A stretch of 64,000 nucleotides of DNA from Fragilariopsis cylindrus CCMP1102 (taxonomy: Eukaryota > Bacillariophyta > Bacillariophyceae > Bacillariales > Bacillariaceae): contig FMBT01000318.1 of assembly GCA_900095095.1 (NCBI GenBank), positions 62,001 to 126,000 on the forward strand, in the 5' to 3' direction. A program made the translations under genes and the position numbers. Below are positions 1 to 64,000 of the stretch, piece by piece. Below the pieces are notes generated by a model, which was not told where the DNA came from, searched no databases, and saw nothing but the letters and a program-made list of their open reading frames with translations. How positions within the stretch are numbered: the stretch's first letter is position 1; every line of letters starts with the position of its first letter.

Positions 1-247
1 GCATTTGTTGTCCATATGGCTGTCCTTGTCCTTGAGGTTGTGCTTGTCCTTGAGGTTGTGCTTGCCATTGTGAAAAACCTGGTTGTTGTTGCTGTTGTTG
101 CGGTTGCTGTGATTGATTAAATTGTTGAAAGTTATCGGTGCTGCCACCACCGCCACCACCACCACCACCACCACCACCTCCCGCATTACTATATCCACCA
201 CCATTGACGTTTGGATTTCCTCCTGGAGCACTGTAAAAACTTGCCAT
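1..247 (-). CDS. N-terminus of a Gly/Gln-rich protein (partial, possibly Yip1 family)
   Basis: The gene runs off the left edge of the window; about 82 residues are visible from an ATG at 247. The start reads MASFYSAPGG, then a run of about eleven glycines, then Gln-rich sequence with short Gln-Ala-Gln-Pro-Gln-Gly repeats. Yip1/YIPF Golgi membrane proteins often begin with a similar SFY motif and a disordered Gln/Gly/Pro tail, so that family is possible. No membrane or catalytic domain lies inside the window, so the identity is a guess. It is divergent to the transporter at 816. Confidence 0.5.
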   Translation of the reverse strand, partial: MASFYSAPGGNPNVNGGGYSNAGGGGGGGGGGGGGSTDNFQQFNQSQQPQQQQQQPGFSQWQAQPQGQAQPQGQGQPYGQQM

Positions 248-815
248 GATTTTATTGATTATAATACTATTAATGTAGCTAATAGTGTGACTTGTTCACG
301 ATGTAAATGGTCGTTAAATTATGATCGTGATGAAATAAATTTGAAAATGACTTTTTTGTGTTATTTTTAAATTTAAAAAATGAACAAAATATTTTCGATT
401 TCCGTATTAAAAAATCCAATTTCTGTATTTATCTAAGTAATCGAAGTAGTCAATTAATCGTAATTGAAAATTGATGATTGACTGATTGATGTTCATTCGA
501 TTCTTGATGCCGAATTCTCACAATTTTTTTTCTATCACTCTCTTGACTCTGAACTCTGTCGTTAAATCATCGGCTCATCATAAATCATAGATTTACTTAC
601 GCTAAGAAGTTAAAACCGTTTCCACATCTTCGTTATTACAAGTCTAGTACTTTGTTCCCTACCTACCATTGAAGGAACAGACTGTTCAATATTCGCCACC
701 ACGACCCTATATTGTGTAAATTTTACATTTAGTCTATCACGTTTTTCACTATTCAATTCACTATTGATTTTGGCATTCAAATAAAGAAAGCAATTCGAGA
801 AAAACTGTCGTCGCG
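248..815. other. Divergent intergenic region
   Basis: This 568-bp AT-rich stretch separates two divergently transcribed genes and should hold both promoters. I see no further ORF, RNA gene or strong repeat. Confidence 0.5.
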
Positions 816-2618
816 ATGTTAGAAGTAAATGACGATAACGACAACGATAACGATGATGGGAATAATATCAGCAACGGCAACAACATCAGCAACGACAACA
901 ATGTAACCCCCGATTCAGATTCAACTACTGTCAACGCCAACGTCAACGCCAACGCCAACGCCAACGCCAACAATATCATCGATAATAACAATAACGGTTC
1001 ATCCGTAACTGAAGCTATATTTAATTTCACAAATAGTATTGTTGGAGCTGGATGTATTGGTTTAGGAGGTGCAATTGCATTAAGCGGTGGTATAATTTCT
1101 ATTGTTTTGGTGTTATTTTTCGCTGTTTTGACGAAATTATCGTTAGATTTAATAATTCGATTGTCAATTCAGCAGAATTCGACAACATCATCATCATCAA
1201 CAACAACAACGGCAGCGGCAGCAACAAAAACGGCAAGCTATGAAGATTTAGCCGAAGCTGGTATGGGATATTGGAAAGGTCGAGTACTTGTTATGGCCTG
1301 TAAGTTCTCATACTCCTTTGGTTGTCTTGTAGCTTATATTGTTGTTATCAAAGACAATTGTGGACCTGCCTTAAGAGGCTTATTATTTAGTAAGGATGAT
1401 GACGATGACAACCACGGTGGTGATGGAGTTACCGAATGGATCTATCAGTTCCTATCAATGAAGTCCCTAGTTACTTGGTTTGTCAGTTTGGTGTTTATCC
1501 TACCATTATGTCTACTTAGGGATATGACACCATTGGCCTTCGCATCTTTTATTAGCGTTGCTTCTATGGTTACAATCGTAGGTATTGTTATCTATATCTA
1601 CTTTGAATGTCCTGATGTAAGAACAGAATCTACAGGAAAATTTTATGAAAATTGGATCGAAATTCGACCGGGTGTTTTAAGTAACTTGGGTACATTCATT
1701 TTCACCTTTGTATCACAACACACGGTACATCTAGTCTTCGGTTCTCTCAAACCACCGCTCAAGACCGTGAAGAATTTTAAGATCATCTCATCGATTTCAA
1801 TATTAGCAGCAGCAACAGTTTCATTGTTGGTTGGTGTATTTGTTTATATAACATTTTGGCAAGATACAAAATCAGATATATTTGAAATCTATCCACAGGG
1901 TTGGATGATCGATACAGCTAAATTATTACTATGCATCACAATGGTATTTACGTTTCCTCTTCCCTTCTTTACCTGTCGAGAATTGTTAATTCTCGTTGTG
2001 ATACACCCTATATGTGAAATCGGTCGGATATCATCAGGTAATGATGATGTTAATGTTAATGCTAATGATGCTGATACCGGTAACACTACTGGTATGGAGA
2101 TCGTCGAAGAGGATGACAACGAAAACAATTGCTTGACCAACTTACAACGTCCTCTCTTGTTGCCAGAAGAGGCACCAGAACCAGAGAATGCTACCGATAC
2201 GACAACATCAACATCAACTGCAACTGTAACATCAATCAACGCAGACAATACCGATACCGATATCAATGACATCGACGTCGACGATAATATTCATACAAGT
2301 ACCATATCCGCTACGCCTACTAAGAATTGGCTCCTTCCTGACGACGATCGACAGCTCCGACTGCCAGGACATGTAGGTATTACCTTCCAATTATGGTTGG
2401 TTGTAACCGCACTTGCCATCGCTGCTCCAAATCTTGGAGATATATTAGATTTAACAGGATGTGCATCGGGGACGTTAATTGCGTTTGTAATCCCAGCCTT
2501 GTTGTCATTTTATATAGAAGGATACAACCATCTCGCGATGGTTCTTTTTGCTGTAGGGGGTGTGATAGGAACGGTCGGGACCTTTTACAGTATAAACCAA
2601 CTAGTCAGGGATCTTTAA
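816..2618 (+). CDS. Amino acid/auxin permease family transporter (SLC38-like)
   Basis: Predicted 600-residue integral membrane transporter, single exon. After an acidic Asn/Asp-rich N-terminus with NANA repeats, the first helix (about residues 68-90) carries the typical AAAP motif NSIVGAGCIGLGGA, followed by about ten more hydrophobic segments. Family members move neutral amino acids with Na+ or H+ across plasma or vacuolar membranes. A long hydrophilic Asp/Thr-rich loop (about residues 405-510) sits before the last helices and is longer than usual. The final helices (IAFVIPALLSFYIEGYNHLAM) are also family-like. Substrate and membrane cannot be read from sequence. Confidence 0.88.
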   Translation: MLEVNDDNDNDNDDGNNISNGNNISNDNNVTPDSDSTTVNANVNANANANANNIIDNNNNGSSVTEAIFNFTNSIVGAGCIGLGGAIALSGGIISIVLVLFFAVLTKLSLDLIIRLSIQQNSTTSSSSTTTTAAAATKTASYEDLAEAGMGYWKGRVLVMACKFSYSFGCLVAYIVVIKDNCGPALRGLLFSKDDDDDNHGGDGVTEWIYQFLSMKSLVTWFVSLVFILPLCLLRDMTPLAFASFISVASMVTIVGIVIYIYFECPDVRTESTGKFYENWIEIRPGVLSNLGTFIFTFVSQHTVHLVFGSLKPPLKTVKNFKIISSISILAAATVSLLVGVFVYITFWQDTKSDIFEIYPQGWMIDTAKLLLCITMVFTFPLPFFTCRELLILVVIHPICEIGRISSGNDDVNVNANDADTGNTTGMEIVEEDDNENNCLTNLQRPLLLPEEAPEPENATDTTTSTSTATVTSINADNTDTDINDIDVDDNIHTSTISATPTKNWLLPDDDRQLRLPGHVGITFQLWLVVTALAIAAPNLGDILDLTGCASGTLIAFVIPALLSFYIEGYNHLAMVLFAVGGVIGTVGTFYSINQLVRDL

Positions 2619-2956
2619 TAATAATAATAATAATAGAAGTATAAAGAATGCTAATAAATATATTCTTCGCATACAGTAGATCGAGAGCTAATATTTTTAT
2701 AAAGAACAGCATTCACGCACGACTCAGAATTCAATTTCGTGACGTGAAAGCAGAAATTCCCTCTTTGTTTTTGATCACTATTCTTTTTGATGTGAAAATT
2801 GAAATTGTTCTTAACTGACGCCAACGAACATAAAGAGCATTAGAGCATCGCTCACAGAGCAACTGAGTTCAATAAGTCTCTGTTGATTCTTTTGCTGAAC
2901 GAAAACTTCCTCGCCAACACCGCCATCCGACAAACCCACTACACACAATCATCACA
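2619..2956. other. Intergenic region
   Basis: A 338-bp spacer between two genes on the plus strand. It starts with a short TAA/ATA repeat in the 3' UTR of the permease. Nothing else is recognisable. Confidence 0.4.
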
Positions 2957-4439
2957 ATGAGAATAATACCGCTGATGCTAGTTCACTTTCTCCCTTTTCT
3001 TGTTCTAATACTTAAATTAAGAACGACAGTTAGCTCCTCAGGCAAATCAGTCGAAGATGTCAAAGAAAATAAAGCATACTCGGAGGTTTTTCCGTCTTTT
3101 AATGACGTTGTTTCAATGTCACGGCTCTCCATGCTGGTATACGATTTTAAATATGATCAAAATTTCACGTGTACCAATTTTCCTTCTTCCCATAAAAATA
3201 TCACGAAAGACTTGACGTGCGAAATGTACCTACACGACGAAACGTTAGGGACGCAAGTCTTGTTAGTTTCCAACAAAAGAGAGCGGTATATTGCCATAGT
3301 ATTTGCTGGGACGGATGATATTCGAACATCGTTGGAAGATGTTAATATTTTTACGAAGCCATTTGGAAATAATTCAACAGTAGTATTGGATGCAATAAAC
3401 GCAACTTTTGATGAAAAAGTTACCAAGAAGGTTCGGGTCCACGCTGGTTTCAATAACGCCATCTTTACGGGTGATATCTGGGAACAAATTTATTCCAAAA
3501 CACAGAGCTTACTAAAACAACACCCATCGTTTAGACTTTGGACGACAGGTCATTCTCTCGGAGCGGCGAATGCAATATTAGTAGCCACCGCATTTGCCTC
3601 GTTAAATCGCAATCGAAAGGTTCTTAATGTAAATTTCGGCTGTCCACAAAGTGGTAATGCATACTGGAGAGATTATTTCACCGCAAAGGCTTCGCCCCTG
3701 AATAATAATCTAGGTATTTGGAGAGTCGTGCTGGCATCGGATTTGATAGCTCGTCTTCCTGAATTCTTCTACCGTACGTATCAATATAATGTTATGAATC
3801 TCTCGTTCCTTTTTCTTCTACTTCTTCGTCGCTCGAACAAATATTACTACAAAATCAAGGTGCTGCTCTCATTCTCATCGATGATTACCCTTCTTCTTCT
3901 CCTTATTGAATGTCTTCTTGGTATATATACGCATTCATTTCCACTTCAATGAACGACAAATCGATGAATAAATAAAATATTACGAACAGATGTCGGGCAC
4001 ACAATTCAAATCAATGGCAAGACGAACGACTTAAAAGTCTATTACGAACACTATGGCGACATCCAACGAGGATTTTCGGTACGTTTTCTTTTCTAATCCA
4101 AGCCTTATCCCCTTTGACCTTTCATGTATTCAATAGTAGGTGTTTTATACTGATTCTATTACTTTAATTTTATCTTTTTTCGTTCCTTGTTGCTTCGAAA
4201 AGGGTGCACCCAGTGGGTGGTACAGCAAAAGCTATTATTGGTTGCCTTCCGCGATGGCGTACCATCGACTGAGCAAGTACATGAAACATTTAGAAGAGAT
4301 GGATCCGTCATCTTGGGTCAAATACTTTCATCCCGCTGAAGTTGATGACATTATAAATGATTACGAGGATCCCGATTTGGTTCATGATGAGACAAGACTT
4401 ACGAAAATGAGTAGGCACATACGTAAGAGGCTTTATTAG
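2957..4439 (+). CDS. Secreted class 3 (fungal-type) lipase
   Basis: Three exons: 2957-3773, 3990-4078 and 4203-4439, giving 380 residues. Both introns have a GTACGT donor and are phase 1 and phase 0; splicing restores HVGHTI after EFFY. A signal peptide covers about residues 1-27. The nucleophile elbow GHSLG places the catalytic Ser at about residue 200; the likely Asp is in SDLIARLP (about 262) and the His in AMAYHRLSKY of exon 3. Class 3 lipases hydrolyse triacylglycerol or other acyl esters, and this one should act in the secretory path or outside the cell. Unspliced, the frame would run into intron 1 and end in an artificial Leu-rich tail at 3952. Confidence 0.85.
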
Positions 4440-4540
4440 TTGTTATAGGAAATTCTTGATGTAAATTATATGCGCGTATTCTAAGTATTATCTTTAGATG
4501 TATAGTATATATCATTTTTAGAGGAATTATTTCTAAAATC

Positions 4541-6464
4541 TTATGATTTGTACTCCTCTCCAAACGTTGATTTCGGAACAGCGCCATCTTTGTCTTTCAC
4601 AAGACGTGATTGTTCGCGTGAAACGTATGTGATGCCATCCTGCGCGGCCTTTGCACCTTCTTCATAGATTTGCCCACCAACAATTTCTTCTTCAATAGCG
4701 TCCTCAGGATCAGGACCATCGTCCATAACAAGACCATCCAAAAGTTCTTCAAGAGCAATCTCCTGGTCATCGACGGTGTCGTCATCACCATCTTTGCCCC
4801 CATTTTTATTCCCATCTTCTTCCATCATAGCGTCATCATCGTTGCTTTCATTTTCTTTCTCTTTTAGTATTTTGCTCTTGTACAAATTCATTTGACGTCT
4901 CATTTCTTTATCTGCTTCGACTTCTCTCATGAAATCTTCTTCATCCATATCATCAGCATCAGCATCATTCTTAGCAGCTCGAGCGCTCTTTGTATTCTCT
5001 TCCTTTTTGACTTCTAATCGAGCTAATTTCCACTTTCTCTTCTTAGCGGCATCCGCTTCTTTAGTGGCTACTCCTCCATATAATTTTCGAATTACCACTA
5101 TGTCCGGCAATTTTCCACTTGATCGCATATTTTCTGCTTCGTCTTCTACAAATTGTGTTTCTGTTAAATCGAACCCAACGCAGACATCACCTGATTTCAT
5201 AAGGTAGCCGACGTTTGATCGTTCTTCAAATTGAGTATCATTGACACCAAGATCATCCTCTCTGGCAAGTGTAAGACTCGCCAATCGGCTACGTTGTTTG
5301 CTAGTAGCCGACCTCCTGGAAACGTTTTTACGCAACATGATGGGTTCTTTTCCGAGGACGACGTAACGTGTCATTCTAGTTCGGGCTGCTGTAATGACAG
5401 GACGAACAGGATCGCGCCAGAAAGCATCTCCCGACAACTGCGCCATTTGACCCGATAGAGGATCTATCAGATGGATCACATTGGATATAGCCTTCACCAT
5501 TACTAGCCTAGTAATATTTCCAAGATTTCGTGCAGTTCGGGCTGGTAGGTACAAGAGATCGTCCTTACATAAAGGACATACCTCGATGAAATTTGTATAT
5601 TTGAAATTGGAGATATTGGACTTGTCATCAGTCCCAATAAGCTTTTTCGATGTTTTGATCTTCGTAGGAACTACACTCTCTAAGAAAGAAATGAAGCGAT
5701 TGGCCTTACCCTTATCGGGAAAATAGAAATCCATACCATCTCGAAAGGTTTCGATACTCAGACATCCACGATGGGCTTAAATTGGAAAAGAAATGAAAGA
5801 CTAGTTTGAGTATTAATTCAAGTTCACAGAAGCGTAGCAAAATATAGTCAAATAAAAGTATAACATTTCGTCGTCGTCGTCACTTACCTCCGTGCTTGAG
5901 AATCAATTGTTCTAAATATAAGAAGGTTCGTTTGTGGGCAACGCGTTGTCGAACCTGTACCAAACTCTTCCAACTACCCTGTCGATATTCTGCCTGACAT
6001 TCAATACATTGCTGGTTCCGTACAATAAAGGAGACAGTAAAAGCTTGCTGTAGTATAGTCCCCTTTTGTACTTCCTTTTGAATTGTCAACCGAACTTTCA
6101 ATCTCATCGAATGCGGCTCTGTCCAGATCCACGCCGCATCAATCAATCGAATATTCTGACCACTTCCTTTGTTAGATTTTATCCCGCTTACATTCGCTAA
6201 ACAAAGCGCCATTAGTTCACGACTTTCCAATCCGCATGCCATCCATTTTCCTGCCTCCTTGTGCCATCGTTGACAACTTCTGCATTGATGCAATGTAACT
6301 TCCGTACTAATTCCACGAGTGATGTCGGAAGCGCTGGCCAAACAGGTAGCACAAGTGTTGGCTGAATTTGATGCTATCGGGATTCCACATTGACAACACA
6401 AAACTTGAACAAAATTGTTCAAAGCATCATTTCTCAGATCGCCAGCAGCTTGAGGACCGTCCAT
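4541..6464 (-). CDS. NMD3: 60S ribosomal export adaptor NMD3
   Basis: Two exons on the minus strand, 6464-5888 and 5775-4541 (phase 1 intron, GTAAGT donor), giving 603 residues. The N-terminus has the CxxC zinc-ribbon pairs of NMD3 (CCQCG, CATC, CRSC). The exon junction rebuilds KHGAHRGCLSIETFRDGMD, a strongly conserved stretch, and the next part carries the domain with VCPLCKDDLLYLPA. NMD3 binds pre-60S subunits and bridges them to the exportin CRM1; the C-terminal IALEELLDGLVM fits the leucine-rich export signal. The acidic Asp/Glu-rich C-terminal half makes it longer than yeast or human NMD3 (about 500-520). Confidence 0.95.
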
Positions 6465-7421
6465 CTTCTTAAATTTCTTCCCTACTAGAACTTCTCTTCC
6501 AAGATGTTAAGATTAATGATACTTGTACGCTGCTTGTTCTTGTAGTCGTGTTGAAACATGAGATAAATTTGAAATAGTGAGCGACGCGATGATCGACTTT
6601 CAGAACTTGCGGTAAGTTAGCCTTTTGTTAAAATAAGTGGTAGTGAGACAAATTATTCTCGTCTGTACTTCACACGTTCGGCAAAAGCTGTTTTTGTTGA
6701 AAGCAATGATGGTTCTATCTCTTCAATGCATACTGTAGCACAATTAATTGAACTTTATACATCTTGTAGATAGATTGAATGTGACACAGCAAAGTAGGAA
6801 TAAAAGCACAGGTTTATGGTTTTCATCATATGGATTGTGAGAGTATAGATTAGGTTTGTGATCAAGCTTGTTTAATTATGAGATGCATTCATAAACAAGA
6901 TTGCGTGGCAGGAGCGCTATATATAGTATATATACCTGATGTTAGCAATATAGGTATGCCACTGTGCATGTATGCACTTGAAACAGTATGTACATTTCAT
7001 ACTATGTGTGACTTTGTAGTAAAACAGCACTTTCCATACTTTTTATTTTAGTATTTGAGAGTGAAAATGCGTAGTATAACTGAGATTAGTCTGTTAAGGT
7101 TGTTTGAGACTATGAGTGACTAGGCTGAGATTTGTAGAGTAAAGTTGACCTCATAAGACCAACATTGGTAACCAAAAAAGTGTATATATATATAGAATAT
7201 GTATATATATTATTATTATATTGTCACATTAAATAAACAAAACTAGATTCAATCAACTTGGATACTAGAATATGATAAGCATTTGATAAATGACTTTTAA
7301 ACCCCCCTAGGAAAGTAAATATAACAGGTCAAATCCTAAGATATTTTTACTATTTGTTATTGTGTTTGTTGTTCCGAACACTACGAAGTTGTGATCAAAA
7401 ATATACAGTAATAGCAAACAC
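6465..7421. other. Intergenic region with TA repeats
   Basis: This 957-bp stretch lies between the NMD3 start and the 3' end of the ankyrin-type gene, both on the minus strand. It contains short TA/ATT runs around 6920-6950 and 7180-7220. I see no credible ORF or RNA gene. Confidence 0.4.
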
Positions 7422-8306
7422 TTATTCTTCCTTCAGTAACTTTATGCATTGATTCAAGTCCTTCAGGTCTTGGGTTGTGGCCCCAGCTTCTATTTCAGCA
7501 TCCAACAGTTTTATACAGAAATCTAAAGGAATTGTATCGATACATCGTACAGTCTTTTTTGGGGAACCCAACCTTCCAGAACATTTTATATGGATGGAAG
7601 AGGAGTGTGAACCATTATTTTCATTTGAAAGTAGATACTTAACGACTTTTGGCATCCCTCGTACCGATGCAACACAAAGCGCAGTCAACGAGGATGAAGC
7701 AGACTCTTCTGTAGGGATATTTACCAGAGCTCCCCTCCGAACCAATTCCTTTACACAAAGAAGGATATTACTTGGTGATGTATTACGACAACGGCAAATT
7801 TCTACAATAAAGTTTCCTCCGGTACCCATGGTTCTATTTATCATCAAACGTGGTCCATACTCATTCAGAATTTTCACCAGCTTTTGTTTCGTCATGGCAT
7901 TCTTTTTCGAAGAGTAACTCAATTCCCATACTGCGCCGTACGCAATTTCTGTGTGGACAATCATTAGTTTGTGAGCCTCTTTCACTGTATGTGCAGGACT
8001 TCTCTTTAATCGCTTGCTGGATCGTCGTCCATCATCATCATCCTGTCTGCTATTTTTCCCTCTACCATAATCACCCCTCAGAACCAAGTCCCATAATTCT
8101 ACACATTTTTCTTCGTCCGTTAAGATAGATTGGTATGCGGCCTTGCATAGTGGAGCAATTTTTTGACAGAAGAAGGATGCTCGTTTCGTTGGCGGAGAGA
8201 CAAATTGTGCGATATGATAAAGAAGGATCTCGGGGAGTTCCCAAATTGTTATTAATGCTGGTAGTGATGATGGTCCGGACGATATTGATAAATTGCGATG
8301 TTCCAT
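7422..8306 (-). CDS. Ankyrin-repeat-like protein with F-box-like start
   Basis: Predicted 294 residues, one exon, ATG at 8306. Residues about 20-40 (WELPEILLYHIAQFV) resemble the first helix of an F-box. The C-terminal half has degenerate ankyrin units: NILLCVKELVRRGALVNIP, then SLTALCVASVRGMPKVVKYLL, then PLDFCIKLLDAEIEAGA. Such proteins usually act as protein-binding adaptors, and F-box members recruit substrates to SCF ubiquitin ligases. Diatoms carry many related proteins, but no function can be assigned. Confidence 0.72.
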   Translation of the reverse strand: MEHRNLSISSGPSSLPALITIWELPEILLYHIAQFVSPPTKRASFFCQKIAPLCKAAYQSILTDEEKCVELWDLVLRGDYGRGKNSRQDDDDGRRSSKRLKRSPAHTVKEAHKLMIVHTEIAYGAVWELSYSSKKNAMTKQKLVKILNEYGPRLMINRTMGTGGNFIVEICRCRNTSPSNILLCVKELVRRGALVNIPTEESASSSLTALCVASVRGMPKVVKYLLSNENNGSHSSSIHIKCSGRLGSPKKTVRCIDTIPLDFCIKLLDAEIEAGATTQDLKDLNQCIKLLKEE

Positions 8307-8699
8307 GGGCCGGTGATTGACGATGACAAAGCAATGCTAAGAACGTTTCACCTGTCTACGGTATTTGTTGTCGATTTATTTGGGGTTTAGAAGATATTGT
8401 GTTTGATGGCGTGATGTCGTTTTCAGTATCAACACATTCACATCAAGAACTGCCCGAAATTAATTTCCGCTGCGCGAGCTACCGCGCTAGTTTTCTCTGA
8501 CGTGAGCTATTTTTTGACACATAAATGAAACAACGATATAATACACCGATATCGTTGCTGTGCTTCGTTGTGAATTCTTGACTGCAGCATGACGCAATTG
8601 AAATGACACATCGGATCATCTTGAAAGAATTTACCTAAAATTTGATCACAAAATTGTCATAAAATAAAATTCAACACATAAATAAAAATAAATAAAATC
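8307..8699. other. Divergent promoter region with inverted repeat
   Basis: A 393-bp region between divergent genes. It holds a perfect 9-bp inverted repeat, CAACGATAT...ATATCGTTG, at 8531-8539 and 8549-8557, plus a CG-rich patch around 8471-8490. Confidence 0.45.
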
Positions 8700-9177
8700 A
8701 TGTCACCTATCCGATCCATTTGCGTCTTGCTTATCACTGCTGTCGCTTTCTTAGCATCTGAATCAGTAGCATTTGCCCCTGTCAGCAGCCAAATTTCTAG
8801 TCATGCAACTTCTCGTGCTACTAAGCCTTTGATGGGTCTTCTCGATGGGGAAGGTGAAAGACCATCGATTACTCGTGAGAATGAAGGTGAATTTTTCTCA
8901 ACGTGAGTATTTTTTTCAACGAACTGCATGCTGCTGAATACACAGGGCATTCAATTGAGATTCAATGATGTTTCCTTTTTGCAAAACCAACCACACCCTA
9001 TTATAGATTGCTCAAATGGCCGTTTGCCTTTTTCTTTTCCCCCACGTTCTGTTGTGATATAGGAATACTGACAAAATGAGTGACGAGGAAAAGATTCCTA
9101 TTGCTCTTGCTGGACTTGCTGGAATTTCCCTTCCGTTTATTTTTGGTATGGTCGCTCTATATGCCGCACAAGGTTAA
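8700..9177 (+). CDS. Small plastid-targeted single-helix membrane protein
   Basis: Two exons, 8700-8902 and 9063-9177 (GTGAGT donor, phase 2), give 105 residues. Residues 1-25 form a signal peptide ending ESVAFAP, an ASAFAP-type motif, followed by a Ser/Thr/Arg-rich transit region; this is the bipartite address of a secondary plastid. The predicted mature protein has an acidic segment, then MSDEEKIP and one helix (IALAGLAGISLPFIFGMVAL) near the C-terminus. Size and layout resemble small one-helix subunits of photosystems or cytochrome b6f, but I do not recognise which. Without splicing the reading stops right after the transit region. Confidence 0.78.
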
Positions 9178-10310
9178 GGCGTTGAGGCTCTGATCTGAGG
9201 CTTACCTTTTTAATCAACTATTTAGAAGAGCAGTCTATCATGGCTTGTCTGCTGCTATAGGCTATGTGCCACTTCTATTTTATTATTTGATAACAAGAAA
9301 CAACCTATTCCGTCGATTCAAACCAAAATTCTGCATCTACTAGCACAATAACGAATAATACTTTTAATTTATTTTTTAAAATACGAAATATCATGACGTT
9401 CTCACTATATATATAATAAATAACCAGACAGAGTAGTTGAAGAAGTACACACAGGTTAAGATAAATGAAACCTACGTTAATGTATTGTAATGCCTTCAAC
9501 CATTATATTAGTGTTATGTGAGATTTCTTGAATATGGATTCCTTTGAGTTTCCATGACATTTTAATGTATTTCTCTACCAGCACATGATATAGACTGAAC
9601 ATTATTACAGTAGTAGAATTGCATTTGCTGGGGTTGCGTAAGACCTTATCTTAACAAGAAGTAAGATCAAAATTGCTTGGTTCCTTTTTTCAAACTCCTG
9701 GACCGTTTCCTTTTTCACGGTGGCAATTTAAATACCATCACGCAAAGACTCTGAAAATTCCAACAGGAAGGTTCATCGTCACATATTGCTACACTGATAT
9801 GAATCCTGTTTCCAATGGAAATGATTTGTTGGCCGAGCAAATTCAATGCAAACTGCTAAACGAAATGGTACAACCTTTTAATAGAAAAGAGAACTAAAGA
9901 AAACCTGGAAAAACTATATAGGAATTTTGGAGTGATGATACATATTATTTATTGATAACAAGTTAAAATTATCTATAATAACAATTCTGAAGGCGGACCA
10001 ATTTTAGCCTCGATAGTAGAGAAAATTAGGTAGCCATATGTCATATAATTGTTGTTGAGCTGCTTTACGCCTCTTGCTTCATATTCATTTTATTGTTCCA
10101 GTTAAATTTTTCTTCATTTTTATTTAATTTTCTTGTGTCGTGTTTCATTCATCATCATTGAACAATAAATTATTAACAATCAACATTATTGATCCGACAA
10201 CGTCGAAATTCAGAATCAAAGTAATACATTATTTATAGTGTACAGTACGTGTTGTGTAATTTAATTGTGTACTTATTACTGACCCGTCGTGTTTTTGTTG
10301 TTTCAAGCTA
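9178..10310. other. Gene-poor AT-rich region
   Basis: A 1.1-kb stretch with no convincing gene. A 75-codon open stretch at 9673-9897 lacks an ATG at its start and matches nothing I recognise. TACAGTA motifs occur near 9606 and 10241. Confidence 0.4.
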
Positions 10311-10751
10311 TTAAGGATCCGACCGAGCTACAGTAATAGCATCACAAACACACCGAGTTGTGAAGGCATTAATAAATGTCCTAGGTTCTTTTTCACATGC
10401 TGTAGCAGCAGATGAACATTCTTCATCTTCACCAAGAACGGTAGCGATGACAATGAATAGTAGAGAGGTTGGAATTAAACACAATATCATAAAATGGATA
10501 AAACTAGCTCTCTGTACTCTTTGAAGTTCTCGAAGTAATACATTCCGACGACGTTCTTGCATTTCTGGTGAATCTTGATCAATCCACCCATGTGCTAATA
10601 CTTCATCATTTTCATCATCATTTTCGAGTACAATAACCGTCACATCGTCGTCGTCGTCATCATCATCGTCATCACAATCTTCTACGATGTGATTTGCCGC
10701 TCCTTCTTCTTCTCCTTCTTGCCGTTGTTCGGTCTCTGTTCTAATTGTCAT
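10311..10751 (-). CDS. Small single-pass membrane protein, acidic N-terminus
   Basis: About 146 residues from the ATG at 10751; the upstream in-frame sequence has no other ATG. The N-terminal half is Glu/Asp-rich with a run of ten Asp. One hydrophobic helix (FIHFMILCLIPTSLLFIVIA) lies at about residues 85-105, followed by a short tail with four cysteines. This looks like a type II membrane protein with a small lumenal or outer Cys-containing tail. Not recognised; no function proposed. Confidence 0.55.
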   Translation of the reverse strand: MTIRTETEQRQEGEEEGAANHIVEDCDDDDDDDDDDVTVIVLENDDENDEVLAHGWIDQDSPEMQERRRNVLLRELQRVQRASFIHFMILCLIPTSLLFIVIATVLGEDEECSSAATACEKEPRTFINAFTTRCVCDAITVARSDP

Positions 10752-11306
10752 CTTTTTTATCGGAGATATTCGAGTAAATTTAATGACTCGTTCTGATGTC
10801 AATATTGATGTTATTCCTTCTTATTTTAAGTGTTATTACGTTATGTTTCTGTGTAAGAAGTATGTTGTATGTATATTCATTCGTTTGTTGTGTTCAATGT
10901 CTACTGTATAAGAGAATAAGAACAATATACCGTATGTCTGAGTCTGTCCTACACATAATATGTGATAGCAGTGTTTTTGTTAATACGGAAAATTTGCACT
11001 TAAGGAATTAGGCGCGCCTTGTAGTTTGTTTTGTTTTTATTTAATTGTTCTGTTTTGACACGACAGCATATTCAATTACACACCATACCACACAAAATAA
11101 ATCCATCATACATCGCGGAGAAAAAAAACTTTTTAAAATCTGCTTTCTGCCTTGCTTTAACGTTTCTTGCTACAATTCATTTGAACGAATCTTGATGTCA
11201 ACGTTGTACAAAGTGTAGTTGAAAAGAGTGACTTATTCTGTTAACAATAGAGCAATCGTGACAATTGTGGTAGCAAATTCTTCAGCTCAACAAAAAAGAG
11301 TAAAGC
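10752..11306. other. Divergent promoter region with GGCGCGCC
   Basis: A 555-bp region between divergent genes. GGCGCGCCTT at 11011-11020 stands out in AT-rich DNA, and the same ten bases occur at 33760-33769 upstream of NAA35. Confidence 0.4.
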
Positions 11307-13316
11307 ATGACGCAGTCACCGGACAATCCTGAAGATCCATCATCATCATCGTCGCCGTCACAGCCACCAACAACTGCTGGTTTGAATTGGACAGAGATCC
11401 TTCAAAAGACGAAAAATGTACAGCGTGAATTTTCTGAAAATAATAGCAAGTCATTGGATAACTTTCAGACCTACGTCGAATCTAAGTTCCTTCCATGCCA
11501 TGATCAGTTCTTAGTATATGCAAAGGAAATGTCGCTCAGCAAGAGTGATTCGAAACTATGTCCTGATAAAATTAAGGAGTTAGTTGTTCAGACTAGAGCA
11601 GCACTCCGATTTGGTCTTTCATATCTATCAATATATGAAAAATATTCATCCTATAGTAGCGAGGAAACTGTTGATGTTGTCCGAGCCATTCAATATACAA
11701 CGATAATAGAATATAGATGGTACGAACCCCTCGTGACTTTACTTAGTCAACGACGAGGTGATTCCAAATGTCGAATATATGCAGCCCAACTTATGAGTAA
11801 TCTTGTAACATCTAATGTACAAACAGCTGTATTTGTTTCATCGAACGTACGGATATCTCCATCATCAGAATCTGTATCGTCTTCCATCATTGAAACGATA
11901 TCATCATCTCCTGTATGCGGCGGTGGTGTAGAGCCAAACTGGGTTGATATGATTCTATCAGCCGCCATATCTAGAAATCGAGAGGCTATTGCAGCTATCA
12001 CAGCAATCCTACACAATTGTATCTGTTCTCTACTGATAAAAAGTAGTAATGATGACGACGACAACGACGATGATGATGACGTATCAACGAATAATAATCA
12101 CAATAGTAATGATATTCAATTTGTCAAAGATATTTCCTCAAACGGAATGCTGATAAGTACCTTACTTAGGCATTTTGTATCTGCGGAAGCGGTAACAGAT
12201 GCAATCGTAAAAGTCGACGACGTTTCAGGATCCAAAAAGGAACAAGTTGATGATCATTGGGACTCTGCAACAGAATGGATACAACTATTCCTATCCAAGC
12301 TAGCAAAATTGGGGATGTTACTCAGTATGTTCTCTTCAATCAATACTCCACGTTGTACTACAAGTACTTCTATTACTAGCACCGATGGAAAGTGTACGAA
12401 ATCTACACTAAGGAAATTATTACCAGAGCAGAATATTCTATTGCATTGTATGTCAAGAGAGATCGATACATATGCTATGGAGTATTGTACCAACAACAAT
12501 AACGTTCAAGATCCATTTGGTGAAGAAGCAGCGATAGGGGAACCAAGCAATTCCAGCTATGCCTTTTTGGCCAGCCTAATGATCGAGTTGTCTCCTTGGT
12601 TTCGACGTCAAAGACTACCGAAAACTACGAAAACACATGAATACGATCAAATCAAAGAAGAAGGCGACGATGACTTTAATCAACAGCTTATGCTATCTGG
12701 CTATATAACTATCAACGAAATTCTGGGATGTTCTCTTGGAATCGATAGTCCACTCAATAAAATACTACGATTGTATTTAGGTCAAGAAACTATCATATTA
12801 CAAGAAGCTATAAAATCACTTGGTGTCATGCTAGATGATTTGGCTGGTAAAAGTGTTGGATGCAAGAGTAGTGATATCCACATGACTAAAGACGATCAAA
12901 GACTATTGGTATCATTAGTACAATTTGTCGGTAACTTTTGTTATAAATGCAGGCACAATCAGGACTTGTTACGAATGACAATAGTTCCCAAGGAAATCGA
13001 ATCAATAGACGGTTACGACGAGGGCAGTGGAAAGAATTCGGAATCATCTTCTGATAAAAATACGAATGTCGTAATGCGTAATGGATTGCACGTCCTACTT
13101 TCTTGTACAACTCATGCTACCGCGTGCTTCACCTTGCGAGAATGGGGTGTTATTGCGATACGTCACCTCTTAGAAGACAACTCAGAGAATCAAGCAGTAG
13201 TGGAAGAACTCATGGCCCAGGATACTGTACAATCAGCTGAACTACAACAGGCTGGCGTACAAGTTCAAATGACTCCCAAAGGAAATTTTTCGATATCACC
13301 AATTGACGAAAAATAA
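11307..13316 (+). CDS. Ataxin-10 homologue
   Basis: Predicted 669 residues, single exon. The C-terminal part (about residues 530-650) matches the ataxin-10 domain: FVGNFCYKC, then NGLHVLLSCTTHA, then FTLREWGVIAIRHLLEDN. The rest is helical ARM/HEAT-like, with Asp/Asn and Ser runs as in other proteins of this genome. Ataxin-10 proteins are cytosolic scaffolds linked to cytokinesis, cilia and survival in animals; yeast Ctr86 is related. The role in this organism is unknown. It is convergent with the epimerase gene 136 bp downstream. Confidence 0.87.
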   Translation: MTQSPDNPEDPSSSSSPSQPPTTAGLNWTEILQKTKNVQREFSENNSKSLDNFQTYVESKFLPCHDQFLVYAKEMSLSKSDSKLCPDKIKELVVQTRAALRFGLSYLSIYEKYSSYSSEETVDVVRAIQYTTIIEYRWYEPLVTLLSQRRGDSKCRIYAAQLMSNLVTSNVQTAVFVSSNVRISPSSESVSSSIIETISSSPVCGGGVEPNWVDMILSAAISRNREAIAAITAILHNCICSLLIKSSNDDDDNDDDDDVSTNNNHNSNDIQFVKDISSNGMLISTLLRHFVSAEAVTDAIVKVDDVSGSKKEQVDDHWDSATEWIQLFLSKLAKLGMLLSMFSSINTPRCTTSTSITSTDGKCTKSTLRKLLPEQNILLHCMSREIDTYAMEYCTNNNNVQDPFGEEAAIGEPSNSSYAFLASLMIELSPWFRRQRLPKTTKTHEYDQIKEEGDDDFNQQLMLSGYITINEILGCSLGIDSPLNKILRLYLGQETIILQEAIKSLGVMLDDLAGKSVGCKSSDIHMTKDDQRLLVSLVQFVGNFCYKCRHNQDLLRMTIVPKEIESIDGYDEGSGKNSESSSDKNTNVVMRNGLHVLLSCTTHATACFTLREWGVIAIRHLLEDNSENQAVVEELMAQDTVQSAELQQAGVQVQMTPKGNFSISPIDEK

Positions 13317-13452
13317 TAGGATAGTTTGCATCCTAGCTAGTACGAATAAGAGAAATTATATCATACACTGGATCGATTACTAGAAAATAATGAGCAGCTA
13401 TAATAATAAAGTTTGTAATTATGTTACAATATTCGTATGTTGTAGTGTCACA

Positions 13453-14710
13453 TTAACTAGCATACCCGTTTGGGTTTTGGGATTGCCAACTCCAAAGATC
13501 CCGACACATCTCATCAAGCGTCAGTTTTGCCTCCCAACCTAATTTAGTCTTCGCCAAGGTAGCATCAGCGTAGCATGTAGCAATATCACCAGGACGGCGA
13601 GCACCCACCTTACATTTAATTTCATGTCCACAGGCTTTGCCCATGGCCTTGGTCATATCAAAAACACTGCATCCGTTTCCCGTTCCTAGATTAAAGGTAT
13701 ACGTTCCAGCTTCTTTCTTTCCCGCGTATTCAATAGCTGCAATGTGTCCTTCTGCTAGATCCATGACGTGTAAATAATCACGTACACCGGTCCCATCTGG
13801 CGTTGGATAATCATCTCCGAAGACCGTAAGAAATTCACGTCGTCCAGCAGCAACTTGAGCAACGTATGGCATTAAATTATTAGGAATACCATCGGGATCC
13901 TCACCAATTTTTCCTGATGGATGAGCCCCGATGGGATTAAAATAACGAAGAATAACAACAGACCAATCTGTGGTACCAGATTCTCCCAATGTTTTTGAAT
14001 TATAAAAGTCTCGAAGAATCTCCTCGATCATATACTTCGTTCGTCCGTACGCATTTGTTATACCGGTTCCGACAGTTGTTTCCTCTGTAATTGGCATTTT
14101 ATCAGCAGCTCCATACACTGTAGCAGAACTTGAAAATACAATAGAATGGCAACCGAATTCGTCCATAAGCTCGAGTAGGAAGAATGTTCCGGTTAGATTG
14201 TTGTGGTAATACTTTAATGGAATTTTAGTACTTTCACCGACGGCCTATATTTTTTGAAGTGGGTCGAACATTGTTTATTGTTAGAAAATTGATTAGATCG
14301 TACAAATTAGATTGAACCACACAGAGAAATCGGATTAGATTACTATATGAACCAGCACGAACGAATATGTTTTTTTTCTTCTAAATCTTAATTGTATTCA
14401 CCTTTAGTCCAGCGAAGTGAATACATGCATGAAACGTTGGAGATGTTTCGAAAACTTTTTTTAATGCATTCCTATCACATATATCTACATTATGAAAAAC
14501 AAGACGTTCCTTTCGAGCTGCGTCATCGAGGTTGACAAGCTCTGCTACACGATCTAAAGCAGCCAAACTTGAATTTATTAGATTGTCTACAACGACAACA
14601 TTGTATCCTTGCTCTAAAAGACATACGATGGTATGACTACCAATATAACCAGCTCCACCAGTAATAAGAATAGGACCTATTGCTGCAGCTTTTGCCGTTG
14701 TCGTTGCCAT
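13453..14710 (-). CDS. GALE: UDP-glucose 4-epimerase
   Basis: Two exons, 14710-14402 and 14244-13453 (phase 0, GTGAAT donor), give 366 residues. The N-terminal NAD+-binding motif is ITGGAGYIGSH. The catalytic Ser/Thr region SSSATVYG and Tyr-x-x-x-Lys (AYGRTK, about Y169/K173) are present, as are NPIGAHPSG and RDYLHVMDLA, all typical of GalE. The enzyme interconverts UDP-glucose and UDP-galactose in the cytosol, feeding galactolipid and polysaccharide synthesis. Length is normal (340-350 in most species) and all key residues are present. Confidence 0.96.
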
Positions 14711-15220
14711 GGTAGTATAGTAATTCTTTGTTTGTTGTGCTAATAGAGCGAGAGACTAAAAGCTTCGCTTTTTTATATGTCAACAAAAAATAATAGATTC
14801 CTTCGGTAATTGTGTTCGGTGATGACTTTTTTGTACAAAAAATTACAAAATTCAAATCTGAGAATACTTCCTAGTCAAGTTTCCTGTCTACTCCTATGAT
14901 TGAAAAAAGAAAAGAAAAAGGAAAATAAAGTTAGGTAGGCTCGAAGGGCATGTTAAGCTCGTATAATTAGCAAGCCAACATACAGCAATTAAACATGTAA
15001 AAATCAAAACCATTCTTTACTAGGACTGTACGTTGGAGTTGCTGCCTTCCTCGCTAAATACAACGCTCCTCGGAATTAATTCCACGATGCATACCGAAAA
15101 GCGAGATCTGTCGGTAACATCTAAATTCACAACTCGCTCTCTTTCCGGACGAACGACAATGGAATAATTTGACTGAGTATAACTGTATCATCCTCATATA
15201 ACGTGTTCAATAAATTCATC
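14711..15220. other. Divergent intergenic region
   Basis: A 510-bp AT-rich region upstream of the epimerase and of the protease-associated reading frame. No RNA gene or repeat recognised. Confidence 0.4.
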
Positions 15221-16538
15221 ATGGCCGAAGAACTAGTTAAAGCTCAAAAATCTCTTCGAGAAATGGACTATGATTCCATGTCAGAAGAAGAAGAAGAAGA
15301 AGAAGAAGGGGAGGAGGACGAAAAGAAACAGAGCAGTCTCGTTTCCTTTCCCACACCCAAGCATGTTATAGACGCTAATAATAATAATAATACTATATAA
15401 TAATAATAGTAGAATCAATAATTATGAATCGACAACCTCATTGGAGAAATTTTTCTCTTCAACTGACGACGATGACGACTTTCAGAAAAATAATAACAGT
15501 AATAATATTCTTATTGATTTTGATGATGTGATCAAACCATCAAGTAATAATACTAATATATAATAACAACCGCTGACGAGAATGCTAAACACTCTACACT
15601 AAAAAACTCCAGCTCCTAATTCACTTTTTGATGACGATGATTCGACTGCAGCATTTACTGTAGAACTTCAGACATTTAATAGTAATAATAATAATAATAA
15701 CAATAATAACAACGACGATATTACCAAATTTACGACTACCAACGGGGGTATTGTTCATACAACCACGTATCCTGGTACGGCTGGATATCTTGAAATGGAA
15801 GAAGAACCATCAAGAGAAGTTTACAACGAAAGAAACATTGACAACAATAATAGCAATACAATACCAATATCATAACAATATCAATAACTCTACTAAATAA
15901 TAGGTGATTCAATAAGAACAGACTCAGGATTGGTATTGACTCATCGGAAGATTCCAGCTGTATCAACGACCCATCGCAATCATCAGCAACAGCAACAACA
16001 ACAGCAGCAGCAGCTGCAGCAGCGACAACAAAATCCTACACATCGAAATCATCTTCAACATCATAATACGCAACACCATGACGGTAGTAATGGTAACAAT
16101 AGTAGTGGATTTCGTGATGCTCAACAGGATTACTTTGAGGTAGATAATGGAGTCTTCCGTGGATGGAATAAGATAATCCTAATTTTCAAAAACAACAACA
16201 ACGTGAAGGGTACTTTGGATCATCTAGTGGTGGAATCGGTGGTCGTCAAGGAAACTACACTGGTGGTGGTGGTATGCATTCCATGACTATGGTACGAGCG
16301 AAACGTCTTATGTCATTTGTTAGAATTTGGGTCGTCTTATTTTCTTTAATACTTTTGGCAATGACTGGAGTTTTTTTTCATTCACTGGACATCATGAAGA
16401 TCCAGCAACGACAACATCAACAAGAACGACGACTCAAACAAACAACGATGCTTCTAATAATAATGATGGTCGTAGTAGTAGCTCTTCAAGAGATGTATTG
16501 CTGTCGGTTGTTGCACCAGAAGAAATTTTTTACTACCG
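15221..16538 (+). pseudogene. Broken N-terminal extension of the papain-type protease
   Basis: From the ATG at 15221 the reading starts MAEELVKAQKSLREMDYDSM with a Glu run, then breaks near 15395. Further open pieces follow in changing frames up to the protease ORF: Asp/Asn-rich segments, a Gln/His-rich segment at 15930-16150, a Gly-rich stretch, and a basic/hydrophobic segment (VRAKRLMSFVRI then about 20 apolar residues, 16289-16378) that looks like a signal anchor. The last three breaks (near 16168, T8 at 16371-16378, T6 at 16526-16531) are each repaired by one added base and would join the anchor to the protease. If so, the product is a type II membrane protease with a long cytosolic tail. 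Breaks between 15390 and 15910 go in both directions and could be real decay or non-coding sequence. Confidence 0.45.
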
Positions 16539-18248
16539 ATGGAGGATGTTTCTCAGCTTTCTTCTTCTTCTGCGCAACAGAAAGCATATCGTGCGCGTGT
16601 AATACAACAGCAACAGCAGCAGCAGCAGCAGCAACCTCTAAGGTTGCAACCCCCGCAACTTGGTCAACAACACCGTCATTTATTAGTAAATTCTGTTAGT
16701 AGCGGCAATAGCAACGGGAATGATAATAGTGGTTCTTCGCATCGTTTTCTGCTGGGACTTCGGCAAGAGTTTGAGGATTGGATGATGCTTCATAATAAGG
16801 CGTACCATTCGGAGGAAGAAAAACAGCATCGATTTTCTATTTGGTCACAAAATCATGCACGCACAGCCGAAAAAAATAGACGCCATGGACCATGTACATT
16901 AACCAAGCAACATGTCTTTGGTTCAAATCATTTCAAAGATCTGGCTCCGGAAGAATTCCAAGCAAAATTCCTAACAGGATATAAGGGTGCATTTACCGAT
17001 GTACTAGAAGATAAGAGACAAGAACAACCACCTGATATTCGTCGACTGCGAAAGGATTCTGGTATTGTACTGAATCCGAAGATTCACAAGCTTAACATTC
17101 ATGAATCGGTCGTACAGAAGCAACGTCATTTGAAGAATACATATAAGCCACAAGTTATGGGTAGCTCATCGATGTATTGCAAATGGTATGATTTGTCTTG
17201 CGTACTGCGTTATATCTGGCAATCTACTGGTATTCAATTTGGCAGCCTAATTGGAACGATGGAGCCAAAGTATGATGCCGATGCCTTTCCAAATTCTGTT
17301 GACTGGAGAGATTCTGGAGCAATTTCCGATATTCGTACGCAGGGTGAATGTGGAGCTTGTTGGGCTGTTACCGCAGTCGAAGAAGTAGAATCGGCGGTTT
17401 TCCTCAATACGGGAACTTTGTACGCACTTTCCGAATCGGAAATTATTGTATGCGATGACAGCTGTGAAATGTGCTCTGGTGGCTGGCCTCAAAATGCTTT
17501 TGAATGGGTTATGGATCACGGAGGTTTGCCACTTCAAAGTTCATTCCCCTACGATGCATACACATTGATTGCGCTTACGGCAGGTTTAGAAGGAGAAAGT
17601 GACTACTACAATGAGGATTCTGTTGAATCGTACCGTTCTGAAATGTGCCCCGCAGATGGTGATAGTTCCGGATCCGGTTCAAATAGCAACGACGGCAATT
17701 CTTACTGGGAAGATGGTATGGAAAATGAGAACTACGCAGATTACTCTAACCAGGGTCGCTACGGTAATATTCGAGGCTATGGGTATGCCACGGATCGTTG
17801 TCTCTGTTACTCCGATGGATCAGGTTGTGATTGCGAAGATCAAGACGAAGACACAGCCATAAATAATATTGCAACCTATGGGCCATCGGTAGTATGTTTA
17901 GAGGCTTCTACATGGCAAGATTATGGTGGTGGAATCATCACATCCGACAGTGGCTGTGCTCAAACATTCTTGGACATGAATCATTGCGTTCAAGTAGTAG
18001 GGTACGCCTTTACCACGGGGTCTTCCGACTGTAACGACAGCAACGATGAAGGATGTGATAGCAACGATGAGAACTCCGGAAGCGATAGCGGAAGTAACAG
18101 TGGAAGTGGTGACTCCAATGGCAGAGAAGGATATTGGATCGTACGTAACCAGTGGGGTGATAGTTGGGGCATGAATGGCTATGCATATGTCTCAATGGGA
18201 ACCAACACGTGCGGGATTCTAAATGATATGACTATTGCTTACGCATAG
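16539..18248 (+). CDS. Papain-family (C1A) cysteine protease with I29 prodomain
   Basis: The intact part is 569 residues from ATG 16539. After a Gln run comes an inhibitor I29 propeptide (about residues 68-145: EFEDWMMLHNKAYHSEEEKQ, then HFKDLAPEEF). The mature enzyme starts near SVDWRDSGAI with catalytic Gln268 and Cys274 in QGECGACWA, His482 in DMNHCVQVVGY and Asn537 in RNQWGDSWGMNGY. Two Ser/Gly/Asp/Asn-rich insertions interrupt the catalytic domain (about residues 355-410 and 495-525), which is unusual for cathepsins. It should be a lysosomal or secretory endopeptidase, made as a zymogen. The true N-terminus probably lies upstream beyond several frame breaks. Confidence 0.9.
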   Translation: MEDVSQLSSSSAQQKAYRARVIQQQQQQQQQQPLRLQPPQLGQQHRHLLVNSVSSGNSNGNDNSGSSHRFLLGLRQEFEDWMMLHNKAYHSEEEKQHRFSIWSQNHARTAEKNRRHGPCTLTKQHVFGSNHFKDLAPEEFQAKFLTGYKGAFTDVLEDKRQEQPPDIRRLRKDSGIVLNPKIHKLNIHESVVQKQRHLKNTYKPQVMGSSSMYCKWYDLSCVLRYIWQSTGIQFGSLIGTMEPKYDADAFPNSVDWRDSGAISDIRTQGECGACWAVTAVEEVESAVFLNTGTLYALSESEIIVCDDSCEMCSGGWPQNAFEWVMDHGGLPLQSSFPYDAYTLIALTAGLEGESDYYNEDSVESYRSEMCPADGDSSGSGSNSNDGNSYWEDGMENENYADYSNQGRYGNIRGYGYATDRCLCYSDGSGCDCEDQDEDTAINNIATYGPSVVCLEASTWQDYGGGIITSDSGCAQTFLDMNHCVQVVGYAFTTGSSDCNDSNDEGCDSNDENSGSDSGSNSGSGDSNGREGYWIVRNQWGDSWGMNGYAYVSMGTNTCGILNDMTIAYA

Positions 18249-18652
18249 AATATGAAAGAACTATAGTTATAACTATCATTAAAATTTGTGCTAAGTGATC
18301 TACTACTACTCTAATTGCTGTGCGTTGGAAATATAGTAGCACTTAGGCAATAAAGCGTTACCACTTAATCAATTTCTGTATATTATTGCTTATCGCCATG
18401 TCTTCGTTCTCAATATATTACCACTAAATCTTTTCGGAACGGAAAGTTTGTTGTTAGCTATCATCTCAATAATTTTTCCGGCTGCCTGTTGTCCGCGTCA
18501 TTATTGTGAGCGAAAAAATTACATTTAAACCAAAATTTGTGTTAGAACTGTATCAAATATGTTAGGATCAGTGGTATGGTAGTGAACAGTTGAAGTGGCA
18601 GCAGTACAGTACAAGGACGAAAACGAAGCACACACGAGTACACACGATTCGA
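18249..18652. other. Convergent intergenic region
   Basis: 404 bp between the ends of two convergent genes. It is AT-rich and shows nothing recognisable beyond a TACAGTA motif near 18606. Confidence 0.4.
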
Positions 18653-19777
18653 TCACTTTCCATCACTACCACCACCATCATCAGTAAGAAGTAGTGCTGA
18701 AACGACAGTAAAATCACTACTAGAACTTACCACAAAACCTGACGTCCCCGTAACGAAACAAGCTGTCCCCAAGGCCCCATCACAACTTCCCCTCGAAGAG
18801 TCGTTATTGTTTCTCGGTGGGGATTGAGGTGACTCTGTTGAATATACCGCTTGGATCTTCCACTTACGTGGAAGTTTACTTCGCTTCTTTCCGTTTTCAT
18901 CTCGAGACTTGGCCCCTGGTGTAATACCTTCTTGGAACCCGTAATACTTACGTAAGTTCTTACGACAAGATGATAACAACGGGTCCTCAATTGCTCTCGT
19001 CAGGTCGGCGCAAACGAATTTTGTGGGATCGGTCCGTCCCGCAGATCCACCGCAGGTAACAACACTCACACCTCGTCTAGCGCAACTTGCAATCCATGCC
19101 GATTTTGCATCGCTCCCGTCAATGGCATCCAAACAAGCAGTTACAGCAGTGGACGATGATTGTTCGATAGTGTCCCAGATTTCATCTGCATTTCCCTTTG
19201 AAACAAAGTCGTGTATTAATGTCACGTTACAATTTGGGTTAATTTCTATTATTCGTCGTTTCATAACATCAATTTTCATCTCACCAACGGTTGTTGAAAG
19301 TGCATGCAATTGACGATTTGTATTTGAAATACAGACATCGTCGAGATCAATAAGCGTAATGCATCCAATTCCTGAACGAGCTAATGCCTCAGTAGCCCAT
19401 GATCCAACGCCTCCGATACCAACAACGACCACATGACTCGCTTCCAGCCGATCAATCACCTGAAGGTAACCCTCTTGCGACGATTGTTGTTCCTCCTCTG
19501 GTGTAATGCTGGCTTTATTAGTGTACAATCGACCAACACCACTAAATCTTAAATTCCTTTCTTCGGACGACGGTGATGATGATGATATAGGCGACGATGC
19601 TGATATAGATGAGGACGAGTCAGACTCGACATTTTCGACTGTAGCACGTAGCCTGCTAGTAGGTAGTGACGAAGAGTAGTAACGATTGGATGAGGTGATG
19701 ACGAATGATCTTGACGGAATTGGCAGTAAAGTAATATCCAAAATTATGATCAACAAAACACCAGATAACATCTTCAT
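18653..19777 (-). CDS. ThiF/E1-like enzyme, TcdA-type (tRNA t6A dehydratase)
   Basis: About 374 residues from ATG 19777, chosen because a signal-like segment (MLSGVLLIIILDITLLPIP then RSFVIT) follows at once; an in-frame ATG at 19945 would add 56 unlikely residues. The E1-type nucleotide fold is clear: VVVVGIGGVGSWATEALARS, LIDLDDVCISNTNRQLHAL and TACLDAIDG. This wording matches bacterial TcdA/CsdL, which uses ATP to dehydrate tRNA t6A to its cyclic form. In yeast the homologues sit on the mitochondrial outer membrane; here the presequence suggests an organelle, perhaps the plastid. The extreme C-terminus is uncertain: a GTAAGT at about 18727 could be a splice donor, but no good acceptor follows. 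Confidence 0.85.
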   Translation of the reverse strand: MKMLSGVLLIIILDITLLPIPSRSFVITSSNRYYSSSLPTSRLRATVENVESDSSSSISASSPISSSSPSSEERNLRFSGVGRLYTNKASITPEEEQQSSQEGYLQVIDRLEASHVVVVGIGGVGSWATEALARSGIGCITLIDLDDVCISNTNRQLHALSTTVGEMKIDVMKRRIIEINPNCNVTLIHDFVSKGNADEIWDTIEQSSSTAVTACLDAIDGSDAKSAWIASCARRGVSVVTCGGSAGRTDPTKFVCADLTRAIEDPLLSSCRKNLRKYYGFQEGITPGAKSRDENGKKRSKLPRKWKIQAVYSTESPQSPPRNNNDSSRGSCDGALGTACFVTGTSGFVVSSSSDFTVVSALLLTDDGGGSDGK

Positions 19778-20459
19778 GGTAGCCTCTATTTCGTTTGATA
19801 ATAGTGAAGTTGATCGGAGATAAATTGATCCACAGGATGTGTTCTTGATGCTTTTACTGTTTTGATTTGATTGTAATTTGAAAAAAAAAACCTTATTGTT
19901 ATTCGACAAAAAAGTGTATGTTACAAAAATCAAGTTTCTTGGCATCTGTGACTGGCAGTCTGTACGCCGTACGCATAGAGACGAAATAGTGGTTCGATTT
20001 CTTCAAATAGAGTAAACAAACACCTAGGATATACAATTATTAATACAATTATAGTAAGAGAAGCTTTATTAAAACATCGAACTTGGCTGATACAATATCA
20101 TTGATTCTTCCATGAACCAAGAAATTTGTAATATCATTCTATGACAAATCAAAGACAACACAAAGGTTTCTCTCTCTTAAACAAATTAGTATAAAAATTA
20201 GAAGATAGTATACTAGAAACAGAGAATTATTGAATCCTAAAGAAAATATATGCATCTGTTGGATACAGTAACATAATACCGTTTCTATTCACTACAAACT
20301 ATGGGTATCACTTCTGTAAAATAAAAATACATGGAGTATTTCTATGTATATCGAATCTAAAAAAGAAACCAAGATATATCGGTAGTCTTATTATCGTTTT
20401 TTTTGACTGCTGTGACGCCCAATTATTTCTTTAGTATTAATGTAATAATACTCCAGACA
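19778..20459. other. Intergenic region
   Basis: 680 bp between two minus-strand genes. It is AT-rich with no ORF, RNA gene or repeat that I can support. Confidence 0.35.
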
Positions 20460-21281
20460 TTAGATGGACATAACCTTTGCCCCACCAGAGTTGGATGTAT
20501 CAGGCTGTATGGTGAAGTCTCCGTAGCCGTTTTCGATTGAAATTTGTTGTTGTTGCGGTTGTTGCGTTTGAGGATTCTGCTGAAATGAAGTAGGAGACGA
20601 TTGCTGTTGTTGTTGCTGCTGCTGCTGAAATTGTGGTGGTTGAACATTATATTGTTCCGCCGACGTTAGACTTGATACGCTTGATCTTTCACTACTGCCA
20701 ATACTATTATATTGTTGCTGTTGAGTATGTGTTACTTCTTCTCGTCCTGCTGCCACGAGGAACGCTAAAAACACATCTAACCAGAATATGATTGAACTCC
20801 ACCACCACATACTCCATAGACGATTGTTAGTAAGATTCCCACATGAATGTATTAAGTCTTCCGGTGTATAATGTGCTGCAGCATACTTACAAAGTGAAAA
20901 TGCATGTGAAAAGAATACAGAAACAAAGAATGCTAATATACCACCTCCAACACATATCCCAAGACACAGTCCAACAATAAATTCCGTTGGTTCGAATGAT
21001 CTTGGAGCGAAATTTATTTGATTATTATGTAATATCATAACAACAACCAAAGTTTGTAATGCCAATAAAGTAGCAGCAATGAAGGTCATAAATGAGACCG
21101 ATATTGATTTAATCAAAAGGAAAAAGTTGGATATCGTCAAAAAGAATAGGACATGATTTATAACCTTTGGAATCGTATCGACGTTAACAGCCATATAATT
21201 TGCTATAGGCGGTGGCATCATGTTTTGAATCGACCTTCCATATCCCTGTAAATTACTGGCATTATTATTATGATTATCCAT
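20460..21281 (-). CDS. Four-helix membrane protein, Gln-rich tail
   Basis: Predicted 273 residues, one exon. Four hydrophobic segments lie at about residues 42-62, 65-88, 103-130 and 155-178, giving a MARVEL- or tetraspanin-like layout, but none of their signature motifs is present. The C-terminal third is Gln/Ser-rich and probably cytosolic. Not recognised; the layout is common among stramenopile membrane proteins of unknown function. Confidence 0.6.
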   Translation of the reverse strand: MDNHNNNASNLQGYGRSIQNMMPPPIANYMAVNVDTIPKVINHVLFFLTISNFFLLIKSISVSFMTFIAATLLALQTLVVVMILHNNQINFAPRSFEPTEFIVGLCLGICVGGGILAFFVSVFFSHAFSLCKYAAAHYTPEDLIHSCGNLTNNRLWSMWWWSSIIFWLDVFLAFLVAAGREEVTHTQQQQYNSIGSSERSSVSSLTSAEQYNVQPPQFQQQQQQQQQSSPTSFQQNPQTQQPQQQQISIENGYGDFTIQPDTSNSGGAKVMSI

Positions 21282-21760
21282 AATATTATCGTATTATTAC
21301 CACTCATCAATTATTGAATAAATCGAATCGAATCCAATCTCAATCTCAATCTCAATCTCAATCAAATCAACCTCGTCGCTCGTTCGCTCGGGGAAATGGG
21401 TATAATGATCAAGTGTAATTCTGTAACTCTATACAAATGGCTTTTGTTGTCGTTTGATTTCTTGTGACTGTATCGTATATATCACATCTTCTTTCAGTTT
21501 GGATCTTGTCGATCATGAACTTAGATTTGGGGTCATTCATCAATTCGGGGTGAAGCACTCTAAACACACTTCACATAAATTTATCATGCAAAGATGTCGT
21601 AATGATCGTTGTTTTTGGGCGAACCCCCCCCCCCCTCGGGAGATAGCATCAAATTCACGATTCAACGGTAATATAAATCTTTTGATAAAAATAAATATGA
21701 AATCTTATTGTATTGTATTGTATTGTATTGTAAGATCATTCATTTCATTAGATAGCAACG
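21282..21760. repeat. Divergent intergenic region with microsatellites
   Basis: This 479-bp promoter region holds three simple repeats: CAATCT units at 21335-21362, a C12 run at 21624-21635 and five TATTG units at 21706-21730. Confidence 0.85.
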
Positions 21761-23000
21761 ATGGTCGGAAAACACAACCTTCACTGCTGGCACCGATTAG
21801 TGTCAGTTACGTTTCTACTGGCTGGCACTTTCCTATTGAGCATCGATTTAACAACAATAGAGAATCGTTTATTGGGTAACGTTGACGAAAACAGCAAAAA
21901 GCTATTGCTACTGGCATCAACAGCAATAGCAACAGCAACAGCGACAGTGATCATATTAGAAATAATATCTACCAATCATTTTCATGGATGAACACGACAG
22001 GGATTACGTTGTCTCATATCCAAGGCGACCCAACAACATGTACGGATGTTATTTATACAGGCAACTCTCAAAATCCATTCAAGTCAACAATAATAGTAGA
22101 CGATGAAACGATGAAAATGACGAAAATGAAAGACGAGCAGCAAGAAGATGGTGATGGAGCGAATATAGTTAGAAATGGATGGAAAAGTATCACACATGTC
22201 GTCCGTACTTCACCAATTCTCAAAAAAAATACATGTTTTGCATTTTTCTTAGTACCCAGTCCTTGGATTGATCGTCGTGGAAATGAAATACATCCTGTAT
22301 GGGGCCGGTTACCGGCGACTGCATTAGTTATGAAGGCATTTCCAAAGGCAGATTATTTTCTGTATATGGACTCTGATGCTCTATTAGCATTTCCTGATAT
22401 AACTCCTACCACTATGTATAAGGAATTGGCTTTTGATGGGTACGGCGAGAATGCAACCTTCCAACAACAGAATCCTGGTCTAATTGTGAACAAACCATTT
22501 ACAGGTTGGTTATGTGGAGAATGTGAAAAATTTGGACTAGGACACGGATGTTTCAATTCTGGTGTACTACTGTGGCATAGATCTACCAAAGCAGAACATA
22601 TATTAAAATCTTGGTGGTCCTCAAGAAATTTACGTGAATCACGAAAATGTTCGATCCTATTAATGGTGACAGTTTCAATGGATGGGTGGGTAACGATGCT
22701 CAACGAATCGGTGATAAAATGGGTGAACAAAATCGCTTGATGTATATATTTGCAACAGATCCAGATGTTCGTTCAGCTGTTTGGCCTGTACCTCGAAAAC
22801 GAAGTGCCGAATTTAATTCCGAATCATGTCCGAGTGGAATGGAAGGTTACACGCCATGCTTGCAATCTGATTTTATCTCTCAAGCCAAGTGGGATACGAC
22901 GGACCCATCCTGTTATGTTAACCACTATGCTGACGAAAAGGAACAGGTGCTTCAACATGCAAAAATGATGATGAAATATGGAAATTTGTTGAGAGGATAA
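21761..23000 (+). CDS. Type II membrane glycosyltransferase (DxD), two frame breaks
   Basis: Three overlapping frames form one protein of about 413 residues if one base is added in A5 at 21896-21900 and one in A4 at 22644-22647. The N-terminus has a short basic cytosolic part and one signal anchor (VSVTFLLAGTFLLSI), typical of Golgi enzymes. The catalytic part has DYFLYMDSDALLAF, a DxD metal and nucleotide-sugar site, then GCFNSGVLLWHRS and, past the second break, GWVGNDAQRIGDKMGEQNR. GT-A fold transferases related to GT34/GT77 share these features, but the donor sugar cannot be read. The C-terminal part continues to MMMKYGNLLRG. The breaks are probably sequencing errors. Confidence 0.75.
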
Positions 23001-23290
23001 AAAAGGGATAGACGTATGATGGCTATTGAATGACAAAAATTGTACGGTGGGATCGGTAAACATGAATATTTATATTGTTTAGTACGAGCCCCAAAATTGA
23101 CTGTCCTTAACAAATATGATTTAGTATACCAGAAAAAATAGGCAATCAATGTTCTTAAAAAAAATAGGACCTCTCCTTCTAATCACAACATAGAATACTG
23201 GGTAATATTATGGTACAAATTCAGGCAACTGAGGAAAAGCTAAGAATAAACTCCTCTCGTATAGTACTGCATGTATATCGTCATATTTTC

Positions 23291-26200
23291 TCAAACGTTC
23301 TTCTTTCCTTCAGTACTCAGTGGGTCGATTTTGGACGTTCGATCCATTAGATCAAATATTCTTTCTGCCGCAGCAAGGGCCTTAGAGCGATCAGTCGCAC
23401 CTTGCGCTGCCGCCGCCGTACCTGACAAGGAAAATAGCAGCGAAAACAATGAGATCAAGAAGCCTTGGCTTGTAAATCGACTAGGATAGTTAGCAATTAG
23501 CCAGCCTCCCCACCAGTACAGGAGCGCAAAGCTCCATTGCTGGAAGAATGGCCCTAGACCACTCGAAGCTCCTTTGATGAGATTATTTCTGAGGGGGAGC
23601 GGGTCTTCGTCATACAAAGCCTTTGCAAATTGGTCACTGCGGTTACTTTCAAGTGACAACGAGGCTACTGTCCGGATATTGGTGAGACTTTCAATTACGA
23701 TGATTCCAGAATTCGTATCATCTTCACCTGTTAGTTCGTCTTCTCCCATGAACATCTTCTGCTCAGCTACTGCTCCCTGTTTGTCGAATGAGCAAAAAGA
23801 TGAAAAGTTAAGGGAAAAATAAATTTAGAAAAGAATATTGCCGCCGTTTTTATAAGCACCTGTACGAGGTGAGGACTTACGAATGCCATAAAAGGCAAGA
23901 CTCCAAGAGCTACTAACGCAAATGGCCACATAAAAATAAAAGAGACAACCAGACCCACGAAAATACTAGCCAAGTTCATAACTAGTGTACGGATTGGTTC
24001 TCCTGAAAATGAATGGATCATCGCCGCATCATCACTCAGCTGGGACGTTATAGCACTAGCTGGTCTCGTGTCAAAGTACGCAACCTCTTGTCTGATAAGA
24101 TTTTTGAACGTAGCGTCCCGTACTCTCTTATTCATACGCTCAGTAGCAGTACCAAAACCATAGAAAACTAACGTGTTCCCAATCAAAGCAGCGACCATTA
24201 AAGCAATGTAAATATACGTAATAAGAAAGGAAAGTTCTCGCATATCGTCTGATGTATAGTCCCAGTAGTTTTGGCAGGTAACAAACGGTGGTGGTGGTGG
24301 CTGACCATTCGATACGTTGCACGGAAAGACAGGATGCAAGTATAGGAGATCTACCATATAGGCAAACGTAAAACCCCACCCAGGAAAAATTAGTCCAGCC
24401 AATACAGCGCCGATACCACCAATAAAAAGATACGATCTGTCTCCTTTCGATAGACTGCGTGCTTTTTTTGCATTCGACTTGTCAAGTTTTTTGCTAGCTT
24501 CTGGTCTCTCAGATGAAGGAATTTTCTCAGAGTCCATAGGCGAATTTACCAAATAGCCCGACAATTGATCTTCCTTCAAAGCTTCGGTATAGGCCTTCCT
24601 ATCAGTGTCATCGTCGAGATCTTGCAAACCAACGAGACGTTGATAATGCCCTTTCAGTGCCATTAGTTCTTCGTGTGTTCCATTCTCTCTAACCTTGCCA
24701 TTGTTAAGAACAATAATCCTGTCAGAGTTTCGAATTGTAGAAAGTCTGTGCGCTATTTGGACGACTGTGCGGTTTCTATTCGAAGTAATCTTGTCGAGAG
24801 TCGCCTGCACAACCTGTTCTGACACCGAATCAAGTGCGGAAGTAGCTTCATCCAAGAGAAGGATCTTCGGATTACGCAGAAGTGCTCGGGCAATGGCGAT
24901 CCTCTGCTTTTCTCCTCCTGATATTTGGGTACTGGCCGTGGACCCCACAATTGTGTCGTATCCATCTGGGAATGAGACAATGAAATCATGACAATTTGCT
25001 TCTTTGGCTGCTATTTCAACGTCATCTTGAGTGGCATTAGCCAACCCAAATCGGATGTTATCTTTCACACTAATGTCGAAAAGTGTAGGTTCCTGTGCAA
25101 CGAGCGACATTTGGTTTCGCAACCATGCTACATTCAAATCAGTCATCTGAACCCCTTTGTATGTCAAGCAACCTTTGTTAGGAAGATAAAATTGCTCAAT
25201 GAGTTGAATAACAGTGGATTTTCCTTGTCCGCTGGGACCAACAATCGCGATAGTCTCTCCTTCCTTTATACTCATTTCAAGCCCTCGGAATATTTTCTGC
25301 TCGGGTCGTGAAGGGTATTTGAACTCAACATCGTGGAAATTAATCAATTCATCGTTCTCAAAAGAAACATTAGGATTGATACGTGCTAAGTATTCATCGC
25401 TTCCAATAACACTGACTCTACGGGAAGATTCACCACTAGGATCCAACCCCTCTTTTTCTTCCCTCTCTGAGCTTCAACAAGGTCATAGTATACGCCATGC
25501 TTCGAAATCAACTGTGCGTGGTTTCCAGTTCCACGACCATTCCTCCTGATATGACGGCTATCATGTCAGCATTTTTAATGGTTGAGAGCCTGTGAGCGAT
25601 AACAACAATTGTTTGGTTTCTTCCGTCTTCTTCAATCAGTCTGTCCAATGCCTAATATATGTGTGAGTTATAATTCAAACGTTACGTGATGTAATTTCGC
25701 TTCAAGTTGAAAGATCAGTTTTTCTTCTTCTTACCTCTTGGACTATAACCTCGCTTTCGGAGTCTAACGCACTATATATATATAAGAGTAAACGAAACAA
25801 AAGATATCAATTAGTGAGAGATAATCATCTTATACCAGTAGCAGCACCAACCCCAGTGCCAGCAACAAAATTGATCCCCTACCTTGTGGCCTCGTCTAGG
25901 AGAATTATTCTTGGCTTCATAATCAAGGCCCTGGCGATTGCGATCCCTTAGATTGTAATTAAAAGAGAAGAAGAGGAAAATGGTTGAGCTGAAACGCAAA
26001 GAGTTGGGAAATCCATAGTAGTCCGCGTGCTCCTAGCTTACTTTGTTTTTGTCCCCCGGAGAGTTGCGAACCTAAGAATAAGAGTAGAAAAAGTAGTAAA
26101 GACAAACGACGCTGAGAAACAATCATCAGAAGTTAATAAATCGCAAGAGAAACTCCATAAAACTGTACCTAGATCTCCCACTGAGGTATCATATCCTGTG

Positions 26201-28787
26201 ATCACAAGAACCAAGAATTGAGCACAGCGCGAGAGTGTGAGTGTGCATACGAAATAGACTTGTCAAAAGATAAAAGAATTAAATTCAAACCGGATAGCAG
26301 GGTACTGAAACCAAAAGAAAACACAACTTGCCTTCGGCAAACGACTCGATAAAATCGTGGGCATTTGACTTTTTTGCTGCCTCAACGATTTCCTCGAAGG
26401 TTGCACTAGGGCGACCAATCTTTATGTTGTCTTTGATACTCATAGCAAAAAGCTTTGGTTCTTGAGAGACCAATCTGAAGAAAATGAAATAAGATAAAAA
26501 AAGAAAGAAATGACGTTTTAAAATCTCAGATTGAGATCCATGCATACAAGAAAATATAGTCAAATAGTGAAAACGAAGATACATGATGCTTCCAACAATG
26601 GTTTTGACATACCCGATCTGCTGCCTAAGCCATTTTACATTTAGACTCTTTAAATCAATCCCATCCAAGGTAATTTTACCAGACGATGGATCGTAGAATC
26701 TCTCTAGCAACTGAATTATAGTGCTTTTACCACCTGAAACAATTTGGAAAGTACGAGACGGGAAATATTGTTAGAAGAAGAACGACCATTACCAAAAGAT
26801 ACGAATCGAAAGTTAACGCATATTTTTCGAAATGTACTTACCACCAGATGGACCGCACAATGCAACCGTTGTACCAGGTTTGATGTCTAAATCCAATCCA
26901 TTGTACACCTCAGCCTGTAGGCGCGTTGGATAGCTAAACGACACATTCTTGAACTTGATATGACCCATTACGGATTCAGGTTTTACGCCGTCTGGAGAAG
27001 ATGTATCGATCGCGTATGTCGGAAGAGAAAGCGTCGTACTTCTTCTTTGGAGAGATTTACTCTTCACTTCATCTTTTTCTATGGCCTTTTGGTCTTGTCC
27101 TTCTCTTGCGGTCTTTCTATACATCGCTACAAGAGCAGGGTAACAAGCCGATCGTGCACCAACAAAAGCTTCCAAAGATGCTGAGATCTGCGGTAACACA
27201 GCTCCCGCGAATGTTATACCCATCAAAGCTCCAAAAACTTCGAACGCCCGAGGACTGCATGATTCATTATTAGAAACAGCTCCAGATGGGTCACATCCGG
27301 TTTCAGCTAGATCAGTGTACATTAGATATGAGCCATAAAGCGTAACAGGTATGTAATTAAATAAGAAGACAGCCATCAAGGAACCATTTGCGGCACCCAG
27401 ATAAACCACCTGACTAGTTGCACCGACAAACGCTTGTTGTGTCGCCTCTTCAAACTTAGAATTAACCTCCTCAACTGCATTTAGAGACAAAATTGTTCGA
27501 ATCGATGACACAGCGGCAAAAACAATACTTCCCGCCTTGGCATATGACTCGCTGGCTCTAGCTGTCTTTGTTTGGTTCAATTTCATCACCCAGCTAGTAA
27601 TTATAGCCATGAATGGGACAACACATAGTATAATAAGACTTAACTTCCACGAACACCAGAATCCAAAAGCAAGACCTCCAAGAGCGGTGATAGTAAACTG
27701 CACGCCATCGCCCATCTTACGCCCAAGGCCCCTACAAATATATCGAGAAATGTTGGTTGTGAGAAAAGTTCAAATCAATTGTGACCTTTCATAATAATGT
27801 TTACACACACACACACATATATATATACACACACATTAGGTATTATCCAATCTGATTTGATGTATAATCTTCAGAGTCATTTTATCTTAAGTTAATTTAC
27901 CTTTTGAAGTTCTTGCCATTAACAGTAAGTATTGTAGCAGTACCACTAGTGTCCATCACATCATAGTATGCAATATCTTGTCTCAAGAGAGAATCGAACC
28001 AGTCTTGTTTCATATTATCTGTCATTTCTGCAGCTGCCGTTTCAAGAAATGCAGACTGCAAAGCCATTGCAAAAAAAGCGTATACACCAATGATCATAAA
28101 TGTAAAGGAAAGATTTCGTATACCATTTTCATCAGCACTATCAGCAAAATTAACAAAACTTTGTGAAAATACAATTGCAATTGCTGGTTGAATTGCACCA
28201 CTACAGGCAGAAGCAAATAAACCGATTGCAAGATTCCTTTTTGTTTTCCAAGATCTGGCGAAAGAGAAAACTTCAAGGACGGTTGCTAATGGTTCCTCAT
28301 TATCTTTCTTCTTCTCGTCAATTGTATCATCTGATCCCTCCTCGGTGAGCTGATTTTCTACATCTTCATCTTCTTTATTACCATTTGTATCACCATATAC
28401 ATCCTTTGTATCATCGTTATCGTGACTGTTGTTTCCATTAGTCACAATTTCTCTTTCTTTTTCTGTGTGATATCCCTCGAAGAACATATTAGATTCACCT
28501 TCTTTGTCGACCCTAACATGAGATTCATTACACCAAATCTCATAATAGTCACCGTTCTCCTCGTCCTTGAAATCATCATGATGAACAACAGCACAAATTG
28601 TTGGTTTGTGTTTAATTTTCTTCAACGCACGTCGTACGACGCGACAACCAGTGAGACGTTGTCCGGCCACCGGATTAGGAAATTTCACATCACTAATTTT
28701 ATGTGGATGAATAAACTTGATTTGGAAGGAAACGATTGCACCGATTCCTAAATGATACGCGTTGTTATCCTTACGTGTATCCGTCAT
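23291..28787 (-). CDS. ABCB-type transporter with TMD-NBD-NBD-TMD order
   Basis: Ten exons: 28787-27901, 27731-26842, 26733-26613, 26474-26332, 26195-26169, 26071-26042, 25946-25883, 25771-25735, 25651-23881 and 23776-23291; about 1485 residues after two one-base repairs (T2 at 25529-25530, T5 at 25453-25457). Domain order: a 110-residue unidentified N-terminus and an acidic linker; a six-helix TMD; NBD1 with Walker A GPSGGGKST, signature LSGGQKQR and Walker [10 protein letters not shown]; at once NBD2 ([30 protein letters not shown]); then a second six-helix TMD ending [15 protein letters not shown] and a stop. Normal full ABCB pumps are TMD-NBD-TMD-NBD. No NBD follows, since the glycosyltransferase gene ends 290 bp away. 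The pump should export lipids or xenobiotics. The intron after exon 4 has a GC donor (GCAAGT). Confidence 0.85.
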
Positions 28788-29630
28788 TTTTATAAGCCTT
28801 GATTGTTTAAACGAGTCTACTAGTGTGAAAGCAATTACGTCTGATCGGCAGATTTTTCTTGAAGCGTAGTTCTAATGGGCATATACACCAAAAAACCCAA
28901 AACAGGCTATGATTGTATTGACGACAATAATTCCTATCAAAAGTAATTCCAGTTTTTTTTCTATGAAAGCGAAATATATAGCTGTGTTAGAATAGGCGTT
29001 GTATTACTCTTATCGTTAAGATATGTAAGAGGATTGATTCATTCATTTAGAAAACATTAGCCTTTTTAAAATGCCTTCCAATCATTATAATTCGATGGCG
29101 CCGTTATTGCATGCGTCCACTTATTGATTTTGATTGATTCGTGCTTTCACAAAATTTCGAAACATCGCATGGTGTCATCATGTCAAAACTTTGATTTGCA
29201 ATTCAAAATCTACGCTCAACTTTCCTCAACTTTACTTAGTAATTAAAACAAAAACTATTTATAGATAAAATATATTATTTAACATATTATTGTCTTACGA
29301 CAATCTTTTACTTAAGGTCTAGATAGATTTTACTAATAATGCGATGGCGCACCTTACTTTTTTTGATTCGATTGATTCATTCATTCGTGCTTTTGTGATT
29401 CGATTGATTCATCTTCTAATCACGGAAGACGGAATTTGTAACTTAGTACTTATTGTAGATAGACACTCTAGATTTTGACAATCACCTGTGAGCTATAGTA
29501 GCATGTACAGTAGAGCATAACAAAGTAGTGCTGCTGTGCTGCTGTGCTGAAACAACACAAAGGATAGACTTTATTCGTGAGAGAATTGTTATTATAATAT
29601 AAAGAATCAAGAATCAAGAATAACAACATC
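28788..29630. other. Divergent intergenic region with a diverged repeat
   Basis: This 843-bp region between divergent genes carries a motif twice, about 245 bp apart. One copy runs from GATGGCGCC near 29094 to GATTGATTCGTGCTTTCAC; the other from GATGGCGCA near 29343 to TCATTCGTGCTTTTG. GCTGTGCTGCTGTGCTG near 29531 is a short tandem repeat. Confidence 0.45.
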
Positions 29631-31613
29631 ATGACCAACGAATTTAATAAACAACAATACGACGACAGTCGAAGTCGAAGTCAATGTCGAAGTCATTATG
29701 GAAAGAAGATCAACAATAACAAGATGTCATCAATAAACATTGCTTCTGCTTTTATGATATTGGTATCGATCGTATTCTGTTTAAGTTTTTCGCCATCTTT
29801 GTGTGTAGCAGTATCAGCGTCATCAGCATCAGTATCAGCTTTATACCCAGAAGTATCAGCAGAAGTATCATCAGAATTATCAGCAGAATTATCAGCAATA
29901 CTATCGCCATCATCTACTACAATAACAACAATGACCAACAGTAACTATCACCAGCAAAACAACAAAAGTAACAGCAATATCAACAGCAGTAGCAATAATA
30001 CAACAACAACAGCAACAACAACAGCAAGAGCAACGATCCTCCCACCAACAACGAACAACAACAACAACATAAGAGTAGGAAAAATAGTAGGCAGAAATTC
30101 ATGCGATTCATTGACAACATGTGATAATTGTACCAATACATATTCATGTCACTGGTGTAAAAAATCAAAATCATGTCATGCAAGAGGTAGCTTTTATGGT
30201 TGTGCATGGGGTGAATCATGTAGTCCCAAACCTCCACCACCCAAAAAGGAAAATACCACTTGTGCATCACAAACAACATGTTCTGATTGTGGTGCATCGT
30301 CGCGATTATGTCATTGGTGTGAAGTTGATAACGCATGTCATGCTATAGGTAGTCGATATGGATGTGCTATTGGTGTTGATTGTTATTCAAATGATCGTTG
30401 TCGTCGATCAGAATCAGAAAAATTACCAGGTATACCTTTTTCTCCAATAAAAGCACCCATCGATTATCTATTGGCAATACTGAACCGTGTCCCGTCAATG
30501 AGTTTGATTGTAATTATTATATTTGGTATAATGACTTTAAGTTGTTTATGTTGTTGTCATTATTTCACTTCTAACGTCAAAGGTGCATATGATGACTTGG
30601 CAACAATTACAATGGCAGCGAGTGTAGCACCAATGAGTATAATTGGTGGTCAAGATTTCACCGCTGGACAATTCTATACTAGATTAGAGTCTACTCCAGA
30701 AGAAGTTGGTATGGAAGAAGAAGATGATGATGATGATGCCAATGACAACGAAAATAGTAACAACAACGGTAACAACAACAACAACAACACCAACGGTGAT
30801 GGTGATGGTGCGACGATAGAGCAGCCATCATCACAAATACCAGAACGAAATGCCGATGAGACAATCGATGTGAATAACCAAGACCAAGACCGACAACAAC
30901 AACAACAACAACATCAACAAGATGTGGGACCAAACGAGGATATAAATGTTGATCCGTACTACTTAATGGATGATGATCATCATCCACAACGCACAGGACT
31001 ACTACTTCGAAATCGTGGGGAGCAAGAAAACAACGGTCCTTTACTTCATCCAACCTTTAATAATGGTAGTATCATTGGCGGCTTTAATGGTAGTATCTAT
31101 GAGATGGAAGAGCCTCTTCACATGAAAAACTTATACAGATTATGTTCGATTATATACTACCTTTCCATTATTGTTGTAATATCTGTTCTGGGGACATGTG
31201 TATTTATGTACCCCCAAAGACCGGTTTATAATATTTGTAACGACGAGGTGGCGTGGACAGGAATTATGAAAAATATGGTTGCATTCAAATTCGAAACTAG
31301 TTTTGAAATCCTAGGAAGTTTGAGCAATCCCAATCGTATTGATGCTATCCTTGATCGAGGGAAGGGATTATTTTCATTTGAGGGCAAACAATTTGGAAGA
31401 TTCGAAATCCCTCCCGTTACAGTTGAGGCAATGGCTATTACTGATTTTATGATCGTTGTTCATGTCTCACCTGCTGACCGGCAACAGGCAATCCAATTAG
31501 CCGAAGCGTACTACCTTGGCAAGTTAATAATTGAGGCTGAATTTGAGGGTACCATTAGAATTCCAGCTTTGTTCGGCTATACTAGAGAAATTCTGTTAGG
31601 GTATCATGGTTGA
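29631..31613 (+). CDS. Membrane protein with two PSI-like Cys modules and LEA2-like domain
   Basis: Predicted 660 residues, one exon. A hydrophobic stretch at about residues 40-62 is a signal peptide or anchor, followed by Ser/Thr/Asn-rich sequence. Two copies of a Cys-rich module follow (about residues 160-198 and 207-247) with the pattern C-x5-C-x2-C-x5-6-CHWC-x5-CHA-x4-YGCA-x3-C, resembling PSI (plexin-semaphorin-integrin) domains. A helix at about 286-312 is followed by an acidic Gln/Asn-rich cytosolic region, then a second helix (about 503-525). The last 130 residues resemble the LEA2-like beta-sandwich of stramenopile membrane proteins. Probably a surface or endomembrane protein; function unknown. 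Confidence 0.7.
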   Translation: MTNEFNKQQYDDSRSRSQCRSHYGKKINNNKMSSINIASAFMILVSIVFCLSFSPSLCVAVSASSASVSALYPEVSAEVSSELSAELSAILSPSSTTITTMTNSNYHQQNNKSNSNINSSSNNTTTTATTTARATILPPTTNNNNNIRVGKIVGRNSCDSLTTCDNCTNTYSCHWCKKSKSCHARGSFYGCAWGESCSPKPPPPKKENTTCASQTTCSDCGASSRLCHWCEVDNACHAIGSRYGCAIGVDCYSNDRCRRSESEKLPGIPFSPIKAPIDYLLAILNRVPSMSLIVIIIFGIMTLSCLCCCHYFTSNVKGAYDDLATITMAASVAPMSIIGGQDFTAGQFYTRLESTPEEVGMEEEDDDDDANDNENSNNNGNNNNNNTNGDGDGATIEQPSSQIPERNADETIDVNNQDQDRQQQQQQHQQDVGPNEDINVDPYYLMDDDHHPQRTGLLLRNRGEQENNGPLLHPTFNNGSIIGGFNGSIYEMEEPLHMKNLYRLCSIIYYLSIIVVISVLGTCVFMYPQRPVYNICNDEVAWTGIMKNMVAFKFETSFEILGSLSNPNRIDAILDRGKGLFSFEGKQFGRFEIPPVTVEAMAITDFMIVVHVSPADRQQAIQLAEAYYLGKLIIEAEFEGTIRIPALFGYTREILLGYHG

Positions 31614-31938
31614 TATTAATGCACATTCCGATCGAAGTTTGTGCCATTGCAAACCCTGGGACGGCAAAAAGAACCATACTAAACCGTTACTATGATAGAA
31701 GATCAGTTACTTCCATCGTTCATGCTTGATAAGTTATAGAAAAAGTGATCTAGGAATAAAATCATAAATAATTTACCGTTAAAAACAATATTTACAGTAT
31801 ACAGAATTACGCGTTTCTTTTCTCGAAGCCATTTATATTTGAATTGATTCTTATCTTACGACAAGTTCTCCCTCGTGAACTGAATTACTTTTGCATCTAC
31901 TTTGCATAACATCCTCCACTTCCTGCTTCGCTACGTTT
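31614..31938. other. Convergent intergenic region
   Basis: 325 bp between two convergent genes; no recognisable element. Confidence 0.35.
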
Positions 31939-33375
31939 CTACTTGAGCAAATGAGGAAGACGAAGTAAATCCCCCGATCGGATCAATGTCACACCAGTAC
32001 AGGTTTGACACCACCATGTCTTACTACAAACGAAGCGTCCAGTCTCTTTGGATGGAATGACAAGGGCACATCTTTCACAGCTAAGACAATTTTCGACCTG
32101 ATGGAATGGACCAAACTTGTATTCACCGTCCCCACCGTTTGGATTTTGTCTCTTTTCTGGTATGTCCAACATCCCTGTAGCAATATCCTTGATAACAAAC
32201 GGATCTAAAGATAGTCGTTGGAAGGTTGGACTTCCTCCGACATCTTTCATTAGCTGCCCTAGTTCTTTCGATCAGGGATCGACTGCATCCGTTTCTCGAA
32301 ACGTCGCCTTAAATGATGGTATCTATTCTTGATACCATTGTCTGATCTACCCGTAAGAACTTTTGCCAAGACTGACCACTTGGAACCTTTCAGGTCGTAT
32401 ATACGAAATATGAAAGCATCTTCACTAGCTGTCCATCCCGATTTTTTCAGTTTGCTAGAGAGATGATTCAAATATCGTTCCGGCATTGTTTTCCGGTCCT
32501 TCCTTGGACTTTTTGAGCAATCTTGGGCCAGCATAACTCGTAGTTATTTGCAGCAATCTTATCTAGAAGTAACTTATCTTCATCTGGCATCCATAATTTT
32601 GGATTTCGAGAAGAAAGACTATTACTGCCAATACTGCCACCAGTGTTTGTGCTGCTAGTGCTCATAGTACTGATTTGACTAGTAGGACTACCACATCCCA
32701 CAACTCTTCCTTTAGGACTGCGTCGAGTGATAGGCGAATGATAACTCCGATCTGGAGAAAAATCAACGCGTGCTTTCTTCTTTAGATGGTCACGGGGGGA
32801 CTTAGCCGCTATTGATAAAGCCTCTACGGAATGAAAGTCCGATGCTGTCATTATTGGAGTAAGAGGAGGCTGTTGTTCCTTTTTTTAGAACCAATTTATA
32901 TCAGTACTGGTGAGATATCAACACTTCAAATAAGATTTTGCGACAATGTCGAATACGCTCTTCAAATCCTTCAACTTACATTAAAAATAGGATCGATTGA
33001 AAAAACACCCACTTCACTGCCATCCACGCTATTGGTCATGAATAAAGGAACGCATTTCTCGTCGAAAGCGTCTAAGCTCGCCTTTTCCAAGGAATAGTGA
33101 TTTTCGAATTGCTGAGCATATTCTTGAAATGGATCATCACCTATACATACCCATTCTTCTTCGTCGTCCATAAATAACACAAGATATATTTGCATCGTCA
33201 ATTCGTAAGTCTGTACGGTTCCAAATTCCCATTTTCCGTTACTTCGAAGTGCCGGAATGTGATACCCGACAAGACAACGACCACAACATCTACCGTAAGA
33301 GTCTTTCCCAGCATTGGGATACACTCGTACTAACTTATGAATGCTGGTGATCGTTCCGCAGCTTGAACAATTCAT
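31939..33375 (-). CDS. Two-repeat MYB protein with flanking Cys-rich modules, two frame breaks
   Basis: Exon 1 is 33375-32980; exon 2 is 32869-31939 (GTAAGT donor, phase 0). Exon 2 needs one base added at GG 32480-32481 and one at T3 32266-32268, giving about 442 residues. Exon 1 has CSSCG and CCGRC pairs, like a zinc ribbon, and a domain with DDEEEWVCIGDDPFQEYAQQ. Exon 2 has two MYB repeats: LWMPDEDKLLLDKIAANN to GRTGKQCR, then ERYLNHL, SGWTASEDAFIFRIY and GRSDNGIKNRYHH, which match the R2R3 layout. The C-terminus has a second Cys cluster (NCLSCERC, then WWCQTC). It should be a nuclear DNA-binding regulator. The first break falls inside the recognition helix of repeat 1, so the lost base is almost certainly an error. 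Confidence 0.8.
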
Positions 33376-33993
33376 CGCTGTAGATGCTGATGCCGATGTA
33401 CGTGGTATCGAAGATATATTATTGCTTTAATCGTTCCTTTTGGAAAAATATGATAAATTGATCGAGAAGAAAAGTAAATTGAATAACGCTATGCCATAAT
33501 AAACGAATAAGTTGGCGATTGAAAACCACTTCTTTTTGTCTTCCGTTTTTGTTTTCGTTTCAATCTACTAACGTGCAAACACTATATCATCAACGGTGAA
33601 CCTATTGTCGTTTGAATTCAGGTTTTTGTGAGAAAAAAATTGGCTAAATTGGGGGAAAGACAGGCTTAATTGTACATGTAGGGGGGATCCAATATATAAT
33701 ATCCCCCATATGTTCTGAATTTTCTTGTGAGACGTGATCGAAGAGCTTATTGAACGTGGGGCGCGCCTTCGTTCTTTTTTTATTCCCGGATTTTTAAACA
33801 CAGCATCACAGCATAGTTTGCTTTTGTCGGAACACTATTCACTAACTCTATCGTCGTCGTATCGTAACGTTACATTTTTACACTAGCTGTGGACGGAAGC
33901 AACGCTGAACCGAAGACGACAACAATACTACAACTAGAGAGGAGATAAAACGACTTGCATTGTATAAATCATCATAATCTTCTCTTTTAAAAT
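33376..33993. other. Divergent promoter region with GGCGCGCC
   Basis: 618 bp between the MYB gene and NAA35. It holds GGCGCGCCTT at 33760-33769, 225 bp upstream of the NAA35 start. Confidence 0.4.
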
Positions 33994-36445
33994 ATGGACG
34001 ATAACGAGAATGATCCTCAAGAAGAGATGACCGACATAACTCTCATATTGGAAGCAGCAGCTTCCAATTTGGATTTCAAATCGCCTATGCTTCACACAAA
34101 ATCCTTCAATCTGCAAGACTCTATGGCAGCTTTGGAAATCATGGACAAGAAGATGGATTGTTGTGAGGTTCCCTGTAGGAAAGATGAACCAGCTGATAGT
34201 ACTAATAACAGTAATAATAATAATAATAGTGATGAAAATACAGAATCAGTAGAAGAACCCAAAAAGGAAAACGCAGAGGCTACTAGCAGAATGATCTTTC
34301 CAAGACCTGCACCAACTGGATTAGATGATGAAGTGGATCCATTGCCGTGGGACGAATTGACGTTGGAAGATGCGGTGTTTATAGCCACAGAAAATCTCGT
34401 ACTGCTTGAGTCTTTCCTTACCGATGGAATATCTGTCGTAGAAAGTACCTTCAATTGTCTATATGCACACAAAAGTGTTGTAGAAGATATGAAGAATCGT
34501 CTAGAACCGTCCTCGTTGACGGAACAAATGCAAGCCATTATGTCAACTACTACGAAAAAGGGTACGGTTCCACAACACGTTGTATATTCTTCAACATTAA
34601 TGATGATTGAACTTACAGACCTTTTACGGGAAGTTATATTGAATGCAGATATTTATGAGGAAGAGGATTTTACGATAAGCACTTATAACATTGATAAATT
34701 TGACGATCGAGATGATGTTTCAGTAACGAAAATAGGTCGCAACGTCCTGGAAATATTGAAAGAAGAATCGGTCCTCAACAACCACACAACAATACACATG
34801 ATTCGGCCGTTCTAAAGGCTATAAATTCAATATTAGAATTTCAACTGGATTTTATTACTGTGATCACGTCGATGGCTCGACTTTCCGGAAAATCTATACA
34901 AGAAGAACTGACGAAATCTCAAGTCATTGCTAGAGCAGCAGTCGCAAAAGTTACTCAGATATCGATATTAATGAAAAAACTGAAAACAGTTCAGTCGGAG
35001 TCAACAAAGGTTGTGATTAAACGTACCTTTGATTCTTACGTAAATCGACCCTTGGTTGGAAATGCTCCTTTACGGAAAATTGTTTTCCGAGAGACAGAAG
35101 AATCACTTTCTACGTTGAAAAAATAATTGGAGATGTTGATTCGGTTGTTTGCAATATCCTTCTCAAGGGCAATACGTTAGGAAGAATACGATACATGATG
35201 AGGAAGGCCTCCACTTCTTCCGCAAATATTCTAACAAGATCGCTTTTGGTACTTAATCTATACTTTGATGATAAGATGTTCGGTCAGTTCCCTGTCCCTG
35301 AATTGATCGTCAATCATATGAAACAACTAATGGGAGTTTCAGATAGTGTTTTTAGTAGCATAGCGGCAAAAGCTTTCTTGAATCGACTCTGTAAGCCTGT
35401 ATACGACAGCTTGAAAGTACTTGTCCTCAACAAGAACCGACAAAGAAGCTACATTGACGTTATGCTTGGTGATTGGTCTGTTCTTCGGGAGGAGGCTTAC
35501 ATTGTGGACATGACATATCATCAAGAAATTCAAAGTAACAATGCATCATCAGAGCTACAGCCACATTTTAGTCTGTACATTCTTTGCATTACGATCGAAT
35601 TGATGGATAATTTTGTGCATTTGGGCGTCGAACTTAAGTTACTTTGCAGTGAAGAAGAATTAGGTATTGCGTATTGGTACCGTGATTTTCTTACATCATC
35701 CTTACTGAGTCAAGTTAATACGATGAGACAAGAAAAATTACTTACCAGGAAGTTGAAGCAGACAGAACAATTACTTGAAGTAAAAAAGAAGCAGCAGCAT
35801 CAATCAACCACCAAATCCAACAAAGGGGGTGGTAAGAAGAAAGGAAAGAACAAGAAAAATGGTAATACTTCTTCGAACAACAACAATGGTAATAATAATA
35901 GTAATGGTGGCTCAATTATTGATCTACCATATACCCCAGAGGATATTGAAGACGATTTCGATTATATGCTGCTAAATGTGAAACGAAATTTGTGTCGTGG
36001 ACTTGTTCGTTTTTTTGCTGCTTTACGACAGGCAGGACTTATCAAAGAAACGTTCTACGAATTCACAACGAATCGCCGGATATTTGAAATGAGATTCGAG
36101 ATTTTTGCAGCCATTCAACAACCTCCATCTCTTTCCTACGATGATTACATGAAAGGTTCTGATTTTTCTGAAGTATCACAGAAAGATTTGTTAGCATCGA
36201 CAGCGGATACTTTTCGTCTTACCAAAGGAATGATTGATCGACTATTAGTGCAAATCCCTGGTATCGATTCAAACTATTTGCCCGCACAGGAAGAAGAACT
36301 TCGTCAACTTGCAAAGGTTTGTGTTGGTAACTCTATATACCTCCAAAAATTGATACGTATCATCGAAGGAAAGGGAGAATCAAAAGCTCGTGTTACGATT
36401 GACACAAAGACAAGCAACCAATTCTGCACAATTAAGATAGACTAG
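33994..36445 (+). CDS. NAA35: NatC N-acetyltransferase auxiliary subunit NAA35/MAK10, two frame breaks
   Basis: Three frames combine to about 817 residues if one base is added near 34770-34795 and one in the A6 run at 35118-35123. The N-terminus has the family signature SFNLQDSMAALEIMDKKMDC, followed further on by LPWDELTLEDAVFIATENLV. Later parts (MFGQFPVPELIVNHMKQLM; FFAALRQAGLIKETFYEFT) also fit Mak10. NatC acetylates N-terminal Met before hydrophobic residues on ribosomes; NAA35 anchors the catalytic NAA30. A Lys/Asn-rich insertion lies near 35780-35920. The gene is normally essential or nearly so, which argues that the breaks are sequence errors. Confidence 0.88.
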
Positions 36446-36704
36446 ATAATGAATTTAATTTATTTATCCTTATGAAGTTAATAGCTTTTTCTTTTTAAAT
36501 CTTTCTACTACTACCACTATTATTTTAATAGCGCTTCGGGGTTACAGTGAGTGAGTGTAGGACCTACTTCAATTTTTGTTCATCTTATATATCCTTCAAT
36601 TAATTTCGATATAGATAATCAAAGATGATAGTACATACATTGTACAGTATATAATATCAAGTCAGCAAAAATACTTGTACAGCTAAAATGTAACTATTCT
36701 TTAT

Positions 36705-37465
36705 TTATAGTGTCGTGATAGCGCATTTTCCTTTGGCTACCTTCGTTTGGCAAGCTTTGACTTGTTTTCCATTCAGCTTCACCATGCAAGTTCCTATCGA
36801 AAACAAGGAGAGAAAACAAAGGTAAGACAAGATAAAACGCAGATCAATATCACGAGGAGGTAAAGCAAACAAATGTAAGAGAATTATAACTTTTTACTGA
36901 GGTTTTTTTTCTTCTTTTTCTCTGATTCATAAGGGGGGAAAAGCAAGCATTGACGCTAATATTGAATCCATCGAATCAATCATCGTAGGACCAAATCACT
37001 CTTCACATCCATATACCGTTTAGCTAGCGAAGACAGGTTTTTCAATTTATACTTTATTATAATAGTAATAATAATAATATCTTACGCACCACAATCTCCC
37101 TGATTACAATTCACAGGAATTTTAACTCGTACTCTGCCTGCTACTACTGTTAATTTCTGTCCAACTACCGCCTTTGGAACTTTTTTCCCATTCACTGTCA
37201 CATTTTCATTATAGTCAGGACCACCAGAAAGTCCTTCATTTTTTACTTCTCCTAAACTATCATCATTTCCGAATGCACCCTTAAATGCATCTCCAAATCC
37301 ATTTAAACTTGTTGTTGTTGTCGTCGTCGTTGTCGTTGTATAGGAAGAAACTCGTCGTTGTTGTTGTTGTGATGTACCGCTGCTGCTGGGAGAAAATCCT
37401 TGCGTTGTTGCGGCCATGCATACCAACAATGAAGTAGTAGAGAAGAGTAAACCGCGAGTCATCAT
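36705..37465 (-). CDS. Plastid-targeted [2Fe-2S] ferredoxin-like protein
   Basis: Two exons, 37465-37090 and 36793-36705, give 154 residues. The donor GTGCGT at 37089 (phase 1) is chosen over a nearby GTAAGA because it alone rebuilds CNQGDCGTCMVKLNGK. The N-terminus is a signal peptide ending ATTQGFSPSS, an ASAFAP-like site, followed by a Thr-rich transit region. The mature C-terminal part has the ferredoxin cluster pattern C-x4-C-x2-C, a later Cys 11 residues on, and one more near the end. Normal plant ferredoxins place the fourth ligand about 29 residues away, so this is a shortened or divergent member. Likely an electron carrier or cluster protein in the stroma. Confidence 0.75.
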
Positions 37466-38293
37466 TTTATATATTGGTTTGTTTGTTTGTTTTGGTAGCA
37501 ATCAATAATAATCCTCTAATACAGAAATAATAAGTTTAATGACAACAGTGATTGCCATTATTATTAACGCTAGGTTGTTAGCCATATCATACATCATTAA
37601 AAAGAAAGAATAATCAAATGACGAGATGACGCACTATGAACACATCATGCTTTCACTTGTTGTGTACGATTGAATGCATCCGTTTCCAGTCACGGATAAG
37701 AATCGAATCACGGATAGTTTGTTGAAAGGTGAGAAAAATTAGTTCGTGCGATTAACGACAAAAATCACACACGCACCACATGTAAGTTTTTTTGTGGTGG
37801 TTACTACATTACAGCGCCGTACAATTTCTACTGCTTTACTTGGCTGATATTATGGCTGATGTGACATGACACTTTATCAACAATTGTAGCATGTTATTCC
37901 TAGAAGCCAATTACACTTCGAACAGTTTTGCTGATACTGTAGACAGCCGCCATCGTACCATTGTAGCGTATTAGATCATCGAGCTTTATTATCCCACTTC
38001 TCTTCATTAATAGGATCCTTTCAAAGGCGGATAGAATACACCGAAAAAAGTACCGTTTTACTTTCCATTTGAATAAACAGAACAAACACTCAACAAGTGG
38101 CTCAACAAGATCCACTAAAGCAAAAAAGGTCATCACACATATTTTACGTATCGGTATCGTCCGCTTTTAGAGAAAAAAAAAGCCTGGAAGTGTTGATAGA
38201 GCCTAGATCTTTAGAAACAAAAAACAGAAGACGAGAGAAAACGTTTAAATTAAAATAAATAAACATACATACAAACAAACAAATACATAAATA
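37466..38293. other. Divergent intergenic region
   Basis: 828 bp between divergent genes. It is AT-rich, with no supported ORF; a TACTGTA motif lies near 37930. Confidence 0.35.
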
Positions 38294-39615
38294 ATGATGT
38301 CAAAGAATACAAAATCAATTCATGCTTCTGCCAATATGGCAAGAGCAATGGCAGCAACAAATAAGAAAGATGACGAGGATGATAATGACAAACAACAACA
38401 AAAAAGGATGAGAAAAAAAGAAAAAATTAAAACAGCACCATGGGTATATTTTGCCTTGGTGATATTCGCAGTGATTACCTATGTCGCGAAGCCGGATCCG
38501 TTACAGCCACCTCGTGGTGAAGCACCCTCGATACAACATGTTTTTTATTATGGTTGGTTGACTGCTATTAGTACTGGATTAGGTGCGATACCACTGGTAT
38601 TTGCACCTAATTTAGCATCCTATTGGGTGGGAATATCGAACGGTACGTTTTTACGTTTTAATTTTTACCAACGTTTTACCGGTGCTTATCGTTACATTAC
38701 ATTACATTACATTACATTGATGATGTGTTTTTAATATGTTGAATATTGGATCTTGAATATTGTGTGTGTGTGTGTGTGTGTGTTGCACAGTATAGTACAG
38801 TACAGTACAGTACATTCGAAAGAAAAAAAAGAAGGAAAAAAGAATAAAGATGTAATGCATTTTCTCACTATTTCACCATCAAACGTTTTATTATCTCATA
38901 TTTTACTGTTATTGTTATTCTTATTGTTATTGTTCATTATATTATGACAGCCGTGGCAGCTGGTATGATGATTGCGGCTAGTTATTCTTTATTGAACGAG
39001 GGAACGAATTTCGACGATCCACACGATACCACTTCTATATCAGCTACTGTACGAACAGCCATTGGTGGATTGGTTGGACTTATCTTTATTAATTTAACAG
39101 AACGATTATTAGCCGACTATGAAGATTTGACTGTTGGTGGTCTTGCTGGAGCCGATGCGAAACGTGCCTTGTTAATTTTCTTCGTTATGACGTTACATTC
39201 GTTTTCGGAGGGTGTCGGTATTGGTGTGAGTTTTGGTGGCGCACATGGTAGTGAATTAGGTGTGTTTATATCAGCGAGTCTTGCCGTTCACAACATACCG
39301 GAGGGACTGGCCATGGCTGTTACCTTAATGCCAAGAGGAACTACTTTAGCCACAGCGGTCGTATTTGCAATATTGACGAGTCTTCCCCAACCACTGATGG
39401 CAGTACCAGCCTATGAGTTCGTATATCATTTTATTCCCATCCTTCCTGCTGGTTTAGGATTTGCCGGTGGTGCTATGGCATGGGTGGCATTGTTTGAATT
39501 ATTAAAGGAAGCAGTAGAAGATTCGGGTCTGGTCACCACTGCTTTTGTTTCAACTGCATCTCTGATAGGTATGCGCTTCCTTAATGATTTTATAGACCAG
39601 GGAGCTAGGTCATAA
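38294..39615 (+). CDS. ZIP-family metal transporter
   Basis: Two exons, 38294-38642 and 38951-39615 (GTACGT donor, phase 1), give 337 residues. Splicing joins WVGISN to AVAAGMMIAASYSLLNEG, a clear ZIP helix. Metal-binding signatures follow: HSFSEGVGIGVSFGG and HNIPEGLAMAVTLMP in helices IV and V. The wording fits the GufA/ZupT/SLC39A11-like branch, which imports Zn2+ or Fe2+ into the cytosol. The N-terminus is Lys-rich and cytosolic. The 308-bp intron is full of microsatellites. Confidence 0.92.
38692..38815. repeat. Microsatellite cluster in the ZIP intron
   Basis: Within 125 bp of the intron there are five TTACA-type units (38692-38717), about eleven TG units (38761-38782) and four GTACA-type units (38794-38814). 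Confidence 0.85.
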
Positions 39616-39946
39616 TGTTGGTTATGTTCCTACTACCATATTAGACTAAATATAATAATGTGCCAAGTCAAAACTATTCATTAGTAGTAATCTATAATAT
39701 TTAATACTAGTATTTTATATTTCAATACGGTAGATAAACAATAGAGTGAGAGCTACAGATTTTTATTTAAAGAAATCATTCAAAGTGATATGTATCTCGT
39801 TTAATGTACATTGTATGCGATGTGTGCAAATCAATCTCTATCGATTGAGGAATGTACAATATAATATAATGCACAAATATATTAGGACTATATATATAAT
39901 ATATACAGTATATATATTATATATAAATATATTATATGAAATAGTT
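39616..39946. other. Convergent intergenic region with AT palindromes
   Basis: 331 bp between convergent genes. TA-rich self-complementary sequence fills about 39888-39938. Confidence 0.45.
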
Positions 39947-40696
39947 CTATCTCTTCGTTAACAATAAACTTGCTATACCAGCTGCAACACCCACAGCTGC
40001 AGCTATAGTAACACCCCCAATAGCTGCTTCTTTCATTTTTCTTTTATCTTGCTGCTCACTTGATTCAATACTGGATAAATGAAGTTCTCGAGCAAGACGA
40101 CTCTCTGGATGAGATCTCAAGATATTTTCAGCTCGAAGCTTTTTTTATAATGATTTCCAACAAATAAATACATACATACATCATTATACACAGTAGTTCA
40201 ATGTGAAAAAGAAGAATTCGTTAGTTTATTTTAAAAGAATGACATGGTCACAATTCTCATTCGCGATGACAATGACAATACACGGAAAAGAAGAAAGAAA
40301 AAAGACAACTGCAACTACAACGCAGCATTCATTCGGTCGCATGGTACAATATCGATATATATACATATGTATATATATATATATAGTACAACGTACCCTT
40401 GCTTTGTCGTATTCACCCAAAAGATATAGTGCACATGCCGAACCATACATACAATCAATTTGATGTTCGTATCCCTCCTTCACTAAACCGTCTAAAATCT
40501 GAACAGAGTAACGTAGCTCGGACCGTTCCGCAGATTTCGATAAACAGAATGCATATTGGAAAGTATTATCCTGTGATGGTGTCTTCGCACAAGCGATAGC
40601 GAGGTCTTCTAAAATTTGACGATTTGGTTTTGCTAGCAGTAACTTGTGGTCTAGTTCCGCCTTCGCTTGTTTTTGTCTATTCTTGGTGGTGCCCAT
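39947..40696 (-). CDS. FIS1: Mitochondrial/peroxisomal fission protein FIS1
   Basis: Two exons, 40696-40397 and 40138-39947 (GTACGT donor, phase 0), give 163 residues. Exon 1 has the Fis1 TPR-like fold: FQYAFCLSKSAERSELRYSV, LDGLVKEGYEHQIDCMYGSA and LYLLGEYDKAR. Exon 2 completes it with LRAENILRSHPESRLARELH and ends in a tail anchor (AAIGGVTIAAAVGVAAGIAS, then a Lys/Arg tip). FIS1 sits in the outer membrane of mitochondria and peroxisomes and helps recruit dynamin-related fission factors. Length and layout are normal. Confidence 0.93.
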
Positions 40697-41212
40697 TATA
40701 TATATTATAGCGTAAAATATATTTTCTTTTGATATATTGATTCGATAAATAATGTATGCTATGCTATGTGTTCTCTTTGCTTGTTGTATTTTCTCTATTT
40801 GATGTTTCAGGTATATTGTATTCGATATTGATTAGACTTCCTTGTTTGTTATTCAAAGTTACTTGACTTGTGATTATTGTTTGTTGTGTTCCGTTTTTTG
40901 TGTTCCGTGTGTCCGTGTGTTAGTGATTATTTCTTTTAGCATCACGATCGCTCATAATTCTAGCATTATATTATTCTTCGATTTTCCTTACTGTAACGTA
41001 AGCTGTGCCCACGACTAAATAATGAAAGTCAGTCGTGCATATTTGTAACAAATTCTACCAGGATTTATTGACCTGAGAAAACGTGGTACGTGCGTCGATC
41101 TTTCGTCGTCGAGTTTATTTGTGTTGAAATAAATAGAGAAGAATCAAGAAGCAAAAGGGATGAGATATTTGTCATCACATCCTTACTATTTTTTTGTTTC
41201 AGCAATGACATC
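40697..41212. other. Divergent region with a possible 5' UTR intron
   Basis: Between FIS1 and the next plus-strand gene. A GTACGT donor at 41086 and a T-rich acceptor ending TTTCAG at 41202, just before the ATG at 41213, suggest a 117-bp intron in the 5' UTR. Confidence 0.4.
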
Positions 41213-42199
41213 ATGTCGTCTATATCAGATAAGAGTCATCCAGAAGACGGCGATAAACGGCGTAGCATAGAGACAAATCAGAACGAATGCCATCGAAAAC
41301 TGAAACGTAGTCGAACAGAAAAGGACAATTCTTTGAACGAGGAAGATGACGATACTACTACGAAAACTCGTGATGATGAAAACAATGCGCAGTCAAAACT
41401 TTGTGCTAATAATAATAATAATAATAATAATAATAAGTTCATGAATGTACATCTTCATGTATTGATGTCCCTATATCAGAAAGATTCGACGATATCAATA
41501 TTGAGACATGATAATGATGATGATGATGATTGTCCAGCAGTGGAAGAAAAATACTGGGAATTGATTCAATACTTTTTAAAGCAACGATGTGCCATCAAAA
41601 CCACAACCGAACGTGTACAAGGCATGAGTGAAATATGTGATCAGGCAGTAGAATTTGAAACAAATGTTTCGGCATTACCTATCTGTGAGAATGACTTCCT
41701 TGACCAGCAAGTTTCACCTCAAATGAACCGTAGTACTGCTAATCGAAAAAGTTCGATGAAAGGATCACGATCTAATAACGTCTCATTTCGATCTTCTTCT
41801 TCTACTCACAATATGCTGATAACCCAACCTTCTCCATTCTTGAATCGTTCATCTCATGCTCGATCTTGGACTAATGGTACCACTAGCAAATCTAGTGTTC
41901 CATCAAAGAATTCTGGTTATATACAAGAAAGTGATAACATAGAAATGGCAGGAGGCAATGCATTTGGTATCGTTTCTGGTTTGTTGAAATACAAAAGACA
42001 GTTAGCATCGAAGCAATTGAATCAGCGATACTCCACCCTACACGCATTAGTAAAAGAAAGTCAAAATCAAATCGTAAATCTAAACTCTCGAATTAGTAAC
42101 GCCATTAAGGAAACGAATGAAGATACCAAAGTAGAAATTGAGACAAAAATTGGATTATGGAAGCTCCTGCTCCGAGATCTGACCGAAATATTGAGTTAG
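41213..42199 (+). CDS. Hypothetical protein with C-terminal coiled coil
   Basis: About 328 residues from ATG 41213, the first ATG after a possible UTR acceptor. The N-terminus is highly charged with nuclear-type basic clusters (KRRS, RKLKRSR), followed by Asn and Asp runs. A helical segment EEKYWELIQYFLKQRCAI lies near residue 112, and the last 80 residues (from GLLKYKRQLASKQLNQRYS) are predicted coiled coil. A nuclear adaptor is possible, but I do not recognise the family. Confidence 0.55.
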   Translation: MSSISDKSHPEDGDKRRSIETNQNECHRKLKRSRTEKDNSLNEEDDDTTTKTRDDENNAQSKLCANNNNNNNNNKFMNVHLHVLMSLYQKDSTISILRHDNDDDDDCPAVEEKYWELIQYFLKQRCAIKTTTERVQGMSEICDQAVEFETNVSALPICENDFLDQQVSPQMNRSTANRKSSMKGSRSNNVSFRSSSSTHNMLITQPSPFLNRSSHARSWTNGTTSKSSVPSKNSGYIQESDNIEMAGGNAFGIVSGLLKYKRQLASKQLNQRYSTLHALVKESQNQIVNLNSRISNAIKETNEDTKVEIETKIGLWKLLLRDLTEILS

Positions 42200-42368
42200 T
42201 ACATTTAGTTACATTTCTAATTATTTTAAATAATGCAGTCATTTATAACAGCAATCTGAAGTAAATGCACCATACACACAAAAACTGTAATACTATGCGG
42301 CATATAGTAGTCAAGGAGTACCAAGTTTCGTGCGTGTATATAATAGTAGTACAGCATAATATTATTGG

Positions 42369-44021
42369 TCATTCGGATCCTTCTTGAAGTTTATATATTG
42401 GAAAAGCCTTCGTTTTGTATATGTCATTCAAAGATAGATCAAGCAAATCAGACTTGACACTGCCTAAGTTTTCAACGTAAGCGTCTCCAAGGTGAAAATT
42501 AACATCAGGCATTTGTGATTGGTTGAAAGAGTTTTGGCTTTTCGATTTAGTAGATGAAGAGTCTCGGCTTTTGAATTTAGTAGACTTCGATAGATTACTA
42601 CGGAAACTCTTACTACTTCCGCTGCTACTTCCGCTGCTACTGCGCGGAGCATCATCTACGACGAGGTCTGCTGCTGTTATTGTTGATTGTTCTTCCTCTT
42701 CTTGTTCATCAATGACTATAGACTCTCCCAAGAATGCTAATTCAAATCTTTCTTTCGCAAGCCTCAATTTGACGCCAGTATGATAAAACTTTTCTTTTTC
42801 TTCGAATTTACTATCAATAAGTTTAAAGGCAAGATAAGAAATAGGTGACAATGTAGCCCACATCTTCTTCCCAGTAGCAGATGGCATCATTGTTACAGGA
42901 TCTCTATCATTGGCAATTCGAAGATGTCGCAAGAGGCCGCGTTCTTCCAATCGACTAAAGGCTGATTGGAAAGAACGATCACCAACTCGTGGGGATGCTA
43001 CACTAATACAATTAACAGGCGTAGGGATACTAACAGCTGCTTTGGATGTGCCGCCATCGACCAAGCCAGTAGCAGCAGCAGCGGCAGCATACAGTGAAAA
43101 TAGAGTTGCCAACGCTCCTCCGAGACTGTGGCCCGTACAATACAGTTTGTAATTCTGTAGGCGGTCGTATTGCAAAAATAGTGCCTGAACATGCCCCATA
43201 ATTTCTTGATATTTGTTCATACCGTTTTTACGAGGTCTCAGCAGGTAGTCATAAAAGCCATGATGAATTCCAATCTTTTCGTGTTGAATGGCGTCGATGT
43301 CTTTTACTGGATTTGGTTGTGGATTGAGAGATATCATTGCATCCTTCTGAAAATCTGTTGATGTGACACTGCCTCGAAAAACCACCGTTATTCTCTTTCG
43401 GTGTTGATCAATACCAACAGCATAAACCATATCAGAATCTGAGTTTTCGTCACCAAAATACGTCAACATCGGTGCTACTTCTTCAATTTTGACACTACCA
43501 TTATCTGAAATTGTGCTTTTGGTACTAACGAAGGGATTGAATCGCATAATAGGACTACCACTAACGGAACCAACTACTAGAGGAGAAGGTGGAATCGATG
43601 AAGTCAACGAAAAATGTTTCTTGAACCTTGTGTGGATCATATTAAGGGAATTCATGGTATTGATATGGTCGACCTCCCCTAAACATTCCTTCATAACATC
43701 GTAGTTGTTCTCTAAAACTTGCAAACATGTTTGTAGACTCAGTGGCATATCTAATATCTTTTCGTGTGTCTTGAGTTTGTCTTTTTTCTTCGGATCTTTA
43801 GCGAGACTACGTAGGTCGGTGATACTATAAATCAACAAGCTTGCCTGTAACATTTCATCGGCCTCTTCGTATAGATTGGGATATTGATAAGAATCTACAC
43901 CATGCTTCTCTTCGAAAGTGAAAGGAGGCGGTGGCTGCGAAGAGGAAGATTCTTCGTCATCGCCTTCGCCTTTATCTTTGTTGTTCTTCCCAAGGATGTT
44001 GTTCCCAATAAATTGGAACAT
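42369..44021 (-). CDS. Class 3 lipase domain protein
   Basis: Predicted 550 residues, one exon. The lipase fold is clear: VYAVGIDQHRKRITVVFRGS, the nucleophile elbow CTGHSLGGALA (Ser about 299), the acid in ANDRDPVTMMPS and the His in FYHTGVKLRL. No signal peptide is visible, so it probably acts in the cytosol, on membranes or at lipid droplets. Diacylglycerol-lipase-like enzymes share this pattern. The C-terminus is a Ser/Lys-rich disordered tail. It differs from the secreted lipase at 2957 in length and localisation and is not a recent duplicate. Confidence 0.88.
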   Translation of the reverse strand: MFQFIGNNILGKNNKDKGEGDDEESSSSQPPPPFTFEEKHGVDSYQYPNLYEEADEMLQASLLIYSITDLRSLAKDPKKKDKLKTHEKILDMPLSLQTCLQVLENNYDVMKECLGEVDHINTMNSLNMIHTRFKKHFSLTSSIPPSPLVVGSVSGSPIMRFNPFVSTKSTISDNGSVKIEEVAPMLTYFGDENSDSDMVYAVGIDQHRKRITVVFRGSVTSTDFQKDAMISLNPQPNPVKDIDAIQHEKIGIHHGFYDYLLRPRKNGMNKYQEIMGHVQALFLQYDRLQNYKLYCTGHSLGGALATLFSLYAAAAAATGLVDGGTSKAAVSIPTPVNCISVASPRVGDRSFQSAFSRLEERGLLRHLRIANDRDPVTMMPSATGKKMWATLSPISYLAFKLIDSKFEEKEKFYHTGVKLRLAKERFELAFLGESIVIDEQEEEEQSTITAADLVVDDAPRSSSGSSSGSSKSFRSNLSKSTKFKSRDSSSTKSKSQNSFNQSQMPDVNFHLGDAYVENLGSVKSDLLDLSLNDIYKTKAFPIYKLQEGSE

Positions 44022-44419
44022 TGACGATAAGATAAGATGAAGTTGTTATATTTGAATATTGTAGCGACAGCTTTGCTCTTGCTTATAATTCTTGTTACGC
44101 CGTACAAGAAAACAATCTCTGATGATCATAACGTTTAACGTTCAACGTTCCTATTTCCTATTTTATATCTTTATAACGTAGGGAGGTTTTTCCGCGCTGC
44201 TAAAAAGTACAAAAATATTATTCAGTCGTGCATATTTCAGCAGCACGACTCATCATTGGTCGGTATTTTATTGCCATATTTTATTATCATTTATTTTTTG
44301 TTCTTCGTTTTATGATAAAATCTCTTCGGAAAAAGAAGGAGTAGCCACATCGCAGAGCATCGATCTGACATTAGAATTTGTTAATGCTACCTGGTAGGTA
44401 ATAGATCCCTATTACAGCC
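44022..44419. other. Divergent intergenic region
   Basis: 398 bp between divergent genes; AT-rich, no recognised element. Confidence 0.35.
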
Positions 44420-45463
44420 ATGACAAAGATGATTGACGATATCATAACGAATCCAAGGTTACTTACAGGTATGAATGCAAGCAAATACACACCAAATCGG
44501 GAGACTGCTGTCGACGGCATCCCTGTATACATCATATATGATCCCGAAATGGATGATACAGACATGAGTTCGGTAGGTTGCGATAACTCTTCTATCTTTG
44601 ATTCTGAAAGTGATCATGTTCGTTTGAACTGTCCTGATGACGAAATCGTGGAATCAACTTATAAGGATCTTGAGGATAACGATCAAATAATTCCCCCACC
44701 TCAATCGTTTTTCGAAGAACCAAAAACGAAAGAAGTAAGTGCAGATGAGAAAAACGAAAGTAGGATCAAATATCACACTGAAGGCAATATTACCACTTCA
44801 TTTATTCAGAGCACGGATCGTTCTTCCGGTGAAATTCTGCAACACCAGGACGACTACGAAGATGCGAAGGAAACAAAAAATCAGATTTCGACGGAGTCGA
44901 ACGGCGGTTTACCATTCACAACCGACGACGATGAGGATCTATCCTACACCACCTCGTCGTCGTCAGATTTATGGCGTTTGATGAAAGAAGGAATCGCACC
45001 CACAACAACTGCAGTTACCTGTGGTTCCATACGAGGAAGAAAGATTCGACGGAAGAAACAACCAATGACGATTAATTTACATACAAGAGTTGAAAGAATC
45101 CAACATCAAGCAATGAAGCCTTTCCGTGTTGCTTCCAAGATGATATTTTGGTCAACAGGACGACTACATAATGCTGTTCGCCAAGGGCCAGATCCTGGTC
45201 TATTTCTTTCCAGTAATCTTTTTCTTCTTCAGAAAGGAAAAAGGTGTTTGCCGCTAAATAATAACAATGATACTTTATATTCAATAATACCGAACATCAT
45301 GTCACTAGACAGCTCTGACAGTATGGAAAGCAACGGGGACGGGGACGAAATTAAACAAGATGGAGAGGAAGGGGGTCAAGATGATCGTCGTTGGCTTTAT
45401 GCCAGACAACTACAGCCAGTTGGAATTAATCACGACTTCGCATCCCCAAATCGGAATGAATAA
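44420..45463 (+). CDS. Hypothetical acidic protein
   Basis: Predicted 347 residues, single exon, ATG at 44420. The first two thirds are acidic and apparently disordered, rich in Asp, Glu, Ser and Thr. A basic patch (RGRKIRRKKQPM) near residue 205 precedes the only ordered-looking part, MKPFRVASKMIFWSTGRLHN. No domain, signal peptide or membrane helix is seen. Codon use matches neighbouring genes, which supports it being real. Confidence 0.5.
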   Translation: MTKMIDDIITNPRLLTGMNASKYTPNRETAVDGIPVYIIYDPEMDDTDMSSVGCDNSSIFDSESDHVRLNCPDDEIVESTYKDLEDNDQIIPPPQSFFEEPKTKEVSADEKNESRIKYHTEGNITTSFIQSTDRSSGEILQHQDDYEDAKETKNQISTESNGGLPFTTDDDEDLSYTTSSSSDLWRLMKEGIAPTTTAVTCGSIRGRKIRRKKQPMTINLHTRVERIQHQAMKPFRVASKMIFWSTGRLHNAVRQGPDPGLFLSSNLFLLQKGKRCLPLNNNNDTLYSIIPNIMSLDSSDSMESNGDGDEIKQDGEEGGQDDRRWLYARQLQPVGINHDFASPNRNE

Positions 45464-45827
45464 GATAATAGAATAATCACTGTTTTTTTTACTTAGTTTC
45501 TATATTTGGAGTTTTTCCGCGAGGAAATTTTTAGCCGCATGCCTTAAATATAAATCGATTTAACTATCGAAACGCACGACAGACGAATTGCATATTTGAA
45601 GTAGGTGACGATCAATGTGAAGCCACAAGAGAAAGGGTGCGTGAGTGATATCATATTACAACAGTATTACAAGGCAGTCGAGAACAACCAGGCTTCCACC
45701 ATTAATGAAGGTTTTTTAATTTATACTTTCTTTTAGTTTTATGAATTCATCAATATCATGCATCATATCAATAATCGATCGCAATGCTTTTTATTTTATT
45801 CTTTGAACAGGTTTGTCTTGTCTCTCT
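45464..45827. other. Convergent intergenic region
   Basis: 364 bp between convergent genes; no recognised element. Confidence 0.35.
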
Positions 45828-48800
45828 TCAAATAAAAAGCTCAAGTGTGGTTCGTGCGTATGTGTTCTCCTCTTCGTCTTCAACCATGGGAAAGCCAGCG
45901 ACAAGAGCATCGGAATTGTATATATAGAGAATGTTAAAAATTCTCCAATGTACCTCCCTAACCTTTCGAGCAGGATGATAGAGTCCCTGCAATGTGTATT
46001 GCAGAATCACATTCGGACCGAGAGACACCATGAGACCTTGAATAGCATCAAAGACCGCTTGAATGACATGGGGACTTTCCTCAAAAATATTCGGCCACAC
46101 GAAGTTAAGCAGATGCAGAAGGGCATCCTCACAGCCATGACCAGCTACTCCTAGAGCCAGATGCTTGACTGCTGCACAACCAGTTTGACGATGCACAGGA
46201 TCCCGATCCATGAGAGCATCCTCTAGAAGTGGTGTGACAGCATAGGCATAATCTTTACCCATTACGCCAATATATTCAAACATGAAGCTTATCGCCTTCA
46301 GAACTCCATTTTGAATGTTAAGTTCCGGAACACGGTATTCGTTCATAAGAGCAGGAAGAACAGTGAAAGGTCCGCATGTCTCTGCCACAATTGCAATGGC
46401 AACGGTCGTACAGACACGCATCTGTCGATCTTGTACTTTCAGGTTGTTCAAGAGGGTGTGTAGAACATCTTGCGGTCCGATAGCTCGAGCGATAAATCCG
46501 AACGTACTTACGGCAGCACGACGAATAGCCTTCTTATGCGCCTTGAGCATTTCTAATAACTCAAAGCAAATTCTCATCCATTCTTTCGCCGAAACAAATT
46601 CTGCACCACGATCAGCTACCCGTCCAACCAAATCGATACAATTCTCTTGCACTTTTTCATGTCTATTTCTCAAGATAGGAGTTAACCTCGGTAGTAGATC
46701 GCGTATGGGTGGTGTCATTTTAGTCATACCGATCACGTTCACAATTGCACGAAGAGCACCAAGAATTGAACCCAGAACTTCAGGATATTCTTCGCCTAAA
46801 TATTCGTAGAGGACAACACCTAAGTGTCCCATTAGCTGATCTTCATCACAAGCCTTCATAACAACGGCAACTCGAGCCACTAGATCTGCAGCTTGCATTC
46901 GAACCGAAGCGGCTTTGTTGTTAAGTCTCCATTTAATTGTTCCTGCAATTTGCTTTAAGTAAGGTTTGCAACGTTCGCCCAGTGCTACAACCACGGCGCC
47001 GAAGCCATCTAGCATTATCTGGCTCTCTTTACCGAGGCTGCTGGAAGCATCCACCGCTTGTTCTTGGAATGCATACAATATACCGTCAATCAATCTCTCT
47101 TCTAGCCTATCGTCGATGTCTCCTGCGCCAAGATTTTCTAACACTTTTCGAATCGTTTCCATCACCATGCGACGATAGGGCTCGGAATCATCCTTCAAAT
47201 CATCCACGATACGGGTGATGATATCCGAAGATCCTACTTTATTGGCAAGTTCTTCGGTAGTCTCAATAACTTGTTTGTAATTTCTTCGATCGAGAGCCAT
47301 CCTTCGAATCCAGAAATTGCGAAAGAATTCAGGCAAAATCTCTTTTCGAATGTATTCTGGTTCTACACCAGCTGTTGCCACGCACTGCTGGATCACCTTT
47401 AGAACAATTCGTTTCATCTCTTCATCTGGAGAATGAAATTCTCTCAAAAGAATCGGCATCACTAATCGAGTATAATGACTAGCGTAGTTTTCTTCCATTA
47501 GAGGGATAACGTACCCAATAGCTTTTAAAAATGCAGCAAGTGCTTTTCCGTGGTGTTCCAATGCTCCTTTCCACAGCGGACGAATAACAGAATCAAAACT
47601 TTCGATACCATACGGATGTGCGGCTTCAGCAAGTGCAGCACAAGTCAACGCAGTGATGATTCGTACCTTTTGCATATCGTCTGTAAGGCCATGACTTACG
47701 ATTTCCACCAGCTCCCGAAGATAAGGTAATATAGCAACGCCCATTAATAGCGCAATTTGTTGGACGATTTTTATACCAGTATGCCGAGCTTGCCAAGACT
47801 TTCTAGATTGGCACACTGCTTTGAGGAACGGAAGAAGGGCGGGAACTCCAAGTGCACTGGCAACCACAGCTACTGCACGCGAGGTCGTGTTTCGAACGTA
47901 TTCATCGGGACTATCTATATCAGGTCGCATTGTCGCGATCATAGTTGCTAATCCCGCAGCCTTAGCCAAATTGCTGATAATCTCTCGACCCTCCACACGG
48001 GCATAATAGTCTTCATCGATAAGTAATGGTTCGATTACAGCTAGAATTCTATGCACGTACGGGCGGACAAGATCGTCTAGCTTATACAAAACTCGATCGA
48101 TTACTTTCACCAATAAATGACGTTCTTGATCCTCCAGAGTTGGACTCATCAACAGAGGTAAGATTTGATTGAAAAGTGGTCCCGCCCCAAAGCTTCGCGC
48201 TCTATCTGTAATTTGTCGCATTGCCGTCTTCCGTTGAGGCGGTGTACCGTTCTTTATCTTCAATAGCAGGGACATTATGCGTCGTTCGTTAGCTTCCTCT
48301 TTCGTAAGCTTTTCATCGTCGGTATCTTCCATCAGCCTACCAAAGTATTGCATATCTTCCGGTTTGATGTACGGTAAGGCACCAGCATCTCCACTTTCGG
48401 ATGATGTAACACCCAGAGGGACACCATACGCCTCACGTATATCTTGAACGGATGCGTCCTGTCTCTGTTCGACCGGAATTTCCATTTGAAAACCCTGTGG
48501 AGTCATCGACATGGGCGTCGGAGTCGCGAGCAATTTGCGTCCTGGTGTACGTAACGGGACATAACTCGAAGGTGGACGCATAATTGTATAACCTTCGGTG
48601 GGGAGAATCGCATCAAGGGCAACATCCGTCCAAGGACGATTACGGGAATCCATTTCCTTCTCTAACGATAATGCTTTGGCAAGACCGGGTGTCTGTGAGC
48701 CCATGCCGGGAAGTACAGGTGCCGGCGTTTCAGCCCATCGGTTTGTTTTCTTTTCAGATGTTATTGCCGGCGTCTCTTGACCTCCCATTCCAGAGAATGT

Positions 48801-49891
48801 TACTGGCGTCTCATCCCATTTGCTTGAAGAATTAACGGCAGGTGTCGCGCTACCAGATGCCACGACGGGGGTAGCGGAAGCGTTTGACGAGACGACAGGA
48901 GTATCGTCCCATCGTTTCCTTCTACTCCCAGCAACATTGCTTTTGCTCACATCTTCGTCCCATTTTGACACTATATTAGAAGTGACAGAATCATTATCCG
49001 AAATCATTGCAGAGTCGGTCATTTCCGTGGTACTCGGAGGTCCAACGGATGTATCCCATCGTCGCTTTCGTCGCTTACTACCACTAGTTAAAGTCGTTCC
49101 TTCCTCTGCTAATTGTTGTTGCTGTTGCTGCTTTTCATTATTGTTGTCGTTGTTGTTGGATTTTTCCGTTTGAATTCCTTTCATCCCATTTTCCTCCAAG
49201 TCCTTTTCTTCACGAATTAATTCATCCCGCTCTTTTTCCATATTTGCTTGAATCATCGACTCTTTGAAAGAAAGACCATCCTCTCTAAGTACGCGATTGG
49301 TCCGTCTTTTCTGATAGTCACTTTCACGGTCATTGATACGTGTATTGACTAGGCCTGAACCCCCTTCTGCGTCTTTAAAGGGGTCATCTTCTGCCTGAAT
49401 TGGCGACCAGATTAGAATAGAGCAGAGCAGTCACAAAATAAATAAATAAGTAATAAATTCGAATAAAGAAAAAGTGAAAAAGATGAGTGAGTCAACAAGA
49501 TTGAATAAAAGACATCAAGTTTCAAATATTTGACTAGACTATAATCATTTTCGTTTGACAAAGTTTGGACATAACGAACGGAAATAAATTCGAAACTAGC
49601 ACTACTACAACTCACCTCTTTTGCTGCGGACGATGCCTTATTAGAGCTGGCTAACGTACTAGGATGATTACTTTTTCGTCCTTCGTCGATATCTTCAATT
49701 TCTTCTCGTGCTCGTACATTTTCTCCCGCTAAAATCCTTCGTTCTTCTTCTTCTGTAGGAAGCGATGATACATATTCCGCAGAATCACTATCGTATGATG
49801 TATCTTTTTCTCCAAATGTTAGACCACCGCGCTCATCATCATTATTATCATCATCATTCGTGTTTTTGTTTTCCCCTTTAGTTGGTGCCAT
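45828..49891 (-). CDS. SF3B1: U2 snRNP splicing factor SF3B subunit 1
   Basis: Two exons, 49891-49616 and 49394-45828 (GTGAGT donor, phase 0), give 1280 residues, near the human 1304. The N-terminal third carries repeated Trp-containing ligand motifs that bind U2AF-type proteins (RRWDTS, KRWDDTP, SKWDETP, NRWAETP). The C-terminal two thirds are HEAT repeats, extremely conserved: [54 protein letters not shown] and [22 protein letters not shown]3B1 clamps the branch-point helix in the spliceosome, fitting an intron-containing genome. This 3.5-kb exon is unbroken, showing that frame breaks elsewhere are not uniform. Confidence 0.97.
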
Positions 49892-50487
49892 TTTTCTTTC
49901 TTTGAAGTATGTGCCCTCTTAAATTTTAGCTCAAGCAATCACGTTTGTTAATACGGTAATTGCATGTACAGATGTGCATGTGGTATCTTATAGTTACTCG
50001 AGTTGCGGTTGCGGTTGTTGTTGTTGTTGTTGTTTTGTGTTCATCATCGTTGATGATTGTTCATTTTGAATTTTGTTTCGGTATGTCCTCCGTACGTCGT
50101 TTGGGGGATGCGAGATTTTGGAAATGTTTCGATTTTTAATTTTACATCTCATTTTCCGGCTTTGCTTGTTCGGAACGAAGTCGCGGATGTCAAGGAAGGT
50201 ATCTTCCTCCGTGTCAAAACTAGTAATTAGCGAAAAACATATGCTGAAATCAGTACAAGTACAATATATTATGGAAGCAAAGACAAGTGTACTACGGTAG
50301 TACTAGTGTGCAACCGAGATAAGAAACACGATACGAAATACAAGCACGGTTGATGGCATTAATGTCAAATATAAAAGGCGATAGACATAAGCTACTGTAC
50401 TTGTAGATAACATAACATAAAAAGTAACGTAACATAAAACAAACCTCTTCGATTCATTCTAAAACGCTAACAAACGAAAATTTCAAG
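49892..50487. other. Divergent intergenic region
   Basis: 596 bp between SF3B1 and a small plastid-type gene. It contains a near-perfect palindrome GTACTAC-G-GTAGTAC at 50289-50303. Confidence 0.45.
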
Positions 50488-51150
50488 ATGATGATGCAAT
50501 TACAATTACTTTCCTTATCCCTTATCCTCTCATTGGCTTCAGCATTGACCAATCCAAAACGTGTTGCTGTATCGTCAAGAATGACCCGAACGGCTCTTTT
50601 TTCGGAATCAGAATCGAACCCATGCTGGCAAGACATATACGATGCTGGTAAGTGAAAGAAGGCAAAATGCGAAAGCTACGATGCAAGATGTATGTGACAG
50701 TCGTTGCTAATATGAATCGTATTATTACTGTTGTGCTCACGCAAATTTAATTTGTTTCCTCTCTTTACTGATATGCGATACAGATTGTACTATGGATAGT
50801 TTTTCAGCAAGATTTGTTGCTAGTGACTGGATCAAGAAGTTGCCTTGCGGTCAAGGTATAGAGGTGAGTTAAAGGAAAGCCAGGGTGCAAAAGTTACGAC
50901 GTTTGATTATGTGACACACATGCGTTGCTAACAATTAGTCGATACGTATTACGATACTGAATACTGAACTCACGCATACGGTTTCGATTTGTTCCTTCTT
51001 TTGATATTATCTTGGATTTCTTCTTAGGATTGTGATTTCCCAGAAGATACACAGCTACCAGGAATCCGACCAGAGTCGCATCAGGATATTAATGTCATGG
51101 ATTTTTTGAACATCAAGCGAGTACAGGATGTCAATGCCAAGAAGCCGTAA
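50488..51150 (+). CDS. Small plastid-type protein A with INVM(D/E)FL motif
   Basis: Three exons, 50488-50647, 50784-50863 and 51028-51150 (donors GTAAGT, GTGAGT), give 120 residues. The N-terminus is a signal peptide (LLSLSLILSLASA) followed by a Ser/Arg-rich transit-like part, so plastid import is likely. The mature part has paired Cys (NPCWQD, DCTMD, LPCGQG, DCDFP) and ends DINVMDFLNIKRVQ. The C-terminal pattern CG-x4-CD-aromatic/aliphatic-P ... INVM(D/E)FL is shared with the protein at 52928-53500, so the two are paralogues. I do not recognise the family. Confidence 0.7.
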
Positions 51151-52927
51151 TTTTAATAGCCGTTTACCCCCACCGTTTTGAGCATGAAAACTGCACAAAT
51201 CTTCTGACGCCACCTCCACCATAAAGCGATGATGATATGTTGAGAACATGGAGTATTCTCATTTAAATACCTTCCAATCAAAAAACAATGATAACCAATG
51301 AAAAAAACTGATGCTTACTCTCATTCTATCTTTTGATAGTATCATTCAGACATAAAAACAAAAGAAAAAAGAACCTGAAATCTGAAATCCCTTCCAATCA
51401 GACGATGATACCCAGATCAAACCACACTATCTTCTGATAGTTTCATTCAGACAAAAAAGAAAAAAAATACTTATACTGGACAGCTAACTCAACTCGACTC
51501 ATTCCCATTGATTATGTCCCTGCCTACAACCTACAGGTATCATCAAACTTCTTCGCATTTTAAATATACAAAAACATGAATATATTGATTATTTAAATAT
51601 CTTAAGCTAATAATAAAAACTAGATTCTAAAATATTTTTTTAAGATAAAGAACATTTAGTGCAAAATGTAGAATTATGCAAGCTGAAGATGTAAAAGGAG
51701 AAATTCTTGGCTCTATCTTTGCTTTATTATGAGTATTGACGGCTCTTGTACTGTCATGGGTAGTAGAGATAGTGGTCATGTGTGGAAGTAGATAAAAATG
51801 AAACGATTTGACAAGCACAGGATTGATTGATCAATATCTCAGAATCTTGTCCTCTCTCGTCTTGTCTTTACTGACTTAGTCAAAGGAAATGTATTAGTTA
51901 TTGTGGATAGAAAAGGTTCTGTGAGGATATAGTATGCCTTGCATATAGTTACTCATTGGGGTGTACTCAAATTCCGTATACAACTTATAATTTGGTTTTT
52001 CTGATAAAAGTTCTGATGCTCAGTCATTATTTTCAAGAGAACTTTTTGTGTTCTGATACAAACCAGAGCCTAGTGGGGGGGGGGGGGGTGAAACTTATAA
52101 GATAAGGTCATCATGGGTAACAAAGTGGTGAAGAGGTTGGTTGCTATTAGTCCTGTGAATGTTTCTGATCATTAACTTTCTAAATTCAATCAGTACAAAT
52201 GTGCCTGATGGGCTCCCATTGAATGTGAGTTTCGTTTTCTGCCCTAAAGTTTTTGGTTCTTTTAATCCCAAGATGAGCCTTCTTCTCCGTTGTTGTGTCA
52301 ACCTTGTGAAGACTTCCATACAACAGAATCACATCCCTAATTGGGACTTTAGAATGAAAGATCTTCTTCTGTCAGTTGTCTGTTGTGAAAGAGATGAAAT
52401 GTCAAACATATGCATAGCTTCCGGTAATCATTAGACATAGAAAAATTGATGCCAGAAGTTGCCATCCCTCTCAGTATATAGTATTAATATTCTGATTGCT
52501 ATAGTTGCACATAATATAATATATATATACAGTAACAGTTACTAGATAGCTAGTCAAATCTGCTGTAGAGTTCAACTTCTTCGCCGCGTGGCCGACTTTA
52601 TTTTTTTGATGTTGACACCTTCCTACCACGAGTACAGCATGATTGCAGAACAGATGACATCACCTGTATATTCCAATGAGAATAGTCCGCGATCACTGAC
52701 CCTTGTTCTTCACGGAACTTCGAACATACACTTCTGGCAAGGATCAATTAAGAAATACAACGGTGGTAAGAATAACTTAGTAGGAGCACTTTTAACATAA
52801 AACTTATTGTACATTGGATTCGTAGAAAACCTCATATCTCATAACAACATCTGCCTAAAGATAGCTACAGCAAATTGATCTCTCTTTTACTAAACAATAT
52901 AACAACAAAATAAGAAACAGAGCAACC
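51151..52927. other. Gene-poor region with diverged repeats and G14 run
   Basis: A 1.8-kb stretch with no convincing gene. Two diverged copies of a roughly 80-bp sequence begin with CTTCCAATCA at 51271 and 51391, each including a small CTATC-loop-GATAG hairpin and TTCATTCAGAC or ATCATTCAGAC. A run of 14 G lies at 52075-52088. Open stretches on both strands at 52095-52434 overlap each other and match nothing I know. Confidence 0.5.
52075..52088. repeat. G14 homopolymer
   Basis: Fourteen consecutive G in an AT-rich intergenic region; the length is prone to assembly error. Confidence 0.9.
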
Positions 52928-53500
52928 ATGGCAGAATCTTCCACTTCCAGAATAAGCAATATACTGATGTTATCTTGTATGGTTACTTCAGTTCATGCAT
53001 TCGAATCATTATCATCACACAACAATAATAACCATGCTGTATGCCGGCACTTAACCGACACGCGATGCTGCACTTCTTCATCATTACTATACATGACTAC
53101 TACTGATCCGAGTGACAATCATCACGATAGAGAAATAGTAGACAACATCATACGAAATTCCGATTTTTCTGGTTCTGATTTTGATTTCGTCCCTGTTCAT
53201 CACGATAATCTAGAAGACGATTTTTCTTCACTATTCGATAGAGGATTTTTTGAAGGAAGTTTCCCTTTACTACAAGGACAAGCTGATATGCTGGCTTTTG
53301 AATCGTTCGAAGAGTATAATAATGAATCATTTGAATATGTTGAAGCAAAGCTTAGAGATAGTTGTGGTGAAGAATGTAACGAATGTGATATTCCAAAAGG
53401 TTGGCATACCTCATCGGCAGATGGGATCAATGTTATGGAATTTTTAGGCGTAAAAAGAGTAAAACCATTGACGAGTATCTCTAATGTTGTGCTACGGTAG
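52928..53500 (+). CDS. Small plastid-type protein B with INVM(D/E)FL motif
   Basis: Predicted 190 residues, one exon. The signal peptide ends SVHAFESL, an ASAFAP-like cleavage site, followed by a Thr/Ser-rich region, so plastid targeting is likely. The middle is acidic and unlike protein A. The C-terminus has CGEECNECDIPKGW and GINVMEFLGVKRVKPL, matching protein A at 50488-51150. It lacks the two introns of A, which suggests an old duplication or loss by retroposition. Function unknown. A 7-bp stem overlaps the stop codon. Confidence 0.7.
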   Translation: MAESSTSRISNILMLSCMVTSVHAFESLSSHNNNNHAVCRHLTDTRCCTSSSLLYMTTTDPSDNHHDREIVDNIIRNSDFSGSDFDFVPVHHDNLEDDFSSLFDRGFFEGSFPLLQGQADMLAFESFEEYNNESFEYVEAKLRDSCGEECNECDIPKGWHTSSADGINVMEFLGVKRVKPLTSISNVVLR

Positions 53501-53506
53501 TAGCAC
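53489..53506 (+). terminator. Hairpin overlapping the stop codon of protein B
   Basis: GTGCTAC and GTAGCAC form a perfect 7-bp stem around a GGTA loop; the TAG stop at 53498-53500 begins inside the loop. Whether it acts in 3' end formation is unknown. Confidence 0.3.
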
Positions 53507-54542
53507 CACCAAAACTAAGCTAAGCTAATCACTTAATAATCATAATCATATTGGACAACTTCCTTTTTTTAAATTCAACAACACAACGATAGATATATAC
53601 TGTATATATAACATACTTACATAAGAACATTACATAACAATAAGCAACATTCATACCGGCACGGGTGTCCGAGTCGAAATTATTCAAACAAAAATTATAC
53701 ACATACACATACACATACACAAATAATATATTTTATAGTCATCAGATTTTTTAGTTACTACTAATACGACTGAAATAGATTATGATACGGTACAATAGTT
53801 ACCTGTAGAGTAGAAATACACGAGTTCATTCTCATTGCACCATTCAAATGTTGTTATATCGTACTATCTTTGAGTGAAGGGAGACTGACTAGACATCAAA
53901 CTCCATGATAAATAGGGAAAGAGAAAATATTCGATCTCTCAGAGTGTCAACAACAAACTTTTTGTTGAAGCAATGACCTGTTAGTGTAACAAAGCTTATC
54001 CACTACTGTAGAGCAGAATTGATAGAAGACTTGGTTGATAGAAAAAGAAAAGAGAAAATGATTATTTACTAATAATTCCAAAACCAACTACTACTACACT
54101 AGTTAGATATATATTTTATTATAAACAATGATGTATTGTTACTTTGATTCATATTTCTTCTCTGCTCTGCACATCATATGACGTGATCGATCAGTCTTGC
54201 AATTCGCTTTATAATAGCTGGTTGGGACTAGTATGGTTTTCTTTTTGTATGCAGAGATTAAAGGAATGTGATACTAGTGTAATACAGTCAATATGAAATT
54301 GTACTCCTATATAGAAAAATATATATACGTATTTTTACTATGTTACTATTCTTCTATTGAATTATTGCTATCCAAATACAGCAAAAATGACAGGTAAATT
54401 ATATTCGTACTTGTAGTTGATATTGTTCATTAACGGTATACACTTGCAGATAGTTATGAAATCCAATATTGATAGATTCTTCTATCAACTAACTATTGAA
54501 TACTTTAGTACCGTAGTAGAATAGTCAAGTCACAGCTAGGAC
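53501..54542. other. Convergent intergenic region
   Basis: 1.04 kb between convergent genes. It includes ACACAT-type repeats at 53698-53721 and a TACCGTAGTA motif near 54508. No ORF or RNA gene is supported. Confidence 0.4.
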
Positions 54543-55388
54543 TTATCTCTGGAATTTGAATCCCTTCGCATTAGCTTCTTGCATCTTTCTCATCCAAAGT
54601 GGCTCTGGTAAAATTTCGTTAATTTTTTTCTCAAGATTTTCATAATTTGGACGATCTATTTGCTCAGCAAGTAACGGCATTTCCTCATCAGGTTTACCTT
54701 CCTCCTCACATATAATGCATGATTGCCAGTTCGGATACTCAAACGTTAATTTGAGATCCTCTCCACGACAAGCGAATTCTTGAAACGCAAATCCGTGTGT
54801 AAAACGATCAAAAACTGTCTTCTTGCTTATATCACCTTTCCCAAATCCAAAATCGGCCGGTCTTTGAAATTGTTTATTAAACAAGATCAAAGTCCGTTCC
54901 TCGCCGACCGAGGCGTCAATATCTTGTATTGATTTTAGTTGATCTACACCTGGAAACAATATGGCAGCTACATCATTCTTTGCAGATGTTTCTGATTCCT
55001 GTACGAAGAAACCACAACAATCTGGTGCACTAAGTACTTGCGATGAGCAGGATTTTTTAGCATCCGGAACAACTCCCTGTAGAATCTCAGATAGTATTTC
55101 CTCAGCATATGGGTACATTTGTGCCAGACCACCAGGCCATGGATCAATATCTTCAGCTTTTGTTGCTGTAGGTAATGGTATTAAATAGTCAACATATATA
55201 CGAAGGGGTTTTCCATCTTGTCGTCGTCCATCGATCGCATCTCTAATGCTTGAAATTGCACGAGTTGTTTGTTCTTGAGGAGTTGCCGGTATCAACGCAA
55301 CAACAACTACTTGACCTCCGAAAGAAAGAGCAAATAATGATAGTACGAGTGCGGCCGTAGATGCTGTCGTAGCAATGTTATACATCAT
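54543..55388 (-). CDS. DUF1995 (LPA3-like) plastid protein
   Basis: Predicted 281 residues, one exon. The N-terminus is a hydrophobic signal (ALVLSLFALSFGG), compatible with plastid import. The domain start carries the DUF1995 hallmark LRIYVDYLIPLP followed by EDIDPWPGGLAQMYPYAEEI, and later ILFPGVDQLKSI and LILFNKQFQRPADFGFG. Plant members such as LPA3 help assemble photosystem II, and others are fused to adenylate kinase. The function here is inferred only from family. Confidence 0.82.
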   Translation of the reverse strand: MMYNIATTASTAALVLSLFALSFGGQVVVVALIPATPQEQTTRAISSIRDAIDGRRQDGKPLRIYVDYLIPLPTATKAEDIDPWPGGLAQMYPYAEEILSEILQGVVPDAKKSCSSQVLSAPDCCGFFVQESETSAKNDVAAILFPGVDQLKSIQDIDASVGEERTLILFNKQFQRPADFGFGKGDISKKTVFDRFTHGFAFQEFACRGEDLKLTFEYPNWQSCIICEEEGKPDEEMPLLAEQIDRPNYENLEKKINEILPEPLWMRKMQEANAKGFKFQR

Positions 55389-55720
55389 GATTACACCGCC
55401 TACAAGTATCGGTGTAGTATTCCTTTCGCAATACTATACATCAGTTATTGTTATGTCTATTAAAATAAGCTCCAAGCTGCGGCCGAATAAAAATGCTCTT
55501 GTTTGTTCTCGATTTTCTTTTACGCCGGATGCAATGAATGAGTCACAGTCGTGTACGTACGTACGCGCGTAAAACTTCAAATTGCCGGTAGCACTATCTA
55601 CTAGTTATTAATTTCAAATTTAAAAATTGTAGAATAAAAATATCCACGATGCGATGGCACTACTTCATAGACACCACATTACAATTTTGCAATATTATAT
55701 AAATAAATCAGTACATTGCC
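55389..55720. other. Divergent intergenic region
   Basis: 332 bp between divergent genes, with a CG-rich patch TACGCGCGTA at 55561-55570; nothing else. Confidence 0.4.
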
Positions 55721-56905
55721 ATGCAAAGATTGAGCCGCATAGTACTTGGTTCGACCTTGTTAACTCTGTCTAGTACAAGTAGGACCATTAAAGGTGCCGC
55801 TGGAATCCACAATGCGGCGACTGCTTTCTTGATCAAAAACAACAATTTATCCCCTTCGTTGTCACATCCTCGTCGTCGTCGTCGTCGTCCTGGAACTGAC
55901 GGGAACCATGCAATGTATCATATTTCCCAACCGCCGCTTATGATGATATCGACTAGTACTTTTGTAGACGATAATCTGAATGCTACCAAAACCAACGATG
56001 AGGAGGAAAAAAACAATGACGACAAAATTTTGCCATATATCGAAACTTCGCATAATTCTGTTACCATTAAGATACCAAATAAAAACGATGAAGGAAACGA
56101 AAATGATATCCTATTTCAACCACAATACTTCTCTACATCACTCGCGAATACTACAGTAGCTGCTCGTGAATTGGATAAAGCAAGTATATGGGTAGAAGTT
56201 CCGATGTCAAGAGCAAGTCTAATTGAAGAAATAGAAACAGCAAACTTAGGTTTCCAATTCCATCATGCGGAAGGTAGTACTGCTAAGTTGAATGCATGGC
56301 TACGAGATGATATTCCATCGAAGATACCAGAATTTGCCACGCACCATGTAGGAGTAGGAGCGGTTGTTATCAATAGTAGAGACGAGATTTTATGCATCCG
56401 AGAACTTAGAAAGAATTATCACCCATGGAAGATCCCAACTGGACTTGCGGATTTGGGCGAATCAATCCACGATGCAGCAGAACGAGAAGTCCTAGAAGAG
56501 ACAGGGATTTCTGCGACATGCCATAGCGTATTAAGTATCCGTCACTCACATGGTATGTCTAATGGTAGGAGTGATCTATTCTTTATTTGTCGTTTGATAC
56601 CAGATAATAATGAAGACAATGATGATCACGGTAATGGTGGTGATGGTAACGATAATAATATTCGTACACCCGTTCCACAAGCTTGTGAAATTGCTGAAGC
56701 AAAATGGTTGCCTTTATCAGAGTACAGAGATATGATAGATGGACTAACTGAAGATAGTAACGGTCATCCAGTTATGTCCTTTGTAATGGATGAAATTTTT
56801 GACAAGGGAAAAGGGATAAACATGCGAGAAGTGGATAGTGTAATACCTGGACGTAGTCGAACACCACTTTACTTTCCAGACATGACAAACAACAACATTC
56901 AATAA
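55721..56905 (+). CDS. Nudix hydrolase, NUDT6-like
   Basis: Predicted 394 residues, one exon. After an organelle-type N-terminus comes the helper domain found in NUDT6 and plant NUDX2/7/10 (IWVEVPMSRASLIEEIETAN, then FQFHHAEG, LNAWL). The Nudix domain starts at HHVGVGAVVIN, and the Nudix box (about residues 241-263) reads GLADLGESIHDAAEREVLEE, then TGI, so all conserved Gly, Glu and Arg are present. These enzymes cleave nucleoside diphosphates linked to another group, such as ADP-ribose or NADH, with Mg2+. An Asp/Asn/Gly-rich insert lies near residues 296-312. Confidence 0.9.
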   Translation: MQRLSRIVLGSTLLTLSSTSRTIKGAAGIHNAATAFLIKNNNLSPSLSHPRRRRRRPGTDGNHAMYHISQPPLMMISTSTFVDDNLNATKTNDEEEKNNDDKILPYIETSHNSVTIKIPNKNDEGNENDILFQPQYFSTSLANTTVAARELDKASIWVEVPMSRASLIEEIETANLGFQFHHAEGSTAKLNAWLRDDIPSKIPEFATHHVGVGAVVINSRDEILCIRELRKNYHPWKIPTGLADLGESIHDAAEREVLEETGISATCHSVLSIRHSHGMSNGRSDLFFICRLIPDNNEDNDDHGNGGDGNDNNIRTPVPQACEIAEAKWLPLSEYRDMIDGLTEDSNGHPVMSFVMDEIFDKGKGINMREVDSVIPGRSRTPLYFPDMTNNNIQ

Positions 56906-57686
56906 ACTAACGATTATATATAATATATTAGTAGATTACTGAGTGTTATCGCATCGACTGCCGCACTATATATACTAATTTTTAAGAGGTAACATGTGGA
57001 AAGTTTTTGAGGAAAACGCGATACGAAGCGAGCAACGACCTTTCTCATTCTTCTTTAAAGCCTTCCTTCCTTTGTATCACTTTGTATAAGGGACGACTCC
57101 AGTGTAGCGTGCCCCGACGAACAACTATCATGCAGATGATATACGCCTTTGATAAATTGATTGATGAACCATTTTCATGTGTTCACTGATATCCTGTTCT
57201 ATATCATTGACAAGCTTGTCTACAGTAACCTGTACATACTGTTAGTTCTAAAACAAAAAGTATTAGGCCATATGCTGCATAAAATCTACTACAATTGTAC
57301 AAAGCAAAGGTCGCGCCAAGCTCTACTTTCTTTACTTAGTATCGTCGGATAAGTACGGGATGACGAATATTTTTTTTGGCATTGAAGTTGATATGTACAA
57401 AGTATAATAATAACAATGTACCACAAATACTTACGAAAGGGCTAGACTAGATATAATTTTATAATTTGAGATCACTTAAGCAGTGGTAAAATAAAAGAGA
57501 TAAAACATGAAAAGTTGTAGCTATTATAGATTATCCAACCTAAACTACAGTTTATATTCCACATTCCTTTTAGGCAGAGAGGAAACACAAAGTAAGAATT
57601 CGCCTTCTTATTTTTTAATTTGTGCGAAACCACCCTTCCTAGATCCAACGCTTAGTTAAGTTAATCAATCATGATCGATTGATTGC
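56906..57686. other. Convergent intergenic region
   Basis: 781 bp between two convergent genes. Short open stretches at 57007-57352 do not look like protein. No repeat recognised. Confidence 0.4.
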
Positions 57687-57974
57687 TTAACGGGCACGTT
57701 GACGCATCTTACGGCGTTTGCGTCGGAGACGTCGCATACGCTTTTTGCGCCACTTCTTACGCATACCAGAGTTGACAGCCATTCTCATGTCAAGGCTTTC
57801 ATCTTCTTCGATACCGTTGCTTTCGAGGGAACCCTCAACGAGCATATCGGAACCACGCATCAAACAAAGCATTTGAGATGGTACGAATTCAGCATTCTCA
57901 ACCTGAAGCTTTAAGGCTTCGACGGAGGTGGCAGGGTCAACCTCGTAGGCTGTGGATCCAACAAAAATTTGCAT
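57687..57974 (-). CDS. Ubiquitin-like domain fused to ribosomal protein eL41
   Basis: Predicted 95 residues, one exon. Residues 1-70 form a ubiquitin-like domain: MQIFVGSTAYEVDP at the start as in ubiquitin or FUBI, LMRGSDMLVEGSLESNGI at the position of the ubiquitin core, and a final AVNSG. Directly after comes MRKKWRKKRMRRLRRKRR plus KMRQRAR, the complete 25-residue eL41, the smallest 60S protein. Ubiquitin is classically fused to eL40 and eS31, and a ubiquitin-like domain to eS30; here the partner is eL41. The junction has one Gly rather than the usual Gly-Gly, so processing may differ. Separate initiation at the inner ATG is possible. Confidence 0.88.
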   Translation of the reverse strand: MQIFVGSTAYEVDPATSVEALKLQVENAEFVPSQMLCLMRGSDMLVEGSLESNGIEEDESLDMRMAVNSGMRKKWRKKRMRRLRRKRRKMRQRAR

Positions 57975-58596
57975 ATTGATTTTTTTAAGAGTTTTAAAAG
58001 TTTTTATAAAGGATTAGGTTGCTCAACCTAATTAATGAATAATGAATAATGAATAATTAATAATTAAAATAAAATGAAATAAAATATAAAATAAAATAAG
58101 AGGAAAGAACGAAATGGAAAAATGGCAAGGACAGAATTAGCACGAGTCGACTGATATCATTATACTACAGTTCAATCAACATACAGTGTCACTTTTAGAC
58201 ATCACTCGAACATTCCATGCCGCCATTGTCGTAACTTACTTTTTTAAAGGAACATACAGCTAATCTGAGCATAACAAGTTAGAAGTTGAAAAAGAGTCAT
58301 ACCAGTACGTAACGAGAGCAACCAAAACTGCACAAACACGAACTATTTTTCACAAGCGACTACTGTACTAACTGGCACACAACCACTGTACTGTTTTTAC
58401 TGCTGTACGTAAAAACCTACAGCAATTTAGTACTGTACATAAATCAATCGTATTTAAAATTTGTGGTGGTCTGTCAATCTATCCTATAATGGACCCATTC
58501 GACTCAAAACAATTCACAAATCGAAACGAATGAATTCGAATTTCGAAGAATTGTTCGACTTCAACTTGGTTTGCCGAGTATCGTTCTGTCTCAGCA
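57975..58596. other. Divergent intergenic region
   Basis: 622 bp upstream of the eL41 fusion. It has an A/T-only stretch with AATGAATAATGAAT repeats at 58030-58100 and several TACTGTA motifs at 58365-58440. Confidence 0.45.
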
Positions 58597-58817
58597 ATGG
58601 CCGTTGTTAAACGTAGATTATCATGCTTACCCCGTGGACAATGTGCGCTGCCCGGAGGAAGTGGTAGTAGAGTATATAATTGTGTTCTTCAGTGAAGTCT
58701 AACACGCCAAAGCTTCATCCAGTAGTGAGTAAGCGCCGATTCGATTATATTGATTTAATGGAAAGATATATCAAATATAGAGCACGTACATACCCCATAC
58801 TATCAAGGCAATTATGA
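58597..58817 (+). CDS. Small basic protein, one frame break
   Basis: Two short frames (58597-58692 and 58692-58817) join into 73 residues if one base, probably a G, is added near 58692. The first begins MAVVKRRLSCLPRGQC; the second includes KLHPVVSKRRFDYIDLMERY and ends PILSRQL. The basic, hydrophilic wording looks like a small organelle or ribosome-associated protein. I do not recognise it, and it is short, so it could be chance. Confidence 0.35.
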
Positions 58818-58930
58818 TTATCCGATTGTGTAACAGCATTGTTTCATTTATACCAAAAAATATATGACATATAATATTATCGAACGATATCAGATACTAA
58901 TCTGTACTACACTATACCCGACTAATCGAT

Positions 58931-59651
58931 ATGAGTTCTGCAACGTCACGAGGTGTGAAACAGAAATTGGTACATTTATTATTTCGACAAAAGTATAAAC
59001 GAACTGGACCAGAAAGTCATAAATTATTAGATTTTTCTATTTATTCCTATGATGACTTACGAAAAGAATATCTAAAACGACTTCATTTAATACATCCGGA
59101 TAAGCATAAAATCGCCACCGCCACTACTACTATGTTATGACTACTTCTGTCAGAAACAACAATAGTAATAATAAAAATTCACATTCGAATATAGAAGAAT
59201 TAAAGAAAGAGTTCCAAGAATTACAAAGTACGTGGGATAAATATGAAGAATTAACGAAGAGGATGATGAATAGCAGTAATGGTACAGGTAGAACAGAAGC
59301 GAATTTTACAAAATTTGGAGTAGGATGTTCATTTAGTGACAACGACGAAGAACGGGCACTTAGAGATGAAATCACTGATCAAGCCTGTCGTGGATGGTTT
59401 TCAAGTGGGTTGATAACATCATCTGATGGTAGTACTTCAACTACCAATATTATAGCGCAAAAACCAAAAAGAAATCACTTATCGATGACAAAATGTTTGT
59501 TGAGGTAGATATGCATGACGACACAAAAAATGATAATGATGTATACGCATCATCGAACGATCGAATAATACAGACGAACGACAAGTCACGTCGGGATGCT
59601 TCTCGAAAGACACTGGTGCTAGGAGTTAAGTATGTTCAGTATGATAAGTAA
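58931..59651 (+). CDS. J-domain protein, two frame breaks
   Basis: About 240 residues if one base is added at TT 59135-59136 and one at A4 59490-59493. The J domain is near the N-terminus: FSIYSYDDLRKEYLKRLHLI then HPDKHK, the invariant HPD loop, with the last helix EELKKEFQELQSTWDKYEEL in the next frame. J proteins stimulate ATPase activity of Hsp70. The C-terminal half has FTKFGVGCSFSDNDEERALR, seen in small mitochondrial J proteins, and a Lys/Asp-rich tail. Asn repeats sit inside the J-domain loop. The breaks are most likely errors. Confidence 0.72.
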
Positions 59652-59888
59652 ATTTGAGTCAAACGATACCCATAATAGTAGTATTAGTAGTAGTGGTAGT
59701 AGTATAGAGAGTTACTTTATTGTTTTTTTTATGCATTCCAAAGTGTATATTTCTGAGTATTCCTTAGATTTGAAGAGATATTGTACGAAACAATAATACT
59801 GTGTGCACCGTAAACTCCTGATTCTTTACTTTACTTTACATCCATCCATACATACATTCATTCATAAAAGACGTGATCAATCGATTAT

Positions 59889-60925
59889 TTACCATTTTCG
59901 AAAAGTTTTCTTTATTATATGATACGATGAATCTATCATTTCTGGTGGGATACCAAATCTTGACCACATTTTTACAGAAAAATGACGAAAATAGGAATGT
60001 CGACCAAATACAGTACCGACCATAACAAGAAGTGTCGCATATATGGGAGTCATAACGACCAAGGAACAGATTCGGAATGACCAAGGTCCATCTTTCATGC
60101 TGCCCTTCAGACCTAATCCATTCGCAACTGCAGGACGAACCTTAAAGAAACGAAAAAAGAAAAAAAATGATGAGGATAAGTATCATGAAAAAGAAAAGAA
60201 AGAGTTGTTCCTCCAGAGATAGAGCACAACACCACCGTAAATTGCTTGCCCAACTCTTTCATTAACTCACCAATATCATCGTGGAGGACCCGGTAATTGC
60301 AAAGACTGTACAGATAAGTACCATCTCGCGGTACTTTTGTAGCAAGAAAAATGAAGGAAGAGGGTATTATCAGTGGAAGGCGTTATATTCGTGTAAAATG
60401 TTGAGAAATACAATTCAATTCAGATCAAACACACATAAACACACATAGATACATATAAATACACATAAATACACACACACACACACACACACACAAAGAA
60501 ATAGATGCACGCACCCATGCGTTCGTCCAGCGTTCAGGCATCGGTTTGGGTTCCAAAAATGACTTCCAAAATGGCTTCGAAGTTGCTGCAGCTGCATCTC
60601 CTTTCGTCGCAGGTTTTGTTGACGCTTCTTTTATAGAGTTCATTTCTGCTGTATTTTTGGAATTCATTACATTCTTATTCCCAGACGATGATAGTAGACG
60701 CCGACCAATGATTGTCTGTATTGATTCCACGTTTGAAAGCAGCACCCTCCTCGACGACGTCCTCATTGGGCGTTGTGCACAATGTTGTTTTTGCTGCTGT
60801 TGCAGCGTATGGATGGACTGTTTGACCCATCTTTGTCGCGGAGTACTCGTAGATAATGCCGCTACTATCGATGGTCTGACTAAACTCATTCCTCTCGTTG
60901 TTATGCTGGCTGTAATTGACATCAT
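59889..60925 (-). CDS. Mitochondrial DUF6787 membrane protein
   Basis: Three exons, 60925-60515, 60333-60271 and 60140-59889 (donors GTGCGT, GTGAGT, both phase 0), give 241 residues. The N-terminus is Arg/Ser-rich without acidic residues, a mitochondrial presequence. The C-terminal part carries the DUF6787 pattern: PERWTNAW, VFAITGSSTMIL, VRPAVANGLGLKGSMKDGPW, SFRICSLVVMTPIYATLLV and GTVFGRHSYF. The domain is shared with Bacteroidetes and has two membrane helices; its function is unknown. A 24-bp AC repeat lies in intron 1 (60471-60494). Confidence 0.8.
60471..60494. repeat. AC microsatellite in intron 1 of the DUF6787 gene
   Basis: Twelve AC units, preceded by several ACACATA-type imperfect units from 60428. 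Confidence 0.9.
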
Positions 60926-61348
60926 CGTCCCGTTTAGAATATTAGAACACTATCCTCGTAAATTGCCAATGTCCGGTGATGGTAATCGAAAGATTTCAAT
61001 CGAAATGAAACAAAGCAAATACCGTAGAACGCGACATTCGAACATCTATCACGTCAGCGGCGCGGATTTAAAAATTGAGGAAATATGTATACTTTCCCTA
61101 ACCCCCTTTTCGAATCATCGGCAATAACAAACCCAAAATTATCTTTGGCTTATTTGACGATGATGGATATTGTTAGTTGATAATAGATAATAGATCATGG
61201 ATGATACGTTAACGAGTCGAATATCTATTCATTAAAGTTTGCGAACTCTCCTCGTATCGACAGCATTTAAACACCTCTATTCGACAACTTTGCGAGTTAT
61301 TGTCCTACACGAATCACAAGATACATTTTAAGAATTGTCGCCAACAAA
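60926..61348. other. Divergent intergenic region
   Basis: 423 bp between divergent genes; nothing recognised apart from TAATAGATAATAGAT repeats near 61181. Confidence 0.35.
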
Positions 61349-62661
61349 ATGATATCCAATATTTTTACTTTTAATAATCGTCTTCTCGGAAGGTATTCTC
61401 GTGCTTTATATCGAAAATATTCAACCACTGGTATACTGCCGTTGGCAATGAATGACAATGAGCTTAGAAGGATTCTGCAACAAGTAAGTGAAGGGAATCT
61501 ATCGTTATCCGAATCTGAGTACTTGATTCGTCGTCAGTCGGACAAGGAATTGTTGTCGTCGAGGTCATCAGAATCATCATCACCATCACCTGAAGAACTT
61601 TTGAAAGCATTTGCCGACCTTGATCATACTCGGTCTTCGCGAACTGCATTTCCAGAAGCTGTATTTGGACCCGGTAAAACACCATCACAAATAGCATTAA
61701 TTCTTGATGATATGGCTCGACATTTTAACGACAAAGTTCTCGAAAGCGATGGTAGAATTGATAGCTCTCAACGGGCAATTCTCGCAACGAGGTGAGTCAG
61801 TCGGTATATATAAACAACAACCTCACGCCTGAAATTGCCTACTATGGTTTTCCTGACAGAAAAATTTAGATGTGGTTGTGAAAGAAAAGAACTATTTCGA
61901 ATAAACGCGGATAAGACACGTACTCTATCTCTCTCACACTAAAGCACTTTTTATTCAGGATATCTTCCGAAATGTACGAGAGTGTAAAGGAAATCCCATT
62001 ATCGCATGGTCATTTGGTCTATCATCCAGTCGCTAATATATTATCTATAATTCCTAGTTGTCTCGCCAGCAGTAAGGTTGTTAGTGAAGATTCGATGCAA
62101 CTAAGGAAGCGAATTATTGTCGCAACGGCTGGTACGACTGATCTTCCAGTTGCAGAGGAAGCTGCAGTTGTATTGGAAGCTGCAAACTGCAAGGTTGATC
62201 GAATATATGATGTAGGAGTGGCTGGACTGCATAGAGTTATTAGAGCCTTACCAAGATTACAATCAAATGAAGTGGGTTGTGTTATTGTTTGCGCAGGTAT
62301 GGATGGGGCTCTCCCTAGTGTCATCGGTGGATTGGTTTCTGTTCCTGTAATAGCTGTGCCTACAAGCATTGGCTATGGAGTTTCATTGGGTGGTATCAGT
62401 GCCTTAATGACAATGCTTAATAGCTGTGCACCAGGCGTAAGTTAAAGATTTTCTCGTATAATTTGTCATTGTCATTGTCGTGTTCGTCATATATGCCATC
62501 TCGTCTTACACAGAGATCCTCTAAATATATACACCCCACCTGCAACGTACCGACGACTTTTCTCTTATTATTATGATCGTTTTTGTTATTCCAAGGTCGG
62601 AGTTGTGAATATCGATAATGGATTCGGTGCTGCTGCCCTTGCATATAAATGTATTCTATGA
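61349..62661 (+). CDS. larB: LarB-type pyridinium-biscarboxylate nucleotide synthase
   Basis: Three exons, 61349-61791, 61959-62436 and 62596-62661 (donors GTGAGT and GTAAGT, phases 2 and 0), give 328 residues. After an organelle-type presequence the protein matches LarB over its length: [105 protein letters not shown] and [11 protein letters not shown]. LarB carboxylates nicotinic acid adenine dinucleotide in the first step to the nickel-pincer cofactor of lactate racemase; the fold resembles PurE. Partners LarE and LarC are not in the window. All signature residues are present, so it should be active. Confidence 0.92.
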
Positions 62662-63338
62662 TGAATAAGCTAGATTTAAAAGTATCTGGTCATTCACTAG
62701 TTCGAAAGAAACTTTATCTCTAAATTCACTTATTAGAGCTATACTGAAAGACAAATATATTTACGGGGACCTAATGGTTTCAAATTAAAGAAGTACTAGC
62801 ACAAATAATCTGCGTAACAAAATATGTCGCTCCGTTGAGACAACTTTGAAAAATAATTAATAGGATATAGAACCACAATTTAGAATGATAAGTAACCTGT
62901 CAATCCAACGACGGTGAAATAATCCGGACTGAAAGACAATAGAAGATGACCTTATATTAGCTTTTTGGTCCTACTTCTTTCATTACAGGTTACTATTTTA
63001 TTACTACTATACTACTTCGAGGTAACTAGTATTCGTACAATTTAAATTTAATACAGATCGACTGCCTGTATGATTAATTATTGATCATGTAAATATTATT
63101 TAAGATAACGCGCGAATGAATGAATCGCGCGCGCACTTTCAACTAACGTGATCATTGACACAACATATCTTTATCGGATGATGATGTTTCGATGATGTCA
63201 CATTAATTTGTTTCGTTTTCATTTCACATGCATAACCAAAAGGAGTCACATAATCATCATTGATACACTTCTACATTGTACCGATTTCAAACAAAACTGT
63301 ATTAAAATCTTTTTAAAAAAAACAAGAAACTATCGATA
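62662..63338. other. Intergenic region
   Basis: 677 bp between plus-strand genes. CG-rich palindromes (ACGCGCGA and TCGCGCGCGCAC) lie at 63108-63136, about 210 bp before the FKBP start. Confidence 0.4.
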
Positions 63339-64000
63339 ATGCGAGTTCTAGCTATATCTGCTCTTGTTCAATTTTCGTGAGAACGAAAGTGGAAGCCTTT
63401 TCGTTGTCGATGACAACTGAACAGCATGCATCGTCACGACGGGGTTTCATGAACACTGCTGCGGTGTCTGCCGGCGCTTTAGTTACCGCAGTTTCGTTGC
63501 AGCCAACCGTAAAAGCTGATGCTGCTGCTCCTACAATTTACAATCTTAGTAACGGAGTCAAGTATGCAATCACGAAAGACGTCGCGAAAGGTTCATTTCC
63601 TCAAGAGGGGGATATCTGCGCAATCGAGTACACGGGATACCTTTCAAATGGCGCTATTTTCGATGCAACACACGGCGAAGGAAAGAAGTCTGTGCTTCTT
63701 TTCAAATTGGGAAGCTCAGTAGTTAATGCTGGTATTAATTCTATGGTCGGAGAAATGAAGGTTGGACAAAAAGTGCAGGCAATAATTCCACCTGAACTGG
63801 CATTCGGAGACAAAGGTAAGGAAAAGAAGAAATTGAACTGAACTGCTGAATAATAAATACCAACTTTGATGGTCTCATTACATCAAAATTATAAGATATA
63901 TCAGAACACTAATATTGCTTCAAAACTCACACATATTTGTCCTACGTATTTTTTTCTCCTTCCTTTTTTCAGGAATATGCTTGGATGATGGAGAATGCTT
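63339..64000 (+). CDS. Thylakoid-lumen FKBP-type peptidyl-prolyl isomerase (partial)
   Basis: Exon 1 is 63339-63815; exon 2 starts at 63973 and leaves the window. One base must be added in T4 at 63372-63375 to join the start MRVLAISALVQF to VEAFSLSMTT, an ASAFAP-like site. Then SSRRGFMNTAAVSAGALV, with twin Arg and a hydrophobic core ending in Ala, is a Tat signal to the thylakoid lumen. The FKBP domain follows: GDICAIEYTGYLSNGAIFDA, FKLGSSVVNAGINSMVGEMK and IIPPELAFGDKG, joined by splicing to ICLDDGEC. It should catalyse proline isomerisation in lumen proteins. The C-terminus is outside the window. Confidence 0.85.

Follow-up and report, generated by a model that had tools for sequence, protein, structure and literature searches.

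A divergent ubiquitin-like domain in one reading frame with ribosomal protein eL41 in Fragilariopsis cylindrus

In the window, the 64,000-nucleotide stretch of DNA analysed here, a divergent ubiquitin-like (Ubl) domain and the ribosomal protein eL41 are joined in one frame of 95 codons, which runs from ATG to TAA on the minus strand (Table 1). The original prediction had placed such a fusion at positions 57687–57974 and had named no strand; the frame is present there, and the plus strand of the same interval is interrupted by a stop. We read the locus as a working eL41 gene in which eL41 is the C-terminal tail of a divergent Ubl, which would serve as a disposable cis-chaperone and be removed by a predicted cut after Gly70, a reading to which we give an even chance. 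Inspection by eye suggests, as neighbours of the fusion gene, two plus-strand ORFs that we take to be NUDIX-like (55721–56905) and DnaJ-like, with an HPD motif (58931–59140).

Table 1. Features of the Ubl-eL41 gene (positions in the window)
Feature	Position	Strand	Basis or detail
Start codon ATG	57974–57972	−	Frame translation
Divergent Ubl domain, residues 1–70 (MQIFV...AVNSG)	57765–57974	−	Pfam, PDB phmmer, global alignment, hhalign, codon usage, residue and charge comparison
Ribosomal protein eL41 (eS32), residues 71–95, 25 residues including its own Met	57690–57764	−	Pfam PF05162, PDB eL41 chains, eL41 pattern match
Junction Ser69-Gly70/Met71, equivalent to ubiquitin Gly75-Gly76, with a putative cut after Gly70	57762–57770	−	
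Stop codon TAA	57687–57689	−	
Internal in-frame AUG at codon 65, an alternative start giving MAVNSG-eL41	57780–57782	−	A at −3, G at +4
120 nt 5′ of the start, without ATG	57975–58094	−	G+C 23% over 200 nt upstream

The reading frame, its eL41 tail and copies in the assembly

The Ubl region carries a frame-specific coding signal. Specifically, a codon-usage model built on 21 mechanically called ORFs from the window, each 250 residues or longer, gives this region +18.6 bits in the fusion frame and less than 0 bits in each of the other five frames. For the eL41 part, codon usage is uninformative (−1.5 bits, with two antisense frames slightly higher). A run of 70 open codons has a probability of 0.9% under a composition model; in the window itself, 260 of 2560 ATGs, real genes included, are preceded, with no intervening stop, by an in-frame ATG 70 or more codons away, so the open frame alone is weak evidence.

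The identity of the C-terminal segment is clear. Residues 71–95 score 29.7 bits against Pfam Ribosomal_L41 (PF05162), above the family cut-off of 22.3, and match solved eL41 chains in the PDB almost letter for letter. This segment comprises 18 Lys/Arg and no Asp/Glu. Throughout the assembly (67.9 Mb in 818 contigs), a profile search places eL41 at two positions only, both of them in the same Ubl fusion, and DNA patterns for each half of eL41 recover the same two positions, with none in a reversed control. The assembly thus yields no free eL41. The two contigs that carry the fusion are 99.9% identical over 3069 columns, with 0 substitutions and 3 gaps, and hence no Ka/Ks can be obtained from them. 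We read the two copies as haplotypes of one gene, because the contigs are near-identical and other ribosomal genes also lie at two places (two each for eS30, eS28 and eL37, one for eL39).

The statement that the fused eL41 is the only one is valid for the assembly, which may lack genes, since eS31 was not found there either. Specifically, the single candidate scored with PF01599 gave no match, a human eS31 tail found no counterpart in the assembly, and none of the 17 translated ubiquitin-type loci (of 30 fetched, from 79 matches) contains eS31, which is absent from the assembly, split by an intron, or very divergent. Among the other ribosomal genes, eL39, eS28 and eL37 show, by eye, an apparent intron right after the start codon, with exon 1 reaching little beyond Met. 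The same assembly gives 27 matches to silicon transporters, the best at 757 bits, which points to a diatom as the most likely host.

Eukaryotic relatives were sought in two contig collections by protein scan. The viral collection gave 22 pattern matches and the genome collection 210; none was confirmed in either, and these negative results do not argue against conservation in diatoms. A degenerate eL41 pattern gave 0 matches in the viral collection, while a slightly shorter pattern identified 25 loci in the genome collection, all archaeal. At these loci the open frame extends 2 to 65 codons beyond the start of eL41 in the upstream direction, and no Ubl is present in the last residues examined (at most 40), only short extensions. 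In particular, 20 of the 25 loci carry an in-frame stretch of the M(K/R)RSSRxWKK type upstream of eL41, and one such sequence aligns with archaeal eL41 chains of 36–37 residues and eukaryotic chains of 39 residues, including 3j79_g, which we take to be P. falciparum eL41. The extension of P. falciparum eL41 may therefore be ancient rather than parasite-specific.

The ubiquitin-like domain

Residues 1–70 open with MQIFV, the same as ubiquitin, and their further resemblance to ubiquitin emerges from whole-length comparison. Global alignment pairs the domain with the organism's own ubiquitin from end to end, with 19/70 residues identical (z 9.3), and with human FUBI, likewise with 19/70 residues identical (z 6.8). 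The z values for the organism's own double-ubiquitin variant and NEDD8-like protein are 7.7 and 5.9, and in none of these four comparisons did any of 2000 shuffles score as well, in contrast to the own ubiquilin-like domain (z 1.1, 307 of 2000 shuffles as good). Furthermore, hhalign against a profile of six Ubls from the same genome gives a probability of 60% and an E-value of 8.6e-5 for a single comparison. In a phmmer search of the PDB with the Ubl alone, the matches listed (60 of 228, E up to 10) are all ubiquitin-related and include ubiquitins, ubiquitin variants, ubiquitin-derived affilins and Ub-eL40; a single natural ubiquitin reaches E ~0.05, and the better-scoring rows are mostly polyubiquitins, in which repeats add up.

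Family-level searches count against the Ubl identity. The Pfam ubiquitin model (PF00240) gives 13.5 bits (E 0.062) over residues 8–39 only, below its cut-off of 25.4, and the fusion locus is absent from the 79 matches (E up to 0.1) of a PF00240 scan of the whole assembly. When the whole protein is compared locally with the rest of the genome, no close paralogue of the Ubl emerges; beyond the two fusion copies, there are weak matches to ubiquitin (E 1.9) and two further weak ones near E 8. NCBIfam, a prokaryote library, gives no match. Judged against the beta-grasp fold of the ubiquitin family, single-sequence AlphaFold modelling gives only weak predictions (mean pLDDT 67 and 61), with a beta-beta-alpha-beta-beta order but no resolved structure for the final quarter of the domain, and fold searches return no significant match.

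The residues that are kept and lost fall into two groups. Relative to the positions of ubiquitin that form its core or serve in conjugation and recognition, and in the alignment with the organism's own ubiquitin, 14 of 15 core positions are hydrophobic and the remaining one is a gap, compared with 17 of the 56 other aligned positions, a contrast to be read with the alignment method itself favouring hydrophobic core matches. Only one of the seven ubiquitin lysines is retained (K27; 6/7 lost). In the Ile44 patch, position 8 is deleted and the other residues read Met44, Asp68 and Arg70; Ala stands in place of Arg72 and Ser in place of Gly75, and Gly76, the P1 glycine, is kept. With 1 Lys, 2 Arg and 13 Asp/Glu, the domain has a net charge of −10, compared with 0 for the organism's own ubiquitin. 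Human FUBI has the same numbers of Lys and Arg, 11 Asp/Glu and a net charge of −8; the Ubl is thus acidic and lysine-poor in the manner of human FUBI, a shared property rather than a curated criterion. Judged from one sequence, the core of the domain seems to be under constraint, while the features needed for conjugation and recognition seem to be gone.

Predicted cleavage and alternative explanations

In the cis-chaperone reading, the acidic Ubl would fold first and would shield or solubilise the highly basic 25-residue peptide. A Ubl protease would then cleave behind Gly70 and leave the standard Met-Arg-x-Lys-Trp N-terminus, which, once released, could enter the small-subunit cavity formed by h27, h44 and h45, while the freed Ubl would be discarded rather than conjugated. 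Met is retained before Arg, and Met71-Arg would be the normal mature start. The mode of action would resemble that of FUBI on eS30 or of ubiquitin on eL40 and eS31, and removal of the Ubl would possibly act as an assembly checkpoint. This reading is supported by the presence of eL41 only in fused form in the assembly, by the coding signal in the Ubl frame, and by the alignment with ubiquitin and FUBI. The apparent retention of the hydrophobic core and P1 glycine, together with the FUBI-like charge and lysine content, would further support it.

Published structures and mutants outline what such a cut might achieve. Archaeal eL41 has its N-terminus or N-terminal extension enclosed by h27, h44 and h45, close to the P site (PMC7005279, PMC11724365), the small subunit contributes more than the large one to holding the eL41 helix (PMC7005279), a 14-residue extension takes P. 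falciparum eL41 into an 18S pocket (PMC4086275), and both eS30 and eL41 of Leishmania penetrate the drug pocket of the decoding centre (PMC5693986). In yeast, ubiquitin on eL40 and eS31 aids the production of both proteins (PMC8122580). Late 40S maturation suffers in human cells when FUBI-eS30 cannot be cleaved, and replacement of its Gly-Gly by Ala-Ala, or of the last Gly by Val, blocks cleavage (PMC8354635). By analogy, the Ser-Gly junction of the F. cylindrus fusion counts against cutting, and we hold the cut after Gly70 to be evenly balanced between occurring and not.

The single Gly that the original prediction noted before the eL41 Met is borne out (Ser69-Gly70-Met71). The original prediction offered three fates for the fusion: cutting by a variant protease, no cutting, and bypass by internal initiation. 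The second of these, which is unlikely in our judgement though of some weight, is that the fusion stays uncut and the Ubl remains on the ribosome. In Giardia this outcome is reported for Ub-S27a, a far-diverged form of ubiquitin that escapes cleavage and is retained in the ribosome (PMC3684764), and non-cleavage has been ascribed to its altered Gly-Gly junction (PMC8122580); the Ubl on eL41 is likewise divergent and its junction is likewise not Gly-Gly. However, the Giardia case concerns eS31, at a different ribosomal site, whereas the eL41 N-terminus is located inside or close to a tight rRNA cavity at the decoding centre and P site, where a 70-residue domain attached directly to it would probably clash. 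Because a folded domain on the eL41 N-terminus should clash in this way, an uncut fusion is less likely than cutting or bypass.

Bypass would mean that the Ubl is a separate product and that translation of eL41 begins at Met71 or Met65, whether from a second mRNA, an internal promoter or internal initiation; we regard this as rather improbable. In favour of it, eL41 has kept its own Met in the fusion. Nine AUGs occur from the first start through Met71, two of them out of frame, and the codon-65 AUG has the best context of the nine, being alone in combining A at −3 with G at +4. A start at codon 65 would leave a short extension on eL41, of a kind tolerated in Plasmodium (PMC4086275) and archaea (PMC7005279). 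On the other hand, eight AUGs precede Met71, the first of them with A at −3, so ordinary leaky scanning would seldom get as far as Met71 and is an unlikely route to it. Neither is there an AG splice acceptor directly 5′ of Met71, and the 70-codon frame enters eL41 without a stop. A comparison of the promoter with those of other ribosomal genes, made by eye, gave no trustworthy common motif.

It is very unlikely that eL41 is an ordinary free gene preceded by a Ubl frame that arose by chance, is decaying or reflects an error of assembly. The sub-threshold Pfam score, the silence of the PF00240 scan at this locus, the frequency of long open ATG frames in the window and the unresolved predicted folds would fit such an origin, but the end-to-end similarity to ubiquitin and the frame-specific coding signal speak against it, as does the identical fusion on two contigs, which is weak independent evidence since the second may be the other haplotype. 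Splicing of a Ubl exon at the junction to another tail, with eL41 partly intronic, is suggested by a GTATG donor-like string across the junction (CTCTG/GTATGCG) and by the introns apparent by eye just after the ATG of several ribosomal genes, but it is extremely improbable with the unspliced frame complete and the sole eL41 found in the assembly.

Relation to known ribosomal fusions

The cis-chaperone reading places the gene among the fusions of ubiquitin or Ubls to small basic ribosomal proteins. The original prediction presented a fourth class of ribosomal fusion as new, a claim that the literature does not sustain. In a survey restricted to ubiquitin domains that share 80% or more of their residues with the yeast protein, Martin-Villanueva et al. 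(2021) report a few ubiquitin fusions to eS8, eS19, uL1 or eL41 in Pfam (PMC8122580), and Ub-eL41 is also mentioned in PMC11354881. These Ub-eL41 fusions have the identical partner pair; the Ubl described here, with 19/70 residues identical to the organism's own ubiquitin, would fail the survey threshold. Ubiquitin is also fused to P1 and P2 in the alga Bigelowiella natans, in a paper whose main text does not contain the term 'L41' (PMC6332867). In the mostly open-access literature covered, we found no description of the divergent Ubl-eL41 form. The kind of fusion is thus already known, and what appears new is the combination of a strongly divergent, FUBI-like acidic Ubl, a Ser-Gly junction, eL41 as the partner, and the status of sole eL41 source found.

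Each known system shares part of this combination. Like Ub-eL40 and Ub-eS31, the fusion has a ubiquitin-type domain N-terminal to a small basic ribosomal protein; unlike them, it lacks a true ubiquitin that is nearly identical to the organism's own, ends in Gly-Gly and feeds the ubiquitin pool, and most positions of ubiquitin function are lost from the Ubl on eL41. A standard Ub-eL40 is encoded in the same genome, with the junction ...LRLRGG/VYDPSL. Inspection by eye further suggests, with names assigned from motifs, what are presumably a Ub-NiSOD fusion, a ubiquitin ahead of an Sde2-like protein, and a NEDD8-like gene; the double-ubiquitin variant presumably lies behind an apparent signal peptide and carries a C-terminal extension.

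Divergent ubiquitins on eS31 in various protists are likewise released from sequence conservation; P. falciparum UbS27a has 24/76 residues in common with ubiquitin (PMC10457151), compared with the 19/70 found here. In Plasmodium and Giardia, however, the partner is eS31 rather than eL41, and the Giardia fusion is the one reported as uncut.

Another close likeness is to FUBI-eS30 (FAU): there, too, a Ubl of about 70–74 residues, acidic and poor in lysine, precedes a small basic ribosomal partner whose N-terminus points toward the decoding centre. In contrast to FUBI-eS30, the Ubl is on eL41, the junction is Ser-Gly instead of FUBI's Gly-Gly, and the domain is closer in sequence to the organism's own ubiquitin (z 9.3) than to human FUBI (z 6.8). 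Furthermore, eS30 is free in this genome: at both places found, it begins with MGKVHGSL and has an in-frame stop 8 codons earlier. A bolder proposal, which we consider distinctly doubtful, is that the FUBI-type guard moved from eS30 to eL41 in this lineage, where removal of the Ubl by a protease accepting Ser-Gly would license maturation of the small subunit or the joining of the subunits. It is based on the location of both N-termini in the decoding centre and on a naked eS30 alongside an eL41 with an acidic, lysine-poor Ubl.

The role of ubiquitin-like domains ahead of ribosomal proteins is unsettled and is called a mystery in PMC8122580. A Ubl without most ubiquitin functions, carrying a 25-residue passenger, would separate a role in chaperoning or assembly from the supply of ubiquitin and would open the cis-chaperone idea to testing. 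Cutting of this Ubl from eL41 would also imply a protease that accepts Ser-Gly.
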